Positions 1-59,277 of a stretch of 59,277 bases of DNA are shown here, piece after piece (positions within the stretch are counted from its first letter, which is position 1; each line of letters starts with the position of its first letter). The DNA is from Alphaproteobacteria bacterium. GTDB taxonomy: Bacteria; Pseudomonadota; Alphaproteobacteria; SP197. The position numbers and the translations under genes were made by a program. The notes beneath the pieces were generated by a model. It was given only the letters and a program-made list of their open reading frames with translations. It ran no database searches and was not told the origin of the DNA. The stretch covers positions 1-59,277 of the forward strand of contig VGDP01000019.1 in NCBI GenBank assembly GCA_016869675.1, given 5' to 3'.

Positions 1-37
1 ATCACGAACTCGCTCCAGGGACGGGCATCTCTAGATA

Positions 38-56
38 GCACGGCCCTGGGCCGTGC
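38..56 (-). terminator. GC-rich hairpin after the first gene
   Basis: A perfect 9-bp inverted repeat, GCACGGCCC and GGGCCGTGC around one central base, begins three bases beyond the stop codon of the minus-strand gene that ends at 59. Its position suits transcription termination of that gene. There is no clear U tract, so a simple intrinsic terminator is only inferred. Confidence 0.45.
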
Positions 57-58
57 CA

Positions 59-1558
59 CTACGGCGTCGCGCCCGGTTCGCCCCCGGCCATGCCCGAGAA
101 CAACTCGCCGAGGTTCTGGCCATTGAGCGTGTGATTGCCCGCCGGATCGAGCGCGACGCGGTAGGCCAGGACCGGCGCGCCATCGGCCGCCGTCTCGGGC
201 GCGCCGAGCGACTGCAGCAGGCTGAAAAAGAACCCCGCCTGTTGGGCCTCGGCGTCTTCGGGGTTGGCGGTCAAGGTGGCGATCGCCGACTCGAGGCCCG
301 AGGCGAACAGGGTGAAGCCGCCGACCACGCCGCCAGTCGCGTTCGGATCGCCGGCGATCGTGCCGCTGCCGTAGAGTTTGGCCCCGGCCATCGCCAGGTC
401 GAGCGCGCCGATCTTCACCTCGGTCGCGGACTGCGCGAACAGCGCCGGCAGTTGCGCCAGTGCCTGGGAGCCCGTGGCGTCGGGCGCCACCGCCGCCATC
501 GCGCCCGCCGCGACCGCCATGACGTAAAGCCGCGCCGCCGGCAACCGTTCCACGTTGATCTCCAGGTTGACGACATCGGGCACCAGGGGCGAGGCCGCCT
601 CGCCGGTGGCCTGCAGCCCATCGTGGCGGTAGCTCAGGTGGAGCCGGGCCAGCTCCCCGTCCAGATCGGTCACGTCCGACGCGAGCCCCAGGCGGTCAAT
701 GATGACGCCGCCGGCGCCGGTCGGATCCATGATCGTCAGGTTCTCGAGCGTCACGTCGGTGCTGGCGTCGGCGATGATGTCGCCGAGCGCGGTCGGCAGG
801 AACGACAGGTCGAGCGGCGCGGCCGGCGTACCGTCGGCGTTCGGTTGCCCGGCCTCGCCCAGGGCGGCAAAACCCTGGTTCAGCTTCAGCATCGCGGCGC
901 GATCCAGCGCGCGCACGGCGCTGGTGCCCGCCAAGAACCCGAGCCGCACGATCTCGTGACCCTGGCCGTCGCTGATCGAGAGGCCATCCAGCAGGAACGC
1001 ACTCGGCCCGGTGACCTTGGAGTCGTTCGACGGTGTCAGCGCGGCCTCGTAGGCGGCGAGCACAGCACGCGCCTCGAAACCGCTATCGGGGAACGTGACC
1101 ACCACGTCCGCCAGCCTGAGCTTCTGATCCAGGTAGCCGCCGGTCACCGGGGCCCAGGTGCCGGTGAAGGAGGACTCGCCCACCGTGGCGTGGCCGATCT
1201 CGGCGCCGGTTTCGTCGGCGACGGTGATCAGTCTCGGCAGCGTCAGGGCGACATCGTAGACATCGGGGCCCTCGGGCGTCAGGTCGGCCTCGATCGTGCC
1301 GAGACGGATCGTGCCGCCCTCGGCCAGGGTCATGGCGACGTCGGGAATGACCACATGGAAGCCGGTGCCGCCTTCGTCGATGGCGATCGGACCGTGGCGC
1401 AGACTGGCGTCGGGCGCGCTCATGGTGTCGAGCTGCCCGACGATGTGCCCGTAGAGCGCGCGCCCGGCCTCGGACAGGCTTTTGGGGGCCGTTTCTGCCC
1501 GCGCCACGCCGAAGCCGGCGAGACCGATGGCGGCGATGACGGGAAAAATACGTCGCAT
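59..1558 (-). CDS. Exported protein of unknown function
   Basis: A 499-residue protein with a clear Sec signal peptide: a positive start (MRR), a hydrophobic stretch, and a likely cleavage after VARA near residue 21. The mature part is rich in alternating hydrophobic residues, Asp, Gly and Thr, with many short beta-like stretches and no further membrane segment, so it is probably periplasmic or outer-membrane associated. I do not recognise the family. The rhythm resembles AsmA/DUF2125-type alphaproteobacterial periplasmic proteins, but that is an impression, not a domain match. An AGGA about eight bases before the ATG supports the start. It stands alone, with a hairpin at its end and the pilin gene divergent behind it. 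Confidence 0.7.
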   Translation of the reverse strand: MRRIFPVIAAIGLAGFGVARAETAPKSLSEAGRALYGHIVGQLDTMSAPDASLRHGPIAIDEGGTGFHVVIPDVAMTLAEGGTIRLGTIEADLTPEGPDVYDVALTLPRLITVADETGAEIGHATVGESSFTGTWAPVTGGYLDQKLRLADVVVTFPDSGFEARAVLAAYEAALTPSNDSKVTGPSAFLLDGLSISDGQGHEIVRLGFLAGTSAVRALDRAAMLKLNQGFAALGEAGQPNADGTPAAPLDLSFLPTALGDIIADASTDVTLENLTIMDPTGAGGVIIDRLGLASDVTDLDGELARLHLSYRHDGLQATGEAASPLVPDVVNLEINVERLPAARLYVMAVAAGAMAAVAPDATGSQALAQLPALFAQSATEVKIGALDLAMAGAKLYGSGTIAGDPNATGGVVGGFTLFASGLESAIATLTANPEDAEAQQAGFFFSLLQSLGAPETAADGAPVLAYRVALDPAGNHTLNGQNLGELFSGMAGGEPGATP

Positions 1559-1646
1559 TGATTACGTCCTGTTGAGGCCTTCGGTGGCGGCCCGAGCGAT
1601 GCCGGGCATCCCTTGTCAGGTTTGATCCATCATGAGATACTCTTTG

Positions 1647-1661
1647 TTAACCTTGCATTAA
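1647..1661. promoter_or_regulatory. CtrA-type box TTAA-N7-TTAA
   Basis: In the 394-base gap between the exported-protein gene and the Flp pilin lies TTAA, seven bases, TTAA. It sits inside a longer perfect palindrome, TTTGTTAA-N7-TTAACAAA (1643-1665), and is extended by C on both half sites (TTAACC, TTAAC). This is the consensus of the alphaproteobacterial cell-cycle regulator CtrA, which is known to control flp pilin genes in several genera. It is about 290 bases before the pilin ATG and about 90 before the exported-protein ATG, so either could be the target. I see no other strong element in this gap. Confidence 0.55.
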
Positions 1662-1952
1662 CAAATGGACGCCAGTCTTCAACTCACGCATGCGTGGTTC
1701 TTCGCCGGATCGGCAAGGCTGGGCGACCGGTCAGGCATTCCATGCGAAGGGGTTTCCGGCGTCAAGCCGCCGACCAGGGTTTTCCAGGGTCGGGGGCTAC
1801 GGTAGGAAGCAAGAGGTCCCGGGTCGGGTCACGAGTGACCCTGATCACTGGACGGCGGTGGATGGCGTGCCAGAAGAAGCGTAGTTTGGGCGCGATCCAG
1901 GGACAGCCAGTTCACCTCGCGCTTGGTCTGTCAACGGCAAACGGAGAATGAC

Positions 1953-2156
1953 ATGCTGCGTCAGGTCATGAAGGTCGTTAAGGCGAAGGCTCGCACCATT
2001 GTGGGCGATGAGTCCGGCGTTACGGCAATCGAATACGGCTTGATCGCCGCCGCGATCGCGATCGCGATCATCTCGGCGCTGATCATTCTGGGCGGCGACA
2101 TCACCGACATGTTCACCGCGACGCCGGAAGCCTCGGATCAGGCGGAGGGCGGCTAG
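1953..2156 (+). CDS. Flp/Fap-type type IVb pilin
   Basis: A 67-residue Flp pilin precursor. The diagnostic signal is a short charged leader, then G-V-T-A-I-E-Y-G-L and a hydrophobic helix of Ala and Ile (SGVTAIEYGLIAAAIAIAII). Prepilin peptidase would cut after the Gly so that the Glu lies at mature position 5. The ATG at 1953 is chosen over an upstream TTG because GGAG sits six bases before it. Assembled Flp pili need the tad/cpa secretion genes, and none are in this window, so this is an orphan pilin locus; distant pilin genes are common in alphaproteobacteria. A CtrA-like box lies upstream. Confidence 0.92.
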   Translation: MLRQVMKVVKAKARTIVGDESGVTAIEYGLIAAAIAIAIISALIILGGDITDMFTATPEASDQAEGG

Positions 2157-2236
2157 GCCGTCACGACGGTTCACGGAACACGGGCCGGCACGGCGACGGG
2201 CCGGCACGTTGCATTTCCTGGCCCCGGCGCGCGCGT

Positions 2237-2596
2237 TCAGACGACGATGTAGACCTTGCGCACGGTCTCGTGGACCGTGCAGCGCCCGCGCCAACCGGCC
2301 GGGAACCAAGCCGTGGTACCAAGCGCGATCGCGATGACCTCGCCGTCGTCGTGGGTGTAGGTCGCCCGGCCGGTCAGGAAGTGGCAGAACTCGGCGCGAT
2401 CGACCTCGCAGCGCCAGGTGCCGGGCGAGCATTCCCACACGCCGCTTTCGGGAAAGCCGCTGGCCGCGAGATCCAGCAACGTGCCGCGCGTCTGCGACAC
2501 CGGCGTGCCGATGGGCGACGCTACCGGGCCCCAGTCCTTGAGCGCGCCCGAGTCCAGGCCGCGCGCGTTCTCGATCAGGGCGACCGTGTTCACCAT
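2237..2596 (-). CDS. Small cupin-domain protein
   Basis: A 119-residue single-domain cupin of the DUF861/EutQ-like type. The second half shows the usual beta-barrel pattern: WECSPGTWRCEVDRAEFCH, then GRATYTHDDGEVIAIALG, then a W/G-rich strand ending in VRKVYIV. Such proteins are small metal- or ligand-binding barrels and the substrate cannot be read from the sequence. AAAGGA precedes the ATG. It starts four bases after the glycosyltransferase stop codon, so the two are probably co-transcribed, which hints at a role in sugar or glycolipid chemistry, but that is inference from context only. Confidence 0.82.
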   Translation of the reverse strand: MVNTVALIENARGLDSGALKDWGPVASPIGTPVSQTRGTLLDLAASGFPESGVWECSPGTWRCEVDRAEFCHFLTGRATYTHDDGEVIAIALGTTAWFPAGWRGRCTVHETVRKVYIVV

Positions 2597-2600
2597 CGTG

Positions 2601-3890
2601 CTATCCTTTGCTTCGCAGCAGGGTATCGAGCAAGGTCGCGGCCTTGCGCCGGCCGTCGGCGCCGCGCATGTGCGAGGCCGTGGCTGCCAGCTTCGCGGCG
2701 ATGCTCTTGTCGGTCAGCAATGTCCGGATCGCGGCGCCCAGGCTCTCAGCCGTCCAGTCGTAGCGGTGCAGCTTCAGCCCGTGTCCCGTCTCCTGGACAC
2801 GGGTGGCGTTGTCGTGGCCGTCCCAGCAGTAGGGCATGATCAGCGCCGGCTTGCCGAAGTAGAGGCACTCCGTGAAGCTGTTGTTGCCGCCGTGGTGGAT
2901 GACCGCGTCGACCTGCGGGATCACCGAGGGCTGTGGGAAGAACGGCGCCAGATGCACGTTGCCCGGCACGTCCGGGTACGCCGCCAGATTGTCGCCCACG
3001 TTCATCAGCACGCGGATCGGCAGGCCGCCGAAGGCCGCGATCAGGCGCTTCATCAGGTCGACGTCCGACGATCCCAGGCTGCCGAAGCTGACATAGACCA
3101 GTGGGTCCGATCCGCCCTTGGCGAAGGTCGGGATCGTGTAGGGCTTTTCCTCCCGCACGCAGCCTTCCAGATACTGAAACCGCTTGGGGTCGAGCGCGTG
3201 GCGGCGCTTGAACGTCACCGGCTCCGGATAGAGCAGCAGGTTGAGCCAGGGCGAAGGCTCGAAAAATTCGCCGGTCGGATAGGGCGGCTGGTCGCGCGTC
3301 GCCAGGAACGCGCTGAACCGGTCGTGGATCGGCTTGATCACCTCGCGGAATCGGTTCCGGTAGCGCTCGAAGCACGCCTTGTCGTTCTCGCCGCAGCCGG
3401 ACAGGTGCGGCGGGATGTCCGGGTCCTCGATCTCGTTTTCGCTGCAGCTGATGATGCGCACCCAGGGCACGCCGTAGGCCTTGGTCGCGGGGAACAACAC
3501 CACGTTGTCGATGCAGATCAGGTCCGGCTTGATGGCGGCCAGGGTCTGCGGCAATTCCTTCTCGGCCCACACCGAGGTCTCGACGATGGCGTCCCAGCAC
3601 GCCTTCACATAGGTGTCGATCTGCTCGTAGGCCGAGGTACGGAAGGCGGGAAGCTGGGCGGTGATGAAGTCCTGCCAGTACTGCGCCGATTGCTCGGCCG
3701 ACATGGGTTCGGACATGTGGATGAGCCGTTCCTCGAAGCCGTAGGCCTCGAACGTGCCCTTGAACGCCACGTCGGCGACGAACACGGGGCGGTGTCCCAG
3801 ATCGCGACAAGCCTGGGCGATGCCCACCGAGTTCAGCGCCGGTCCCAGCGCCGCCTCGGGAAAGAACACTATGGTCTTCGCTGCCGCCAT
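2601..3890 (-). CDS. UGT/MGT-family glycosyltransferase
   Basis: A 429-residue GT-B fold glycosyltransferase (GT1/MGT type). The N-terminal half starts KTIVFFPEAALGPALN, the usual acceptor-domain opening. The C-terminal half carries the donor-binding signature HHGGNNSFTECLYFGKPAL followed by MPYCWDGHDNATR, as in UDP/TDP-sugar transferases acting on lipids or natural products. There is no signal peptide or membrane helix. Upstream in-frame starts exist (the frame is open to 4196), but only from the ATG at 3890 does the sequence look like this family, and a G-rich stretch precedes it. It overlaps nothing and is followed by the cupin gene. The acceptor is unknown. Confidence 0.88.
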   Translation of the reverse strand: MAAAKTIVFFPEAALGPALNSVGIAQACRDLGHRPVFVADVAFKGTFEAYGFEERLIHMSEPMSAEQSAQYWQDFITAQLPAFRTSAYEQIDTYVKACWDAIVETSVWAEKELPQTLAAIKPDLICIDNVVLFPATKAYGVPWVRIISCSENEIEDPDIPPHLSGCGENDKACFERYRNRFREVIKPIHDRFSAFLATRDQPPYPTGEFFEPSPWLNLLLYPEPVTFKRRHALDPKRFQYLEGCVREEKPYTIPTFAKGGSDPLVYVSFGSLGSSDVDLMKRLIAAFGGLPIRVLMNVGDNLAAYPDVPGNVHLAPFFPQPSVIPQVDAVIHHGGNNSFTECLYFGKPALIMPYCWDGHDNATRVQETGHGLKLHRYDWTAESLGAAIRTLLTDKSIAAKLAATASHMRGADGRRKAATLLDTLLRSKG

Positions 3891-4034
3891 GGGCCGATCC
3901 CCCAGCATCGTCGTCGATCGCCGGCGGACCATAGCCAACGCCCCGCGACGCGCCAAGGGGGCCGGCCACCTTAAGGAAGGGGCAACCAAGCCGGCACCAC
4001 AATGGCGGCCAGTGTCATCGGCAGCGGCGCCCGC

Positions 4035-4928
4035 ATGTCCTTTTCCACGCTGATCGGCCTGTTCGCCAGCTTCGCACTCTGCGCGGCGGCGATCGTGGCC
4101 AGCGCCAACGACGTCACCCTGTTCGTCAGCGGGCCTTCGCTGATCCTGGTGATCGGCGGCACCATGGGCTGCGCCTTCGCCAGCTACCAGGCGCACAGCG
4201 TGCTCCTCGCCCTGGCCGAGCTAGGCCGCATCGTGCTGGCCCAGCGCAACATGCGCCGGCAGTTGCCCATCGAGGTCGGCCGCGTCGTGCGCTGGGCCTA
4301 CTTGGTGCGCGGCAAGGGCCTCAAGGCGCTGGAGCACGAGATCAAGAAGCAGAAAACGCCCGATCCGTTCCTGGTCTACGGCATCGACCTGGTGCTGGCG
4401 GCCTACGCCGCCGACCAGGTGCGCGAGATGCTGGTCAACGCCGCCCAGTCGCGCTTCGAGCGCAACACGGTACCGGCCAGCGTGCTGCGCAGCATGGCGG
4501 CCACGGCGCCGGCCTTCGGCATGATCGGCACCCTGGTCGGCATGGTCATCATGCTGAACAACCTGGTCGAGGACCCGAGCCAGCTCGGCTCCGGCCTCGC
4601 CGTCGCCTTGATGACCACGCTCCACGGCCTCCTCCGGGCGCGCCTGGTGTTCCTGCCGGCGGCGAGCCGGCTGCAGCAGACCGAGGAGATCGAGCGCTTC
4701 CGCAGCTACGTCGTCGCCGAGGGCCTGGCGCTGCTGGCCGACCAGCAGAACCCACGCATCATGCAGGACCGGTTGAACAGCTTCCTCGACCCCGCGCTGC
4801 ACTTCCAGATCGACGAGGCGCACAACAACCACGCGCCGCCGGGCCGGTCGCTGCCGTCGCACGACCGCGCGCCCAAGGGCAAGGCTCCGGCGCGCGCCAA
4901 GGCGCCCAAGGCCATGGAGCCGGCATGA
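4035..4928 (+). CDS. motA: Flagellar motor stator protein MotA/PomA
   Basis: A 297-residue stator subunit that, with MotB, forms the ion channel driving flagellar rotation. Seen: four hydrophobic segments, two at the start (TLIGLFASFALCAAAIV, SLILVIGGTMGCAFASY) and two in the second half, with the MotA signature TAPAFGMIGTLVGMVIMLNN holding the conserved proline. The cytoplasmic loop between them is charged. A basic Lys/Pro/Ala tail of about 25 residues follows the core. The start at 4035 (MSFSTLIGLF) matches the PomA family; an upstream ATG at 4002 would add 11 residues. The stop codon overlaps the motB start as ATGA, so translation is coupled. TM4 reads HGLLRARLVFLP where family members usually have a less charged stretch. 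Confidence 0.9.
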   Translation: MSFSTLIGLFASFALCAAAIVASANDVTLFVSGPSLILVIGGTMGCAFASYQAHSVLLALAELGRIVLAQRNMRRQLPIEVGRVVRWAYLVRGKGLKALEHEIKKQKTPDPFLVYGIDLVLAAYAADQVREMLVNAAQSRFERNTVPASVLRSMAATAPAFGMIGTLVGMVIMLNNLVEDPSQLGSGLAVALMTTLHGLLRARLVFLPAASRLQQTEEIERFRSYVVAEGLALLADQQNPRIMQDRLNSFLDPALHFQIDEAHNNHAPPGRSLPSHDRAPKGKAPARAKAPKAMEPA

Positions 4929-5614
4929 TCCTGCGCCCCTCGGGGGCCCGCGTCGGTCTGCTGGCCCACCGCCCGACGCCGATCCGACCGAGCGGCGAAT
5001 TGGACGCGTGGCTGGTCAGCTACGCCGACATGGTGTCGCTGCTGCTGGCGTTCTTCGTCGCCATCGTCGCCATTGTCGGCATGGACGAGCCCTCGCTCGA
5101 GGCCATGGTCACCAGCTTCGTCGCCGAGACGGGCGGCGGCGACAACCGTGCCGCCGGCGGCCGCGAGGCCCGCGATCTGAGCCGCGAGGTGCGGGCGTCC
5201 ATCGCGCAACTGCCCTTCGGCAAGGACGCTTCGGTGATCGACGGCGACGGCACGGTCGCCATCGAACTGCCCGGCACGCTGGTGTTCGCGCGCGGCGCCG
5301 CCGATTTGAACCCCGAGGCGGTCGATACGCTGCGCGCCGTGGCCGACGTGCTGCGCGGGCCGGACTGGCGCCAGTGGACCGTCGCGATCGAGGGCCACAG
5401 CGACGACACGCCGATGATGACCACCCGCTTCCCGACCCCGTGGGAGCTGTCGGCCGCGCGCGCCACCGCCGTGGTCCGTCTGCTCGAGGCCTTCGGCGTC
5501 GCGTCCGCGCGGCTCAGCGCCGTGGGCTATGGCGCCGCGCGGCCCTCGACCGTGCCTGGCACCGGGCGCGACCCCGCGGCCAACGACCGCGTCGTCATCG
5601 TCGCGACGCGCTGA
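4925..5614 (+). CDS. motB: Flagellar motor protein MotB/PomB
   Basis: A 229-residue partner of MotA. One N-terminal membrane helix carries the ion-binding aspartate in context WLVSYADMVSLLLAFFVAIV, as in MotB/PomB. The rest is periplasmic and ends in an OmpA-type peptidoglycan-binding domain (VAIEGHSDDTPM, then WELSAARATAVVRLLEAFGV and LSAVGYGAARP). That domain anchors the stator to the cell wall. The plug region between the two is shorter than in enteric MotB. Coupled ion (H+ or Na+) cannot be decided from sequence alone. It is the second gene of a two-gene unit with no other flagellar gene nearby. Confidence 0.9.
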   Translation: MILRPSGARVGLLAHRPTPIRPSGELDAWLVSYADMVSLLLAFFVAIVAIVGMDEPSLEAMVTSFVAETGGGDNRAAGGREARDLSREVRASIAQLPFGKDASVIDGDGTVAIELPGTLVFARGAADLNPEAVDTLRAVADVLRGPDWRQWTVAIEGHSDDTPMMTTRFPTPWELSAARATAVVRLLEAFGVASARLSAVGYGAARPSTVPGTGRDPAANDRVVIVATR

Positions 5615-5643
5615 GCATATCCACGGCTGTATGCACGCGCACG

Positions 5644-5666
5644 CCGCCGCCCTTGACTGGCGGCGG
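5644..5666 (+). terminator. Hairpin after motB
   Basis: CCGCCGCC and GGCGGCGG form a perfect 8-bp stem around a 7-base loop, 30 bases after the motB stop and before the molybdenum hydroxylase genes. It fits an end for the motAB transcript. No T run follows, so the call is tentative. Confidence 0.4.
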
Positions 5667-5736
5667 TCGGCTGGGCGACGCTTGATGGTCCGCGCCAGGG
5701 CGCGCGGCACTCCCATCCCCAGCGGGCGGATCCATC

Positions 5737-6591
5737 ATGCAGTTCGCAGCACCCGATAGCCTGGACAAGGCGGTCAAGCTCCTGAAGAAGCTCGGCACGA
5801 CGCGCATTGTCGCCGGCGGCACCGATCTTCTGGTCCAGATGAAGTCGGGCTTCGCCGCCCCCGACCTGATCGTCGACATCAAGCGCATCGACGAGGCGCG
5901 CCAGATCACCGAGGAAGCGGGCGGCTTCCGCATCGGCGCCGCGGTGTCGTGCTTCGAGATGGGCGAGCACGCCGGCCTGCGCAAGGCGTGGCCGGGCGTG
6001 GTCGAGGCGGCGCGCCTGATCGGATCGACCCAGATCCAGGGCCGCGCCACCATCGCGGGCAACCTGTGCAACGCCTCGCCGGCCGCCGACAGCGTGCCGG
6101 CGCTGATCGCCGCGGGCGCCATCGCCACGGTGGTCGGGCCCAAGGGCCGGCGCGACGTGCCGGTCGAGACGATCGCCACCGCACCGGGCAAGACCTCGCT
6201 GGCCAAGGGCGAGCTGGTCGCGTCGATCCTGCTGCCGGCCCGGCCGGCGCGCGGTGGCGATGCGTACCTGCGCTTCATTCCGCGCACCGAGATGGACATC
6301 GCCGTGGTCGGCGCGGGCGTCGCGCTCGCGCTCGACGGTTCGGGCACGTGCGTCAAGGCGCGTGTGGCGCTGGGCGCGGTCGCGGCGCGCGCGCTGCTGG
6401 TCGACGACGCGGCCAAGGCCCTGATCGGCACCAAGGTCGACGCCGACGCCCTGGCCAAGCTGGCGGCGGCCGCGTCGGCGGCGTGCAAGCCGATCGACGA
6501 CAAGCGCGGCACCAAGGAGTTCCGCATCCAGGTGGCCGGCGTGCTGGCACGGCGCGCCGCCGAAACGGCACTGCAGAGGGCAAGGGGCTAG
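5737..6591 (+). CDS. Molybdenum hydroxylase, FAD subunit (CoxM-like)
   Basis: A 284-residue FAD-binding subunit of a xanthine dehydrogenase/aldehyde oxidase-type enzyme. The flavin-binding motifs are present: VAGGTDLLVQMKSG near residue 28 and GNLCNASPAADSVPAL near residue 108, followed by the C-terminal domain (RFIPRTEMDIAVVGAGVAL). It passes electrons from the iron-sulfur subunit to the final acceptor. The gene opens a tight operon: the 2Fe-2S gene starts three bases after its stop. There is no 4Fe-4S insertion of the kind seen in 4-hydroxybenzoyl-CoA reductase. Substrate of the complex is not readable from this subunit. Confidence 0.92.
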   Translation: MQFAAPDSLDKAVKLLKKLGTTRIVAGGTDLLVQMKSGFAAPDLIVDIKRIDEARQITEEAGGFRIGAAVSCFEMGEHAGLRKAWPGVVEAARLIGSTQIQGRATIAGNLCNASPAADSVPALIAAGAIATVVGPKGRRDVPVETIATAPGKTSLAKGELVASILLPARPARGGDAYLRFIPRTEMDIAVVGAGVALALDGSGTCVKARVALGAVAARALLVDDAAKALIGTKVDADALAKLAAAASAACKPIDDKRGTKEFRIQVAGVLARRAAETALQRARG

Positions 6592-6594
6592 ATC

Positions 6595-7083
6595 ATGGCG
6601 GGCATCCACGTCACCACCACCATCAACGGCGACACGGTCGAGTACGTCTGCCAGCCGGACGAGACGCTGCTCGACGTGCTGCGCGACCGGCTCGGCCTGA
6701 CCGGCGCCAAGGAAGGCTGCGGCACCGGCGATTGCGGCGCGTGCAGCGTCACACTCGACGGCCGGCTGGTCTGTTCCTGCCTCGTCCTCGGGGCCGAGGC
6801 CGAGGGCCGCGCCATCGCCACGGTCGAGGGCCTGGCGGACGGCGAGACGCTGCACCCGCTGCAGCGCAAGTTCCTGGAGCACGCAGCGCTGCAGTGCGGC
6901 GTGTGCACGCCCGGGTTCCTGGTCGCGGCCAAGGCGCTGCTGGACCGCAACCTGAACCCGACCGAATCCGAGGTCCGCTACTGGCTGGCCGGCAACCTGT
7001 GCCGCTGCACCGGCTACGACAAGATCGTCCGCGCCGTGCTGGACACCGCCGCCGAGATGAGGGAGAGCCGCAATGCCGCTTGA
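6595..7083 (+). CDS. Molybdenum hydroxylase, 2Fe-2S subunit (CoxS-like)
   Basis: A 162-residue electron-transfer subunit with two [2Fe-2S] clusters. The plant-type ferredoxin cluster uses CGTGDCGACSVTLDGRLVCSC-like spacing (Cys near residues 42, 47, 50 and 62). The helical-domain cluster uses CGVCTPG near residue 101 and LCRCTGY near residue 134. Length and order are normal for the family. Its 3' end overlaps the start of the large subunit gene by 11 bases, which implies coupled translation and a single heterotrimeric complex in the cytoplasm. Confidence 0.94.
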   Translation: MAGIHVTTTINGDTVEYVCQPDETLLDVLRDRLGLTGAKEGCGTGDCGACSVTLDGRLVCSCLVLGAEAEGRAIATVEGLADGETLHPLQRKFLEHAALQCGVCTPGFLVAAKALLDRNLNPTESEVRYWLAGNLCRCTGYDKIVRAVLDTAAEMRESRNAA

Positions 7084-9340
7084 CGCCGCCGATCGCCCCA
7101 AGACGTCCTTCAAGCAAGTCGGGACCCGGCCGCTCAGGCCCGACGGCATCGACAAGGTCACGGGCCGCGCCCGCTTCGGCGCCGACGCCAACGCGCCGGG
7201 CATGCTGATCGGCAAGATCCTGCGCAGCCCACACGCGCACGCGCGCATCCGCAAGATCGACGCGTCCAAGGCGCTGGCGTTGCCGGGCGTCAAGGCCGTC
7301 GTCACCAAGGACGACTTCGCGCCGCGCGACGACGACCTGGCCGACGTGCTGGTCAACGTCATGGCGCGCGACAAGGCGCTCTACCATGGCCACGCGGTGG
7401 CGGCCGTTGCCGCGACGTCGGTCCAGGTGGCGCGCAAGGCGCTGGCGCTGATCGCGGTCGACTACGAGGTGCTGCCCCACGTCACCGACGTGGACGAGGC
7501 GATGAAGCCGAACGCACCGGTGATCCGCGACGGCCTGATCACTAAGGGCGTCGACCCGGCGCTGACCAAGGCCTCGAACGTGGCGGAGCGCTACGAGTTC
7601 GGCCACGGCGACGTGAAGGCCGGCTTCGCCCAGGCCGAGGTGGTGGTCGAGCGCGAGTTCAAGACCGAGGCGACCCACCAGGGCTACATCGAGCCCCACG
7701 CCTGCCTGGCCAACGTCGGCTCTGACGGCACCGGCGAACTCTGGGTGTGCACCCAGGGCCACTACATGGTGCGCGACAACTGCGCGCGGCTTCTGGGCAT
7801 GGACCTGAGCAAGCTGCGCGTCACGGCCTCCGAGATCGGCGGCGGCTTCGGCGGCAAGACCACCGTGTTCATCGAGCCGGTGGCGTTGGCGCTTTCGCGC
7901 AAGGCGGGCCGGCCGGTCAAGCTGGTCATGACGCGCGACGAGGTGTTCCTGGCCACCGGCCCGACCTCGTCGACCAGCATGATGGTCAAGATCGGCGCCA
8001 AGAAGGACGGCACGATCGCCGCGGCCGAGGCGCTGTTCAAGTACCAGGGCGGCGCGTTCCCCGGTTCGCCGGCGCAGTTCGGCGCCATGACCGCGTTCGC
8101 CTGCTACGATCTGAAGAACGTCAAGGTCATCGCCTACGACGTACTGTGCAACCGTCCCAAGCAGGCGGCGTACCGCGCGCCCGGCGCGCCCATGGCGGCC
8201 TTCGCGGTCGAGAGCGTGATGGCGGAACTCGGCGCCAAGCTCGGTCTCGATCCTATCGACTTCCGGCGGCGCAACGCGGCGAAGCAGGGCACCAAGGCGG
8301 TCTATGGCCCGACATTCGGCCCGATCGGCTTCGTCGAGACGCTGGACGCGGTCAAGAACCACCCGAACTACAAGAAGCCGCTGAGCAAGAACCAGGGACG
8401 CGGCATCGCGTCCGGCTTCTGGTTCAACTTCGGCGGTCAGACCTGCGTGTCGCTGAACATCGGCACGGACGGCACGGTCAACCTGGCGCTCGGCACCCCC
8501 GACATCGGCGGCAGCCGGGCCTCGATGGCTATGATGGCCGCCGAGGAGCTGGGCATCCCCTACGACCAGGTGCGCGCGGTCGTCACCGACACCTCGTCGC
8601 TCGGCTACAACGACGTGACCGACGGCAGCCGCGTGACCTTCGCCGCCGGGGCCGCGACCATCCACGCCGCGCGCGACGCGGTGCGCAAGCTGTGCGCCCG
8701 CGCCGCCCGCACCTGGGGCATCCCCGAGGACGCGGTGGTCTGGGAGAACGGCCACGCCAAGCCCGCCGGCGCCAACGCCGGCAACCACAAGCCGCTGTCG
8801 CTCAAGGAGATCTCGGGCAGCGCCGGTTCGACCGGCGGGCCGATCGCCGGCCACCACGAGTTCAACGCCGAGAACGCCGGGCCGAGCTTCGCCACCCACG
8901 TGGTCGACGTCGAGGTCGACCCCGAGACCGGGCGGACCACCGTGCTGCGCTACCTGATCGCCCAGGACGCCGGCAAGGCGGTGCACCCGTCCTACGTCGA
9001 GGGGCAGTTCCAGGGCGGCGCGGCTCAGGGCGTGGGCTGGGCGCTGAACGAGGAGTACGTCTACGGCAAGGACGGCCGGCTGCAGAACGCCGGCTTCCTC
9101 GACTACCGCATCCCCGTCGCGTCCGACATGCCGATGATCGACACGATCATCCTCGAGGTGCCCAACCCGGGGCACCCCTACGGCGTGCGTGGCGTCGGCG
9201 AGACCTCGATCGTGCCGCCGCTCGCCGCGGTGGCCAACGCGGTCTCCGACGCGGTCGGGGTGCGGCTTTCCTCGGTGCCCTACTCGCCGCCCAAGGTGCT
9301 GAAGGCGCTGAACGGGCGCATGAAGGCCGCGGCCGAGTAG
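7073..9340 (+). CDS. Molybdenum hydroxylase, molybdopterin-binding large subunit
   Basis: A 755-residue catalytic subunit of the xanthine dehydrogenase family that binds molybdopterin cytosine dinucleotide. Seen: the aldehyde-oxidase a/b hammerhead domain at residues 20-130 (DGIDKVTGRARFGAD), the Mo-cofactor loop GGGFGGKT near residue 258, QAAYRAPGAP near residue 362, and the C-terminal GVRGVGETSIVPPLAAVANA, whose Glu is the catalytic base in this family. The active-site loop is not the AYRCSFR of form I CO dehydrogenase, so this is not a proven CO oxidiser; purine, aldehyde or heteroaromatic substrates are all possible. It is followed at once by a MoaD-like and a YqeC-like gene. Confidence 0.93.
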   Translation: MPLDAADRPKTSFKQVGTRPLRPDGIDKVTGRARFGADANAPGMLIGKILRSPHAHARIRKIDASKALALPGVKAVVTKDDFAPRDDDLADVLVNVMARDKALYHGHAVAAVAATSVQVARKALALIAVDYEVLPHVTDVDEAMKPNAPVIRDGLITKGVDPALTKASNVAERYEFGHGDVKAGFAQAEVVVEREFKTEATHQGYIEPHACLANVGSDGTGELWVCTQGHYMVRDNCARLLGMDLSKLRVTASEIGGGFGGKTTVFIEPVALALSRKAGRPVKLVMTRDEVFLATGPTSSTSMMVKIGAKKDGTIAAAEALFKYQGGAFPGSPAQFGAMTAFACYDLKNVKVIAYDVLCNRPKQAAYRAPGAPMAAFAVESVMAELGAKLGLDPIDFRRRNAAKQGTKAVYGPTFGPIGFVETLDAVKNHPNYKKPLSKNQGRGIASGFWFNFGGQTCVSLNIGTDGTVNLALGTPDIGGSRASMAMMAAEELGIPYDQVRAVVTDTSSLGYNDVTDGSRVTFAAGAATIHAARDAVRKLCARAARTWGIPEDAVVWENGHAKPAGANAGNHKPLSLKEISGSAGSTGGPIAGHHEFNAENAGPSFATHVVDVEVDPETGRTTVLRYLIAQDAGKAVHPSYVEGQFQGGAAQGVGWALNEEYVYGKDGRLQNAGFLDYRIPVASDMPMIDTIILEVPNPGHPYGVRGVGETSIVPPLAAVANAVSDAVGVRLSSVPYSPPKVLKALNGRMKAAAE

Positions 9341-9349
9341 GAGCCCGGC

Positions 9350-9595
9350 TTGGTCCAGGTGCGGATCGGTGGCCCGCTCGCCTCCATGGCGGGCGGGCTC
9401 ACCAGATTCGAACTCGAGGCCAGCAATATCCGCGAGATCCTGACCGGGCTCGGCGAGGCGTGCCCCCGGCTGAAGCCCGTGCTCGAGCAGGGGGTCACGG
9501 TCGCCATCGACGGCGAGCTCTACCGCAACGCCTGGTTCCAGCCGGTCAAGCCCGACAGCGAGATCTACATCCTGCCGCGCATGGCGGGCGGCTGA
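9350..9595 (+). CDS. MoaD/ThiS-like ubiquitin-fold sulfur carrier
   Basis: An 81-residue beta-grasp protein ending in a free Gly-Gly (PRMAGG), the mark of sulfur carriers such as MoaD and ThiS, which are adenylated and thiocarboxylated at that end. The core pattern (VRIGGPLAS, FELEASNIREILTGL, VTVAIDGELY, EIYILPRMAGG) matches the family. The start is a TTG at 9350, chosen because AGGAG lies six bases ahead and overlaps the stop of the large subunit gene. Placed between a molybdenum hydroxylase and a YqeC-like protein, it may supply sulfur for the molybdopterin of this enzyme; that link is inferred from position. No MoaE, MoeB or ThiF partner is present here. Confidence 0.85.
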   Translation: MVQVRIGGPLASMAGGLTRFELEASNIREILTGLGEACPRLKPVLEQGVTVAIDGELYRNAWFQPVKPDSEIYILPRMAGG

Positions 9596-9600
9596 GCCTC

Positions 9601-10356
9601 ATGGATGATGGCGCGCTGCTCGACGCTCTGGGCGCGCGGTCGGGCATTGTGTGCGTGGTCGGCGCCGGCGGCAAGAAGTCGATCATGGCCGCGCTCGCGG
9701 CCGCCCACCCCGGGCGCGTCGGTCTCAGCGCGACCACCCGCTTCCCGCCTTTGCCAGCGGGCGTCGGCGACGTCCGCCTGACCCTCGACGACCCCGCGTC
9801 CGAGGACGGGGTCGTGGCGGTCGCGCGCGAACATCGCGTCGTCGTGTTCACCGGGCCGGCCAGCGGCGTCGACCGCCTCGAGGGGCTGCCACCCGCCACG
9901 ATCGCCGCCCTGCACGAGGCCGCGGGTTTCGACCTGACCGTGGTCAAGGCCGATGGTGCCCGCATGCGCTTGATCAAGGCACCGGGCGCCGGCGAACCAC
10001 GCCTGGTGCCCGGCGCGACGACGGTCCTGCTCGTGGTCTCGGCGCGCGCCGTGGGCCGGCCGCTCGACGATCGCGTGGCCCATCGGCCCGAGCGCATCGC
10101 GGCGTTGACCGGCACGGGCCTTGGCACGGCCATCGCGCCGGCCACGGTCGCCCGCCTGCTGGTCGTGCTGGCGGCATCGCTCGCCCATGGCGGCACGGCG
10201 CGGGTCATCCCGGTGATCAACATGGCCGACGACGACACGCTGTGCGCGACGGCGCAGGCGATCGCACGCGAGAGCCTGTGCAACCGACCGATGTTCGACC
10301 GGATCATCGTTTCATCCTTCGTCGGCGAGCCCGCGATCCTCGTCATTCAACCCTGA
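9601..10356 (+). CDS. YqeC-like molybdenum hydroxylase accessory protein
   Basis: A 251-residue protein resembling the YqeC family, known as accessory factors of selenium- or molybdenum-dependent hydroxylases. A P-loop-like motif VVGAGGKKSIMAALA lies at residues 19-33, followed by LSATTRFPPLP and the family-like stretch VVKADGARMRLIKAPG near residue 119, then RPERIAALTG. It probably binds nucleotide and helps make or insert the cofactor in the cytoplasm. It begins five bases after the MoaD-like gene and is the last gene of the operon. No XdhC-type factor is seen, so this protein may take that role. Confidence 0.8.
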   Translation: MDDGALLDALGARSGIVCVVGAGGKKSIMAALAAAHPGRVGLSATTRFPPLPAGVGDVRLTLDDPASEDGVVAVAREHRVVVFTGPASGVDRLEGLPPATIAALHEAAGFDLTVVKADGARMRLIKAPGAGEPRLVPGATTVLLVVSARAVGRPLDDRVAHRPERIAALTGTGLGTAIAPATVARLLVVLAASLAHGGTARVIPVINMADDDTLCATAQAIARESLCNRPMFDRIIVSSFVGEPAILVIQP

Positions 10357-10410
10357 CCCTCGGGGCCGGCGGCGGCTTGGGTGGTCGCGTTCGGGTGTCG
10401 TGTCGTGATG

Positions 10411-10442
10411 AGTAATTGTGAATAATTCTTATGATCCCTTTA
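10411..10442 (+). promoter_or_regulatory. AT-rich promoter-like segment before the barrel gene
   Basis: The 163-base gap before the outer-membrane gene is GC-rich except for about 30 bases around TTGTGAATAATTCTTATGAT, including the small palindrome GAATAATTC. AT-rich stretches are rare here and this one lies about 80 bases before the ATG, so it is a likely promoter or operator. A Fur/Irr-type iron element is possible, but I cannot match a consensus. Confidence 0.35.
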
Positions 10443-10519
10443 TGGAGCCCCATGGTACCTGGTCCGGCGCCAACGCGACCGGGTCGAGGCCGGGCAGCGG
10501 TTTCACTTGGGAGATCGCC

Positions 10520-11593
10520 ATGCCGCACGCCGCCCTTGCTCTTGCATTCGTCGTTATGGTCGCCGTCACGCTGACCGTCGCAATACCGGCCCGCGCCGAG
10601 CCGCCCGGTCTCCACGGTACGTTGACGCTCGAACTTCAGGACGACGCGACGATCGCCTCGGAGGATGACGGCGCCGAGATCAACGACGTCGCCGCAACCG
10701 TCGAGGCGGGGCTTGCGCTGAGCCTGACCGGGACGCTGGCGATCCGCACCGACCTGGTCGGCGAGTCGGTCACGGGCCCGGAACCCTTCGAGGATCGGGT
10801 CGTCGAGGACATGGGCGCGTACGTCAAGACCCTGTACCTGGAGTACGCGACCGACTCGCTCCAGCTCTACGCCGGCAAGTTCAACCCGCCCTTCGGCGTC
10901 GCGTGGGACATCGCGCCCGGGCTCTACGGCGCCGACTTCGCCGAGGACTACGAGCTGACGGAGCGTCTGGGCTTTGGCGGTTCCGTCGTGGTCGCGCCGC
11001 CGTCGTGGGGCGCGCCGCGCCTGGGTGCCGCCGCGTTCTTCGCCTACACCACGAGCCTCGCACGATCGCTGTTCGAGGATCGCGGCAGCCTCGACCGCGA
11101 CGATGGCGGGCCCAGCAACACGGGCGATCCCGCGTCGTTCGCCCTGACGCTCGACGGCGCCATCCCCATGGTGCCCGACTACGCCTACCACGCGGCGTTC
11201 AGCCGCCAAGCGGCTGGGCGTGGCGACGTCGACCACGAGATAGGCGCCGCGTTCGCACTTTACGGTTCCTCGCCCCTGCCCCAAGGCGTGACCGTGAGCC
11301 CGGTCGTCGAGTTGGTCGTGCAGGAGAATGACGAGACCGGCGCCGATGACGCAAGCTACTTCACGCTGGGCGCCGCGTTCGCCATCGAGCGCGGGACCGT
11401 GTCGGTGGGCGGCACGCTGCGCGCGGTCGACGTCGCTGGCGGCGCCGATCTGGACGACACGCTCGCGCAGATCGGCAGGGCGTACGACGTGGGCTACGGC
11501 TTCGCCGTGGAGATCGGGTACAAGACCGTCGAGGAGGCGGAGGTCAACTCGGACGTCGTGGGTGGCTTGGTCAGCTACGACGTCGAGTTCTGA
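10520..11593 (+). CDS. Outer-membrane beta-barrel protein, porin/LbtU-like
   Basis: A 357-residue exported barrel. The signal peptide is MPHAALALAFVVMVAV onward with cleavage after ARA near residue 32. The mature part alternates short beta strands with acidic loops and contains LYLEYATDSLQLYAGKFNPP and FGVAWDIAPGLYG, the phrase style of porins and LbtU-type siderophore porins, and it ends in a Phe (YDVEF), as barrel proteins do for BAM recognition. The ATG at 10520 is chosen because it begins the signal peptide and GGGAG lies six bases ahead; the frame runs open from 10418. Substrate unknown. An AT-rich promoter-like patch lies upstream. Confidence 0.8.
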   Translation: MPHAALALAFVVMVAVTLTVAIPARAEPPGLHGTLTLELQDDATIASEDDGAEINDVAATVEAGLALSLTGTLAIRTDLVGESVTGPEPFEDRVVEDMGAYVKTLYLEYATDSLQLYAGKFNPPFGVAWDIAPGLYGADFAEDYELTERLGFGGSVVVAPPSWGAPRLGAAAFFAYTTSLARSLFEDRGSLDRDDGGPSNTGDPASFALTLDGAIPMVPDYAYHAAFSRQAAGRGDVDHEIGAAFALYGSSPLPQGVTVSPVVELVVQENDETGADDASYFTLGAAFAIERGTVSVGGTLRAVDVAGGADLDDTLAQIGRAYDVGYGFAVEIGYKTVEEAEVNSDVVGGLVSYDVEF

Positions 11594-11617
11594 TCGCCGC
11601 CCGTTTCAACAGAGGCG

Positions 11618-12349
11618 ATGGTGATCATCATGGGCGAACTCGACGGACAGCGCGTCTTCCTGACCGGCGCGGCCGGCGGCATCGGTCGGGGCCTGGCCGA
11701 GGCGTTCACGGCCGCGGGCGCCGTGCTGGGCGCGGCCGACCGGGTCGAGCCGCGCGGCACGGCCGCGTGGGCGCGCCAGCTCGACGTCACCGACGGCGCC
11801 GCCGTGGGCGCGGCGATCACCGCGTTCGCCGCCGCGGCCGGCGGGCTGGACCTGGTGGTCAACGCGGCGGGCGTCATCTCGTTCGCGCCAGTCGTCGAAC
11901 TCGAAGCGGCGGAGTGGCGCCGCGTGCTCGAGGTCAACGCCACCGGCACCTTCCTGGTCGATCAGGCAGCGGCGCGCCACATGCTGGCCCACGACATCAA
12001 GGGCTCGATCGTCAACGTCGCGTCGATCTCGGGCAAGGTGGGCGATCCCACTCTCGCCCACTACGCGGCGTCGAAGTTCGCGGTCATCGGGCTGACCCAG
12101 GCGCTGGCGCGCGAACTGGCGCCCCACGGCATCACAGTCAACGCGCTGTGCCCCGGCGTGGTGGCGACGCCGATGATCGAGGCCAACCTGAAGGCGTGGA
12201 TCATGACCATGGAGCAGCTGATCGCGCCGCAGGCGATCAAGCGCACCCAGACACCCGCCGAGATGGCGCAGGCCATCATGTTCATGCACCGCTGCCGCGC
12301 GCTGACCGGGCAATCGATCAGCGTCGACGGCGGCACGTACTTCCACTGA
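11618..12349 (+). CDS. Short-chain dehydrogenase/reductase
   Basis: A 243-residue classical SDR. Seen: the cofactor motif TGAAGGIG near residue 15, DVTD near residue 52, NAAG near residue 84, and the catalytic set of Ser (VASISGKVG) with YAASK near residue 150, then PGVVATPM. It oxidises or reduces an alcohol/ketone with NAD(P)(H) in the cytoplasm; the substrate is not evident. The cofactor-loop residue after the second strand is Asp (GAADRVEP), which favours NAD(H). The start could be ATG 11618, GTG 11621 or ATG 11630; GAGG lies just ahead. It converges on infA. Confidence 0.88.
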   Translation: MVIIMGELDGQRVFLTGAAGGIGRGLAEAFTAAGAVLGAADRVEPRGTAAWARQLDVTDGAAVGAAITAFAAAAGGLDLVVNAAGVISFAPVVELEAAEWRRVLEVNATGTFLVDQAAARHMLAHDIKGSIVNVASISGKVGDPTLAHYAASKFAVIGLTQALARELAPHGITVNALCPGVVATPMIEANLKAWIMTMEQLIAPQAIKRTQTPAEMAQAIMFMHRCRALTGQSISVDGGTYFH

Positions 12350-12358
12350 CTCCGGGGA

Positions 12359-12637
12359 TCAGCGCCGCTTGGTGAAGGGCCGTCGGGGCGGGGCGGAGCC
12401 GGGTGCGGGTGCGCGCTCGTCCTTGTGGCGGAACACGACCCGGCCCTTGTCCAGGTCGTAGGGCGAGATCTCGACGGTCACCCGGTCGCCCGCCAGCGTG
12501 CGGATGCGGTTCCGCTTCATGCGGCCGGCGGTGTAAGCGATTATCTCGTGGCCGTTCTCCAGACGGACGCGGAAGCGCCCATCCGGCAGGGTTTCGAGGA
12601 CGTTGCCCTCGAACTCGAGTACGTCTTCCTTGGCCAT
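12359..12637 (-). CDS. infA: Translation initiation factor IF-1 with C-terminal tail
   Basis: A 92-residue IF-1. The S1/OB-fold core is clear: [38 protein letters not shown] and [23 protein letters not shown]-1 binds the 30S A site during initiation. Typical IF-1 is 72 residues; this one carries about 20 extra residues of Arg, Pro, Ala and Lys after the core ([20 protein letters not shown]). The ATG at 12637 is chosen because the family begins MAKE and the upstream residues of the open frame do not fit. Alphaproteobacteria can hold more than one infA, so this may be a second copy. Confidence 0.93.
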
Positions 12638-12748
12638 CCGATCTCCCGGGCCGTTGCAGGCGGTCCGGCACCGGACGTGCGCGGACGCGGGGCGGAACAT
12701 GGCCCCCAGGGCGGTCCGCGTCAACCACCCGATAGGCACCCTTTCCGC

Positions 12749-13206
12749 TCACGCCCGATCGACGCGGCAGGTGAAGCAGCCGTTGCTGGCCGAACGCACG
12801 TGCACGTAGCGGACCTCGGGCCGCGTCAGCAGCGCCTTCGCCGTGCCGTCCAGCTCGGCCACAACGACCCTCTGCTCGGTGCCGTAGACGATGCGGTCGG
12901 CCGCGTCGTAGGCGCGCACCATCGCGTGCTCGCGGCGGGCCAGCACGGGCGGCAGGCCGGCCCCGGTCCAGCGCGCGCAGGGTGCCACATGCAGGAAGAC
13001 CGGTCCGGTCTCGGCGTAGCGTTGCGGCATGGGGAGCGGCCGGTACGGGGCGACCAGCATCCCATCGCCTTCGGCGATGTCGTCCAGGCAATGCCGGTAC
13101 GGGTTGCCGCCACCGTCGGGGTCGCGCCGTTCGGCGGGGCGGCCGTACGCATCGGGGCCGCCGGCGCGCAAGTGCTCGGCATGGCGGTGAAGGCGATGGC
13201 GGTCAT
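12749..13206 (-). pseudogene. DUF1203 protein gene with a frameshift
   Basis: The reading from the ATG at 13206 begins MTAIAFTAMPS and then leaves frame near 13172-13183. The next frame continues with the family sequence EHLRAGGPDAYGRPAERRD, GNPYRHCLDDIAEGDG, AETGPVFLHVAPC, RAYDAADRIVYG and a C-terminal VRSASNGCFTCRVDRA. This matches DUF1203 proteins of about 150 residues, whose function is not known. One missing base restores a single frame of 153 codons. The rest of the gene is undamaged, so the lesion is either recent or a sequencing error. It sits between infA and cobB on the same strand. Confidence 0.8.
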
Positions 13207-13278
13207 GGGCGTCTCCAGCGGTTCCGGCCACGACCATGACCGTGCGCGCCGCGCCCGGCGACCTGCTTCTTGCGCCGG

Positions 13279-14595
13279 CTACACTTGATCGATCAGGTGC
13301 AGGAACGATCCGGCGACGCGGCCCGCGACGATCCCTTCGTCGCCACGCCTCCGACCTTCCGCATCGGCGACGTGAAACAACGGCGCGCCGCCGCGCGACA
13401 CAGCGGTCGCGTAGTGGAACTCGTGGCCGCGGAATTCCGTGCCCGCCTTGCCAAGCGGGCTGCCGGACAGGGCGACCGCCTGGCGGTAGCCCAGATGCAG
13501 CTTCGGCGCCGCAAACGAGGTGACCAGGGGCAACAGGCCCGCCATGGCGTGGCGCGCGCCCGCGCCGTCGATCAGCGTCTCGCCCAGCACCATGTAGCCG
13601 CCGCATTCCCCATAGACCGTGGCGCCGCGCGCCGCCGCCGCGCACAGGCCGGCCAGGAACCGCGCGTTGCCGGCGAGCCGGCCGGCGTGCAGTTCGGGAT
13701 AGCCGCCAGGCAGCACGACGGCGTCCGCGCCCTCATCCGGCGCCTGGTCGGCCAACGGCGAGAAGGTCGCGATCGCGGCGCCCGCTTGGCGCCACGCCGC
13801 GATCTGAGCGGCATAGGAGAAGGCGAATGCCGGGTCCTGGGCCAGCGCGATACGTTGGCCCGGCGGCACCAGGCCGGTACCGGCGTACCCGGCCGCGATA
13901 CGGGCCGGTCGGGCAAGCGCCTGCAAGCCCGCCAGGTCCACATGCGCCGCGATCCAGTCGGCGGCGCGTTCGATCAGAGTTTCAAGCGCCGTGTGTTCGG
14001 CCGCCTGGACCAGACCCAGGTGACGCGACGGCAGTGCGAGCGCATCGTCGCGCGGCAGCGCGCCCAGCATTCCGATGCCCGCCGCGTCGGCGCACGCCGC
14101 CGCGATGATCGCGCCGTGGCGCGCCCCACGCACCCGGTTGGCGATCACGCCGGCCACGGCGACGTCTGGCCGGTGCCGCGCGAAGCCGGCGACCAGGGCA
14201 CCCGCCGAGGCGCCCATGCCCTTGGCATCGACGACCAGCACCACTGGCCAGCCGGAGCGCGCGGCCAGCTCGGCGGTCGAGCCGGCGCCGCCGGGCCCGC
14301 CGTCGAACAGGCCCATGACCCCTTCGCCCACCACCAGATCTGCGTCGGCGCCAAGCGCGCGCACGAGGTCCGCGAGCGTCGCGGGGCGCATGGCCCAGGT
14401 GTCCAGGTTGACGCAGGCACGGGCGGCGGCGGCGGCCAGGAACGCCGGGTCGATGTAGTCGGGTCCGGTCTTGAACGGAGCGATGCGGTGACCCTGGAGC
14501 GCCAATGCGCGCACCAGGCCGAGCGTGATCAGCGTCTTGCCCGAACCCGACGCCGGCGCGGCGATGATCAGGCCCGGCGCGCCCGTGCCCGTCAC
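13279..14595 (-). CDS. cobB: Cobyrinate a,c-diamide synthase CobB
   Basis: A 438-residue enzyme that amidates carboxylates a and c of (hydrogeno)cobyrinate with glutamine and ATP. The N-terminal dethiobiotin-synthetase-like domain has the P-loop APASGSGKTLITLGL near residue 10 and FKTGPDYIDP. The C-terminal class I amidotransferase domain has VLPGGYPELHAGRLA, the nucleophile Cys in YGECGGYMVLGE, and a late His in GHEFHY. The start is a GTG that overlaps the cobA stop as GTGA; the longer open frame upstream has no family resemblance. The end is not overlapped. Co-transcribed with cobA. Confidence 0.93.
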   Translation of the reverse strand: MTGTGAPGLIIAAPASGSGKTLITLGLVRALALQGHRIAPFKTGPDYIDPAFLAAAAARACVNLDTWAMRPATLADLVRALGADADLVVGEGVMGLFDGGPGGAGSTAELAARSGWPVVLVVDAKGMGASAGALVAGFARHRPDVAVAGVIANRVRGARHGAIIAAACADAAGIGMLGALPRDDALALPSRHLGLVQAAEHTALETLIERAADWIAAHVDLAGLQALARPARIAAGYAGTGLVPPGQRIALAQDPAFAFSYAAQIAAWRQAGAAIATFSPLADQAPDEGADAVVLPGGYPELHAGRLAGNARFLAGLCAAAARGATVYGECGGYMVLGETLIDGAGARHAMAGLLPLVTSFAAPKLHLGYRQAVALSGSPLGKAGTEFRGHEFHYATAVSRGGAPLFHVADAEGRRRGDEGIVAGRVAGSFLHLIDQV

Positions 14596-15425
14596 GAGCC
14601 GGTGTCGCGCGCGGCCTTGGCCAGAGGATCGGCCTCGAGCCGACGCCCCGTCATGGCGCCCAGCCAGTCGAGGCCCGCGCGCAGGCGCACCACGTCGCCG
14701 ATCACGACCATGGTCGGCGGCTCGATGCCGGCGTCCGCGGTATCCGCCATCGCGCGCGCGAGCGTGGTCTCGACCACGCGCTGCGCCGGCGTCGTCGCCT
14801 GGGCGACGATCGCTACGGGGGTGTCCGCGTCGAGGCCGCCGGCGAGCAGGTGCGCCGCGATGGTCGCGAGGTGCTTCAGCGCCATGTAGATTACCAGCAC
14901 CGGCGCGCCCTTGGCCAGCGCGGCCCAGTCGAGCCCGTCGGGCACTTCGCCGCCGGCGCCGTGGCCGGTGACGAAGGTGACCGCGGCGTTGGTGTCGCGG
15001 TGGGTGGTCGGGATGCCGGCGTAGGCCAGGCCACCGATGCCGGCGGTGATGCCCGGCACCACGCGGAACGGCACGCCGGCGGCCACCAGGGCCAGCGCCT
15101 CCTCGCCGCCGCGACCGAAGATGAACGGATCGCCGCCCTTCAGGCGCACCACGCGGCGCCCCTCGCGCGCGAGCTGGACCAGGCGCAGCGAGATGTCCGG
15201 CTGGCGGCGCGAGGCCTTGCCGCCGCGTTTGCCCGCGTACTCCAGCACCGCCTCGGGCCGCGCGAGCGCCAGCACGTCGTCGCCCACCAAGGCGTCGTAG
15301 ACCACGACGTCCGCCTGGGCCAGCGCGTGGGCACCCAGCCGCGTCAGCAGCCCGGCATCGCCGGGGCCGGCGCCCACCAGCCACACCCAGCCGGGCGCGA
15401 GATCGGGCAACGATCGGCGATCCAT
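14592..15425 (-). CDS. cobA: Uroporphyrinogen-III C-methyltransferase CobA
   Basis: A 277-residue SAM-dependent methylase that makes precorrin-2 from uroporphyrinogen III, the branch point to B12 and siroheme. The tetrapyrrole methylase motifs are all present: VWLVGAGPGDAGLLT, VVYDALVG, RLKGGDPFIFGRGGEEA and VPGITAGIGGLAYAGIP. It is the single-domain form without the CysG dehydrogenase/ferrochelatase part. It is followed by cobB with a 4-base overlap and is divergent from cbiD across only 53 bases, so both directions must share a small promoter region. Confidence 0.95.
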   Translation of the reverse strand: MDRRSLPDLAPGWVWLVGAGPGDAGLLTRLGAHALAQADVVVYDALVGDDVLALARPEAVLEYAGKRGGKASRRQPDISLRLVQLAREGRRVVRLKGGDPFIFGRGGEEALALVAAGVPFRVVPGITAGIGGLAYAGIPTTHRDTNAAVTFVTGHGAGGEVPDGLDWAALAKGAPVLVIYMALKHLATIAAHLLAGGLDADTPVAIVAQATTPAQRVVETTLARAMADTADAGIEPPTMVVIGDVVRLRAGLDWLGAMTGRRLEADPLAKAARDTGS

Positions 15426-15478
15426 GGCGGCGGACTATACGCTATGATCCGGCCGATCCCAGACCCCCTCGGCACATC

Positions 15479-16564
15479 ATGGCCCGCAAACCCGACGGCG
15501 ACCTGCGCAAGGGTTGGACGACTGGCGCATGCGCGACCGCGGCGGCCGCGGCGGCGTTCGAGGCCCTGGTCACGGGCCGGTTCCCCGATCCGGTCACCAT
15601 CCGCCTGCCCGGCGGCCAGACGCCCGGCTTTCCCCTGGTGCGCGCCCAGGCCGGGCCGGGCTACGCGCTGGCCGCCGTGGTCAAGGACGCCGGCGACGAT
15701 CCGGACGTGACCCACGGCGCCACCATCGTCGCGCGCATCGAGTCGGCGGCGCCGGGCACGGGGCTCGTCTTCCGCGCCGGCGAAGGCGTCGGCACGGTCA
15801 CGCGCCCCGGGCTGCCCGTCGCGGTGGGCGAGCCGGCGATCAACCCGGCACCCCGCCGCATGATCACCGAGGCGATCGGCGCGATTGCGGCCGCCCACGG
15901 CCGCGACGCCGACGCCGTCGTCACGATTTCGGTACCGGGCGGCGCGACGCTGGCCGAGAAGACATGGAACCCACGGCTCGGCATCGTCGGTGGGCTGTCG
16001 ATCCTGGGCTCCACGGGCATCGTCGTGCCGTTCAGTTGCGCCGCGTGGATCCACGCGATCCAGCGCGGCATCGACGTGGCGCGCGCCGCCGGCGCCCACC
16101 ATGTGGCCGGCGCCACGGGGCGCACGTCCGAGGCCGCGGTCAAGGTGTTGCACGGCCTCGACGACGTGGCGCTCATCGACATGGGCGATTTCTGCGGCGG
16201 CATGCTGAAGTACCTGCGCCGCCACCCGGTGCCGCGCGTCACCGTGGCGGGCGGCTTCGCCAAGGTGGCCAAGCTGGCGGCCGGGCATCTCGACCTGCAC
16301 TCGGGCGCGAGCCAGGTGGACACAATGCATCTGGCCGCGATGCTGGAACGGCTCGGCGCGCCAGCACCCACCGTTACTGCCGCCCGCGCCGCCGGCTCGG
16401 CCGCCGAGATCCTGGGGCTGGCGCGGGCCGGTGGCTTCGCCCTGGCCCAGACGGTGGCCGAGCAGGCGCGCGCCGTGGCGCTCGCGACCCTTGCGGGCGA
16501 GGCCGCGCTCGATATCGTGATCGTCGACCGGGACGGGAGCATCATCGCCCATGCCACGACCTAG
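15479..16564 (+). CDS. cbiD: Cobalt-precorrin-5B C1-methyltransferase CbiD
   Basis: A 361-residue CbiD, which methylates C1 of the corrin ring after ring contraction. The family opening LRKGWTTGACATAAAAAA is clear, followed by GEPAINPAPRRMI, RLGIVGGLSILGSTGIV and SGASQVDTMHLA. CbiD belongs to the cobalt-early (anaerobic) route; the cobalt-late route uses CobF instead, which is not found here. Its presence beside CobN makes this a mixed pathway. It overlaps the cobK start by 14 bases and the pair is convergent with the cobM gene string. Confidence 0.95.
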   Translation: MARKPDGDLRKGWTTGACATAAAAAAFEALVTGRFPDPVTIRLPGGQTPGFPLVRAQAGPGYALAAVVKDAGDDPDVTHGATIVARIESAAPGTGLVFRAGEGVGTVTRPGLPVAVGEPAINPAPRRMITEAIGAIAAAHGRDADAVVTISVPGGATLAEKTWNPRLGIVGGLSILGSTGIVVPFSCAAWIHAIQRGIDVARAAGAHHVAGATGRTSEAAVKVLHGLDDVALIDMGDFCGGMLKYLRRHPVPRVTVAGGFAKVAKLAAGHLDLHSGASQVDTMHLAAMLERLGAPAPTVTAARAAGSAAEILGLARAGGFALAQTVAEQARAVALATLAGEAALDIVIVDRDGSIIAHATT

Positions 16565-17303
16565 AAACATCCTCATCCTCGGCGGCACCGGCGACGCCGC
16601 GCGCCTGGCCCATCTGGCGGTCGAGGCGTTCGGCGCCGACGCGGTGACCACCTCGCTGGCCGGGGTAACGCGGGAACCGCGACCCCTGCCGGGCCGTGTG
16701 CGCACCGGCGGTTTCGGCGGCGCCGAAGGCCTCGCCACCTACCTGACGGACCATGGGGTCGATCGCCTAGTCGACGCGACGCATCCCTTCGCCGCGACCA
16801 TTTCGGCCCACGCGACCGAGGCGGCGTCCAGCGCCGGCGTGGCGCGGCTCGTGTTGATCCGGCCGCCGTGGCGGCGCGAATCCACCGACCGCTGGATCGA
16901 GGTCGACAACATGCACGAGGCGCGCTACGCGCTGGACGGGCAGGCCAACGTGGTGTTCCTCGCCGTCGGACGGAAGGAGCTCGAGCAGTTTAAGGATCTG
17001 TTGGGATTCCGCTTCCACATCCGCCTGGTCGAGGAACCGGACCGGGTGCTGCCGGTCAACGACTACAGCCTGACCATCGCGCGCGGACCCTTCACGGTCG
17101 AGGGCGAGACCGAACTGTTCAGGCGCGAGAAGATCAGGACCGTCGTCGCCAAGGCGAGCGGCGGCGGGTCCGGGTACGCCAAGATCGCCGCGGCGCGCGC
17201 ACTCGGCGTGCCGGTGGTCCTGGTGCGCCGGCCACCCGCGCCGCCGGGGCCTTCGGTCGCGACGCCCGAGGACGCGCTCGCTTGGCTGCGCGACACGCCC
17301 TGA
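16551..17303 (+). CDS. cobK: Precorrin-6A reductase CobK/CbiJ
   Basis: A 250-residue NADPH-dependent reductase of the macrocycle. The opening ILILGGTGDAARLAHLA is the family dinucleotide motif; DATHPFAATISAHA, AVGRKELEQF and KASGGGSGYAKIAAA complete the CobK/CbiJ pattern. It acts after the C1 methylation by CbiD, and the two genes overlap by 14 bases. It ends before a dispersed intergenic repeat that separates it from cobM, which runs the other way. Confidence 0.93.
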   Translation: MPRPRNILILGGTGDAARLAHLAVEAFGADAVTTSLAGVTREPRPLPGRVRTGGFGGAEGLATYLTDHGVDRLVDATHPFAATISAHATEAASSAGVARLVLIRPPWRRESTDRWIEVDNMHEARYALDGQANVVFLAVGRKELEQFKDLLGFRFHIRLVEEPDRVLPVNDYSLTIARGPFTVEGETELFRREKIRTVVAKASGGGSGYAKIAAARALGVPVVLVRRPPAPPGPSVATPEDALAWLRDTP

Positions 17304-17334
17304 CAGCAACGGCACTTCGGGCCTGACCGCCGAT

Positions 17335-17460
17335 CGCCGACCCCCTCACCCTCCCGTCGCGTGCCGCACCGGGCCCCTCCCTCTCTCACGAGGGGCGAGG
17401 GACTTCGGGGCGCGCCCCCCCTCTCCCCTTGCGGGAGAGGGTCGGGGTGAGGGGTGACCC
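17335..17460. repeat. Dispersed intergenic repeat with inverted ends
   Basis: About 125 bases between the convergent cobK and cobM genes hold a repeat of a style common in high-GC alphaproteobacterial intergenic regions. One side reads ACCCCCTCACCCTCC and the other GAGGGTCGGGGTGAGGGG, forming an inverted pair, with an inner palindrome CCTCTCCCC-TTGC-GGGAGAGG. It could fold into a long hairpin and act as a two-way terminator. The rest of the gap between 17304 and 17520 holds nothing else I can name. Confidence 0.65.
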
Positions 17461-17520
17461 GAATCACCCAGACGAACCGGTCGATGCCAGTTCGAAGACG
17501 GCGAATTGCCGTGACTTACC

Positions 17521-18279
17521 TCAGGCTTTCGGCCGCAGCACGTGGTGGTGGCCGGCGGCGTAGAGCCGGCTGTCGTCGAACGCGCGCGCCTCTAGGACGC
17601 GCCCGACGAGAATGAGCGCCGTGCGCGTCCAGCCCTTGGCCTTCACCTTGTCCCGGATGTCGGCGAGCGTGCCGGTGACGGCGTCCTGGTCGGGCCAGCT
17701 CACCCGGTAGGCGACGACGGCCGGACAGTCGGCGCCGTAGTGCGGCACGAGCGCCCGCGCCACGCGCGCGAGATTGTTGACCGACAGGTGGATCGCCAAT
17801 GTCGCGCGTGCCGCGCCCAGCGCGGCTAGGTCCTCGTCCGCCGGCATCTCGGAGGCACGCACCGCGGTGCGCGTCAGGATCACGGTCTGGCTGACGCCGG
17901 GCAGGGTCAGCTCGGCGCGCAGCATCGCCGCGGCGGCGGCGTAGGCCGGCACGCCGGGCGTCACGTCGTAGGCGATGCCGAGCGCATCGAGCCGGCGCAT
18001 CTGTTCGGCGATCGCGCCGTAGAGCGATGGATCGCCCGAATGGACGCGCGCGACATCGAGCCCCTGACGGTCGGCCTCCACCATCAGGTCGACGATGGTG
18101 TCCAACGTCAGCGACGCGCTGTCGACGACGCGAGCGCCCGCCGGCGCCTCGGAAACCACCTCGGCCGGGACCAGCGAACCCGCGTAGAGCACCAGACCAC
18201 ACCGGCGGATCAGCGCCAGCCCGCGCACGGTGATCAGGTCGGGCGCGCCGGGGCCCGCGCCGATGAAGTGGATGGTCAC
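17521..18279 (-). CDS. cobM: Precorrin-4 C11-methyltransferase CobM
   Basis: A 252-residue tetrapyrrole methylase that methylates C11 before ring opening of the contracted ring. Motifs: MTIHFIGAGPGAPDLITVRG, VLYAGSLVP, RVHSGDPSLYGAIAEQ, and YDVTPGVPAYAAAAA. The SGDPSLYGA phrase and SLVP identify CobM/CbiF rather than CobA or CobI. Its start overlaps the stop of the cbiG-cobJ fusion as ATGA. It is the last gene of a six-gene string running cbiX, cobH, cobL, cobI, cbiG-cobJ, cobM. Confidence 0.95.
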   Translation of the reverse strand: MTIHFIGAGPGAPDLITVRGLALIRRCGLVLYAGSLVPAEVVSEAPAGARVVDSASLTLDTIVDLMVEADRQGLDVARVHSGDPSLYGAIAEQMRRLDALGIAYDVTPGVPAYAAAAAMLRAELTLPGVSQTVILTRTAVRASEMPADEDLAALGAARATLAIHLSVNNLARVARALVPHYGADCPAVVAYRVSWPDQDAVTGTLADIRDKVKAKGWTRTALILVGRVLEARAFDDSRLYAAGHHHVLRPKA

Positions 18280-20063
18280 GGGCCGACCCGGTAGCCGCGC
18301 GGCGTGTAGACGCGCGTGGCGCCGCCGGCCGCGAAGGCCCGCGTCGCGCGGGCGCCCACGATCACGACCGTCAGCATGTCCACGTCGTCGACAGCCAGCG
18401 CGCCGAGCGTGGTCACGCGCACCGACTCACCGGCGCGGCCCAGGTTGCGCCCCAGCACCACCGGCGTCGCCGCCGGACGATGGTCCAGCAGGATCGCGCG
18501 CGCCTTGGCCAGGCCTTCGCGCCGGCGCGCCGACACCGGGTTGTAGAGCGCGACCACGAAGTCACCTTCGGCCGCCGCGACGAGGCGGCGCTCGATCACC
18601 GGCCAGGGCGTCAGCAGGTCCGACAGGGATACGGCGCAGAAATCGTGTCCGAGCGGCGCGCCGACCCGTGCCGCCGCCGTGTTCATGGCCGAGACGCCGG
18701 GCACGACGTCGATCGCGACGCGCCGCCACGTGGGCTCGGTCGCGCGGTCCTGCAGTTCCAGCACCAGCGACGCCATGGCGTAGACGCCAGGGTCGCCCGA
18801 GCAGACGAGCGCGACCACGCGCCCAGTGGCGGCCAGGGCCAGAGCCAACGCGCAGCGTGTCTCCTCCTCGCCCAACTCGAAGGGGTGCAGCGTCGCGGCC
18901 CCGAGCAGCGGCCCCGCGAGGCCCAGGTAGCCGCGGTAGCCGGCCACATCGTCCGCCGCCCGGAGTGCGCGCGCGGCGTCGCCGGTCATGGCGCCGGGGT
19001 CACCGGGCCCCAGGCCGACCACGAGAACCCGGCCGGGCGCGCGGCCCACCGCTTCGGGCACGATCGCGCGCGGCGCGCGGGCCACCGCGCAGGTCGCCGG
19101 ACCGGCGATTATCTTCGGCACCGCGAGGACACCCTCGGCGCCGGCTGCGCGCAACGCCGAGGCCTCAGCGACGCCGCGGCAGCCGACCTCGGCGTAGACC
19201 GCTTCGGACGGGTTGGCGAGCCGTGGCGTCTCGGCCTCCAACTCGGCCGCGGTGAACACGCAAAACGGCACGCCCAGCCGGTCGGCGAGCGCGATCAGCG
19301 CCGGCTCGTCCGCCTTGAGATCGAGCGAGACGACGCACGCCACCGCGCGCACCGACAGGCCGGCGCTGGCCAGCGCGCGCGCCGCCAGGGCTTCGACCGC
19401 CTCTGCCGGCGCGCCGCGTTCGCAGCCCAGACCGAGTGCCAGCACCGGCGGGTGCAGCACCAGTTCGTCGGCGCCGCCCGGCACGTCCCGGTCGGTCACG
19501 CGGATCACGGGCCCGGCGTCGGCAACGGGAAGGCCGTCCAGCCATGACGCCTCGCCCGCCTCGACGATGCGGCGCACCGGCCGGCCGGCCAGCAGCGCCG
19601 CGGTCACGCCCTTGACTGCCTCGGGGTTGGCGACGCGCCAGCCGGGTGGCGGGTCGTCGAGCGCCGCGCCGAACGCGACCTCGGAGGCAGTGGTCAGCGC
19701 GGCGTGGCCGCCGAGCGCGGCGGCGAGGTCACGCGCCAGCCGATTGGCGCCGTGATGGCCACCCAGCAGGGGCACGATGCTGGAGCCGTCCTCGGCGACC
19801 GCCAGCACCGGCGGCTCGGCGCGCTTGTCGGCGAGGCAAGGGGCGAGCGCGCGGACCACGATGCCCGCCGCGGCGACAGCGACGATGGGGGTGCCGTCGG
19901 CGAACAGCCGGCGCAGATAATCGGCCACACCATCGAAGGATTCGTCGGCGCCATCGACCCGGCCGGCGCGGCCGTGCACGCGCGCGCCGGGCAGCGCCCG
20001 CGCGATGCGCCGCCCGGTCGCCAGGCCTGACGGGCCGAGCACGACGACGGCCGGCGCCATCAT
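18276..20063 (-). CDS. cobJ: CbiG-CobJ fusion: ring-contraction hydrolase and C17-methyltransferase
   Basis: A 595-residue two-function protein. Residues 1 to about 335 are CbiG: the N-terminal domain with YLRRLFADGTPIVAVAAAGI and GGHHGANRLARDLA, and the CobE-like C-terminal domain with LGLGCERGAPAE and GVAEASALRAAG. Residues from about 345 are CobJ/CbiH: RVLVVGLGPGDPGAM, DDVAGYRGYL, VCSGDPGVYAMASLV, VPGVSAMNTAAARVGAPLGHDF, VALYNPVS and VVLGRNLGR. CobJ methylates C17 and contracts the ring; CbiG opens the resulting lactone in the cobalt-early route. ATG 20063 is chosen for its ATGA overlap with cobI. The fusion would couple two consecutive steps. Confidence 0.92.
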   Translation of the reverse strand: MMAPAVVVLGPSGLATGRRIARALPGARVHGRAGRVDGADESFDGVADYLRRLFADGTPIVAVAAAGIVVRALAPCLADKRAEPPVLAVAEDGSSIVPLLGGHHGANRLARDLAAALGGHAALTTASEVAFGAALDDPPPGWRVANPEAVKGVTAALLAGRPVRRIVEAGEASWLDGLPVADAGPVIRVTDRDVPGGADELVLHPPVLALGLGCERGAPAEAVEALAARALASAGLSVRAVACVVSLDLKADEPALIALADRLGVPFCVFTAAELEAETPRLANPSEAVYAEVGCRGVAEASALRAAGAEGVLAVPKIIAGPATCAVARAPRAIVPEAVGRAPGRVLVVGLGPGDPGAMTGDAARALRAADDVAGYRGYLGLAGPLLGAATLHPFELGEEETRCALALALAATGRVVALVCSGDPGVYAMASLVLELQDRATEPTWRRVAIDVVPGVSAMNTAAARVGAPLGHDFCAVSLSDLLTPWPVIERRLVAAAEGDFVVALYNPVSARRREGLAKARAILLDHRPAATPVVLGRNLGRAGESVRVTTLGALAVDDVDMLTVVIVGARATRAFAAGGATRVYTPRGYRVGP

Positions 20064-20779
20064 CGCCACGCCTCGCCGCGCCGGTGCACCAGCACCATGG
20101 AGAAGTAGGGGGCGCTGGCCTCGGCCACGTCCGTCAGATCGCGCACGCGCTGATCGGGGCGCGAGGCGTGCTCGACCAGGCGAGCGCGGGATTCGAGGCC
20201 GAGGCGCGCGACGACCCGACGCACCGTGCCGAGGTGGCGACCGACCTTGACGATGGCGGCGGCATCGGCGCCGGCCAGCCGTGCCTCGAGCGTCGCCTCG
20301 TCCAGCGTCGCGGGCACCACCACCAGCACGTCGTTCTGCGCGGTGAGCGGCACGCCCGCCGCCGCCGGGCACGCCACCAGCGACGTCACGCCAGGCACCA
20401 CCACCACGGCGAAACGGTCGGCGAGCCGGGCGTAGAGGTACTGGAACGAGCCGTAGAAGAACGGATCGCCTTCGCACAAGACCGCCACGTCGCGCCCTGC
20501 CGCCAAGTGCTCCGCGATCGTCGCGGCGGCCGGGTCGTAGACGTCGGGCGCCGGGAAGTTGCGCGGCTCGAGCGTCATGCGAATGGTGATCTCGACCTTG
20601 CCGGGTGCCAAGTGCGGCGTGACGATCGCGCGCGCCAGGCTGTCGCCCTCGGGCGGCGCCGGGTAGGCGACGACCGGGCAGCGTTCCAGCGCCCGGAGCG
20701 CCTTGAGGGTGATCAGCTCGGGATCGCCGGGCCCGACCCCCAGGCCCCACAGCGTCCCGGCCTTGCCCGACCTGGTCAT
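20060..20779 (-). CDS. cobI: Precorrin-2 C20-methyltransferase CobI
   Basis: A 239-residue methylase that turns precorrin-2 into precorrin-3A. Motifs: LWGLGVGPGDPELITLKA, VVAYPAP, CEGDPFFYGSFQYLYARL, and VPGVTSLVACPAAAGVPL; the EGDPFFYGS phrase is typical of CobI/CbiL. ATG 20779 overlaps the cobL stop as ATGA, and the gene's own stop overlaps the next ATG in the same way. The open frame continues upstream to 20977 but that part does not fit the family. Confidence 0.94.
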   Translation of the reverse strand: MTRSGKAGTLWGLGVGPGDPELITLKALRALERCPVVAYPAPPEGDSLARAIVTPHLAPGKVEITIRMTLEPRNFPAPDVYDPAAATIAEHLAAGRDVAVLCEGDPFFYGSFQYLYARLADRFAVVVVPGVTSLVACPAAAGVPLTAQNDVLVVVPATLDEATLEARLAGADAAAIVKVGRHLGTVRRVVARLGLESRARLVEHASRPDQRVRDLTDVAEASAPYFSMVLVHRRGEAWR

Positions 20780-21978
20780 GGCTTCACCGCGCGCATCTGG
20801 GTGACGGGCGCGAGCGCGCGCCAGACGAGGCCATCGCCCAGCGGCTCGGCGCGGCTTATGGCGATGCGGGCAAGCGTGCCGTCGTGGGCGGCACGGAAGG
20901 CGGCCACCGCCGCCTCGCTCTCCACCGTCACGGCGTTGGCAACCAGGCGCCCACCCGGTTTCAGCGCGGCCCAGCACGCCGCCAGCAGATCGGCGCGCAC
21001 GCCGCCGCCGACGAAGACCGCGTCGGGCGGCTCGAGCCCGGCCAGGGCTTCGGGCGCGGCACCCTCGACGATGGCGAGGCCTGGCACGCCGAGCGTCGCG
21101 GCGTTAGCCGCGATGGCGCGGGCACGAGACGGCTCGCGCTCGATAGCGACCGCGCGCACGCCGCGTGCGCCGCGCATCCACTCGATGGCGACCGATCCGG
21201 CCCCGGCACCCACGTCCCACAGCACGTGGCCCGGCAGCGGCCCGAGCGCGGCAAGCGTCGCGGCGCGCACCTCGCGCTTGGTGATCTGGCCGTCGTGGAC
21301 GAAGGCATCGTCGGGCAGCCCCGGCACCGGCGCCAGGACGCGCGCGCCCGCGTCCGCGACCAGATGCACCGCGAGAGTCGCCAGATCGGCGCCGCACCGC
21401 GCACCCCACGCGGCCGCCGTGGCCTCGCGCCGCGCCTCGCGCGGGCCGCCCATGTGTTCGAGCGCCGTCATCGTGCTGGCGCCGAAGCCTGCGGCGGTCA
21501 GGTGCGAGGCCAGCGCCGGCGCGGTGCCGCCGTCCTCGGCCAGCAGCAGCAGGCGCGCGCCGGGCGCCAGATGGGCGTTGACCAGGGCCAGCGGCCGGCC
21601 GTGCAGGGTCAGGCACACGGTCTCGGCCAGCGGCCAGCCGAGCCGCGCGCACGCCAGGCTGAACGCACCCGGCGCCGGGATCACGGTCATGGCGTCGGCG
21701 GCGAAGCGTTTGGCCAGCGCGACGCCGATGCCGAACCACATGGGATCGCCGGTGGCCAGCACGGTGACACGCCGGCCGCGTCGGGCCGCGATGGCGTCAA
21801 GTGTCAGGGACAGCGGCGCCTGCCATGTCAGGGTCTCGACGCCCGGCCCGGGCGCTGCGAGCGCCAGGTGCCGGGCGCCGCCGACCAGGGTCTCGGCGCG
21901 TGCCACCAGCAGGCGCGCGGCCGGCGCCAGGCCATCGAGCCCGTCCTCGCCCAAGCCGACGACCGCGAGCCAAGTCAC
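20776..21978 (-). CDS. cobL: Precorrin-6Y C5,15-methyltransferase (decarboxylating) CobL
   Basis: A 400-residue CbiE-CbiT fusion. Residues 1 to about 200 are the CbiE methylase (MTWLAVVGLGEDGLDGL, VLATGDPMWFGIGVAL, VIPAPGAFSLACARLGWPL). Residues from about 230 are the CbiT methylase and decarboxylase (QITKREVRAATLAAL, LWDVGAGAGSVAIEWMRG, DAVFVGGGV). It methylates C5 and C15 and removes a carboxylate from the ring-C acetate. The single-polypeptide form is that of the aerobic-route organisms. ATGA overlaps link it to cobH upstream and cobI downstream. Confidence 0.95.
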   Translation of the reverse strand: MTWLAVVGLGEDGLDGLAPAARLLVARAETLVGGARHLALAAPGPGVETLTWQAPLSLTLDAIAARRGRRVTVLATGDPMWFGIGVALAKRFAADAMTVIPAPGAFSLACARLGWPLAETVCLTLHGRPLALVNAHLAPGARLLLLAEDGGTAPALASHLTAAGFGASTMTALEHMGGPREARREATAAAWGARCGADLATLAVHLVADAGARVLAPVPGLPDDAFVHDGQITKREVRAATLAALGPLPGHVLWDVGAGAGSVAIEWMRGARGVRAVAIEREPSRARAIAANAATLGVPGLAIVEGAAPEALAGLEPPDAVFVGGGVRADLLAACWAALKPGGRLVANAVTVESEAAVAAFRAAHDGTLARIAISRAEPLGDGLVWRALAPVTQMRAVKP

Positions 21979-22592
21979 GGCCGCGCCAGCGCGTTGACCG
22001 AGGCGGCGGCCATGGCGCTGCCGCCGCGCCGGCCGCGCACCACGATGTGCGGCAGGCCCGAGGCGATCAGCGCCTCCTTCGATTCGACGGCGCCGACGAA
22101 GCCGACCGGCACGCCCACCACGAGCGCGGGGCGCGGCGCGCCGGCGGCGACCAACTCAAGCAAGTGGAAGAGCGCGGTTGGCGCGACGCCGATGGCGACC
22201 ACGGCGCCGCCGAGCGCCGCACCCCACAGGTCGAGCGCGGCGGCCGATCGCGTGGTCCCGAGCCGGCGCGCCAACCCATCGACCCGCGCGTCGCCCAGCG
22301 TGCACACCACCGGGTTGTTGGCGGGCTGGCGCGCGCGCGCGACGCCGGCGGCCACCGCCTCGGCATCGACCAGCACCGTGGCCCCCTGGTGCAGGGCCAC
22401 GCGGCCCGCGTCCGAAGCACCCGGGCTGGCCACCAGATCGTCGACCAGGTCGACCATGCCGCAGGCGTGGATCAGGCGCACCGCCACCGGTTCGAGATCC
22501 GGCGGCAGGTGGGCGAGCCGAGCCTCGGCGCGGATGATCGCGAACGAGGCCTGGGTGATGCGCTCCGGCGAGCGCAGGTACGAACCCGTCAC
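21975..22592 (-). CDS. cobH: Precorrin-8X methylmutase CobH
   Basis: A 205-residue isomerase that moves the C11 methyl to C12, giving hydrogenobyrinate or cobyrinate. The catalytic His lies in RLIHACGMVDL near residue 45. PVVCTLGDARVDGLARRLGTTRSA, a Gly/Ala-rich segment, and VGVPVGFVGAVESKEAL complete the family pattern. The gene starts 12 bases after the cbiX stop and overlaps cobL by four bases, so it belongs to the same operon. Confidence 0.95.
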   Translation of the reverse strand: MTGSYLRSPERITQASFAIIRAEARLAHLPPDLEPVAVRLIHACGMVDLVDDLVASPGASDAGRVALHQGATVLVDAEAVAAGVARARQPANNPVVCTLGDARVDGLARRLGTTRSAAALDLWGAALGGAVVAIGVAPTALFHLLELVAAGAPRPALVVGVPVGFVGAVESKEALIASGLPHIVVRGRRGGSAMAAASVNALARP

Positions 22593-22604
22593 GGCCGGAC
22601 CCGT

Positions 22605-23591
22605 TCAGTCGCCCCGGTGCGCGCGCTTCGGCCCGGCGTGGTGATGATCGTGATGATGGTGGTGGTGGCCGTGATGGTGATGGTGATGGTCGTGGTCGTG
22701 GTGATGTTCGTGGTCGCCGTCGGTGCCGATGCCCTCGACATGGTGATGGTGGCCGACCTGGGCCTGGCCGACATCGCGCTCGTAGCCGATGATCCGCTCG
22801 CGGTACTTGCAGGTCAGACAGTTCATCAGGTTGAGGCCCTGGCCGATCTCGCGCACGCGGTCGGCGAAGGCCTCGACCACCAGGGGATGGTCGTCCAGGT
22901 AGTGCGCCTTGACGAACACGACACCGGAGTTGGCCGCCGCCGCCGCGTCGGCGTGGTCGTAGATGCGCTTGACCAGGACGCCGGTGAACAGGAAGTAGGG
23001 GAACACCACGACGCGGCCGAAGCCCATGCGCGCGGCTCGGGCGAGGCCTTCCTCGGTCAACGGCGTGGTGACGCCCGAATAGCACACCTCGGCCCAACCG
23101 AGCCCGAGGCCCTCCCACAACATGCGCGCGACCTTGGCGATGTTGCCGTTGGCGTCCGGGTCCGAGGTGCCGCGCCCCACCACCACCAAAAGCGTGTCCT
23201 TGCGCCCCACGTCACCGCCGGCGCCCGCCAGCGCCTGCTCGACCCGGTCGGCGGCAGCGTTCAAGAGCTTCGGCTCGATCGCCAGTTCGCGCCCGTAGTG
23301 CACCTTGGTGTCGGGCCGTTCAGCCGCGAAGGTGTTGAGCACCGAAGGGATGTCGTTCTTGGCGTGGCCGGCGGCGAACAGCATGCCGGGGATGGCTAGG
23401 ATCTCCCGGGCGCCGTCAGCGCGCAGCGCCTCCAGCCGGTCGCGGATCACGGGACGCGCGAACTCGAGGAACGCGTGATCGACCCGCGTCGGCGCCAGCC
23501 GGTGGCGTAGGAGTTGCGTGACGCGCGCCAGTTCGCGGATCGCGTCGTCGTCGCGGCTGCCGTGGCCGCAGAACAGGACGGCTGTGCTCAT
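22605..23591 (-). CDS. cbiX: Long-form sirohydrochlorin cobaltochelatase CbiX with His-rich tail
   Basis: A 328-residue chelatase that inserts cobalt into sirohydrochlorin in the cobalt-early route. The N-terminal half has both metal-site histidines (CGHGSRDDDAIREL and AAGHAKNDIPS). The second half repeats the fold but with GRGTSDPDANGN, so its histidine is gone. After the core come MNCLTCKYR, the M-x-C-x-x-C motif known to bind an iron-sulfur cluster in Bacillus CbiX, and a tail of about 45 residues dense in His, Asp and Glu. The tail probably stores or hands over cobalt. The ATG at 23591 is chosen by the family start MSTAVLFCGHGS; it is divergent from cobD over 68 bases. Confidence 0.93.
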   Translation of the reverse strand: MSTAVLFCGHGSRDDDAIRELARVTQLLRHRLAPTRVDHAFLEFARPVIRDRLEALRADGAREILAIPGMLFAAGHAKNDIPSVLNTFAAERPDTKVHYGRELAIEPKLLNAAADRVEQALAGAGGDVGRKDTLLVVVGRGTSDPDANGNIAKVARMLWEGLGLGWAEVCYSGVTTPLTEEGLARAARMGFGRVVVFPYFLFTGVLVKRIYDHADAAAAANSGVVFVKAHYLDDHPLVVEAFADRVREIGQGLNLMNCLTCKYRERIIGYERDVGQAQVGHHHHVEGIGTDGDHEHHHDHDHHHHHHGHHHHHHDHHHAGPKRAHRGD

Positions 23592-23659
23592 GGTGATGTC
23601 CCCGCTGGCGTGGAGCGGCCGCCGTTGACCGGCGCGATGCGCGCTCTCATGGTGGCTGG

Positions 23660-24655
23660 ATGGAGGAAGTCGCCTCGTTGGCCGCGGCGTTCGCGCCGCG
23701 GCCCGCCGCCCCGCTGCTGTTGCTGCTGGCGCTGGCGCTCGACTGGCTGACGGGCGAGCCGCTCGGGCGCGTCCACCCGGTGGCGTTGGCCGGGCGGCTG
23801 ATCGCGGCGCTGGAGTGCCGGTTGAACCGACCCGAGCGTGGCGAACGCACGCGGCGCGCGCGCGGCGTGCTGCTGGTGCTGGTCGTGACCGGGCTCGCCG
23901 CCGGCGTGGGCGGGGCGATGGCTTGGTTCGCCCGCGCGCTGGCCTGGGGCTGGCTGGTCGAGCTGGCCTTCGTCGCGACACTGCTGGCCCAGCGCAGCAT
24001 GTTCGATCACGCGCGCCGGGTCGGGCGCGCACTGGAGCGCGACGGCCTGGACGCCGCCCGGCGCGCGGTCGGCGCCATCGTTGGCCGCGACACCCAGGGG
24101 CTCGACGGCCACGGCGTCGCCCGCGCGGCGATCGAATCGACGGCCGAGAACTTCGCCGACGGCGTCGTCGCCCCGGCCTTCTGGTACCTGCTGCTGGGGC
24201 CGGCCGGCATCGCCGCGTACAAGGCGATCAACACACTGGACAGCATGGTCGGGTACCGCGACGCGCGCTTCCGCGCCTTCGGCTGGTGCGCGGCACGCCT
24301 GGACGACGTTGCCAACTGGCTGCCGGCGCGGCTGGCGGCGCTGCTGCTGATCCTGGGCGCGGCCTTCACACCCACCGCCGCGCCGTGGCGCGCCCTGGTC
24401 ACGGTGCTGCGCGATTCCGCCAGGCACGCCTCGCCTAACGCCGGCTGGCCCGAGGCCGCCATGGCCGGCGCGCTGGGCCTGGCGCTGAACGGTCCGCGCG
24501 CCTATGGCGGCGCCGCCGGCGACCAGCCGTGGATCGGCCAGGGTCGCGCGCGCGCCACTGCCGCCGACATCCGCCGCGCGCTGTTCCTGTACGCGGTCGC
24601 GTGCGCCCTGGTCGCGGCGCCGGCCGGCGCCATCGCCCTGGCCTGGCCGACCTAG
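23660..24655 (+). CDS. cobD: Adenosylcobinamide-phosphate synthase CobD/CbiB
   Basis: A 331-residue membrane enzyme that attaches the aminopropanol linker to adenosylcobyric acid. Several hydrophobic segments are visible (LLLLLALALDWLTGEP at the start, LVLVVTGLAAGVGGAMAWF, and a last one at the C terminus). Family motifs: HPVALAGRLIAALE, RAAIESTAENFADGVVAPAFWYLL, KAINTLDSMVGYRD, and SPNAGWPEAAMAGALGLAL. Family enzymes work in the inner membrane with the nucleotide-loop enzymes. The gene faces away from cbiX and converges on cobQ with five bases between them. Confidence 0.94.
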   Translation: MEEVASLAAAFAPRPAAPLLLLLALALDWLTGEPLGRVHPVALAGRLIAALECRLNRPERGERTRRARGVLLVLVVTGLAAGVGGAMAWFARALAWGWLVELAFVATLLAQRSMFDHARRVGRALERDGLDAARRAVGAIVGRDTQGLDGHGVARAAIESTAENFADGVVAPAFWYLLLGPAGIAAYKAINTLDSMVGYRDARFRAFGWCAARLDDVANWLPARLAALLLILGAAFTPTAAPWRALVTVLRDSARHASPNAGWPEAAMAGALGLALNGPRAYGGAAGDQPWIGQGRARATAADIRRALFLYAVACALVAAPAGAIALAWPT

Positions 24656-24660
24656 CTTCG

Positions 24661-26166
24661 TCATCGCGCCTCCGCGATGGCGAGCAGCCGGTCGAGATCG
24701 AGAGCGCCGGCCACGGTCGACGCCAGTTCGTCGAGCGCGCGCTCGACCGAGGCCTCGTAGGCGAGCACCGTGCCGGTGCCGGCGCGCAAGCGGGCCAGGA
24801 ACGCGGCACGGTAGCCGTCGGCGGCGAACAGCCCGTGCAGGTAGCAGCCCATGACCCGTCCATCGGCCGAGCGCGCGCCCGTGCCGAGGCCGGAGATCTC
24901 GAGCATCGGCCGGTCGAGCCCGGCGCCGCGCGTCACACCCATGTGCATCTCGTAGCCGGCCACCGCCTGGCCGGTCGCCAGGTCGAAGCCGCGCGTCTCG
25001 ACCAGGCGCTTGGCCGGGCGGATCTCGGTGGTGACGTCGAGCAGGCCGAGGCCCGGCGTGACCCCCGGCGTGCCTTCAAGCCCGGCCGGATCGGCGACCG
25101 CCGCGCCCAGCATCTGGAAGCCCGCGCACAGACCCACGATCGTGCCGCTGCGCCGGTGGTGGGCGCGGATGTCGATGTCCCAGCCCTCAGTGACGAGCAC
25201 CGCCAGATCGGCGCGCGTGGCCTTGGACCCGGGCAGCACGATCAGATCCGCGTCGCCCGGAAGCGGTTGGCCCTGCGGCACAACGATCAGCTCGACGGCG
25301 GGTTCCAGGCTCAGCGGATCGAGATCGTCGAAGTTGGCGATGCGCGGTAGCCGGGGCACGACGACACGAACCGGTCTTGTCGCGCCTCCCCGCTGGTTCG
25401 TGAAGGCGTGGCTGTCGAGCGCGACGCTGTCCTCGGAGGGCAGGCGCGTCGCCGCCTCGGCGTAAGGCACGATGCCCAGGCACGGCAGGCCGGTGCGGGC
25501 CGTGATGGTCTCGACCGCGCCGTCGAACAGCGCCGGATCGCCGCGGAAGCGGTTGATGACGTAGCCCTTGATCAGGGCGCGCTCGGCCGGGTTCATCAGC
25601 TCCCACGTGCCAACCAGGCTGGCGATGACGCCGCCGCGGTCCACGTCGCCTACCAGCACCACGGGCACGCGCGCGGTTTCGGCGAAGCCCATGTTGGCGA
25701 TGTCGTTGTCGCGCAGGTTGACCTCGGCCGGGCTGCCGGCGCCCTCGACCAGCATCAGGTCCGCCTCGGATTCGAGCGCGGCGAAGCTTTCCAGCACGCG
25801 CGGCATCAAACGGGGCTTCCAGTCGCGGTACTCGGCCGCGCGCGCGGCACCCGCCACCTGGCCCTGAACCACCACCTGCGCCGTGCGGTCGGACTGCGGT
25901 TTCAGCAGCACCGGGTTCATGTGCACCGAGGCGGGCACGCCCGCCGCGCGCGCCTGCAACGCCTGGGCGCGGCCGATCTCGCCACCCGCCGCCACGGCCG
26001 CGTTGTTCGACATGTTCTGCGGCTTGAAGGGGCGCACGGCGAGCCCGCGCGCGGCATAGGCGCGCGCGAGCGCCGCGACCAGCAGCGACTTGCCCACGTG
26101 GCTGCCCGTGCCCTGGATCATCAGGGCCGGGCACGCCGCGTCAGGGCGTTTCGATCGGCTTGACAA
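24661..26166 (-). CDS. cobQ: Cobyric acid synthase CobQ
   Basis: A 501-residue amidotransferase that adds four amides to adenosylcobyrinate a,c-diamide. The P-loop domain opens [19 protein letters not shown], with [13 protein letters not shown] and [12 protein letters not shown]. The amidotransferase domain has [13 protein letters not shown] and the nucleophile Cys in [11 protein letters not shown]. The start is a TTG at 26166: GAGGG lies six bases ahead, although this makes the gene overlap the SYLF gene by 26 bases. An ATG at 26121 is the alternative and would lose only 15 residues. It is the last gene of the riboswitch-led operon. Confidence 0.93.
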
Positions 26167-26827
26167 GCGCGTCCCTCAGGGCGTCGGCGCCGCCGTTGCG
26201 CGCGGCTTCTTCGTAGACGATCTGGCGCGAGGTGTAGCGCGTGCCGTAGTAGCGCTCGATACGGTCCTGGTCCGGCACGATGACCGCGCCCTCGAACGAC
26301 ACGCCCACATAGGCACCCTGGCTGCGGTAGAAGGCGTAGATGTCCGCCTCTAGGTTCGTGGTCGTCGAAGCCTCGGCACCACCGCCCAGGTTGGCGACCG
26401 CGACGCCGGCGTCGGCGCCGAACTTCATCTTGTCGCTCATGGCCAGCTCGAGTCCTTCCTTGGTCATGAACAGGAAGATGACCTCGGAGACGCTGACGCC
26501 AAACTGCAGGCCGATCGAGCCGGCGCCGAAGTTGTAGAATGCCGGGTAGCCCCAGCGCCCAATATCGGCGTCGCGGCGCAGGAGAACGCCAGTGCCGCCT
26601 TCGCCGCCCAGGATGAAGCCGGCCTTGATCAGCTCAGGCACGATCAGCGCGCCGTGGGCGCGCAGGAGAAGCTCGTTGATCTTCTTGTAGTCGGGGTCGA
26701 TGCGCAGGCGATCGACCGTCGCCTTGGCACGGTCGATGAGTACCTGCTCCTCTTCCTGCGCCAGGGCCGGCGTTGCCAGGCCGGCCGCGACCAGCAGGAC
26801 GGCGATGGCGTGCAGTAGTCGTTTCAT
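26141..26827 (-). CDS. SYLF (Ysc84-like) lipid-binding exported protein
   Basis: A 228-residue exported protein. The signal peptide [23 protein letters not shown] is followed by a SYLF domain: [54 protein letters not shown], and [16 protein letters not shown]. In eukaryotes and bacteria this domain binds phospholipids; in bacteria such proteins are periplasmic or outer-membrane associated and of unknown role. Its position is odd: it lies between cobO and cobQ, with 30 bases before it and a 26-base overlap after it, so it must be expressed from the B12-controlled operon. Confidence 0.88.
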
Positions 26828-26857
26828 CTTAGGTCTCCTTTGCCGTTGAGCCCCCGC

Positions 26858-27487
26858 TCAGAACTCGATGCCCGCCTGCGCCTTCACCCCGGCGCGGAAC
26901 GAGTGCTTGATCATGGTCATCTCGGTCACCAGGTCGGCGGCCTCGATCAGCGCGTCCTTGGCGTTGCGCCCGGTGACCACCACGTGAAGATCGGGCCGAC
27001 GCGCGTTCAGCGTCGCCAGCACCTCGTCCAGCGGCAGATAGTCATAACGCAGGACGATGTTGAGTTCGTCCAGCACGATCATCCGGTAGCCGGGATCAGC
27101 GATCAGCGCCTTGGCCGCGTCCCACGCGGCGCGCGCGGCGGCGATGTCGCGCTGACGGTCCTGGGTCTCCCAGGTGAAGCCCTCGCCCATGGTGCGGATC
27201 GTCACCTGATCGGGGAAGCGTTCGAACACGGCGCGTTCGCCGGTCTGCCACTTGCCCTTGACGAACTGCACGATGCCGACGCGAAAACGGTTGCCCAGCG
27301 CACGCGCGACCAGGCCGAAGGCGGCGGTGGACTTGCCCTTGCCCTTGCCGGTGTGGACGATCAGCAGGCCCTTCTCGATGGTCTTGGTCGCCAGGATCTT
27401 GGCGCGCGCCGCCTTCTTCTTCGCCATCTTCTCAGCGTGGCGGCGGTCCAGATCGGTCTCGGTCGCGGGCGTCTCGGGCGTGGTCAT
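26858..27487 (-). CDS. cobO: Cob(I)yrinate a,c-diamide adenosyltransferase CobO
   Basis: A 209-residue ATP:corrinoid adenosyltransferase of the CobA/BtuR/CobO type, which attaches the 5'-deoxyadenosyl group to cobalt. The P-loop is GLLIVHTGKGKGKSTAAFGL near residue 40, followed by VGIVQFVKGKWQTGE, MGEGFTWETQD, and VLDELNIVLRYDYL. Its Lys-rich N-terminal helix is normal for the family. It starts two bases after the CPBP gene and is followed by the SYLF gene. Confidence 0.95.
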   Translation of the reverse strand: MTTPETPATETDLDRRHAEKMAKKKAARAKILATKTIEKGLLIVHTGKGKGKSTAAFGLVARALGNRFRVGIVQFVKGKWQTGERAVFERFPDQVTIRTMGEGFTWETQDRQRDIAAARAAWDAAKALIADPGYRMIVLDELNIVLRYDYLPLDEVLATLNARRPDLHVVVTGRNAKDALIEAADLVTEMTMIKHSFRAGVKAQAGIEF

Positions 27488-27489
27488 GG

Positions 27490-28230
27490 CTACACCAGGG
27501 CAAGGATCAGGTAGAAGACGACCAGGTCGTAGGCCAGGTGCGCGGCCATGGCGGCCTCAAGGCCGCGCTTCCAGAAGAGCCAGCCAAACAGGATACCGGC
27601 GGCGATGCGGAAGCTGATCTGGACCAGGATCGCGCCGCTGCCGTCCCAACCGTGGGCCAGGCCGAACAGCAGCGCGGCGATGACGATGCCGCCCCACGCG
27701 ATCATAGATTGATTGGGCAGCGCCTCCCACGAATGGACCAGGCGGCGCAGCTGGGCGATGACCCAGGCGAACAGCGCCATGACACCGAAGCGGAAGATCA
27801 GCTCCTCCCCGACGCCGCCGTGCAACGCCAGCGCCAAGCCGCCCCAGGCCGGCATCACCGAGGCCTCGGCTGCGACGCCGGGCGGCGCCTGGGGTCCGGC
27901 GATCATCAGCACCGTGGCGACCGCGCCCAACGCCAGGACGGCGCCGAGGATGGCCGCGCGCGCGAGCCCGCGCGCGTCGGGCCGTTCGCCCCGCAGCCAC
28001 GCCTCGGTCAGCGGCACGCCGAAGCCGAGGCGCGAGCCCATGGCCCAGCCGATCAGCGCGGCGATGGCGTAGACAAACGCGAGCCCGCCCAGTACCTCGG
28101 GCGCGGCGGGCCCCGCCGGCCCCATGCCGGGCAGGCCCGGCAGCAGCCACGCGAACGGGATGGTCACGACCGTCGCCACCAGCCACAGGGCCAGCGCGGC
28201 ACGCCAGGTCATGGTGGGCAGCGGTTCCAT
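27490..28230 (-). CDS. CPBP-family membrane protein (putative intramembrane protease)
   Basis: A 246-residue membrane protein with about seven hydrophobic segments. The CPBP/Abi signature is complete: the Glu pair in GVGEELIFRFGVMAL, a second motif FGLAHGWDG, and a third with His and Asp in AHLAYDLVVFY. Members act as CAAX-type prenyl proteases or have unrelated membrane roles in bacteria. Its gene touches the cobN stop codon as TGATG and ends two bases before cobO, so it is part of the cob operon. I know of no defined B12 role; transport, protection or processing of a membrane partner are all guesses. Confidence 0.88.
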   Translation of the reverse strand: MEPLPTMTWRAALALWLVATVVTIPFAWLLPGLPGMGPAGPAAPEVLGGLAFVYAIAALIGWAMGSRLGFGVPLTEAWLRGERPDARGLARAAILGAVLALGAVATVLMIAGPQAPPGVAAEASVMPAWGGLALALHGGVGEELIFRFGVMALFAWVIAQLRRLVHSWEALPNQSMIAWGGIVIAALLFGLAHGWDGSGAILVQISFRIAAGILFGWLFWKRGLEAAMAAHLAYDLVVFYLILALV

Positions 28231-31200
28231 CACGCGGCCTCCTCGGCGTCCGGGTCGCGCCCGGCCTTGAGCGCCGCGAGCACCCGGTGCGTCGCGTTGG
28301 CGCGCGGCCGCCACAGGCCGCGCGCGATCGCCTCGTCCAGGCGCGCCGCCATCTCGGCCAGCGCCGCCGGGTTGGCGCCGCGCAGGAAGGCCAGCACGTC
28401 GGCATCGCGCAGGTACGCCTCGAATACGGCATCGAAATGACGGTCGTCGACGACCCGTGCGGTGGCGGCGAAGGCGAACAGGTAGTCGACGGTCGCCGCC
28501 AGTTCGGCGGCGCCCTTGTAGCCGTGGCGCAGGACGCCGGCGATCCATTTCGGGTTGACGACGCGAGCGTGCACGACGCGCCCGATCTCGTCCCGGAGCG
28601 TGCGCACCCGGGGCGTCTCGGGCCGGCTGGTGTCGTTGTGGTAGAGCGCGGGCTCGGCGCCCGCCAACGTGGCGACCGCCGCGGCGAGCCCGCCTTCGAA
28701 CTGGTAGTAGTCGTCGCTGTCGAGCAGGTCGTGTTCGCGGTTGTCCTGGTTGTGCAGCACCGCCTCGACCTGGCCGAGCCGGCGTTCCAGATCGCCCTGC
28801 GCCGCCGCGCCCTCGCGCCCGCCGCCGTAGGCGAAGCCGCCCCACGTCAGGTACGCGCGGGCGAAGTCGGCGCGCGTCGTCCACAGGCGCTCGTCGATCA
28901 ACGCCTGAAGACCAGCGCCGTAGGCGCCCGGGCGCGAGCCGAACACGCGGGCGCCGGCGCGGTGCTTGGCGGCGTCCGCGTCAAGCCCGGCGCGCACCAG
29001 ATCGGCGGCCTCGGCGCGCACCCGCGCGGCCAGCGGGTTGTCGGCCTCGGCCTCGTCGAGCTCGGCGATCGCGCGCGACGCCGCGTCGACCAGGTCGATC
29101 AGGTTGGCGAAGGCGTCGCGGAAGAAGCCCGAGACCCGGAGCGTCACGTCGACGCGCGGCCGCCCCAGCAGCGCGACCGGCAGGATCTCGAAGCCGGTGA
29201 CGCGGCCCGTGCGCGGCTCCCACGTGGGCCGCGCGCCCATCAGGGCCAGAGCCTGGGCCACGTCATCGCCGCCGGTGCGCATGTTCGCGGTGCCCCACGC
29301 GCTGAGCGCCGCGCGGCGCAACCACTGGCCGGTATCCTGGAAGTGCCGGGTGACGATCAGCCCCGCCTCGTGCCAGCCCAGCCGCCACGCCGCCGGCGTC
29401 GGCACCGCGCGCGTGTCCACCGAGAAGAAGTTGCGCCCGGTGGGCAGCACCTCGGGCCGGCCGCGCGTCGGCGCGCCCGACGGGCCCGGCGCGACGAAGC
29501 GCCCCGCGAGCCCGGCCTGCAGCGCATCCGTCTCGGCGCCCGCGCACGCGAGCACGGCGGGGCGCGCGCGCTCGGCCAGCCACGCGAGGACCGGCGCCGT
29601 GCGCGTCCAGGCCAGGTCGAGCGGTACTTCGCCCGCGACCAGCCGGTGCGCCATCTCCTCCAGCCGCTCGACCGTGTCGCCCGCGCTGCGCCAGCCCTCG
29701 GCCGGGCCCAGGGCCGCCGGGCGCGGGCCGGTCCACGGCGCGGCCATGGCGGCGTCCAGCGGATCGAACTCGAGCCCCAGATCAGCGGCCAGCGCGCGGG
29801 TCACCGACGCATCGGCGCCCTCGCCCGTGCCGCGCGGCACCCGCGCCAGCGCGACAAGCAGGTCGTCGAGTTGGCGGGCCGCCGGCGCCCGGCCGAACAC
29901 GTGCAGACCGTCGCGGATCTGCATCTCCTTGATCTCGCACAGGTACGCGTCGAGCTTGGCGAGCGCGCGGCCCTCGTCGTCCGCGGCCACGATGCCCACG
30001 TCGCGATCGAGCCCGGCGCCGCGCGCCCGTTCCAGGATGTCGCGCGCCAGCCCCGGCAGGCGCCGCGCGTCGAGCGCGGCGGCGTCGTAGTACTCGTCGA
30101 TCAGCCGTTCCAGCTCGGCCAGCGGCCCGTAGGTGCCGGCGCGCGTCAACGGCGGCGTCAGGTGATCGACGACGACCGCCGCCGTGCGCCGTTTGGCCTG
30201 GCTGCCCTCGCCGGGATCGTTGACGATGAACGGGTAGAGCTGCGGCAACGGCCCCAGCGCGGCTTCGGGGAAGCACGCGTCGGACAGCGCCAGCGCCTTG
30301 CCCGGCAGCCACTCCAGGTTGCCGTGCTTGCCGAAATGGACGACCGCGTGGGCGCCGAAGCCTTGGCGCAGCCAAGCGTAGAACGCCAGGTAGCCATGGG
30401 GCGGCGGCAGCGTTGGATCGTGGTAGGTGGCCGTGGGGTCGATGTTGTAGCCGCGCGCCGGCTGGATCGCGACAACCACGTTGCCGTAACGCACCACGGG
30501 CAGGGCGAAGCGGCCGCACGCCGCGGCTTCGGGCCGGAAGAACGGGTCCGTCTCCGGCGCGCCCCAGCGCGCCATGACCGCCCGGCGCGCCGCCGCCGGC
30601 AACCCGGCAAGGAACGCAGTGTAATCGGCGAGCGACAGGGATTCGCGCTCGATGCCGCCACGACGGGCGTTGGTCGGGCCCGCCAGCAGATCGGCCATCA
30701 TCGCGGCGCCGTCCGCCGGCCGGCCGACAACCCGGTAGCCAACATCCGCCAGGGCGCCCAGCGCGTGGGCGACGCTTTCCGGCGTGTCCAGCCCGACGCC
30801 GTTGGCGACGCGGCCGTCGCGGTTGGGGTAGTTGGCCAGCACGACGGCGACGCGCCGTTCGGATGCCGGCGTGCGCCCGAGCCGCGCCCACGCCGCGGCC
30901 AGATCGGCGACGAAGGCGACGCGGTCGGGCACGGGCTCGTGGGCAACGATCGCGCACTCGGTCAGGGCGTCGACCGCGCGCGCCGCCTTAAATGAGATCG
31001 CGCGGGTCAGCACGCGGCCGTCGAGTTCGGGCAGGGCCACGTTCATGGCGACGTCCTGGGGCGCCAGGCCGCGCGTGCCGGCGCGCCAGGTCTCGGCCGT
31101 GCCACCGGCCAGCACAACCTGCAGGATCGGGCCCGCGACCGCGTCGAAGGGTGGCGTGGGGCGCGTGGCCGTCTCGGCGCCGGTGCCCAGAGCGAAGGCG

Positions 31201-31991
31201 GTCGTGTTAAGCACCAGGTCGGCGCCGGCCTCGGCCAGCGTCGCACCGACGAAGCCACCGGCGATCGGATCCTTCAGGCTCTGGGCGAAGATTGGCAGCG
31301 GGCGCAGGCCGCGCGCCGAAAGCGCAACGACGAGCGCGTCGATGGGCGCCATGTCGCCAGCCTGCGCCAGCGCGCGGTAGAACACGATCGCCGCGACCGG
31401 CCCCCCGGCGCCGGCCAGCGCCCGCCACGCCGCGAGATCGGCGAGCTCGACACCTGGCCAGTAGAGCCCGGCACGCGCCAGCGGCACGGGCTCGGTCGAA
31501 GGCGCGTCATGACCGATCAGCGTCGCGGCGAAGCCCAGGAAGGCACGCGCGTTCGACCGGCCGCCATGGATCAGATAGCGCCACAGCCGTTCGACCGAGG
31601 CCGCGTCGAGCGAGCCCCGTTCGGTCAGCGCCGGATCGGGCTTGTCGTCGCCGGGAAGGAGCGCGACCTGGACACCGGTTCGCGCCAGGGCGGCGATCTG
31701 CTCGACACCGTAGGGCCAGTAGCTGGCGCCGCCGAGCAGGCGGACGATCACCAGCCTGGCCCGCGCCAGCACCTTGTCGAGATAGAGGTCGACCGAGACG
31801 TGGTGGCGCAGTTGCATCAGGTTGGCCAGCCGCACGCTCGCGAAATCAGCGCCCAGCTCGGCCCGCGCGCCCGCGAGCAGCGCGAGCTCGCTGTCGGCCG
31901 CGCTCAGCACCACGATGGCGCCGGCGCTCTGCGCCAAGTCGACCGGCTCGTCGGTGACGACCGTTCCGGGCTGGGTGGCCAGCAGATGCAT
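28230..31991 (-). CDS. cobN: Cobaltochelatase large subunit CobN
   Basis: A 1253-residue relative of magnesium chelatase subunit H, which in the cobalt-late route inserts cobalt into hydrogenobyrinate a,c-diamide together with the AAA+ pair CobS and CobT. Length matches known CobN. Family phrases include RLLGGASYWPYGVEQI near residue 90, ANYPNRDGRVANGVGLDTP, HFGKHGNLEWLPGKALALS, YPFIVNDPGEGSQAKRR, WGTANMRTGGDDVAQAL, and HNQDNREHDLLDSDDYYQFE. No in-frame stop or frameshift is seen across 3.7 kb. The ATG at 31991 follows the cobW stop by two bases; the much longer open frame upstream is a shadow of cobW. CobS/CobT are not in this window. Confidence 0.95.
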   Translation of the reverse strand: MHLLATQPGTVVTDEPVDLAQSAGAIVVLSAADSELALLAGARAELGADFASVRLANLMQLRHHVSVDLYLDKVLARARLVIVRLLGGASYWPYGVEQIAALARTGVQVALLPGDDKPDPALTERGSLDAASVERLWRYLIHGGRSNARAFLGFAATLIGHDAPSTEPVPLARAGLYWPGVELADLAAWRALAGAGGPVAAIVFYRALAQAGDMAPIDALVVALSARGLRPLPIFAQSLKDPIAGGFVGATLAEAGADLVLNTTAFALGTGAETATRPTPPFDAVAGPILQVVLAGGTAETWRAGTRGLAPQDVAMNVALPELDGRVLTRAISFKAARAVDALTECAIVAHEPVPDRVAFVADLAAAWARLGRTPASERRVAVVLANYPNRDGRVANGVGLDTPESVAHALGALADVGYRVVGRPADGAAMMADLLAGPTNARRGGIERESLSLADYTAFLAGLPAAARRAVMARWGAPETDPFFRPEAAACGRFALPVVRYGNVVVAIQPARGYNIDPTATYHDPTLPPPHGYLAFYAWLRQGFGAHAVVHFGKHGNLEWLPGKALALSDACFPEAALGPLPQLYPFIVNDPGEGSQAKRRTAAVVVDHLTPPLTRAGTYGPLAELERLIDEYYDAAALDARRLPGLARDILERARGAGLDRDVGIVAADDEGRALAKLDAYLCEIKEMQIRDGLHVFGRAPAARQLDDLLVALARVPRGTGEGADASVTRALAADLGLEFDPLDAAMAAPWTGPRPAALGPAEGWRSAGDTVERLEEMAHRLVAGEVPLDLAWTRTAPVLAWLAERARPAVLACAGAETDALQAGLAGRFVAPGPSGAPTRGRPEVLPTGRNFFSVDTRAVPTPAAWRLGWHEAGLIVTRHFQDTGQWLRRAALSAWGTANMRTGGDDVAQALALMGARPTWEPRTGRVTGFEILPVALLGRPRVDVTLRVSGFFRDAFANLIDLVDAASRAIAELDEAEADNPLAARVRAEAADLVRAGLDADAAKHRAGARVFGSRPGAYGAGLQALIDERLWTTRADFARAYLTWGGFAYGGGREGAAAQGDLERRLGQVEAVLHNQDNREHDLLDSDDYYQFEGGLAAAVATLAGAEPALYHNDTSRPETPRVRTLRDEIGRVVHARVVNPKWIAGVLRHGYKGAAELAATVDYLFAFAATARVVDDRHFDAVFEAYLRDADVLAFLRGANPAALAEMAARLDEAIARGLWRPRANATHRVLAALKAGRDPDAEEAA

Positions 31992-31993
31992 CG

Positions 31994-33043
31994 CTAGCGG
32001 CCTGCCTGACCCGCGATCGCGCGTTCGATGGCGGCGTGGTCGAGGCCTTTCTGGCCGATGACCACAAGATGCGAGACACGCGGCTCGTTGGCCCGCCACG
32101 GCCGGTCGAAGTGGCCCTGCAACCGCGTGCCGACCGCCTGCACCACGTGGCGCGCGTCGCGGCCCTCCACGGCGACGAAGCCCTTGAGCCGCAGGATCGG
32201 GTGGTCGGCCAGCGCGGCGCCGAGCCGGCAGTGTAGTACGCCGGTGTCGGGCACCGCGCCGAACGTCACGGCGAAGCTCTCGAAATCGTCGTGCTCGTGG
32301 TCGAGCCCGACCGCGTCGTGGCACGAGGGGCGCTCCGTGAGATCGGCCTCGGCGCCCGCCTCGAGCCCCAGCAGCACCGCGGCGTCGATGCGCCCGTGCG
32401 CGGCCGCCACGCGACGCACGGCGCGCGGGTTGGCCGCGTCGATGCGCGCGCCGGCGCGCGCCAGTCCTTCGGCGTCGGTCAGGTCGGTCTTGTTCAGCAC
32501 CACCAGGTCGGCGCACGCGATCTGATCGACGAACACCTCCTCGATGGGGTCGTCGTGGTCGAGCGCCGGATCGGCACGGCGCTGGGCGGCGAGCGCGGCG
32601 GCGTCGGCGACCACGCCGCCGTTTGCCAGGGCGGCCGCGTCGACCACCGCGACCACGCCGTCCACGGTGACGCGCGTCGCGACCTCGGGCCAGGTGAACG
32701 CCTTGACCAGCGGCTTGGGCAGCGCCAGGCCCGAGGTCTCGATCACGATGTGCTCGGGCGGCTCGGGCCGCTCGATCAGCTTCAGCATGGTGGGCAGGAA
32801 CGCGTCCGCCACCGTGCAGCACAGGCAGCCGTTGGCCAGCTCGATGATGTCGTCGTCGGCGCAGTCGGGCAGGCCGCACGCGGCAAGCAGGCCGCCGTCC
32901 ACGCCGACCTCGCCGAACTCGTTGATGACCAGAGCGATGCGCCGGCCGCGCGCGGTTTCCACCAGGTGGCGGATCAGCGTCGTCTTGCCGGCGCCGAGAA
33001 AACCGGTGATGACGGTGGCGGGAATTTTGCCGGGGGCGGTCAT
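31994..33043 (-). CDS. cobW: CobW GTPase metallochaperone
   Basis: A 349-residue G3E-family GTPase thought to deliver cobalt to the B12 chelatase. Walker A is ITGFLGAGKTTLIRHLVE at residues 12-29; the metal-binding CxCC motif lies in ANGCLCCTVADAF; Walker B is ETSGLALP; and the guanine-specificity motif is VLNKTDLTD. A histidine-containing segment (GLDHEHDDFE) and the CobW C-terminal domain with RLKGFVAVEGRDARHVV follow. It overlaps cobP by four bases and precedes cobN by two, the classic cobW-cobN arrangement. Confidence 0.95.
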   Translation of the reverse strand: MTAPGKIPATVITGFLGAGKTTLIRHLVETARGRRIALVINEFGEVGVDGGLLAACGLPDCADDDIIELANGCLCCTVADAFLPTMLKLIERPEPPEHIVIETSGLALPKPLVKAFTWPEVATRVTVDGVVAVVDAAALANGGVVADAAALAAQRRADPALDHDDPIEEVFVDQIACADLVVLNKTDLTDAEGLARAGARIDAANPRAVRRVAAAHGRIDAAVLLGLEAGAEADLTERPSCHDAVGLDHEHDDFESFAVTFGAVPDTGVLHCRLGAALADHPILRLKGFVAVEGRDARHVVQAVGTRLQGHFDRPWRANEPRVSHLVVIGQKGLDHAAIERAIAGQAGR

Positions 33044-33618
33044 GCGGCGGGCTCCGTGATCGGGGTGTCCTTAAGCGTCAGGGCCAGGCCGGCCGCCAAG
33101 AACACGACGCGATCGGCGGCGGCCGCGATCCTCTGGTGCAGATGGCCGGCGGCGTCGCGGAAGCGCCGCGCGAGCGCGTTGTCGGGGACGATGCCGAGCC
33201 CGACTTCGTTGGCGACCAGGACCACCGGACATGCCCCGCGCGCGAGCGCGGCGCCCAGCCGCTCGGTCTCGGCCGCCGCGTCGCGCCCGGCGTGCATGAG
33301 ATTGGCGAGCCAGAGCGTCAGGCAGTCGACCAGCACGGCGCGGTCGGGTGCACGCGCGGCGGCCAGCGCCTCGACCAGATCGAGCGGTTCCTCGAGGGTC
33401 GACCAGCCGGTGCCGCGCCGCGCCTGGTGCGCCGCGATGCGCGCGGCCATCTCAGCGTCGCCGGCGTGACCGGTGGCTAGGTAGATTGCGCGGCCCGCCG
33501 TCATGGCCAGACGTTCGGCGAACGCGCTCTTGCCTGAGCGCGCGCCGCCGAGCACCAGCGTGACGCGCGGCAACGGCCGGGCGGCCCGAGACGGATCGGG
33601 TACGGCGAAGGCGGACAC
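33040..33618 (-). CDS. cobP: Adenosylcobinamide kinase/guanylyltransferase CobP/CobU
   Basis: A 192-residue bifunctional enzyme that phosphorylates adenosylcobinamide and transfers GMP to it. The P-loop is TLVLGGARSGKSAFAERLA near residue 20, with AIYLATGHAGDAEM and the guanylyl-acceptor region IAAHQARRGTGWSTLEEP, then VLVDCLTLWLANLM and VVLVANEVGLGIVP. The start is a GTG at 33618, with the strong purine run GGAGGGAGGA ten bases ahead. It is the first gene after the cobalamin riboswitch and its stop overlaps cobW. Confidence 0.95.
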   Translation of the reverse strand: MSAFAVPDPSRAARPLPRVTLVLGGARSGKSAFAERLAMTAGRAIYLATGHAGDAEMAARIAAHQARRGTGWSTLEEPLDLVEALAAARAPDRAVLVDCLTLWLANLMHAGRDAAAETERLGAALARGACPVVLVANEVGLGIVPDNALARRFRDAAGHLHQRIAAAADRVVFLAAGLALTLKDTPITEPAA

Positions 33619-33649
33619 GGGCGCGGATTCCTCCCTCCGAGGATGGCGT

Positions 33650-33825
33650 CTCCACGCGGCGACCAGGTCTCCTGGCTCGGGGTCATCGGACGCGGCTCTT
33701 TCCCGGCGACCGATCCGGGGATCGGCATCAGTGGGTGAATACCGCGGCCTCGCCGCTTACAGTTGCGGGGGCAGCGCCGGCCTGGCGGATGACCGCGTCA
33801 CCGGCTTCCCTGACGTCGTCGCGGG
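33650..33825 (-). promoter_or_regulatory. Cobalamin (AdoCbl) riboswitch before cobP
   Basis: Read on the minus strand, all the main landmarks of the cobalamin element occur in order: GGGAAGCCGGTGA near 33812-33798, then the conserved core CTGCCCCCGCAACTGTAAGC (33774-33755), then a variable arm, and last the B12 box GAGCCAGGAGACCTGGTC at 33678-33661. The element ends about 30 bases before the cobP GTG start codon and just ahead of a purine-rich ribosome site. High adenosylcobalamin should therefore shut off the whole cobP-cobW-cobN-CPBP-cobO-SYLF-cobQ operon, probably at translation initiation. I saw no second copy before the other cob operons. Confidence 0.95.
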
Positions 33826-33855
33826 CGCGACCCTAGCACGGCGCCGGGCCGCCCG

Positions 33856-34473
33856 CTACTTCGGCGCGAGGTTGATCCAGCCCACGCGCCAGACGTCGGT
33901 CCGGCCTTCGTCGTGCACATGGTCGAGCCGCGTGATCGCTAGGTTCGCCGTGGCGATGCGCAGGGCGATCTCGGGGTCGAGCGCCAGCGCGTGGGCGACG
34001 GCCGCGCGGATCGTGCCGCCGTGGGCGACGCACACGATGTCGCGGCCGCGCTGCGCCACGGTCAGCCGGTCGATCACGGCGGTCGCGCGCGTCATCAGAT
34101 CGACGAAGCTCTCGCCGCCGGGCGGGCGGGTGCGCGCCGGAGCCAGCCAGAAGTGGTGGGCGCCGACCTCGCGCGCGACCTCGGCGTAGGTGCGTCCGTG
34201 CCAGTCGCCGAAATCCTGCTCGCCCAGGTCGCGCTCGACCGCCGGGTCGCCGAAGGCGAGGCCGGCGGCGCGGATCGCGGCGGCGGTCTGCTTCGCGCGC
34301 GTGAGATGGCTGGTGACCCAGTGGGCGTCCTGGGGCAGCCGGCGGGCGAGGCCCTGGAACGAGGCGTCGTCGCTGACGTCGGCAATCAGGTCGTTGGCAC
34401 CGTAGAGGGTGCCCGACGGGTTGATCACCGGGGCGTGGCGCACCCACCACCAGCGGGTGACCGTGACGCTCAT
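33856..34473 (-). CDS. cobC: Histidine phosphatase, CobC-like (alpha-ribazole phosphatase)
   Basis: A 205-residue phosphoglycerate-mutase-like phosphatase. The phosphohistidine motif is WWVRHAPV near residue 11 (RHA in place of the commoner RHG), with SHLTRAKQTAAAIRAAGL, LGEQDFGDWHGRTYAEV, PPGGESFVDLMTRATAVIDRL, and the second His in VCVAHGGTIRAAVAHAL. In B12 synthesis this family removes the phosphate of alpha-ribazole phosphate or cobalamin phosphate. The start overlaps the cobS stop as ATGA, which supports the role. The symbol rests on context, as similar phosphatases act elsewhere. Confidence 0.85.
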   Translation of the reverse strand: MSVTVTRWWWVRHAPVINPSGTLYGANDLIADVSDDASFQGLARRLPQDAHWVTSHLTRAKQTAAAIRAAGLAFGDPAVERDLGEQDFGDWHGRTYAEVAREVGAHHFWLAPARTRPPGGESFVDLMTRATAVIDRLTVAQRGRDIVCVAHGGTIRAAVAHALALDPEIALRIATANLAITRLDHVHDEGRTDVWRVGWINLAPK

Positions 34474-35258
34474 CGGCCCGCGACCACGGCGATCAGAACG
34501 GTCAGTTCGATGATCTGCTGGGTGGCACCCAGCACATCGCCGGTGTGGCCGCCGAACAGGTACCGGGCGAGGTGCGCCATGGCGAAACACGTCAGGCCGG
34601 CGACGATGAGCGCGGCGAGCGCGGCGACGAGGCCGACAGCGACCCAGGCAATCACGGCGGCGATCACGGCGGCGATCACCGCCGCCTCGGGCGAGGGCAC
34701 GCCGGCGCCGTGGCCCAGGCCATCGCCGCGCGCCGGTGCGACGCCCTGGAGGATCAGCGCCAGACCGGCACGGCTGAGCGCGCCGGCGACCACCAACGCG
34801 CCCACGACGGGGCCGTCCGTCGCGCCGAGTTCGGCGATCGCGGCCAGGCGGCCCGTCACCACCAGCACGAGCGCCAGCACGCCGAAGGCGCCGATCCGGG
34901 TGTCGCGCATGGCGTCCAGGCGCGCCGCGCGACCGCCGCGCGCGCCCAGGCCGTCGGCGGTGTCGGCCAGGCCGTCCTCGTGGAGCGCGCCGGTCAGCAC
35001 GGCGATAGCGATCACCGCCAGAACCGCCGCGAGCCATGGTCCGAGCCCGAGGGCTTGAGCAACAAGCGCGACGATGCCGCCCGCCAGTCCGATCGCCGCG
35101 CCGACAATGGGGAACGCCCACGCGGCGCCGGCCAGCGGCACGGGTCCGCCGGCCACCGGCAGGATCGTGAAGAACCCGAAGACGGCGCCCATGTGGGCGC
35201 GCCAGCTGGCGCGCGGAGGCGCGTCCGGACCGCCGTCCTGGGCGCTGCGATCGCTCAT
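34470..35258 (-). CDS. cobS: Cobalamin synthase (AdoCbi-GDP ribazoletransferase) CobS/CobV
   Basis: A 262-residue membrane enzyme that joins adenosylcobinamide-GDP to alpha-ribazole. The active-site motif GALHEDGLADTADGLGARG lies near residue 90, followed by RDTRIGAFGVLALVLVV, and the C-terminal FGGHTGDVLGATQQIIEL. About six hydrophobic segments are seen. One segment is encoded by a short 12-base tandem repeat (34651-34686) giving VIAAVIAAVIAW; changes in copy number would keep frame and only lengthen the helix. The gene leads the cobS-phosphatase pair and is divergent from cobT over 68 bases. Confidence 0.94.
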   Translation of the reverse strand: MSDRSAQDGGPDAPPRASWRAHMGAVFGFFTILPVAGGPVPLAGAAWAFPIVGAAIGLAGGIVALVAQALGLGPWLAAVLAVIAIAVLTGALHEDGLADTADGLGARGGRAARLDAMRDTRIGAFGVLALVLVVTGRLAAIAELGATDGPVVGALVVAGALSRAGLALILQGVAPARGDGLGHGAGVPSPEAAVIAAVIAAVIAWVAVGLVAALAALIVAGLTCFAMAHLARYLFGGHTGDVLGATQQIIELTVLIAVVAGR

Positions 35259-35326
35259 GGGGTCCTTCCGGTCGGGGGCGAACTCTGTTACCTGAGCCTC
35301 CCCGATCGCACAACCCCGGCACCGCC

Positions 35327-36343
35327 ATGACGACGCCCCGTTCCTTCGCCGACGTGCGTGCGTTGCTGGACCACCTGCCCGCGCCCGATACGGCCGCCGC
35401 GGCCACCGCCGCGGCGCGCGAAGCTGTGCTGACCAAGCCGGCCGGATCGCTCGGCCGGCTCGAGGGCCTCGTCGCCTGGCTGGCCGCGTGGCAGGGCCGG
35501 CACCCGCCGGCGACCCGACGACTGCGCATCGCGTTGTTCGCCGGCAACCACGGCGTGGTCGCGCGCGGCGTCTCGGCGTTCCCGCCCGAGGTCACGACGC
35601 AGATGGTCGCCAACTTCGAGCGCGGCGGCGCGGCGATCAACCAGCTCGCGCGCGCCGCCGGCGCCGAGCTTCGGGTCGATGCCATCGAGCTCGACCGGCC
35701 GACAGAAGACTTCACCGCCGGCCCCGCGATGACCGAGGCGGAGTGCGTGGCCGCGCTGGCGCGCGGAATGGCCGCGGTCGAACCGGGGCTCGACCTGCTG
35801 ATGGTCGGCGAGATGGGTATCGGCAACACCACCACGGCGGCGGCCCTGGCCTTCGCGTTGTTCGGCGGTGCCGCCGCCGACTGGGCCGGGCGCGGCACCG
35901 GCGTCGACGACGCGGGCCTCGCCCGCAAGGTGGCTGTGCTGGGCGCGGCGCGGACCCACCACGGCTACGCGCTCGACGATCCGCTCGAGGCACTGCGCCG
36001 CGTCGGTGGGCGCGAGCTGGCGGCGATCGCGGGTGCCGTGTTGGCCGCGCGGCTGGCGCGCGTGCCCGTGCTGCTGGACGGTTACGTGACCAGCGCGGCG
36101 GCGGCGGTGCTGGCGCGAGCGTGCCCGGGCAGCCTGGACCATTGCCGGCTGGGGCACCGCTCGGCCGAGCTGGGCCACCGCCGACTGGCCGAGGCGCTGG
36201 GGCTCGAGCCGATCCTCGACCTGGGCATGCGGCTGGGCGAAGGCTCGGGTGCCGCGCTGGCGGCGCTGATCGTCAAGGCGGCCGTGGCGACCCACGCCGG
36301 CATGGCGACCTTCGCCGAGACGGGGGTAAGCGACCGCGACTGA
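35327..36343 (+). CDS. cobT: Nicotinate-nucleotide-DMB phosphoribosyltransferase CobT/CobU
   Basis: A 338-residue enzyme that makes alpha-ribazole phosphate from NaMN and 5,6-dimethylbenzimidazole. Family phrases: LTKPAGSLGRLEGLVAWLA, FAGNHGVVARGVSAFP, VGEMGIGNTTTAAALA, DGYVTSAAAAVLA, and LDLGMRLGEGSGAALA, which contains the catalytic Glu. Length is normal. It stands alone on the plus strand, divergent from cobS, and converges on the broken hpnM gene. No bluB gene for making the base is seen in this window. Confidence 0.95.
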   Translation: MTTPRSFADVRALLDHLPAPDTAAAATAAAREAVLTKPAGSLGRLEGLVAWLAAWQGRHPPATRRLRIALFAGNHGVVARGVSAFPPEVTTQMVANFERGGAAINQLARAAGAELRVDAIELDRPTEDFTAGPAMTEAECVAALARGMAAVEPGLDLLMVGEMGIGNTTTAAALAFALFGGAAADWAGRGTGVDDAGLARKVAVLGAARTHHGYALDDPLEALRRVGGRELAAIAGAVLAARLARVPVLLDGYVTSAAAAVLARACPGSLDHCRLGHRSAELGHRRLAEALGLEPILDLGMRLGEGSGAALAALIVKAAVATHAGMATFAETGVSDRD

Positions 36344-36357
36344 AGCGGCATCCGTCG

Positions 36358-36974
36358 CTAGCCGCCGCCCTTGGCCTCGAGCACCGCGATCAGGCCCTCG
36401 AGCCCCTGATCGCGGAACACGGTGGCAAACTCGGCGCGCCGGGTGGCCAGTTCGCTGATCGTGCCGGTCAGGTAGACGTCGATGACGCGCCAGCCGTCTT
36501 CCCCTTGGCGCAGCCGGTAGTCGAGCGCCACGGGCTCCTGCCCTTCGCCGGGGTGAAGCCAGGTCTCGATCACGACACCGCCGTCGTCCAGCATGCGCTG
36601 ACCGACGATGTCGAAACTCTGTCCGGCCCAAGTGTCGAAGCGCCGCGCGTAGGTTGCACCGACATGGCGCGGAACGCCTCGACCAGGCGCAGGCGCTGCT
36701 CGTCATCGTTGCTGGCCCAAGCATCACCGACCGTAAGCCTGGCCATGAGGGGAAAGTCGTAGATCGACCCCAGCCCTTCGGCCAGGCGCTGGAACCGACC
36801 CGAGAAGCCGAGCGTCGTGGCCTGCTGCAAGACCTCGGTCAGCAGCGCGTGCAGCCGCTCGACGACCGCGTCGGGGCCTTCGTCGATGGCGAGGGCGCCA
36901 CGCCCAATCGCTGTCGCGACCGCCAGAGCGGCCGGGAGCATGATGACCCGACGACGGCTAATGCCGTAATTCAT
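36358..36974 (-). pseudogene. hpnM: hpnM/Ttg2D-MlaC family gene with a frameshift
   Basis: The first frame starts MNYGISRRRVIMLPAALA, a Tat-like signal peptide, and runs as an MlaC/Ttg2D-type lipid-binding protein (ERLHALLTEVLQQATTLGF, QRLAEGLGSIYDFPLMARL, EAFRAM). Near 36655-36668 it leaves frame; the next frame continues the family sequence with ATYARRFDTWAGQSFDIVG, VIETWLHPGEGQEPVALDY, and VIDVYLTGTISELATRR. One missing base restores about 205 codons, the normal length. HpnM is the Ttg2D-like protein found with hopanoid genes; the divergent neighbour hpnH supports this name. The start codon has no strong ribosome site. Confidence 0.82.
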
Positions 36975-37075
36975 AAGGAGTTTCTCGTACGTGGCCGATG
37001 TCAAGGTCGTTGCGCGCGGGCGCGGCCCACGGTAACACAAGGGCCGCTATCTTGCGTCTCCACCATGGCAGGACC

Positions 37076-38119
37076 ATGACCGTTCCCCTTTCGCAGCAGA
37101 TCCGCGTCGGCGCCTATGTGGTGGCCCAGCACCTCGCGGGCCGTCGGGGCTACCCGCTCGTGCTCATGCTCGAGCCCTTGTTCCGCTGCAACCTGGCGTG
37201 CGCCGAGTGCGGCAAGATCGACTATCCCGACGCCATTCTGAACCAGCGCCTGACGGTCGAGGAATGCCTGGAGGCAGCGCGTGAATGCGGCGCGCCCGTG
37301 GTCTCGATTGCCGGCGGCGAGCCGCTGCTGCACCGCGAGATGGAGGCCATCGTCGAAGGCCTGATCGCCTAGAAGCGCTACGTCTATCTGTGCACCAACG
37401 CGCTGCTGCTGGAGAAGAAGCTCGACCGCTTCCGCCCCAGCCCGTGGTTCACCTGGTCGGTGCACCTGGACAGCGGGCGCGAGGACCACAACCGTTCCGT
37501 GTGCCAGGCGGGCGTGTTCGACCGTGCCATGACGGCGATCCGCGCCGCCAAGGCCGCCGGGGTCGACGGCATCACGATTTCGCCGGGCTACGCCTACGAG
37601 CGGGCGCCCGATCAGACGCACTTCCTCAACCGCCGCCGCACTAAAAACCTGTTCCGCGCCATCTTCACGCGCAGCGACCGCGCCCGGCGCTGGCGTTTCG
37701 CCCAGTCGCCCCTGTTCCTGGATTTCCTGCCCGGCAACCAGACGTACCACTGCACGCCGTGGGGCAACTCTACGCGCAACGTGTTCGGCTGGCAGCGCAC
37801 CTGCTACCTGCTGGGCGAGGGCTACGCGCCGAGCTACCGCGCCCTGATGGACGAGACGGACTGGGACGCCTACGGTACCGACCACTATGAGAAATGCGCC
37901 GACTGCATGGTGCACAGCGGCTACGAGGCGACCGCCATGGCCGATTCGGTGCGCCGGCCGTGGAAGGCGCTGATCGCGGCGGTGCGCGGCCCGCGGACCC
38001 AGGGCGCCATGGCGCCCGAGATCCCGTTGGACCCCCAGCGCCCGGCCGAGCACGTGTTCTCCCGCCACGTGGATAGGGCGCTCGCGCGGCTCGCGGTGGC
38101 CCCCGCCGGCGACGACTGA
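37076..38119 (+). pseudogene. hpnH: hpnH, adenosylhopene-forming radical SAM gene, broken
   Basis: HpnH joins adenosyl to diploptene to make adenosylhopane, precursor of extended hopanoids. The radical-SAM motif is FRCNLACAECGKIDYPDAI and the C-terminal cysteine cluster is EKCADCMVHSGYEATAM. Two lesions are seen. A TAG at 37370-37372 interrupts EGLIA and KRYVYLCTNALL in the same frame. In addition AAKAAG runs straight into VDGITISPGYAYERAPD near 37560, where family members carry about 29 more residues; this is an in-frame deletion. The remaining sequence is very well preserved, so decay is recent. The loss of the middle of the barrel argues that even readthrough would not give an active enzyme. 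Confidence 0.87.
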
Positions 38120-38129
38120 ACCCGCGCGC

Positions 38130-39317
38130 CTACCAGGGCGCGATGGGCATGGCGCGCGGGGCGCGCGGCGTCAGCAGCTCGGGCGCGCCCTCGGTGACCA
38201 CAAGGTTTTCCTCGTGCACCAGGATTTTGCCGGCGCCGAACAGAGCGCTCGGCTCGACGGTCAGAACCGTGCCGGGCGACAGCACCGTGCGGTCGCCCGG
38301 CTTGTTCGACGGCGGCTCGGTCAGCACCTTGCCGAGCCCATGGCCGAATCGGCCGACGTTGCCGAGCGCCATGCCGCCGTCCTCGAGCACGCGCGCCTGG
38401 GCCAGGAACACGTCCTCGGCGGTGGCACCCGGGCGCGCCGCGTCGATGCCCGCCTCGGTCGCGCGCCACAGCAGGTCGTGCACGCGCGCCGCCGACCGGC
38501 TGGGCGGCGCGCCGATCGCCACGTTGCGATCGAAGTCGCAGAAGTAGCCGTCGTAGCGCGATCCGGTGTCGATCAGCAGGATGTCACCCTTGGCCAGCCG
38601 CCGGTTGGTCGGGCCCTGGATGATGCTGTCGTAGCCGCCGCACCCGGTGCCGATGGACGTGTAGGGCGTCTTGTCCACGCCCTGACGCAGCAGCTCCGCC
38701 TGGAACGCGCGCACCACGTCCTTCTCGTTGTCGCCGGGCCGCACCAGCCCGGGCAGGGTGTCGAAGGCGCGCCCGGCCGCGGCGCAGGCACGCCGGATGC
38801 GCGCGACCTCGGCCGGCGACTTGACCAAGCGCGCGGCGCGCAGCACCGCGGACCCATCGACCAAGGCCAGGGGGCGGATCATCGTCTTGACGCGCAGGAG
38901 GTCGGCGACCGGCATGCCGAGCCGTGTCTCCGGCCCCAGTTCGGCGCCTGCGCGGCCGAAGCGCCGGCGCACGGCGCCGAGCGCGCCCGCCAGCAGGTCC
39001 AGGCCCTCGTTCTCGGGGCGCGGGCTGGGCCATGTGCGCACGTCGGCGACCCAGCTCGTGGCGCGCCAGTTGGACAGTCCGACCTCTGGGATGACGGCGC
39101 ACGGGTGGCTCACGCGCGGCAGCACGAAGTACCAGGGCCGAGTCGGCGTGTTCCACGCGAACTGCGTGGTGAAGCCGGTCAGGTACTCCATGTTCGGTTC
39201 GGACGTGACCAGCAGGGCGTCGAGCCGCGCCTCGGTCATCAGGGCGCGGACACGCTCGACACGCCGTTCGAACTCGGTGAGCGTGAACGGCGGCAGTTCC
39301 CTCGGCCCGGCTCCCAT
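38130..39317 (-). CDS. M24-family metallopeptidase (Xaa-Pro peptidase type)
   Basis: A 395-residue pita-bread enzyme. The N-terminal creatinase-like domain begins LPPFTLTEFERRVERVRALM and contains PNMEYLTGFTTQFAW. The catalytic domain has all five metal ligands in context: two Asp in LLIDTGSRYDGYFCDFDR, His in RFGHGLGKVLTEPPS, Glu in VLTVEPSALFGAG, and Glu in LVHEENLVV. Family members cleave Xaa-Pro peptides or act on small amides such as creatine or ectoine derivatives, so the substrate is open. GGAGG lies five bases before the chosen ATG; the longer open frame is not family-like. It converges on hpnH. Confidence 0.9.
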   Translation of the reverse strand: MGAGPRELPPFTLTEFERRVERVRALMTEARLDALLVTSEPNMEYLTGFTTQFAWNTPTRPWYFVLPRVSHPCAVIPEVGLSNWRATSWVADVRTWPSPRPENEGLDLLAGALGAVRRRFGRAGAELGPETRLGMPVADLLRVKTMIRPLALVDGSAVLRAARLVKSPAEVARIRRACAAAGRAFDTLPGLVRPGDNEKDVVRAFQAELLRQGVDKTPYTSIGTGCGGYDSIIQGPTNRRLAKGDILLIDTGSRYDGYFCDFDRNVAIGAPPSRSAARVHDLLWRATEAGIDAARPGATAEDVFLAQARVLEDGGMALGNVGRFGHGLGKVLTEPPSNKPGDRTVLSPGTVLTVEPSALFGAGKILVHEENLVVTEGAPELLTPRAPRAMPIAPW

Positions 39318-39461
39318 CGCATCCTCCCTTGGCCCATCATAACCATGGCCAGAGTAGCGACCCCACCGTGCGTGCACGAGCGTCGCGACAGGCCTGATCT
39401 CCGCCGCGCTTTCGCCGATCACAGGCGGGTCCCGTGTCGTCCCGCGAACGGAGCCGTCGGC

Positions 39462-40651
39462 GTGCCGGTTTCCCATACCCCCACCGTCCGCGACGCGACC
39501 GTTGAGGACCAGGCGGCCACCATCGCCCTGCTCGGCGATCCGGCGACCCATGACGGCACGGCCGTCGAACGCATCGAGCCCCACGCCGGCGTCGTGTTCC
39601 TTGCCGGTGACCGCGTCTACAAGCTCAAGCGCACGGTGCGCTACCCCCAATCTCGACTATGGGACAGGCGCGCGCCGCCGCCAGACCTGCCGGGATCAAG
39701 TGCTGATCAACCGCCGCACGGCGCCGGCGCTCTACCTGGGCGTGGCCCCGATCGTCCGCCGCGCGGCCGGGCTGGCGCTGGGCACGCTCGACGACGACCC
39801 GGCCGACGCGCTCGACTGAGTGGTCGTCATGCGCCGCTTCAACCAGGCCACGCTGTTCGACCGCCTGGCCGGCGCCGACCGACTCGACATCACCCTGGTC
39901 GAGCGGGCCGCCACGGCCATCGCGCGCTTCCACCGGGACGCGGAACGCCACCCCGCCGCGGACGGCACCACGGTGATCGCATGGGTCATCGACGACAACG
40001 AACGTGGCCTCGCCGACGGGAGGGCCGCGGCCACGCGTTGCCGCGCCTGGCTCAGCCGGCTCGGCCCATGGCTCGACGCCCGTGCACAAGCGGGCTTCGT
40101 GCGCGCCTGCCACGGCGATCTGCACCTGCGCAACATCTGCCTTGTCGACGGCGCGCCTACCCTGTTCGACGGCATCGAGTTCGACCCGCGCTTCTCGGTG
40201 ATCGACGTGGGCTACGACATCGCCTTCCTGCTGATGGACCTGCTGCATCGCGACCTGCTGGTCCACGCGGCGCGGGCGCTGGCGCGCTGGGTCGCCGAGA
40301 CGGACGACGTCGAGGTCCTCGCGGCGCTGCCGCTGTTCCTGGGCTTGCGCGCCATGGTGCGCGCCAAGGTCGAGACGGCGGCGGCGGCGTTGGCCGGCCA
40401 CACCCCGGCCGAGCCCGGGGCCTACCTGGCGCTCGCCGAGTGCGTGCTCAACCCGGCGCCGCCGTGCCTGGTGGCCATCGGCGGCCTGTCGGGCACGGGC
40501 AAGTCGACGCTCGCGCGCCCTCGCCCCCGGCCTCGGCCCCGATCCCGGCGCGCTGGTGCTGCGCAGCGACGTGCTGCGCAAGCGGCTCGCGGGCGTGGCG
40601 CGCGACGCCCTGGCCAGCCTCGGTCGCGGCCGTGTAGGGTTCGCACCATGA
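39462..40651 (+). pseudogene. Aminoglycoside-phosphotransferase/ATP-kinase fusion gene, broken
   Basis: The ancestral gene coded a two-domain protein: an APH-like kinase domain (ATHDGTAVERIEPHAGVVFL, VYKLKRTVRYP, VVMRRFNQATLFDRLA, HGDLHLRNICLVDGAPTLFD) and a gluconokinase-like P-loop domain (GGLSGTGKSTLAR). Four lesions are seen. A C run at 39644-39648 has one base too many and shifts frame. A TGA at 39817-39819 stands where VD-W-VVMRRF is expected. Near 40512-40520 two bases are missing in a GC repeat. After RSDVLRKRLAGVARDAL the P-loop domain stops, cut short by the next gene. The start is a GTG with CGGAG ahead. Confidence 0.85.
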
Positions 40652-41775
40652 ACGACTGCGACGTCCTGGTCGTCGGCGCCGGCATGGCAGGCGCCGCGGC
40701 CGGCTATCACCTCGCCGAGCGCGTCCGCGTCATCGTGGTCGAGCGCGAAGACGCGCCCGGCTACCACTCGACCGGACGTTCCGCCGCCATGTTCACCGAG
40801 ACCTACGGGCCGCAGCCGATCCGGCTGCTGACCGGCGCGAGCGGTCCGTTCCTGCGCAACCCTCCGCCCGGCTTCGCCGAGGTTCCCCTGCTGTGCCCGC
40901 GCGGCGTGCTGTTCGTCGCGCGCCCCGATCAGGTCGCCGTGCTCGATGGGCACGAGGCGGCGGCGCGCGCCACCGGCGCCAACGTCGAACGGCTCGAAGT
41001 GGACGGCATGCTGCGCGTCGCGCCCGTGTTGCGGCGCGACTATGTGGGCGCCGGCATGATCGAGCCCGACGCGTGCGACATCGACGTCAACGCCCTGCAC
41101 CAGGGGTTCCTGCGCGGCTTCCGCCAGCGCGGTGGGCGCCTGGTGCCGGACGCCGAGGTGCGGGGGATCACCCGGCACGATGGCCGCTGGCGCGTCGAGA
41201 CCAAGGCCGGCAACTTCACCGCCACGACCCTGGTGGACGCCGCCGGCGCCTGGGCCGACGAGATCGCGGCGCTGGCCGGCCTGCCCCGGCGCGGCCTGGT
41301 GCCCAAGCGGCGCACCGCCTTCACCTTCGACCCGCCGGCCAGGAACGACGTGCGTGCGCTGCCGCTGTGCTACGACGTGGACGAGCAGTTCTACTTCAAG
41401 CCCGACGCCGGCCGGCTGATGGGCAGCCTGGCGGACGAGACGCCCTCGCCGCCGTGCGACGCGCAGCCCGAGGACATCGACGTCGCCACGGCGATCGAGC
41501 GCATCGAGGCCGCGTCGATCATGACGATCCACCGCCCGGTGCGCACCTGGGCGGGTCTGCGCAGCTTCTTCAAGGACAAGGCACCGGCTCTCGGCCCCGA
41601 CCCGGCCGAGCCCACGTTCCTGTGGTGCGCCGGGCAGGGTGGCTACGGCATCCAGACATCGCCGGCCAACGGCGAGCTGATCGCCGCGATGGCGCTCGGC
41701 GCCTCGATCCCCGCGTGGGTCGCCTCGCGCGGGCTCGACCTGGCCGACGTCACGCCAGCGCGGCTCAAGGCATGA
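40648..41775 (+). CDS. FAD-dependent oxidoreductase, DAO (D-amino-acid oxidase) type
   Basis: A 375-residue flavoprotein of the glycine/D-amino-acid oxidase family. The FAD-binding Rossmann motif is DVLVVGAGMAGAAAGYHLAE at residues 4-23, followed by the second motif GYHSTGRSAAMFTETYG and, near the C terminus, FLWCAGQGGYGIQTSPANGEL. No signal peptide or membrane helix. Its ATG overlaps the last codon of the preceding pseudogene and its stop overlaps the next gene as ATGA. Pairing with a D-threonine-aldolase-like gene suggests catabolism of a D-amino or hydroxyamino acid in the cytoplasm. Confidence 0.9.
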   Translation: MNDCDVLVVGAGMAGAAAGYHLAERVRVIVVEREDAPGYHSTGRSAAMFTETYGPQPIRLLTGASGPFLRNPPPGFAEVPLLCPRGVLFVARPDQVAVLDGHEAAARATGANVERLEVDGMLRVAPVLRRDYVGAGMIEPDACDIDVNALHQGFLRGFRQRGGRLVPDAEVRGITRHDGRWRVETKAGNFTATTLVDAAGAWADEIAALAGLPRRGLVPKRRTAFTFDPPARNDVRALPLCYDVDEQFYFKPDAGRLMGSLADETPSPPCDAQPEDIDVATAIERIEAASIMTIHRPVRTWAGLRSFFKDKAPALGPDPAEPTFLWCAGQGGYGIQTSPANGELIAAMALGASIPAWVASRGLDLADVTPARLKA

Positions 41776-42893
41776 GCGGGCTCGACGCCGTCGCCACGCC
41801 GGCGGTCGTCGTCTCGCGCGACCGGCTGGCGGCCAACATCGCGCGCGTGCAGGCGATCGCCGATGCCTACGGCGTGCGCTTGCGCCCGCACATCAAGACC
41901 CACAAGTGCCTGGAGGTCGCGCACGCCCAGCTGGCCGCCGGGGCGGTGGGCTTCACATGCTCCAAGACCGAGGAAGCCGCCGTGTTCATCGCCGACGGCG
42001 CGCCGTCGGTCACGGTCGCCTACCCCGTGGTCGATCCCGCCAAGGCTGCCGCGCTGATGGCGGCGGCGCGCGTGAGCGGGACCGCGCTCCGCTTCATCGC
42101 CGATGGCGACGCGGCGGTCGACGCGCTCGCCGACGCGGCGGCGCGCACGGGCGTCGCGGTCGGCGTCTTCATCAAGATCGACGTGGGCCTGCACCGTGTT
42201 GGGCTGGAGGAATCGGACCCGCGCCTAGTGCCACTGGCGCAGCGTATCGCGCGCGCGCGCGGTCTGAGCCTGGCAGGCATCCTTGCCCACGCCGGGCACG
42301 CCTACGGCGCCAGCAACGCCGCCGGCGTGCGCCAGGTCGCGCGCACCGAGGCCGCGCTGATGGCGCGCGCCAAGGCCCGGCTCGAGGCGGCCGGGCTCGC
42401 GGTGCCCGAGGTCTCGGTCGGCTCGACGCCCACGGTGCTCGCCTCGGACGCCTACGACGGCATCACCGAGATCCGGCCGGGAAACTACGTGTTCTTGGAC
42501 CTGACGCCGGTGCGCCTGGGTGTCGCCACGTTCGATCAGGTCGCGCTTCATGTTTTGGCCACAGTCGTCAGCGTCAATGACAGCCATGCGATCATCGACG
42601 CGGGCTCGAAGGTGCTGAGTTCCGATCTGGGCGCCCACGGTTCCGGCGCGGGCGGCTTCGGCCTGGCGTTCCGCCAGGGCGAGCCGTGGACCATGGCCGG
42701 CATGCGGGTGGCGCGGCTGTCCGAGGAGCACGGCTTCGTCGCCCATGGCGGACACCGTCCCCGGGTGGGCGAACGGCTGTGCGTCATCCCCAACCATTCG
42801 TGCCCCGTGGCCAACCTGGCCGAGACCCTGGTGGTGACCGACGGGGACCGATTCGAAACGTGGGGCGTCGCGGCGCGCGCCAAGGTGCACTGA
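41772..42893 (+). CDS. DSD1/D-threonine aldolase-like PLP enzyme
   Basis: A 373-residue alanine-racemase-fold enzyme. The PLP lysine lies in LRPHIKTHKCLEVAHAQL near residue 40; FIKIDVGLHRVG and LAHAGHAYGA follow; the C-terminal metal-binding part has VIPNHSCPVANLAE, where His and Cys bind zinc or another divalent ion in DSD1 and D-threonine aldolases. Reactions in this family are dehydration or retro-aldol cleavage of D-hydroxyamino acids. It is translationally coupled to the flavoprotein gene by ATGA. The enzyme appears whole. Confidence 0.9.
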   Translation: MSGLDAVATPAVVVSRDRLAANIARVQAIADAYGVRLRPHIKTHKCLEVAHAQLAAGAVGFTCSKTEEAAVFIADGAPSVTVAYPVVDPAKAAALMAAARVSGTALRFIADGDAAVDALADAAARTGVAVGVFIKIDVGLHRVGLEESDPRLVPLAQRIARARGLSLAGILAHAGHAYGASNAAGVRQVARTEAALMARAKARLEAAGLAVPEVSVGSTPTVLASDAYDGITEIRPGNYVFLDLTPVRLGVATFDQVALHVLATVVSVNDSHAIIDAGSKVLSSDLGAHGSGAGGFGLAFRQGEPWTMAGMRVARLSEEHGFVAHGGHRPRVGERLCVIPNHSCPVANLAETLVVTDGDRFETWGVAARAKVH

Positions 42894-43140
42894 CGCGCGC
42901 GGCTCTCGTCGTGCTCGCCCTCGTCCTCGGCACGACCAAGGCCCAGGCGCAGGAGTTCGACCTGCCCGCAGGCTTCGCCATCACCCAGGAACCGGTCGCG
43001 CGCGAGGGCATGACTTACCTGTTCACCGTGCAGCCGGCGGACGGAACGTTCGCCGGGCTCAGCGCGATCCGGCTCAGCCGCATCGACGCGCCGATCGATG
43101 ACGCGGACGAATGGCTGCGCGGGCGCCTCACGGCCGATGT
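42890..43140 (+). pseudogene. 5' fragment of an exported-protein gene
   Basis: The frame reads TRAALVVLALVLGTTKAQA, a plain signal peptide, then EFDLPAGFAITQEPVAREG, TYLFTVQPADGTFAGLSAIR and DADEWLRGRLTADVG, where it stops resembling a protein and runs into the Rieske fragment below. The start is uncertain: a CTG overlapping the previous stop, or a GTG at 42911. I do not recognise the family. The abrupt change of frame and character at about 43140 points to a deletion that removed its 3' part and the 5' part of the next gene. Confidence 0.6.
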
Positions 43141-43937
43141 GGGCGGCGCCCGAGATGGACCGCCATCCCGACTTCGACAAGACCAAGGTTGCGCTGACGC
43201 CGCGCCGCCACGAGACGTGGAACGGCTTCCTCTACGTCAACCTGGACGGCCGCGCCGTGCCGCTCGCCGATCGCCTGGCCGCTGTGACGCCCAGGCTCGC
43301 CGCCTACCAGCTCGACCGCTGGGTCACCGCGCGCTCGATCGACTGCGGCGAATACCCGTGGGACTGGAAGGTCATGCAGGACAACGGCGAGTGCTATCAC
43401 CACCTGGGCCTGCACACCGAGACCTTCGAGGTCGACTACCCCGGCCGCTGGAGCGAGACCTTCGAGAACGACGGCGACTTCACGCTGCTGTGGAGCCCCT
43501 CGCGGCCCGAGCGCCAGACCATCGGGGCCGACTGTCAGCGCTACGTGCCGGGCCTCGCGTTCCTGCCGCAGCCCGGGCTCGACGAGCGGCAGCGAACCTG
43601 CTTCCAGCTGCTTTACGTGCTGCCCAACTTCTTCATCTACCTGCAGCCCGACTTGGTCATGAACATGCGCGTCTTTCCGGTCGCGGCCGGGCGCATCCGG
43701 CTGATCGCCGACATGGTCGTGCGGCCAGAATCACGCGCCATGCCGGACTTCGCGGAGCGGCTCGAACGGGTGGTCGCGTTCTTCCACCGCTTCAACGAGG
43801 AGGACGTGGTGGCCAACGCCGCGATCCAGCGCAACCTGGCGCTGGCGGACGCGGTGGGCGGGCCACTCAGCCATCTGGAACACCACAACCGTCATGTCGC
43901 GCTGTGGGTCGTGCGTCGTTTGACCGGCGCGGCCTGA
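43141..43937 (+). pseudogene. 3' fragment of a Rieske ring-hydroxylating oxygenase alpha subunit
   Basis: About 265 codons of the catalytic domain of an aromatic ring-hydroxylating/choline-monooxygenase type alpha subunit. It begins inside the family sequence at APEMDRHPDFDK, then HETWNGFLYVNLDGRAVPLA, and the mononuclear iron site NGECYHHLGLHTETFEVDYP with its two histidines, and FFHRFNEEDVVANAAIQRN near the end. The whole N-terminal Rieske domain (two Cys, two His) is missing and no start codon belongs to it. The normal gene would be about 350-400 codons. The upstream sequence comes from a different gene, so this is a deletion remnant. Confidence 0.83.
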
Positions 43938-43940
43938 TTC

Positions 43941-45209
43941 CTAGCGCCGGAAGACGCCAACCAGTTCGACGTGCGGCGTGTGGCGGAACTGGTCGACGGG
44001 TGTGACGGCATCGAGCGCGTAGCCGCCGTCCACCAGCAGCCTTGTGTCGCGCGCGAAGGTTGCCGGGTTGCAGCTGATGGCGATCACCGTCGGCACGGCC
44101 GAGCGGGCGAGGGCTTCAGCCACGGCCGCCGCGCCGGCGCGCGGCGGATTCAACACCACCGCATCAACGCGGCGCAGCTCGGGCCCCTCGAGCGGCCGGC
44201 GCGCCAGATCGCGCGCTTCCCCCTCGACGCGTCCGGCCAACCCGGCGGCGGCGGCGGCGCGGGCCAGCGCGCGCGCATGCGCGGCGTCGCCCTCGACCGC
44301 GCGCACGCGCGCACGCGCCGCCAGGCGAAAGGTCCACGTGCCGACGCCGGCATAGAGGTCGGCCACGCGCTTCGCCGAGCCCAGCGCCCCCAGCACCAGT
44401 GCGCCGATCGCGTCCTCGGCGGCGGCGCTGGCCTGCAGGAACGCTCCGGGCGGCAGCGTCACCGGGACCCCGCCCAGGACGACCACGGGTGGGCGGCGCT
44501 CCGCCACGGGCTCGGGCGCCCCGTCACCCACTTGCCATGATAGACGCGCCAGGTCGTGCGTCGTGGCGAACGCGGCCAGGCGCGTGCGCGCCGCCAAGTC
44601 CAGCTCGGCCGGATGGTGCAGCACCAGGTCGACGCCGGTCGTCGTCTCCGTCGCGGTGGCTTCGCCCACGCCCGTCCACGCCGCGAGTTCGTTGGCCAGG
44701 GCGGCCAGAGGCTGTGTCAGCGCCAGCAAGGCGGGCTCGACGACGACGCAGCCGTCGAGCGCCACGACGGACCGCCCGAAGCGGGGGCGAAAGCCGACCC
44801 GACCGGCCCGGCCATCGCGCACCATGGCGAAGCGCACCCGCCGGCGCGGGCTTGCCGCGTCCACGAGCGGCGCGACGGCGACAGCGCAGAGCCCGCGCCG
44901 GGCGAGCGCCTCAACCACCAGGTCGCGCTTGAAGGCGGCGTAGCGGTCCAGCGCCAGGTGCTGCAGGGCGCAGCCGCCGCACGTGCCGAAGCGCGGGCAG
45001 GGTGGCACCGCGCGTCCGGGACCATCGGACAGGCGCGCGAGCACGCGCCCCTCGTGACCACCGGCGCGCGCGGCACCCAGGGCCACGCGAACCCGGTCGC
45101 GGGGCACGGTGAAGGGCACATAGACCGGCTTGCCGTCATGGCGCGCGATGCCGTCGCCGCCGGCACCCAGGCGCTCGATCGTGAGGCCGTCGACGACGAT
45201 GTCGGTCAA
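43941..45209 (-). CDS. RNA 5-methyluridine methyltransferase, RlmD/TrmA family
   Basis: A 422-residue SAM-dependent enzyme of the RumA/RlmD/TrmA group that methylates C5 of uridine in rRNA or tRNA. An N-terminal TRAM domain (VDGLTIERLGAGGDGIARHD, KPVYVPFTVPRDRV) is followed by the iron-sulfur cysteines in CPRFGTCGGCALQHLALDRY. The methylase domain has VADLYAGVGTWTFRLA, VVLNPPRAGAA, and the catalytic Cys in AISCNPATFARDT. Which base it modifies cannot be said. The gene is intact and converges on the Rieske fragment with three bases between. Confidence 0.9.
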   Translation of the reverse strand: MTDIVVDGLTIERLGAGGDGIARHDGKPVYVPFTVPRDRVRVALGAARAGGHEGRVLARLSDGPGRAVPPCPRFGTCGGCALQHLALDRYAAFKRDLVVEALARRGLCAVAVAPLVDAASPRRRVRFAMVRDGRAGRVGFRPRFGRSVVALDGCVVVEPALLALTQPLAALANELAAWTGVGEATATETTTGVDLVLHHPAELDLAARTRLAAFATTHDLARLSWQVGDGAPEPVAERRPPVVVLGGVPVTLPPGAFLQASAAAEDAIGALVLGALGSAKRVADLYAGVGTWTFRLAARARVRAVEGDAAHARALARAAAAAGLAGRVEGEARDLARRPLEGPELRRVDAVVLNPPRAGAAAVAEALARSAVPTVIAISCNPATFARDTRLLVDGGYALDAVTPVDQFRHTPHVELVGVFRR

Positions 45210-45213
45210 GGGA

Positions 45214-46164
45214 TCAGCCGAGCCGGCCGCGCACGAAGCGGTGGAATCGATCGGCGACCAGGGCCCGGATCGCGTCAGGCCACTGGAACCAGGTGCCGTT
45301 GGTGTTGACCTCGGTCACGTAAAGCGCGGCGCCCACCGGCAAGGCGTCGTAGACGGCGTAGCCGAGCCCCAGCTCGCGCGTGGCGCGCACCAGGCGGGTC
45401 GCGTGATCGCCCAGATCGACTAGGGCGAAATCGGCGGGTGTCAGCGGCCGATAGCGCATGTCCACGGCGTTGACGCGGTCGGGCGTGGCGATGCGTACGG
45501 CCGTGACCTCGTCGCCCATCACGTAGATGCGGTACTCGGCCTCGGCGGGCACGAAGTCCTGGATCAGCAGGGGTGCGCGGTTCGCCACCGCCTCGCCCGG
45601 CCCGAGAAGCCGGGCCGGGCTTTCCACCCCGCGACGGCCGGTCTCCGACAGGTATTTGCCGACCGCGGGGCGGCACGATGGTCCGCGGGTCGGCTCGTTG
45701 GTCGCCAGCGTCGCGGGCAGGCTCAGCCCGGCGCGCGCCAGGGCCACGCGTTGGACCAGCTTGTTGCACCCGGCACGCGCCTTCAACGGCTCATTGAGGC
45801 AGGCGCCGAAGCGGGGCAGCGCGGTTTCCAGGTATTCGGCGATCACCCGCCACTGCCGATGGTCGTAGTCGTCAGCGGTGGGCACGAGCGCCACGTCCTC
45901 GGGCTCGAACGACGCGGGGAAGTAGACGAAGAGGCACGTCGCGCGCAGTTCCACCGCGCCGCACGCGTCCTGGGCGACGACGCAGCGTTCGTCGTCGATG
46001 ACGACGCGCGTCGAGGGATCGAGAAACCGGAGCGTGGCGACCCGAAGCTCGGGGTAGCGACGGGCGAACGCCGCCGTTTCCACATAGTCGCCGACCACGG
46101 TCCGGATGCCGCGCAAGGCCGGGTTGGACACCATGAACACCACGTCGAAGGCTTCGCCGCGCAT
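45214..46164 (-). CDS. ATP-grasp family ligase of unknown substrate
   Basis: A 316-residue protein with the ATP-grasp layout: an N-terminal domain (DVVFMVSNPALRGIRTVVGD), a lysine in LQRVALAR-type context at the domain border, the ATP-binding VGKYLSETGRRGVESP, PLLIQDFVPAEAEYRIYVMG, and the metal-binding end GAALYVTEVNTNGTWFQW. This resembles RimK/MvdD-like enzymes that form amide or ester bonds. I find no short precursor peptide nearby that would mark a graspetide locus, so the substrate may be a protein end or a small molecule. It starts four bases after the methyltransferase on the same strand. Confidence 0.8.
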   Translation of the reverse strand: MRGEAFDVVFMVSNPALRGIRTVVGDYVETAAFARRYPELRVATLRFLDPSTRVVIDDERCVVAQDACGAVELRATCLFVYFPASFEPEDVALVPTADDYDHRQWRVIAEYLETALPRFGACLNEPLKARAGCNKLVQRVALARAGLSLPATLATNEPTRGPSCRPAVGKYLSETGRRGVESPARLLGPGEAVANRAPLLIQDFVPAEAEYRIYVMGDEVTAVRIATPDRVNAVDMRYRPLTPADFALVDLGDHATRLVRATRELGLGYAVYDALPVGAALYVTEVNTNGTWFQWPDAIRALVADRFHRFVRGRLG

Positions 46165-46271
46165 GACCGCAATCCTCGTATCCCGCGCTTCTCTAAGACG
46201 CCGCGCGGCCGGTGCAAAGGACTTTCGATCGCTGGCTTGGCGGCGGCCCTGCCGTCGTCCATGCTGCGGCC

Positions 46272-47696
46272 ATGACCGCGCCCGTCATCGTCTGGTTCCG
46301 CGACGATCTGCGCCTCGCCGACAACCCGGCGCTTCATGCCGCGGCCGCCTCGGGCCGCCCCGTGGTGCCGGTGTTCGTGTGGGACGACGACCCGCCGGAC
46401 GGCCGCACGCCTGGCGCGGCGGCGCGCTGGTGGCTGCACGGCAGCCTGGCCGCGCTCGACGCGGGGCTCGGTGGCCGGCTCGTGCGGCGGCGCGGTCGGG
46501 CGGACGCGGTGATCCCCGACCTCGCCGCCACGCTCGGCGCCACGGTGGTCCACTGGAACCGGGCGATCGTGCCGTGCGACGTCGATCGGGACGAAGCGCT
46601 CGTTCGCCGTCTGGCCGCGCTGGGCGTCACGGCCGCGGTTGGCGCGCCCGATACACTCCATCCGCCGGGCCAAGTGCGCACCCGGTCCGGCGGCGCGTTC
46701 CGGGTCTTCACGCCGTTCTGGGCGGTGTGTCGGGCGCAGGGCGCGCCGGCGCGTCCCCTGCCGTCGCCCGCGCGCCTGTCGTTCGCTCCGGACGCCGTGG
46801 CCGGCCTGCGGCTCGACGACCTGAACCTGCGACCCAGTACACCCGACTGGGCCAGCGGGCTGCACGCCGCGTGGACGCCCGGCGAGGCAGCGGCCCAGGC
46901 CGATCTCGCGGGGTTCGTCGAGGGCGCCCTGGCCGACTACGCGGTGGTGCGCGACCGGCCGGACCAACGCGGAACGTCGCGTCTGTCGCCACGCTTGCGG
47001 TTCGGCGAACTCAGCCCCCGCCAAGTCTGGCACGCCACGGCGACTGCCGGCGACGGTGCGGGCGTCGAGGTGCATCTGCGACAGCTTGGCTGGCGCGAGT
47101 TCGCCTACCATCTGCTTGGCCAGGCTCCCGACATGGCGCGCGTTCCCTTGAAGGCGTCGTTCGCGGCGTTCCCATGGCGTGCGGACGCCGCCGCGTTCCG
47201 GGCCTGGCGGCGCGGACGCACCGGCTACCCCCTGGTCGACGCCGGTCTGCGCGAGCTGTGGTCGACCGGATGGATGCACAACCGCGCGCGCATGGTTGCC
47301 GCCTCGTTCCTAATCAAGCACCTACTGCTGCCTTGGCAGGACGGCGAGGCCTGGTTCTGGGACACCTTGGTCGACGCCGATCCGGCCAACAACCCGGTGG
47401 GCTGGCAGTGGGTCGCGGGCTCGGGCGCCGACGCGGCGCCCTTCTTCCGTGTGTTCAATCCGGCGCGCCAGGCCGAGACGCACGACCCCGACGGGACCTA
47501 CACCCGACGGTGGGTTCCGGAGCTCGCGCGACTGCCCGTAGCGCTGCTGCACCGACCGTGGACGGCTGGCCCGCTCGAATTGGCCGCCGCGGGCGTACGG
47601 CTCGGCGTCGACTATCCGTTCCCTCTGGTCGATCACGCCGCCGCACGGGCCCGGGCGCTCGACGCGTACGCCCGTCTCGGACGCGCTTGCGGCTAG
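46272..47696 (+). CDS. phr: Deoxyribodipyrimidine photolyase (class I)
   Basis: A 474-residue DNA photolyase that splits UV-made pyrimidine dimers with blue light. The antenna domain opens VIVWFRDDLRLADNPAL; the FAD domain has GTSRLSPRLRFGELSPRQVW, YPLVDAGLRELWSTGWMHNR, and DADPANNPVGWQWVAGSGAD with FRVFNPARQAETHDPDG. Length and order are those of class I CPD photolyases. The ATG at 46272 is chosen by the family start; the open frame runs 20 codons further up. A working photolyase suggests life with exposure to light. Confidence 0.93.
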   Translation: MTAPVIVWFRDDLRLADNPALHAAAASGRPVVPVFVWDDDPPDGRTPGAAARWWLHGSLAALDAGLGGRLVRRRGRADAVIPDLAATLGATVVHWNRAIVPCDVDRDEALVRRLAALGVTAAVGAPDTLHPPGQVRTRSGGAFRVFTPFWAVCRAQGAPARPLPSPARLSFAPDAVAGLRLDDLNLRPSTPDWASGLHAAWTPGEAAAQADLAGFVEGALADYAVVRDRPDQRGTSRLSPRLRFGELSPRQVWHATATAGDGAGVEVHLRQLGWREFAYHLLGQAPDMARVPLKASFAAFPWRADAAAFRAWRRGRTGYPLVDAGLRELWSTGWMHNRARMVAASFLIKHLLLPWQDGEAWFWDTLVDADPANNPVGWQWVAGSGADAAPFFRVFNPARQAETHDPDGTYTRRWVPELARLPVALLHRPWTAGPLELAAAGVRLGVDYPFPLVDHAAARARALDAYARLGRACG

Positions 47697-47723
47697 GGAG
47701 CGATCGCAGTATCAAGCGCGCCG

Positions 47724-48521
47724 ATGCCGTTCGCGCCCGCGCCTTACACCCTGGGACGTGTCAACGCGCGCGGGCTGCTTACCCTGCTGCGCTACGAAAC
47801 GGCGCGCTGGCTTCGCTCGCCCTTCGGCTATGTCATTGCGCCGGTGCTGAACACGCTGATGCTGTTCACCGTGTTCCGCCTGGCGTTGCCGGTGGACATT
47901 GCCGGCATCGGCGGCGTGCCGATCACCGGCTTCGTGGTGCCGGGCCTCGTGATGATGGCGGTGCTGCACGCCGCGTTCGAGACGACGGCGTGGTCGATCA
48001 TCGACCTGAAAATCCGCGGCACCATCGTCGATCTGCTGATGCCGCCGCTGGTTACCGCCGAGCTCCTGGTCGCCTTCGCGCTGAACGGCGCGGCGCGTGG
48101 CCTGCTGGTCGGCGCGCTGGTGCTGGGCGCCATGGCGCCCTTCGCCGAGCTCGGCCCGATCGATGTCCCGGCGGCGCTGGGCTTCGCCGGTGGCGGCGCG
48201 CTGGCGCTGGCACTGGCCGGCATCGTCGTCGGCATCGAGGCGCGCAAGTTCGACCACGTGGCGACCGTCGACAACTTCGCGGTCGTGCCGCTGGCGTTCC
48301 TGGCCGGCACGTTCTACGCGATCGACGACTTGGCCGAGCCGTGGCACACGCTGAGCGCCGCCAACCCCCTGGCCCACATGGTGACCGGGTTGCGCGCGTC
48401 CATGATCACGGCGCGATCCGACGATCCGCTGCTGGGCGTGGCGGGCGTGGCGGCGGCCGTCGTGGTGCTCGGTCTCGCGGCCTGGCACCGGCTCGCCTAC
48501 AGTGCCAAGCTCAGGCCATGA
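47724..48521 (+). CDS. ABC-2 type transporter permease
   Basis: A 265-residue membrane protein with six hydrophobic segments. Family phrases: LTLLRYETARWLRSPFGYVI, LVMMAVLHAAFETTAWSI, and LAFLAGTFYAIDDLAEPWH before the last loop (NPLAHMVTGLRASM). ABC-2 permeases export polysaccharides, lipids or drugs with a separate ATPase. None is found on either side, so this permease is an orphan here; the partner may be elsewhere or lost. It begins 27 bases after the photolyase gene and nothing overlaps it. Confidence 0.87.
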   Translation: MPFAPAPYTLGRVNARGLLTLLRYETARWLRSPFGYVIAPVLNTLMLFTVFRLALPVDIAGIGGVPITGFVVPGLVMMAVLHAAFETTAWSIIDLKIRGTIVDLLMPPLVTAELLVAFALNGAARGLLVGALVLGAMAPFAELGPIDVPAALGFAGGGALALALAGIVVGIEARKFDHVATVDNFAVVPLAFLAGTFYAIDDLAEPWHTLSAANPLAHMVTGLRASMITARSDDPLLGVAGVAAAVVVLGLAAWHRLAYSAKLRP

Positions 48522-48537
48522 CCCTGTGGACGACACC

Positions 48538-49197
48538 ATGGCGGACGTGGACTGGTTCGTCAGCGATACGCTCGACGCCGCGGCGCTGATCGGCGCGCTC
48601 GAGGCGGAGGGTGCCGTCTCACACCCGCTGCTGGCCGAGCCGGCGCGTCGGCGCCTGCTCGCCGCGGCCGAGGCCGTCGCGTATCGTCCGGGGCGTTCGA
48701 CGGTTGGGTCGGGCGCCGCGATCGTGCGTCAGGAACTGGAGTGGTCCGACGACTTTGGCGCTGCGGGCCCGTTCCACGACCTAACGGCGCGCTATCAGGC
48801 CCTGTGGGACCGGGCGCTGGCGGCGCTGCCGCGCTATCCGTTCGCGACGCCGCTTACCTTCAACGAGATGATGCTGACGCGATACCGACCCGGCTGGCTC
48901 GGCATCACGCCACACCGCGACCACGCCAGCTACATCAACCTGGTGGCGCTGATCGTGCTGGCCGGCGAAGGGCGGTTCTGCGTGACGGCCGACCGGTCGG
49001 GCCGCGAGGCACGATCCGTGGATGGCGCGCCCGGCCGCGTCATTCTGATGCGGGCGCCCGGCTTCCTGGGCAACGACGTGCGGCCGTTCCATTCCGTCGC
49101 CGACATCGCGGCGACGCGCATCGTCTTCGGGCTGCGCCACGAACACCCGCCGGGCGCGCGGCTGGAGCGCGCCGCGCGCTTCGTCCACCGCGCCTGA
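48538..49197 (+). CDS. 2-oxoglutarate/Fe(II) dioxygenase-like protein
   Basis: A 219-residue protein with the facial-triad pattern of Fe(II)/2OG oxygenases: H-x-D in GITPHRDHASYINLVALIVL, and a distal His with an Arg downstream in DVRPFHSVADIAATRIVFGL. The MLTRYRPGWLGITPHRD line is typical of AlkB/prolyl-hydroxylase-like small dioxygenases. Substrate unknown. The start at 48538 is chosen because the sequence MADVDWF begins the folded part; the previous gene overlaps the open frame upstream. No partner gene is evident. Confidence 0.8.
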   Translation: MADVDWFVSDTLDAAALIGALEAEGAVSHPLLAEPARRRLLAAAEAVAYRPGRSTVGSGAAIVRQELEWSDDFGAAGPFHDLTARYQALWDRALAALPRYPFATPLTFNEMMLTRYRPGWLGITPHRDHASYINLVALIVLAGEGRFCVTADRSGREARSVDGAPGRVILMRAPGFLGNDVRPFHSVADIAATRIVFGLRHEHPPGARLERAARFVHRA

Positions 49198-49234
49198 CGC
49201 GAAGGCCGCGGCCCCGCGTCAGGCGTGGGCCGCG

Positions 49235-49723
49235 CTACTTCTTCGGAGATGCCTCGCTCTTGACCGCCCCCTGCAGTTCCTTGATGCAGTTGTTCGCGCG
49301 CTTGTTGATAATGTCGAAGGCCTCGGTGTTGACGCGCGCAACCAATTCGGCAAGTTCGCGCAGGCTGTCCATGCCGCGCTCGAAGGCGTGGCGGTTGGCC
49401 TTGAGCTGCGACGCCGCCTGGTCTTGCGGCGACGCCGCGCGACCCAGATCACGGTAGGACGACAGCATTTCCTCGGCGATGTCGTGGAACAGCTGCGCTT
49501 GGCGCTGCGCCGAGGCCTGCACGCAATCGAAGGCCAGCTGGCAGACCGAGGTCAGTGCCTCGACGTTGCGCCGCTGCGCCGCCGCCATGGTCTCGGCGTC
49601 GACCTGGGGCATTGAGGGCATGCGGAACGCGGCCGAGGCGGCCGATGGGTCGAACCCAGGGGCGGACGAACGCGGCGCCGCCTGGGCGGACGCGGATTGG
49701 GTGGGCCTTCTGGTGCTGGACAT
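49235..49723 (-). CDS. Phasin-family protein (first of two)
   Basis: A 162-residue phasin. The N-terminal 40 residues are Ser/Ala/Pro-rich; the rest is long amphipathic helix with the phasin pattern QRRNVEALTSVCQLAFDCVQ, FHDIAEEMLSSYRDLG and RELAELVARVNTEAFDIINK. Phasins coat polyhydroxyalkanoate granules. GGAGGAGG lies just ahead of the ATG. It is preceded by an unusually AT-rich gap that probably holds its promoter, and by a second, related phasin gene on the same strand. With bdhA nearby it belongs to a polyhydroxybutyrate locus. Confidence 0.88.
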   Translation of the reverse strand: MSSTRRPTQSASAQAAPRSSAPGFDPSAASAAFRMPSMPQVDAETMAAAQRRNVEALTSVCQLAFDCVQASAQRQAQLFHDIAEEMLSSYRDLGRAASPQDQAASQLKANRHAFERGMDSLRELAELVARVNTEAFDIINKRANNCIKELQGAVKSEASPKK

Positions 49724-49829
49724 GCGTATCCTCCTCCGAGTGTGTATCCTGGGCAGCCGGACCGGGCCGATGGGGGCCGCTGCGCGGTCGCGTCGCACGC
49801 AGCCGTCACGGGATCACAGCGTCTACGAT

Positions 49830-49940
49830 CCATTTTAGGAATTTACCACAAGCACCACGAGAATCTCCACAAGATTCCTGAAGTCTTTGATGCACTGCGC
49901 CATAAAGAAAAAAATAACGATATGAAAAGATTAGGTGTCG
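49830..49940. other. AT-rich intergenic island between the phasin genes
   Basis: The 384-base gap between the two phasin genes contains about 110 bases far richer in A and T than anything else in the window (for example a run GAAAAAAATAACGATATGAA). It includes a small inverted repeat GAATC-N7-GATTC and, close by, TGCACTGCG, which is reminiscent of the TGC/GCA-rich sites of the PhaR regulator of phasin genes, though it does not match a full consensus. The most likely content is the promoter of the downstream phasin. No gene is seen; foreign DNA is the alternative. Confidence 0.55.
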
Positions 49941-50107
49941 AATCATCCAGGGTAGATTCGCGTCTGTCGCCCGATTGGCAACGGGATCCCCCAGCTGGAG
50001 CGGTACCGCGCCGTATTGACGGCGATACTGCACCGGCGGGGACTTGGACGCGGGCCGACGGCGCCGGAGCCGTCGGGCGCGGGTGAAGCGGCGGGTTGCC
50101 GCAGCGC

Positions 50108-50533
50108 TCAGCCCCTGCCGTTCGGCTTCATCGCGGCGGCCCAGGTGTTCAGTTCGTCCAGGCAGGTCTTGGTGCGCTGGCCCACGACTTCCATCGCCTC
50201 GCCGTTCGACTTGGCGATCAGATCGGCGATTTCGCGCATGGTCTCGCCGCCGCGGCTGAACAGTACACGCTGCGCCGCCATGCCGTCGGCGCCACCGTTG
50301 CCGGCGGCACCGCGCGCCGCGGCGAACAACTGGTCGAGCGTCTCGGCCAGCAGCGCCGACTGACGCCGCGCCGTCTCGTGGATGCTGTCGAGCACCAGCA
50401 TGCAAACGGTGGACAGCATCTCCATGTTCTTGCGTTGCGCCTCGGTGACCGCCTGCAGATCCATGGGCGGCGCGGTCAGGCTGGCCATCATGCGGCTGAC
50501 GTCCGGGGTGAGCCAGGGAAACTGCGAATTCAT
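50108..50533 (-). CDS. Phasin-family protein (second of two)
   Basis: A 141-residue phasin, related to its downstream neighbour: EAQRKNMEMLSTVCMLVLDS, ETARRQSALLAETLDQLFAA, and ETMREIADLIAKSNGEAMEV align with the same helices there. It lacks the long Ser/Ala/Pro N terminus. AAGGA precedes the ATG. It lies 31 bases after the end of the broken cyclase gene, so it was probably the next gene of the bdhA-patatin-cyclase string. The pair looks like an old tandem duplication. Confidence 0.86.
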   Translation of the reverse strand: MNSQFPWLTPDVSRMMASLTAPPMDLQAVTEAQRKNMEMLSTVCMLVLDSIHETARRQSALLAETLDQLFAAARGAAGNGGADGMAAQRVLFSRGGETMREIADLIAKSNGEAMEVVGQRTKTCLDELNTWAAAMKPNGRG

Positions 50534-50564
50534 GATCGTGGTCCTTGTCTTCGGCGTGGCGGGT

Positions 50565-51955
50565 TCAGGCGGCCAGGGCCACCAGGTCGACGGGGCCGGG
50601 CAGGCCGGCCACCGTCCGTGACGCCCGTACCTCGGGCATAACGCGCGCGACGAAGCCCTGGCGTTCGGCCAGGTCGAAGGCCTCGCGCTTGGTCAACGCG
50701 GCCACGCGTTCGGCCTTTGTGTTTCTCGAGCTTCGCGGCGGTGTTTACCGTGTTCCCCAGCACGGTGTATTCGAGGCGTGTTTCGTCACCGATGGCGCCG
50801 AAGATGAACGGGCCGGCGGCCACCGCCAGGCCCCCGGCGCGGCACGGCCAGGCCGGCGCGCGTCCGCTCGGCGGCCCCGCGATGACCCTCGGCGAGCACC
50901 GCCTCGGCGGCGCGCAGGGCGTCCGCGGCGTAGGTGGCGCTGGGGCGCATGGCGCCGAACGACACCAGGATGCCGTCGCCCAGGAACTTGTCGATACTGC
51001 CGCCGTGCGCGTGGATGGGCGGCACCACGCGGCCTTGGTATTCGGCCAGCAAGGCGATCAATTCGGCCGGCGTCAGGGTCTCGGCCAGTGGCGTGAAGCC
51101 GCGCAAGTCGATGAACATGGCGGCGGCCTTGCGCAGTTCCGCATCGTCCGGGCGCAAGCCGTGGTCGGCGCGCGTGATGCGGCTGGCCACCTCGGGCGCG
51201 AAGAACCGCGCGAGCTCACCGGCCGAGGCGCGCTCGGCCACCGCGCGGACCAGCGTCTTGCGCGGGCGGGTGATCGCGATCGCCAGGATCGCGGTGACCA
51301 TCAGGATCGAGGCGATCTTGTCGAACTCGGCGCCGATCAGGATGCGCGCCGAGGTCATGTAGGCCACGTAGTCGTGGGTGATCAGCGCCATCATGCCGCC
51401 GGGCATGTCGGCCACCGCGTAGACCAGGAGTGCGAGCCAGCGGGCCGCCGCCGTGGCGCCGGCCAGCACGACGTAGCCGACCTCGAAGCGCAGCGCGCGC
51501 AGCACGATGATGATGAACACGTAAAGCAGCGTCGGCGCCTTCAGGTAGAACGCCGGCTGCTGCTGGTACTGGATGTGGAAGCTCCAGATCGTCAGCATCA
51601 GCACGGCGATGTCGATGACCACCGAGGCCGCCAGGAATGTCCGGCTGAGCGGCCCGCGCAGCGCGAGCCACAGGCGCGCCGCGACGAAGGCGGCGTAGAA
51701 GGCCAGCGTCAACGGCACTGGCTCGAACGGCACGTCAGCAGGAAAGGCCTTGGGCGCCGCGGCGTAGAGGCTGGCGAACGTGGCGATGGCCGCGACCTGG
51801 ACGCAGCCGATGACCACCTCGGCCTAGGCTTGCTCGGTCGCGATCGCCGCGCGCACCCGTGCCGGCAGGTCCATGGGCGCGACCGGGCCGGTCAGGAACG
51901 TCCACAACCGCGCGGCCAGATCGCGCGGCCCCAGGGTCCGTGCGGTCGCGGTCAC
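50565..51955 (-). pseudogene. Membrane-bound adenylate/guanylate cyclase gene, broken
   Basis: The ancestral 462-codon gene coded several N-terminal membrane helices (VVLAGATAAARWLALLVYAV and others) and a class III cyclase domain with both metal-site regions, AAMFIDLRGFTPLAETL and SIDKFLGDGILVSFGA, then FIFGAIGDETRLEYTVLG. Three lesions are seen: a TAG at 51824-51826 between ATEQA and AEVVIGCVQV in the same frame; an extra base in a G run (plus strand C run 50831-50835); and another extra base near 50712-50718. After the last one the C terminus AERVAALTKREAFDLAERQG follows in the third frame to a stop at 50565. The GTG start overlaps the patatin stop as GTGA. Confidence 0.85.
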
Positions 51956-53061
51956 AGGAACTTGTCCATCAGGTCGACGGTGGTCTCGCGGCCGATGCGG
52001 TCGAAGTTGCGCTCGAGCCATTCGTCCGCCGCGTTGCGCCCGATGTCGCGCAGATGGGTCAGGAATTCCCAGTCGGCGTTGAGCTTGCTCGAATAGCCCA
52101 GGTCGCACATGCGCGCCTCGGACTCGATCATGTGCAGGTTCAGCCTGCGGTACTTGTCCGTGTCTAGGTTCTCGGCGTCGATCAGCTTGCGCACGAAGGC
52201 GATGGCGCGCACCTCGCGGTTGAGCGTGGCGTTGAAGCTGATCTCGTTGACCCGGTTCAGGATCTCGGCCGGCGTGCGTGGCACATCCATGCGCTTGATC
52301 GGGTTAATCTGGACGATGACGATGTCGGCGCTGCCACACTTGTAGATCAGCGGGAACAGCGCCGGGTTGCCCATGTAGCCGCCGTCCCAGTACGCCTCGC
52401 CGTCGATCTCGACCGCCTGGAACAGGAACGGCAGGCACGCCGAGGCCAGCAGCGCGTCGACTGACAGGTCGTCGCAGTTGAAGACCTTGACCTTGCCGGT
52501 GCGCACGTTGGTCGCGCACACGAACAGGTTCAACTTGTGGTTGCGGTGCAGCCGGTCGAAGTCGATCTGCTCCTCCAAGATGGGGCGCAGCGGGTTGTAG
52601 TTCGACGGGTTCGCCTGGTAGGGCGACATCAGGCGCGAGAGCATGTCGAACATGACGAACAGCGGCGAGGTATCCATGCTCCAGCCGTTCAGCAGACGGT
52701 CGAACGGCGTGCGCTGGATCGGGCCGAAACGCCCCGCCTCGCTGATGCGGCGCCAGAAGCGAACCAGCCCGGCGCGCGCGCCGTCGCGCCCGCCTTCCGA
52801 GAAGCCCTGCACCAGCACGGCGCCGTTCATCGCGCCGGCGCTGGTGCCGCTGATGCCGTCGAGGGCGATGCGATCGTCCTCGAGCAGCCGATCGAGCACG
52901 CCCCAGGTGAACGCGCCGTGGGCTCCGCCGCCTTGCAGCGCCAGGCTGATGTGCTTGACCTCGACCTTGCGCCGGTCTGGACGATGTGCGGCACTGGCGG
53001 GCTTGGGTGCCTTGGCGCGGCGGGACGTCGAATGTTTGGCGGAAGACGTGGCCACGATCAC
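51952..53061 (-). CDS. Patatin-like phospholipase
   Basis: A 369-residue patatin-domain hydrolase. The oxyanion motif is LALQGGGAHGAFTWGVLDRL, the nucleophile elbow GISGTSAGAMNGAVL, and the catalytic Asp lies in AYWDGGYMGNPALFPLI. The Ser-Asp dyad is complete. The first 35 residues are basic and disordered, with no signal peptide. In alphaproteobacteria a patatin gene often follows bdhA, as here, where it may act on granule or membrane lipid. The start is a GTG at 53061, three bases after the bdhA stop codon; no strong ribosome site is seen. Confidence 0.9.
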   Translation of the reverse strand: MIVATSSAKHSTSRRAKAPKPASAAHRPDRRKVEVKHISLALQGGGAHGAFTWGVLDRLLEDDRIALDGISGTSAGAMNGAVLVQGFSEGGRDGARAGLVRFWRRISEAGRFGPIQRTPFDRLLNGWSMDTSPLFVMFDMLSRLMSPYQANPSNYNPLRPILEEQIDFDRLHRNHKLNLFVCATNVRTGKVKVFNCDDLSVDALLASACLPFLFQAVEIDGEAYWDGGYMGNPALFPLIYKCGSADIVIVQINPIKRMDVPRTPAEILNRVNEISFNATLNREVRAIAFVRKLIDAENLDTDKYRRLNLHMIESEARMCDLGYSSKLNADWEFLTHLRDIGRNAADEWLERNFDRIGRETTVDLMDKFL

Positions 53062-53064
53062 CCC

Positions 53065-53853
53065 CTACTGCGCGGTCCAGCCGCCGTCGACCGGCAACGC
53101 CGTGCCGGTGACGCCGGCGCCGGATTCGCCGCATAGGAACACGATCAGGTCGCCCAGCGCCTCGACCGTGATGAACTGCTTGTTGGGCTGCTTGGCCAGC
53201 AGCACGTTGCGCACAACCTGCTCGCGCGGGATGCCGTGAGCCTTGGCCTGGTCGTCGATCTGCTTGTCGACCAGCGGCGTGTGCACATAGCCCGGGCACA
53301 CCGCGTTGCACGTGATGCCCGCCTCGGCCAGCTCGAGCGCGACGACCTTGGTCAGGCCGACCACGCCGTGCTTGGCCGCCACGTAGGCCGACTTGAACTC
53401 GGACGCGACCAGGCCGTGGGCCGAGGCCAGGTTGACGATGCGGCCCCACTTGCGCGCCTTCATGCCGGGCACGGCGGCCTTGATGGCATGGAACGCCGAC
53501 GAGAGGTTGATCGCGATGATCGCGTCCCACTTGGCCTCGGGGAATTCGTCGACCGGCGCAACAAACTGGATGCCCGCGTTGTTGACCAGGATGTCGACCG
53601 CGCCGAAGGTCTTGGCGGTTTCCTCGACCATGGCGCGCACCTGGTCGGGCTTCGACATGTCGGCGCCCGAATAGGCGACGCGGACACCCGCGTCCTTCGC
53701 CAGGCCGGCGCGGGTCGCCTCAATGGCCTGGGCATCGCCGATACCGTTGAGCATGATGTCGGCGCCGGCCGACGCCAGGGCCCGAGCGATGCCCAGGCCG
53801 ATGCCGCTGGTCGAACCAGTTACGATGGCCGCACGGCCCTTCAGGTTGGTCAT
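53065..53853 (-). CDS. bdhA: 3-Hydroxybutyrate dehydrogenase BdhA
   Basis: A 262-residue SDR that oxidises D-3-hydroxybutyrate to acetoacetate in polyhydroxybutyrate breakdown. Motifs: AIVTGSTSGIGLGIARALA, NNAGIQFVAPVDEFPE, and the catalytic NLASAHGLVASEFKSAYVAAK, with VCPGYVHTPLVDKQIDDQAK downstream; the last two are characteristic of BdhA rather than other SDRs. GGAAGGAAG precedes the ATG. It heads a string with patatin, the broken cyclase and two phasins. The 165 bases upstream to the LysR fragment hold no clear site. Confidence 0.94.
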   Translation of the reverse strand: MTNLKGRAAIVTGSTSGIGLGIARALASAGADIMLNGIGDAQAIEATRAGLAKDAGVRVAYSGADMSKPDQVRAMVEETAKTFGAVDILVNNAGIQFVAPVDEFPEAKWDAIIAINLSSAFHAIKAAVPGMKARKWGRIVNLASAHGLVASEFKSAYVAAKHGVVGLTKVVALELAEAGITCNAVCPGYVHTPLVDKQIDDQAKAHGIPREQVVRNVLLAKQPNKQFITVEALGDLIVFLCGESGAGVTGTALPVDGGWTAQ

Positions 53854-54018
53854 GACTTCCTTCCTCGATCTTAATGGCGTCAGGCGCAGTTTCGTCCGTT
53901 ACACCGCCGTGTCAACGTTCCATTACGATCCTCCGAATTCCGCCGCGTTGCCAATGCCGGTGCCGCACCGAGACGATAGCAGCGGCGCATGGCCCACCGA
54001 TCACGCCGCCGCCCAGTC

Positions 54019-54720
54019 TTAGCGCGTGGCCAAGCGCACGAAGGTGGCCAGCGCCGGCGAATGGCGCCGCTCGGCCACCGTGACCAGCTGAACCTCGCGG
54101 CGCACCTCCGGGTCGACCAGCACGCGTGTCGGCAGTTCCGGGAACAGCACCAGGTACTCGGGCATGAACGAGCAGCCCAGGCCAGCAAGGATCATGCGCT
54201 GGATCCAGTCCTCGCGCTCGGTCTGGTAGATGGTGTTGATGGTGGCGCCGGCGTCGTTCAGGACGCCGCTGAAGTAGTCGGTGAACTCGCACGCTTCACG
54301 TCACAGGTAGGGTTCGCCGTCCACATCGGCGAAGCGCACGGCGTTCATGGATTCGAAACGGTGACTTGGCGGAAAGGCGACCACGTAGCTTTCCTGGTAG
54401 AGCGTGCGTGCCTCGCAGCGGTCGGGCATCGCGGTGGGCAGGCCGACCAGGGCGCAATCGATCTCGCCGGCCATCAGTCGTTCGAGCAGGCGGCCGGGTC
54501 CGTCCTCGCGCACGGTCATGCGCACGCCGGGCGCGGCGCGCCGAAGATCGGCGATCAGGTTGATGACGCGGCGCGAGCCGATGGTGCACATGACACCCAG
54601 GTTGAGCGGCGCGGTCTCCAGCTAGCGCAGCCCTTTGGCCTCGGTCGCCGCGGCCCCGGCATCGTCTCGATCGATCACTGGATCCGCAAGCACTTCCACG
54701 TGGCCGACCGCTAGAGCCAC
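54019..54720 (-). pseudogene. LysR-family regulator gene, truncated and interrupted
   Basis: The effector-binding half of an OxyR-like LysR regulator is readable in one frame: LETAPLNLGVMCTIGSRRVI, GEIDCALVGLPTAMPDRCEA, ESYVVAFPPSHRFESMNAV, then ACEFTDYFSGVLNDAGATIN, and DWIQRMILAGLGCSFMPEYL, ending LATR. A TGA at 54301-54303 interrupts GEPYL and REACEF, and a TAG at 54622-54624 precedes LETAPLN. The N-terminal helix-turn-helix region is missing; upstream, sequence passes into a hairpin and then a truncated recQ. This looks like a deletion followed by further decay. Confidence 0.8.
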
Positions 54721-54741
54721 GCCCAGTCCGTCGCTGCGACA

Positions 54742-54768
54742 CGCCCCCGCGCGACGGTCGCGGGGGCG
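54742..54768. repeat. Inverted repeat at the recQ/LysR junction
   Basis: CGCCCCCGCG and CGCGGGGGCG form a perfect 10-bp stem around a 7-base loop. It lies where homology to RecQ ends and before LysR homology begins. It could be an old terminator, an intergenic repeat, or the footprint that promoted the deletion joining the two gene fragments. Confidence 0.5.
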
Positions 54769-54778
54769 ACAAGGAATC

Positions 54779-55407
54779 CATGGCGATGCGCAAGTTCGGC
54801 CGGTCGAAGCCGAGCACGAATGTGCGCGCGCGGCCGTGGAACAGCTTGTCGGCGATGTCGGCGCGCGTCGCGGGATCGGCCGTGGCGGTGAACGCGACGA
54901 CCTGGCGCACGCCCAACGGTTCGCGCAGCGCACCCAGCCGCAGATGGTCCGGACGGAAGTCGTGGCCCCACTCGGAAACGCAGTGCGCCTCGTCGATGGC
55001 GATACGCCGCACGCCGGCGGGGCGTAGCGTCGCGACGACGCCGGGCACCGCCAGGCGCTCCGGTGCCAAATAGAGCAGGCGCAACCAGCCCTCGGCGACG
55101 GCACGCAGGGAGTCGTCGTTGACGCGCGGATCGTTGGCCGAGGACACCGCCGCCGCCGCGATGCCCAGCGCGTCGAGCTGGCGCACTTGGTCGCGCATCA
55201 GCGCGATCAGCGGCGACACCACCAGGGTCAGGCCATCCTCGACCACCACCGGCAACTGGAAGCAAAGCGACTTGCCGCTGCCGGTCGGCATGATCGCCAG
55301 CACATCGCCGCCGTGAAGGATCTCCTCGACGATGTCCCGCTGGCCGGGCCGAAAATCCTTGATGCCGAAGACTCGGCCAGCGCGCGTCGGACCGCTTTCA
55401 GGTTCAG
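54779..55407 (-). pseudogene. recQ: recQ helicase gene, 5' part only, with a frameshift
   Basis: The first helicase domain of RecQ is present: FGIKDFRPGQRDIVEEIL, the Walker A MPTGSGKSLCFQLPVV, IALMRDQVRQLDALGI, the DEAH box in IDEAHCVSEWGHDFRPD, and AFTATADPATRADIADKL, ending with LGFDRPNLRIAMD. Everything after that (second helicase domain, RQC and HRDC domains, some 350 residues) is missing. The first residues (LNLKAVRRALAE) are in a different frame from FGIKDF, with one base missing near 55371. The start, perhaps a CTG overlapping the pepA stop, is unclear. Confidence 0.85.
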
Positions 55408-56879
55408 CGCCGCCGCCGCTCGCGCCGCCGCGCGAACTGATCCAGCAGCCGCACGCCGAACCCGCTGGCGCCCTTCGGCCCGGTGGGCGGCGCCTTGTAC
55501 AGCAGGTCGACGCCCGCGATGTCCAGGTGCGCCCACGGCACGCCAGCCACGAACTTGCCCAGGAACACGGCGGCGTGCGGCGAGTCCGCGTAGGCGTCGT
55601 CGGGCGCGAACTGGCGCACATCGGCGATGGGCGATTCGAGATTGTCGTCGTAGTCCTGGTGCATCGGCAGGCGCCATAGCTTCTCGCCCTCGGCGGCGCT
55701 GGCGGCCAGCAGCTCGGCCGCCAGCTTTTCGTCGTTGGCGTAGAGCCCGGCGTAGACGCGGCCCAGCCCGGCGATCACCGAATAGGTCAGGGTCGCCAGA
55801 TCGATCATGGACGCCGGCTTGAAGCGCGTCGCTGTGTAGTGGAGCGCGTCCGCCAGCACCAGCCGGCCCTCGGCGTCGGTGTCGATGACCTCGACCGTCA
55901 GCCCGGCCAGGGTGCGCACCACGTCGCCCGGCCGGTAGGACTTTTCCGACGGCATGTTCTCGGCCAGGCCGATCACGCCGACCGCGTTGACCGGCGCCTT
56001 GCGCCCGGCCAGCGCGCGCAGGACGCCGACGACGGCGGCGCCGCCGGCCATGTCGGCCTTCATGTCCTCCATGCCCTCGGCCTTCTTGATGCTGATGCCG
56101 CCCGAATCGAACGTCAGCCCCTTGCCGACGAAGGCAAGCGGCGGTTCGTCGGCGTTCGCCGCGCCGTTCCAGCGCAGGATCAGCACGCGCGGCTCGTAGG
56201 TGCTGCCTTGGGCGACCGCCACCATGGCGCCGAAGCCGAGCGCCTTCAGACGGTCCGGTTCCAGCGCCTCGACATCGACGCCGAGCGGGCTCAGCGCCGC
56301 GCCTGCGCGCGCCACGAACGCCGCCGGGTTCACCACATTGGCGGGCTCGTTGACCAGATCGCGCGCCAGCGCGACGGCTTGCAGCACCGGTTCGCGCGCG
56401 GCCCACGCGCGCCGCGCCGCCGCCGATCGGGGCCCCACCACGGTCAGGCTGTTGACGGCCACCGGGTCCTCGTCGCGCTGGCGCGTGCGGTAGGCGCCGA
56501 ACCGATAGGCGCCGAGCCGCGACCCTTCCAGGAAACGCACGAGCGCGGCACCGTCGCCGTCGAGCGCCACGGCCGCGTCGCTCCAACCCAGACGGCCGAG
56601 TGCGCCCGCCGCGGCGCCACCGGCAACGCGCAGCGCGTCCGCCCCACCGTCGCCCAGCCCGACCAGGACCACGCGCTCGACCGCGTCGACCGCGTCGATC
56701 ACCAGGTCATGGGTCGTGCCCGCCTTGCCGGCGCCCTTCAAGGCGCCCAGCGCGCGCCGAAGCGCGCCGCCCAGCGCCGCGTCCGCCGCCGCCGTCGCGG
56801 GCGGCAGGGTGCCGTCCGCCGCCACCCCAAGGACGCGGGCCGCGCTGGCCGGGGCCCGCGTGGCGAAGGCGATACGCAT
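55404..56879 (-). CDS. pepA: Leucyl aminopeptidase PepA (M17)
   Basis: A 491-residue two-metal aminopeptidase, a housekeeping cytosolic enzyme for peptide turnover that in some bacteria also binds DNA. The C-terminal catalytic domain has LAFVGKGLTFDSGGISIKKA, GMEDMKADMAGGAAVVGVL, AENMPSEKSYRPGDVV, and DTDAEGRLVLADALHYTAT, with Asp where most family members have Asn at the first position of NTDAEGRL. VPWAHLDIAGVDLLYKAPPT lies near the end. It is intact although its neighbours on both sides are decayed. The ATG is the only reasonable start. Confidence 0.92.
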   Translation of the reverse strand: MRIAFATRAPASAARVLGVAADGTLPPATAAADAALGGALRRALGALKGAGKAGTTHDLVIDAVDAVERVVLVGLGDGGADALRVAGGAAAGALGRLGWSDAAVALDGDGAALVRFLEGSRLGAYRFGAYRTRQRDEDPVAVNSLTVVGPRSAAARRAWAAREPVLQAVALARDLVNEPANVVNPAAFVARAGAALSPLGVDVEALEPDRLKALGFGAMVAVAQGSTYEPRVLILRWNGAANADEPPLAFVGKGLTFDSGGISIKKAEGMEDMKADMAGGAAVVGVLRALAGRKAPVNAVGVIGLAENMPSEKSYRPGDVVRTLAGLTVEVIDTDAEGRLVLADALHYTATRFKPASMIDLATLTYSVIAGLGRVYAGLYANDEKLAAELLAASAAEGEKLWRLPMHQDYDDNLESPIADVRQFAPDDAYADSPHAAVFLGKFVAGVPWAHLDIAGVDLLYKAPPTGPKGASGFGVRLLDQFARRRERRRR

Positions 56880-56948
56880 GATGATCCTCCCCTGGAGACG
56901 TCGCGTTCCGCCGGCCCAGTGATCGCCGTCACCGACTGCGGGGACACA

Positions 56949-56963
56949 TTAACGGAACGTTAA
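56949..56963. promoter_or_regulatory. Second TTAA-N7-TTAA palindrome
   Basis: TTAACG-GAA-CGTTAA is a perfect 6-bp inverted repeat and at the same time fits TTAA, seven bases, TTAA, the CtrA box layout also seen near the pilin gene. It lies 70 bases before the pepA ATG, in a short AT-rich patch (ending ACTTAATAG), and about 190 bases before the decayed HTH gene on the other strand. The gap 56880-57151 holds nothing else I can identify. Confidence 0.45.
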
Positions 56964-57151
56964 ACTTAATAGTTGATGAAGATCGCCAGGGCCGTTTCAT
57001 CGCGGAACGGGTGTGCGCGTCGCCGGTGGGCCAAGGCCCCGATCCGGCCGATTCCTGAGCGCCAAGGCGCGTGCCATGGGGCGGCATGGGCGTTGCTACC
57101 GGACCAGGGTGACGGGCCGGCCCGCCCGCCAGCAGCCGAAAGGAGATAGCC

Positions 57152-57481
57152 ACGGCCACCTAGAGAAATTTCGCCGCCCTTAGCGCCGAACTGCTCGGCC
57201 GGTCCGAGATCGCGCCCGCCTTCGCCACCGAGACCCAAGCCACCTTCGAGCCCTACCGGGATTCGCCGCGCATCGCTTGGCGCGAGACGCCACAACCGCC
57301 GGCGCCGCGCGCCCTGACCACGACCCAGGTGGCGGCCTATGTCGGCGTCTCGGTCAAGACCTTTTCCAAGCTGGTGGACAAGGGCCTGTTCGATGCCCCG
57401 GTCATGCTGGCCGACCAGCGCCACTGGGACCGCTGCGCGCTCGACCGCGCCATGGACCGCATGAGCGGCATCGCCCGCTGA
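57152..57481 (+). pseudogene. Small HTH protein gene that lost its start codon
   Basis: A frame of about 110 codons ends at 57481 and contains ALTTTQVAAYVGVSVKTFSK then LVDKGLFDAPVMLADQRHWD, the pattern of MerR/AlpA/excisionase-like winged helix proteins that bind DNA, and before that ELLGRSEIAPAFATETQA. Upstream is a strong ribosome site AAAGGAGA and, at the expected distance, ACG GCC ACC TAG: an ACG where ATG is expected and a TAG three codons later. I infer a former ATG start that mutated. Family and partner are not certain; a mobile-element origin is likely. Confidence 0.6.
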
Positions 57482-57553
57482 TCCACGCACGACACGGGTC
57501 TTAGAAACGACAGGGGCGGGTCATCGACCCACCCCTTCGCTTTGGTGGAACGG

Positions 57554-58312
57554 TCAGTCGCCGGCCTTCCTCATGCCGGCCAGGAGCTGACCGGCGCCCA
57601 TCTGCATCGCGGTGACGTCGTCACCGATGCACGCGAGCCGCAGCCCCCACTTAGCGGCGAAGCGGAACTGCTCGTCGCTGTAGAGGTTCATGCCCCACGG
57701 CTTGCCGCGCTTGTTGGCGGACTTGGCCACCGTGATGATGTCGTCCAGGTCGGCCTTGGAGCCTGAGAACCCGCCGCGGCCGCGCGCCATGCCCAGATCG
57801 AACGGCCCGACGAACAGGCCGTCGACGGTGTCGAGCGCCAGGATCGCGTCGACCTCCTCCAGCGCCTCGACGGTCTCGACCATGGGGAAGCAGCGCACAC
57901 GACGGTTTTCGTCCTTCGCCCAGCCGGGCCACGGCCCACCCCAGTTCCATGACCGTCCGCCGCCGACGCTGCGCGTGCCCGTGGGTGGGTACTTGGCATA
58001 GCCACAGACCTCGCGCGCGTGCGCCAACCCGTCGATGTGCGGGATGATGACGCCATCGGCGCCCGAATCGAGCACGTGCTGGATCGCGATGCGGGTCGGC
58101 GCCATCACCCGTGCCCAGACCTGCAACCCCAGCGCGCGGCCGACCACGATGACCTTGTCGGCCTCGATCTGGGTCCACACGCCGTGTTCCATGTCCATGA
58201 CCAGGGCGCCGTAGCCGCAGCCCTTGGCCACCTCACACGCGGTGATGCTCGGGTTGATGAGCCAGAACGCGTCCAGCCGCCCGCCCGCCGCCTTCGTCTT
58301 GCCCTTCGCCAT
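57554..58312 (-). CDS. HpcH/HpaI-family aldolase
   Basis: A 252-residue class II pyruvate-type aldolase. Motifs: LINPSITACEVAKGCGYGAL, VMDMEHGVWTQIEADKVI, SGADGVIIPHIDGLAHARE, CFPMVETVEALEEVDAILAL, and VDGLFVGPFDLGMARGRGGF, which together hold the metal-binding Glu/Asp and the catalytic His of the family. It cleaves or makes 2-keto-3-deoxy or 4-hydroxy-2-oxo acids; the exact substrate is open. The ATG at 58312 is chosen after GAGAGGG. It is the last intact gene before the mobile-element-rich end of the window. Confidence 0.9.
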   Translation of the reverse strand: MAKGKTKAAGGRLDAFWLINPSITACEVAKGCGYGALVMDMEHGVWTQIEADKVIVVGRALGLQVWARVMAPTRIAIQHVLDSGADGVIIPHIDGLAHAREVCGYAKYPPTGTRSVGGGRSWNWGGPWPGWAKDENRRVRCFPMVETVEALEEVDAILALDTVDGLFVGPFDLGMARGRGGFSGSKADLDDIITVAKSANKRGKPWGMNLYSDEQFRFAAKWGLRLACIGDDVTAMQMGAGQLLAGMRKAGD

Positions 58313-58442
58313 GATGACCCTCTCTTCGCCGGATTGGATCATAGGGGAGTGCGCCGGCCGAGGGAAACGTGCCCGCGCGCACCGGGCCCGACAGGCTCGC
58401 CTCGCGCGGGCCCCTTGTGCTACAGGGAAGGGCGCCTTGTGA

Positions 58443-58892
58443 ATGGGCCGGGGAGACGCTATAGCCTCGGGGTTGTTCGATCTGAGCGGACGGGTCGCGG
58501 CCGTGACCGGCGCGGGCCAGGCATTGGGGCGCGCCATTGCCGGCGCGCTCGCCTAGGCCGGCGCCTGCGTGCTTTGCGGCGCGCGCACCCTGGCCAAGCT
58601 TGAGGCGACGGTCGTGACGATCCGCGCGGCCGGCGGCGAGGAGCCGGCCACGCCCGATGAGGACGGCTTGCGCCGCTTCCTCGAAGGGACGGTGATGCCG
58701 TGGTTCGATGGGCGCAAGAAGTAACTCGTTAACCGCCCGCTGATCCGCAAACAGGCCTTCGGCGAAGCGCTGGACCCCGACAAGCTGGAGCGGCTGGGCC
58801 CCTACGAGGTGCATCTCGACCGCAAGCTCGAACGGATGCTAGCCATGCTGCTGGGCCTCAGGGACCTGCGGGCGGGCGCCGCTCCCGGCTGA
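58443..58892 (+). pseudogene. Chimeric remnant: SDR start joined to unknown gene ends
   Basis: From the ATG the frame reads LFDLSGRVAAVTGAGQALGR, an SDR cofactor motif, but meets a TAG at 58554-58556 and then continues AGACVLCGARTLAKLEATVV. After IRAAGGE the SDR pattern ends and unrelated sequence follows (DGLRRFLEGTVMPWFDGRKK, TAA at 58722-58724, then LIRKQAFGEALDPDKLERL and YEVHLDRKLERMLAMLLGL, ending at 58892). The last part resembles C-terminal helices of transposon-associated hypothetical proteins, with low certainty. Two or more deletions must have made this string. Confidence 0.65.
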
Positions 58893-58934
58893 TCCGTTTG
58901 GCAAAACCGCTAATCGCGGGTCCTGCCGGGGCGA

Positions 58935-59085
58935 TGTGAACCGGCACGGGGATTGACCCCCGATCGGCGCCGAAGGCTGACCCCACCGTGGGTTCCGTAC
59001 GTAGTTCAACCGGCATCCAAACTTCACGATCCGCTTGGGTCACGGTTGGGCGCCGAAAGGGGTCAAACTTCGGTGCTTATTCACA
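58935..59085. mobile_element. IS21-type miniature element with 6-bp target duplication
   Basis: A 151-base element bounded by TGTGAA and TTCACA. Each end carries the stacked subterminal repeats typical of IS21: on the left GATTGACCCC and then CGGCGCCGAAGGCTGACCCC; on the right, read on the other strand, GTTTGACCCC and then TTTCGGCGCCC. The six bases on each side are identical, GGGCGA (58929-58934 and 59086-59091), a target-site duplication of a size IS21 elements make. No istA or istB remains between the ends, so it is non-autonomous, either a deletion derivative or a MITE. Confidence 0.75.
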
Positions 59086-59165
59086 GGGCGATCCCATGCG
59101 GGGATGCTGGGCGCGGGATGCCGCCAGCCCGACCCCGCCCGCCGTCTAATACCAACCTGCATTGA

Positions 59166-59277
59166 TCAGAACCCGTTTGCCCATTCGCGGGGTCCGATGG
59201 ACATGAATTGCCAGGGTTGATCGACGAGGTTGTTCCAGGCTTGGCAGCAGAGATCGACGATGTCCTCGGCGGATTTG
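59166..59277 (-). mobile_element. IS630-family transposase, C-terminal end (partial)
   Basis: The last 37 codons of a transposase enter from the right edge: SAEDIVDLCCQAWNNLVDQP, then FMSIGPREWANGF and a TGA. The pattern DIVD-CC-AW followed by SIG-REWA is the usual end of IS630 (DDE) transposases. The frame is open to the edge. An IS630 terminal repeat is expected just past the stop; the TA at 59147-59148 followed by ATACC is a candidate for the element end, since IS630 inserts at TA. Whether the rest is intact cannot be seen. Confidence 0.75.

Follow-up and report, generated by a model that had tools for sequence, protein, structure and literature searches.

Identification of an IS21-type MITE with two right-type ends

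We identified a 151-bp mobile element near the right end of the window (the whole 59,277-bp stretch analysed, which is the entire contig C19 of a 3.49-Mb alphaproteobacterial genome in 97 contigs); it is very probably a non-autonomous IS21-type MITE that has two right-type ends and would be moved in trans by IstA and IstB. The element, located at 58,935-59,085, starts and ends with TGTGAA...TTCACA when the sequence is read directly, contains no gene (istA and istB are both missing), and is flanked by two copies of GGGCGA, at 58,929-58,934 and 59,086-59,091; the flanks can also be read as a 7-mer duplication, GGGCGAT. Ends and length agree with a preliminary description of this DNA, whose 163-bp interval is the element plus both duplications.

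Each end is 50 bp long. End A (58,935-58,984, plus strand, TGTGAACCGGC...TTGACCCCCGATCGGCGCCGAAGGCTGACCCC) corresponds to the end on the istB side of complete IS21s, and contains an outer TGACCCC repeat at 58,954-58,960 and an inner one, 24 bp from the outer, at 58,978-58,984; in our orientation of the element (plus strand), this right-end-like end is placed on the left. End B (59,036-59,085, TGTGAATAAGCACCGAAGTTTGACCCCTTTCGGCGCCCAACCGTGACCCA on the minus strand) is the most conserved part of the family. Its outer TGACCCC repeat is at 59,059-59,065 (GGGGTCA on the plus strand), and its inner repeat, at 59,036-59,042, is degenerate (TGACCCA, or TGGGTCA on the plus strand): the GGGTCA at 59,037-59,042 is the remnant of a fourth repeat that is intact (GGGGTCA on the plus strand) in the sister copies. 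The stacked GACCCC repeats reported earlier for both ends are thus present, with the fourth eroded in the window copy. The interior between the two ends (58,985-59,035, 51 bp) is gene-free and, according to a comparison of interior identities, not conserved between lineages.

MITEs are known for many IS families. Like bacterial MITEs in general, the element is non-coding, short (below about 600 bp) and multi-copy at unrelated sites, with inverted-repeat ends and a target duplication; movement in trans by an IS transposase, common to bacterial MITEs, is what we infer for it as well. Its TG...CA tips and at least two repeated transposase sites per end are those of an IS21 end, and it encodes neither of the two proteins of an autonomous IS21 (IstA and IstB), so the earlier view of a gene-less IS21-type mobile element holds. 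Compared with other bacterial MITEs, it is distinguished by IS21-type ends with two internal repeats each, and by a family length that is near-constant across lineages while the interior is unconserved. It is therefore an unusual variant of an ordinary class, with right-right IS21 ends, a drifting interior, and a dispersed distribution across Alphaproteobacteria.

Insertion and target duplication

The element inserted at this site and duplicated 6 bp, as directly evidenced by paralogous empty sites with one target copy. We removed the element and one GGGCGA from the window and searched the genome with the joined flanks. C45 aligns gap-free across the joint (216 bp, 92%; relative to the filled sequence, 177 bp of left flank and 37 bp of right flank), and C34 aligns across it over 71 bp (86%), reading ...CCTGCCGGGGCGATCCC..., with a single GGGCGATCCC and one GGGCGA. 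The target is in single copy at both empty sites (the variant AAGCAA in C45, GGGCGA in C34), and filled and empty sites differ by 157 bp (151 + 6). An exact flank match of at least 6 bp was found in none of 3000 re-paired flanks. The GGGCGA flanks are thus a real target duplication, as had been proposed, and the element-free site suggested as a check exists as paralogous sites within the same genome.

Target duplications in the IS21 family range from 4 to 8 bp. Among the 27 copies of the miniature element that have both ends, only the window copy has an exact 6-bp duplication. Two of 11 distinct copies of complete IS21s of the same group have a duplication (6 and 7 bp), so the scarcity of duplications is common to autonomous elements too; it is likely, though not proven, to be due to age and flank rearrangement. 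We also looked for a preferred insertion motif in the flanks of the copies and found weak biases only, and empty sites for the copies in genome G571, sought in their genus, gave no convincing spanning match. A previously characterised IstA makes a 5-bp target duplication (PMC10122671).

The preliminary description further suggested that such an element could promote deletions like those next to it. This idea is reasonable in general, since ISPve1, an IS21 element of Paracoccus, has been reported to delete large segments of target plasmids (PMC3281130), but it does not apply to the window copy: its left flank is colinear with the empty site over 177 bp and its right flank over 37 bp, which shows that no deletion begins at the element, and the broken short-chain dehydrogenase frame (58,460-58,720) falls outside the colinear stretch, further left.

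Two other repeated sequences lie around this site. CCCGGCTGATCCGTTTGGCAAAAC...GGGTCCTGCCGGGGCGATCCC is found in C19 (58,460-58,934), C45, and C34 (L212, L213), each time in a different context, and may be a dispersed repeat containing the target site. The end of the contig (59,148-59,277) is a multi-copy sequence shared with G004 and with the edges of C46 and C23; its minus strand (...CQAWNNLVDQPWQFMSIGPREWANGF*) is, judged by eye, presumably the C-terminus of an IS630-type transposase.

Copies in the source genome

A nucleotide search of the genome found seven matches to the element (four complete copies and three fragments), so the additional copies that had been suggested as a check do exist. 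The complete copies, in C19 (the window), C30, C87, and C15, are each exactly 151 bp and 93-99% alike, with unrelated flanks; the fragments lack the left tip (C14) or retain only an internal part (C63) or the right end (C35). Relative to the four-copy consensus, the window copy has 5 changes in 151 positions and its sisters 2, 5, and 6, indicating that the window copy is not notably younger; the earlier characterisation of its insertion as recent is not borne out. Fifteen genomes from the source organism's family yielded no copy.

The three sister copies have no exact 6-bp duplication, despite only 2-6 changes from their own consensus, and no empty site was found for them: the paralogue of one flank ends at or near the element, and the second flank is unrelated. 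In each case, other sequence seems to have taken the place of one flank. For example, the right flank of the C87 copy has a paralogue in C45 that extends exactly to the edge of the element, and 8 bp to the left of this copy is what we take by eye to be the end of an IS3-type element. For the C15 copy, paralogy between the right flank and C51 begins at the edge of the element, and the left flank resembles C64, the likeness stopping 4 bp from the element. The C30 copy truncates a gene for an ABC-transporter substrate-binding protein, an intact version of which is present in C27; at the junction, genomic ...GATGACCGTG/TTCGG is joined to the element's TGTGAACC at a common GTG, with the element's first T missing. 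This looks like a deletion or rearrangement at the element edge, and it is the only deletion-like junction among the copies in this genome.

We also observed that the repeat stopping 4 bp from the C15 copy, which ends in ...GATGGGTCCCATCC(A/G)CGCGCTGGGTCCCA and recurs in C64 (6,500-7,800, L236), may be an IS end. In addition, the truncated C35 and C14 copies (L214, L215) have GCTGAAGACACGA in common just outside their broken left side, and the right flank of the C30 copy contains GCTGAAGACA; together these are possibly a common joining sequence.

Relation to IS21 elements

A 17-base stretch of end A is present in 55 stretches of public genomes, mostly from Alphaproteobacteria. In eight of those loci it forms the outer portion of an end of a ~2.5-kb element encoding an IstA that is 55-60% identical to the IstA found in the source genome (C69). 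In complete IS21s from other Alphaproteobacteria (2.5 kb, istA identified), the end that resembles end A sits on the istB side and reads TGTCAATCGGC...TTGACCCCCGATCGGCGTCCAA..TTGACCCC; the search for a full IS21 with the same ends, which had been recommended, thus gave a match at the istB-side end. Mean identity to seven IS21 right ends is 75% for end A and 71% for end B (48% for shuffled sequences), and to IS21 left ends 63% and 60%, respectively. None of the autonomous IS21s that we collected has an end that exactly matches end B (TGTGAAnAAGC..GAAGTTTGACCCCTTTCGGC).

The spacing of the TGACCCC repeats separates the two kinds of IS21 end: it is 24 bp in all seven right ends and 33-34 bp in all five left (istA-side) ends. 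Both ends of the miniature element are spaced by 24 bp (the inner site of end B having one mismatch in the window copy) and neither by 33-34 bp, which makes it a "right-right" element. The extra 9-10 bp of the IS21 left end may correspond to about one helical turn. Overall, the miniature element shares with the IS21 family (IS21, IS5376, and the 2.5-kb elements in L013, L052, and L059) the TGT..ACA tips, two stacked TGACCCC-type repeats per end, the 24-bp right-end spacing, and a duplication of 6-7 bp when present. It differs in lacking istA and istB, in its length (151 bp versus about 2500 bp), in being right-type on both sides, and in the family-specific sequence of end B.

In the source genome we found no complete IS21 with this pair of ends. 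The istA gene of this group is present as one partial copy at a contig edge (C69, 472 aa, open to the edge, with the left end TGTGAAATCGCGG..TGACCCC), and istB as a short fragment at another contig edge, no complete copy being found. The partial IstA is a candidate transposase for the 151-bp element. An Agrobacterium "transposase" (L101) near an end B was also considered as a partner, and rejected, since a single element end was found there.

Proposed mechanism and alternative explanations

Both outward-facing ends of the element have IS21 right-end architecture, with two TGACCCC-containing IstA-type sites 24 bp apart. In the mechanism that we propose, an IS21 that is resident in the genome or passes through it would provide IstA and the helper ATPase IstB in trans; these proteins would bring the two right-type ends together, cut them, and connect them to the target, with a duplication of 6 bp. 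It was found that an IstA tetramer forms on two ends, recognising R1 and R2 repeats separated by 23 bp, and that in vitro it works with right ends alone as well as with both kinds of end, left ends being about two-fold weaker; right-right complexes were made (PMC10122671). The IS21 transpososome with IstB was rebuilt on a 130-bp donor terminated on both sides by a right end (PMC11208146). These observations make a natural 151-bp right-right element, moved in trans, biochemically plausible. The synthetic donor resembles the natural element in having a right end on both sides and a similar length; the natural element, at 151 bp, is dispersed in genomes. Right-right pairing may be what makes so short an element workable.

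The earlier suggestion that the element is IS21-derived stands as far as its IS21-type ends are concerned, but not as a simple deletion derivative of one IS21, in which left and right ends were fused after loss of istAB and the product moved in trans. We consider such an origin unlikely. In its favour are the likeness of the element's ends to those of IS21 and the frequent occurrence of this IS21 group across the class. Against it, the 33-34 bp left-end spacing is found at neither end and the 24-bp spacing at both, and the 150-153 bp layout recurs in several families with interiors that cannot be aligned, which independent deletions would not yield.

The element could also be a dead relic, an old short repeat once equipped with IS21-like ends and now spread only by duplication or recombination of larger segments. 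The copies of Rhizobium and Bradyrhizobium type, which are old (about 80% identical to each other) and without target duplications, are consistent with this, as are the identical flanks of two copies in genome G524; we nevertheless find it quite improbable, since the highly similar copies of the source genome lie in unrelated flanks and one of them has a target duplication and empty paralogous sites. It is very improbable that the sequence is instead kept for its fold, as a functional RNA or regulatory hairpin (terminator-, REP- or RIME-like). The single-strand folds are strong (z of -3.6 and -5.0), but such folding is expected of any inverted-repeat element; no Rfam family matched at its gathering score, conservation falls on the TGT..ACA tips and the TGACCCC sites, which is also the pattern of IS21 ends, and one copy truncates a gene.

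A wider family in Alphaproteobacteria

The MITE with two right-type ends is not confined to the source genome. A loose pattern, TTGACCCC-N85-112-GGGGTCAA, applied to 385 genomes returned the copies of the source genome and three chance matches without inner repeats, so a sequence-only model was used instead. In an even draw of the class, 16 of 385 genomes had any match to the model, many of these matches being IS21 ends and not miniature elements; of 296 genomes in the family of Bradyrhizobium uaiense, 11 contained complete or nearly complete elements, with five near-complete copies in G571, a genome in a single 7.6-Mb contig. We observed the same layout in Pseudolabrys, B. uaiense, a Bradyrhizobium japonicum plasmid (two), Rhizobium gallicum megaplasmids, Sinorhizobium sp. 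RAC02, Rhizobium sp. CIAT894, and one genome of another family.

Among the 27 copies with both ends, 15 are 151 bp long and 23 are 150-153 bp, the rest being 145-149 bp. Between lineages, identity is 76% for end B and 68% for end A, and 50% for the middle ~50 bp (48% for shuffled sequences). Thus length is kept in this family, and the sequence between the ends is not.

We found no description of an IS21-derived MITE or miniature IS21 in the open-access literature searched, and the family appears to be undescribed, although absence from the record is not proven. It is possible, though we would stop short of calling it probable, that this is a widespread and so far undescribed "right-right" IS21 miniature family of Alphaproteobacteria, in which the geometry of the IstA/IstB synaptic complex fixes the length (modal 151 bp) but leaves the interior sequence to drift; the family would then be the natural counterpart of the minimal donor with two right ends employed in vitro. 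The fixed length raises a testable question: is there a minimum or a phased end-to-end distance that the IS21 transposase, a tetramer around which the ends wrap, requires? The end pattern and fixed length will also help annotators to recognise elements that are now unannotated between genes in rhizobia and their relatives.

Phage records contained no match to the element. A Sinorhizobium-like end B, TGTGATTAAGCGTTGAAGTTTGACCCCTTTCGGCGC, is present on a viral contig (L105, IMGVR_UViG_3300047531_000017, ~5670-5720), and these elements may therefore ride on phages. Another miniature element (L180, G639:C108:1-3500) is split by a ~1.6-kb insertion containing a 532-aa open frame, which, from its CPLC motif and general look by eye, we take to be an ISL3-like transposase.
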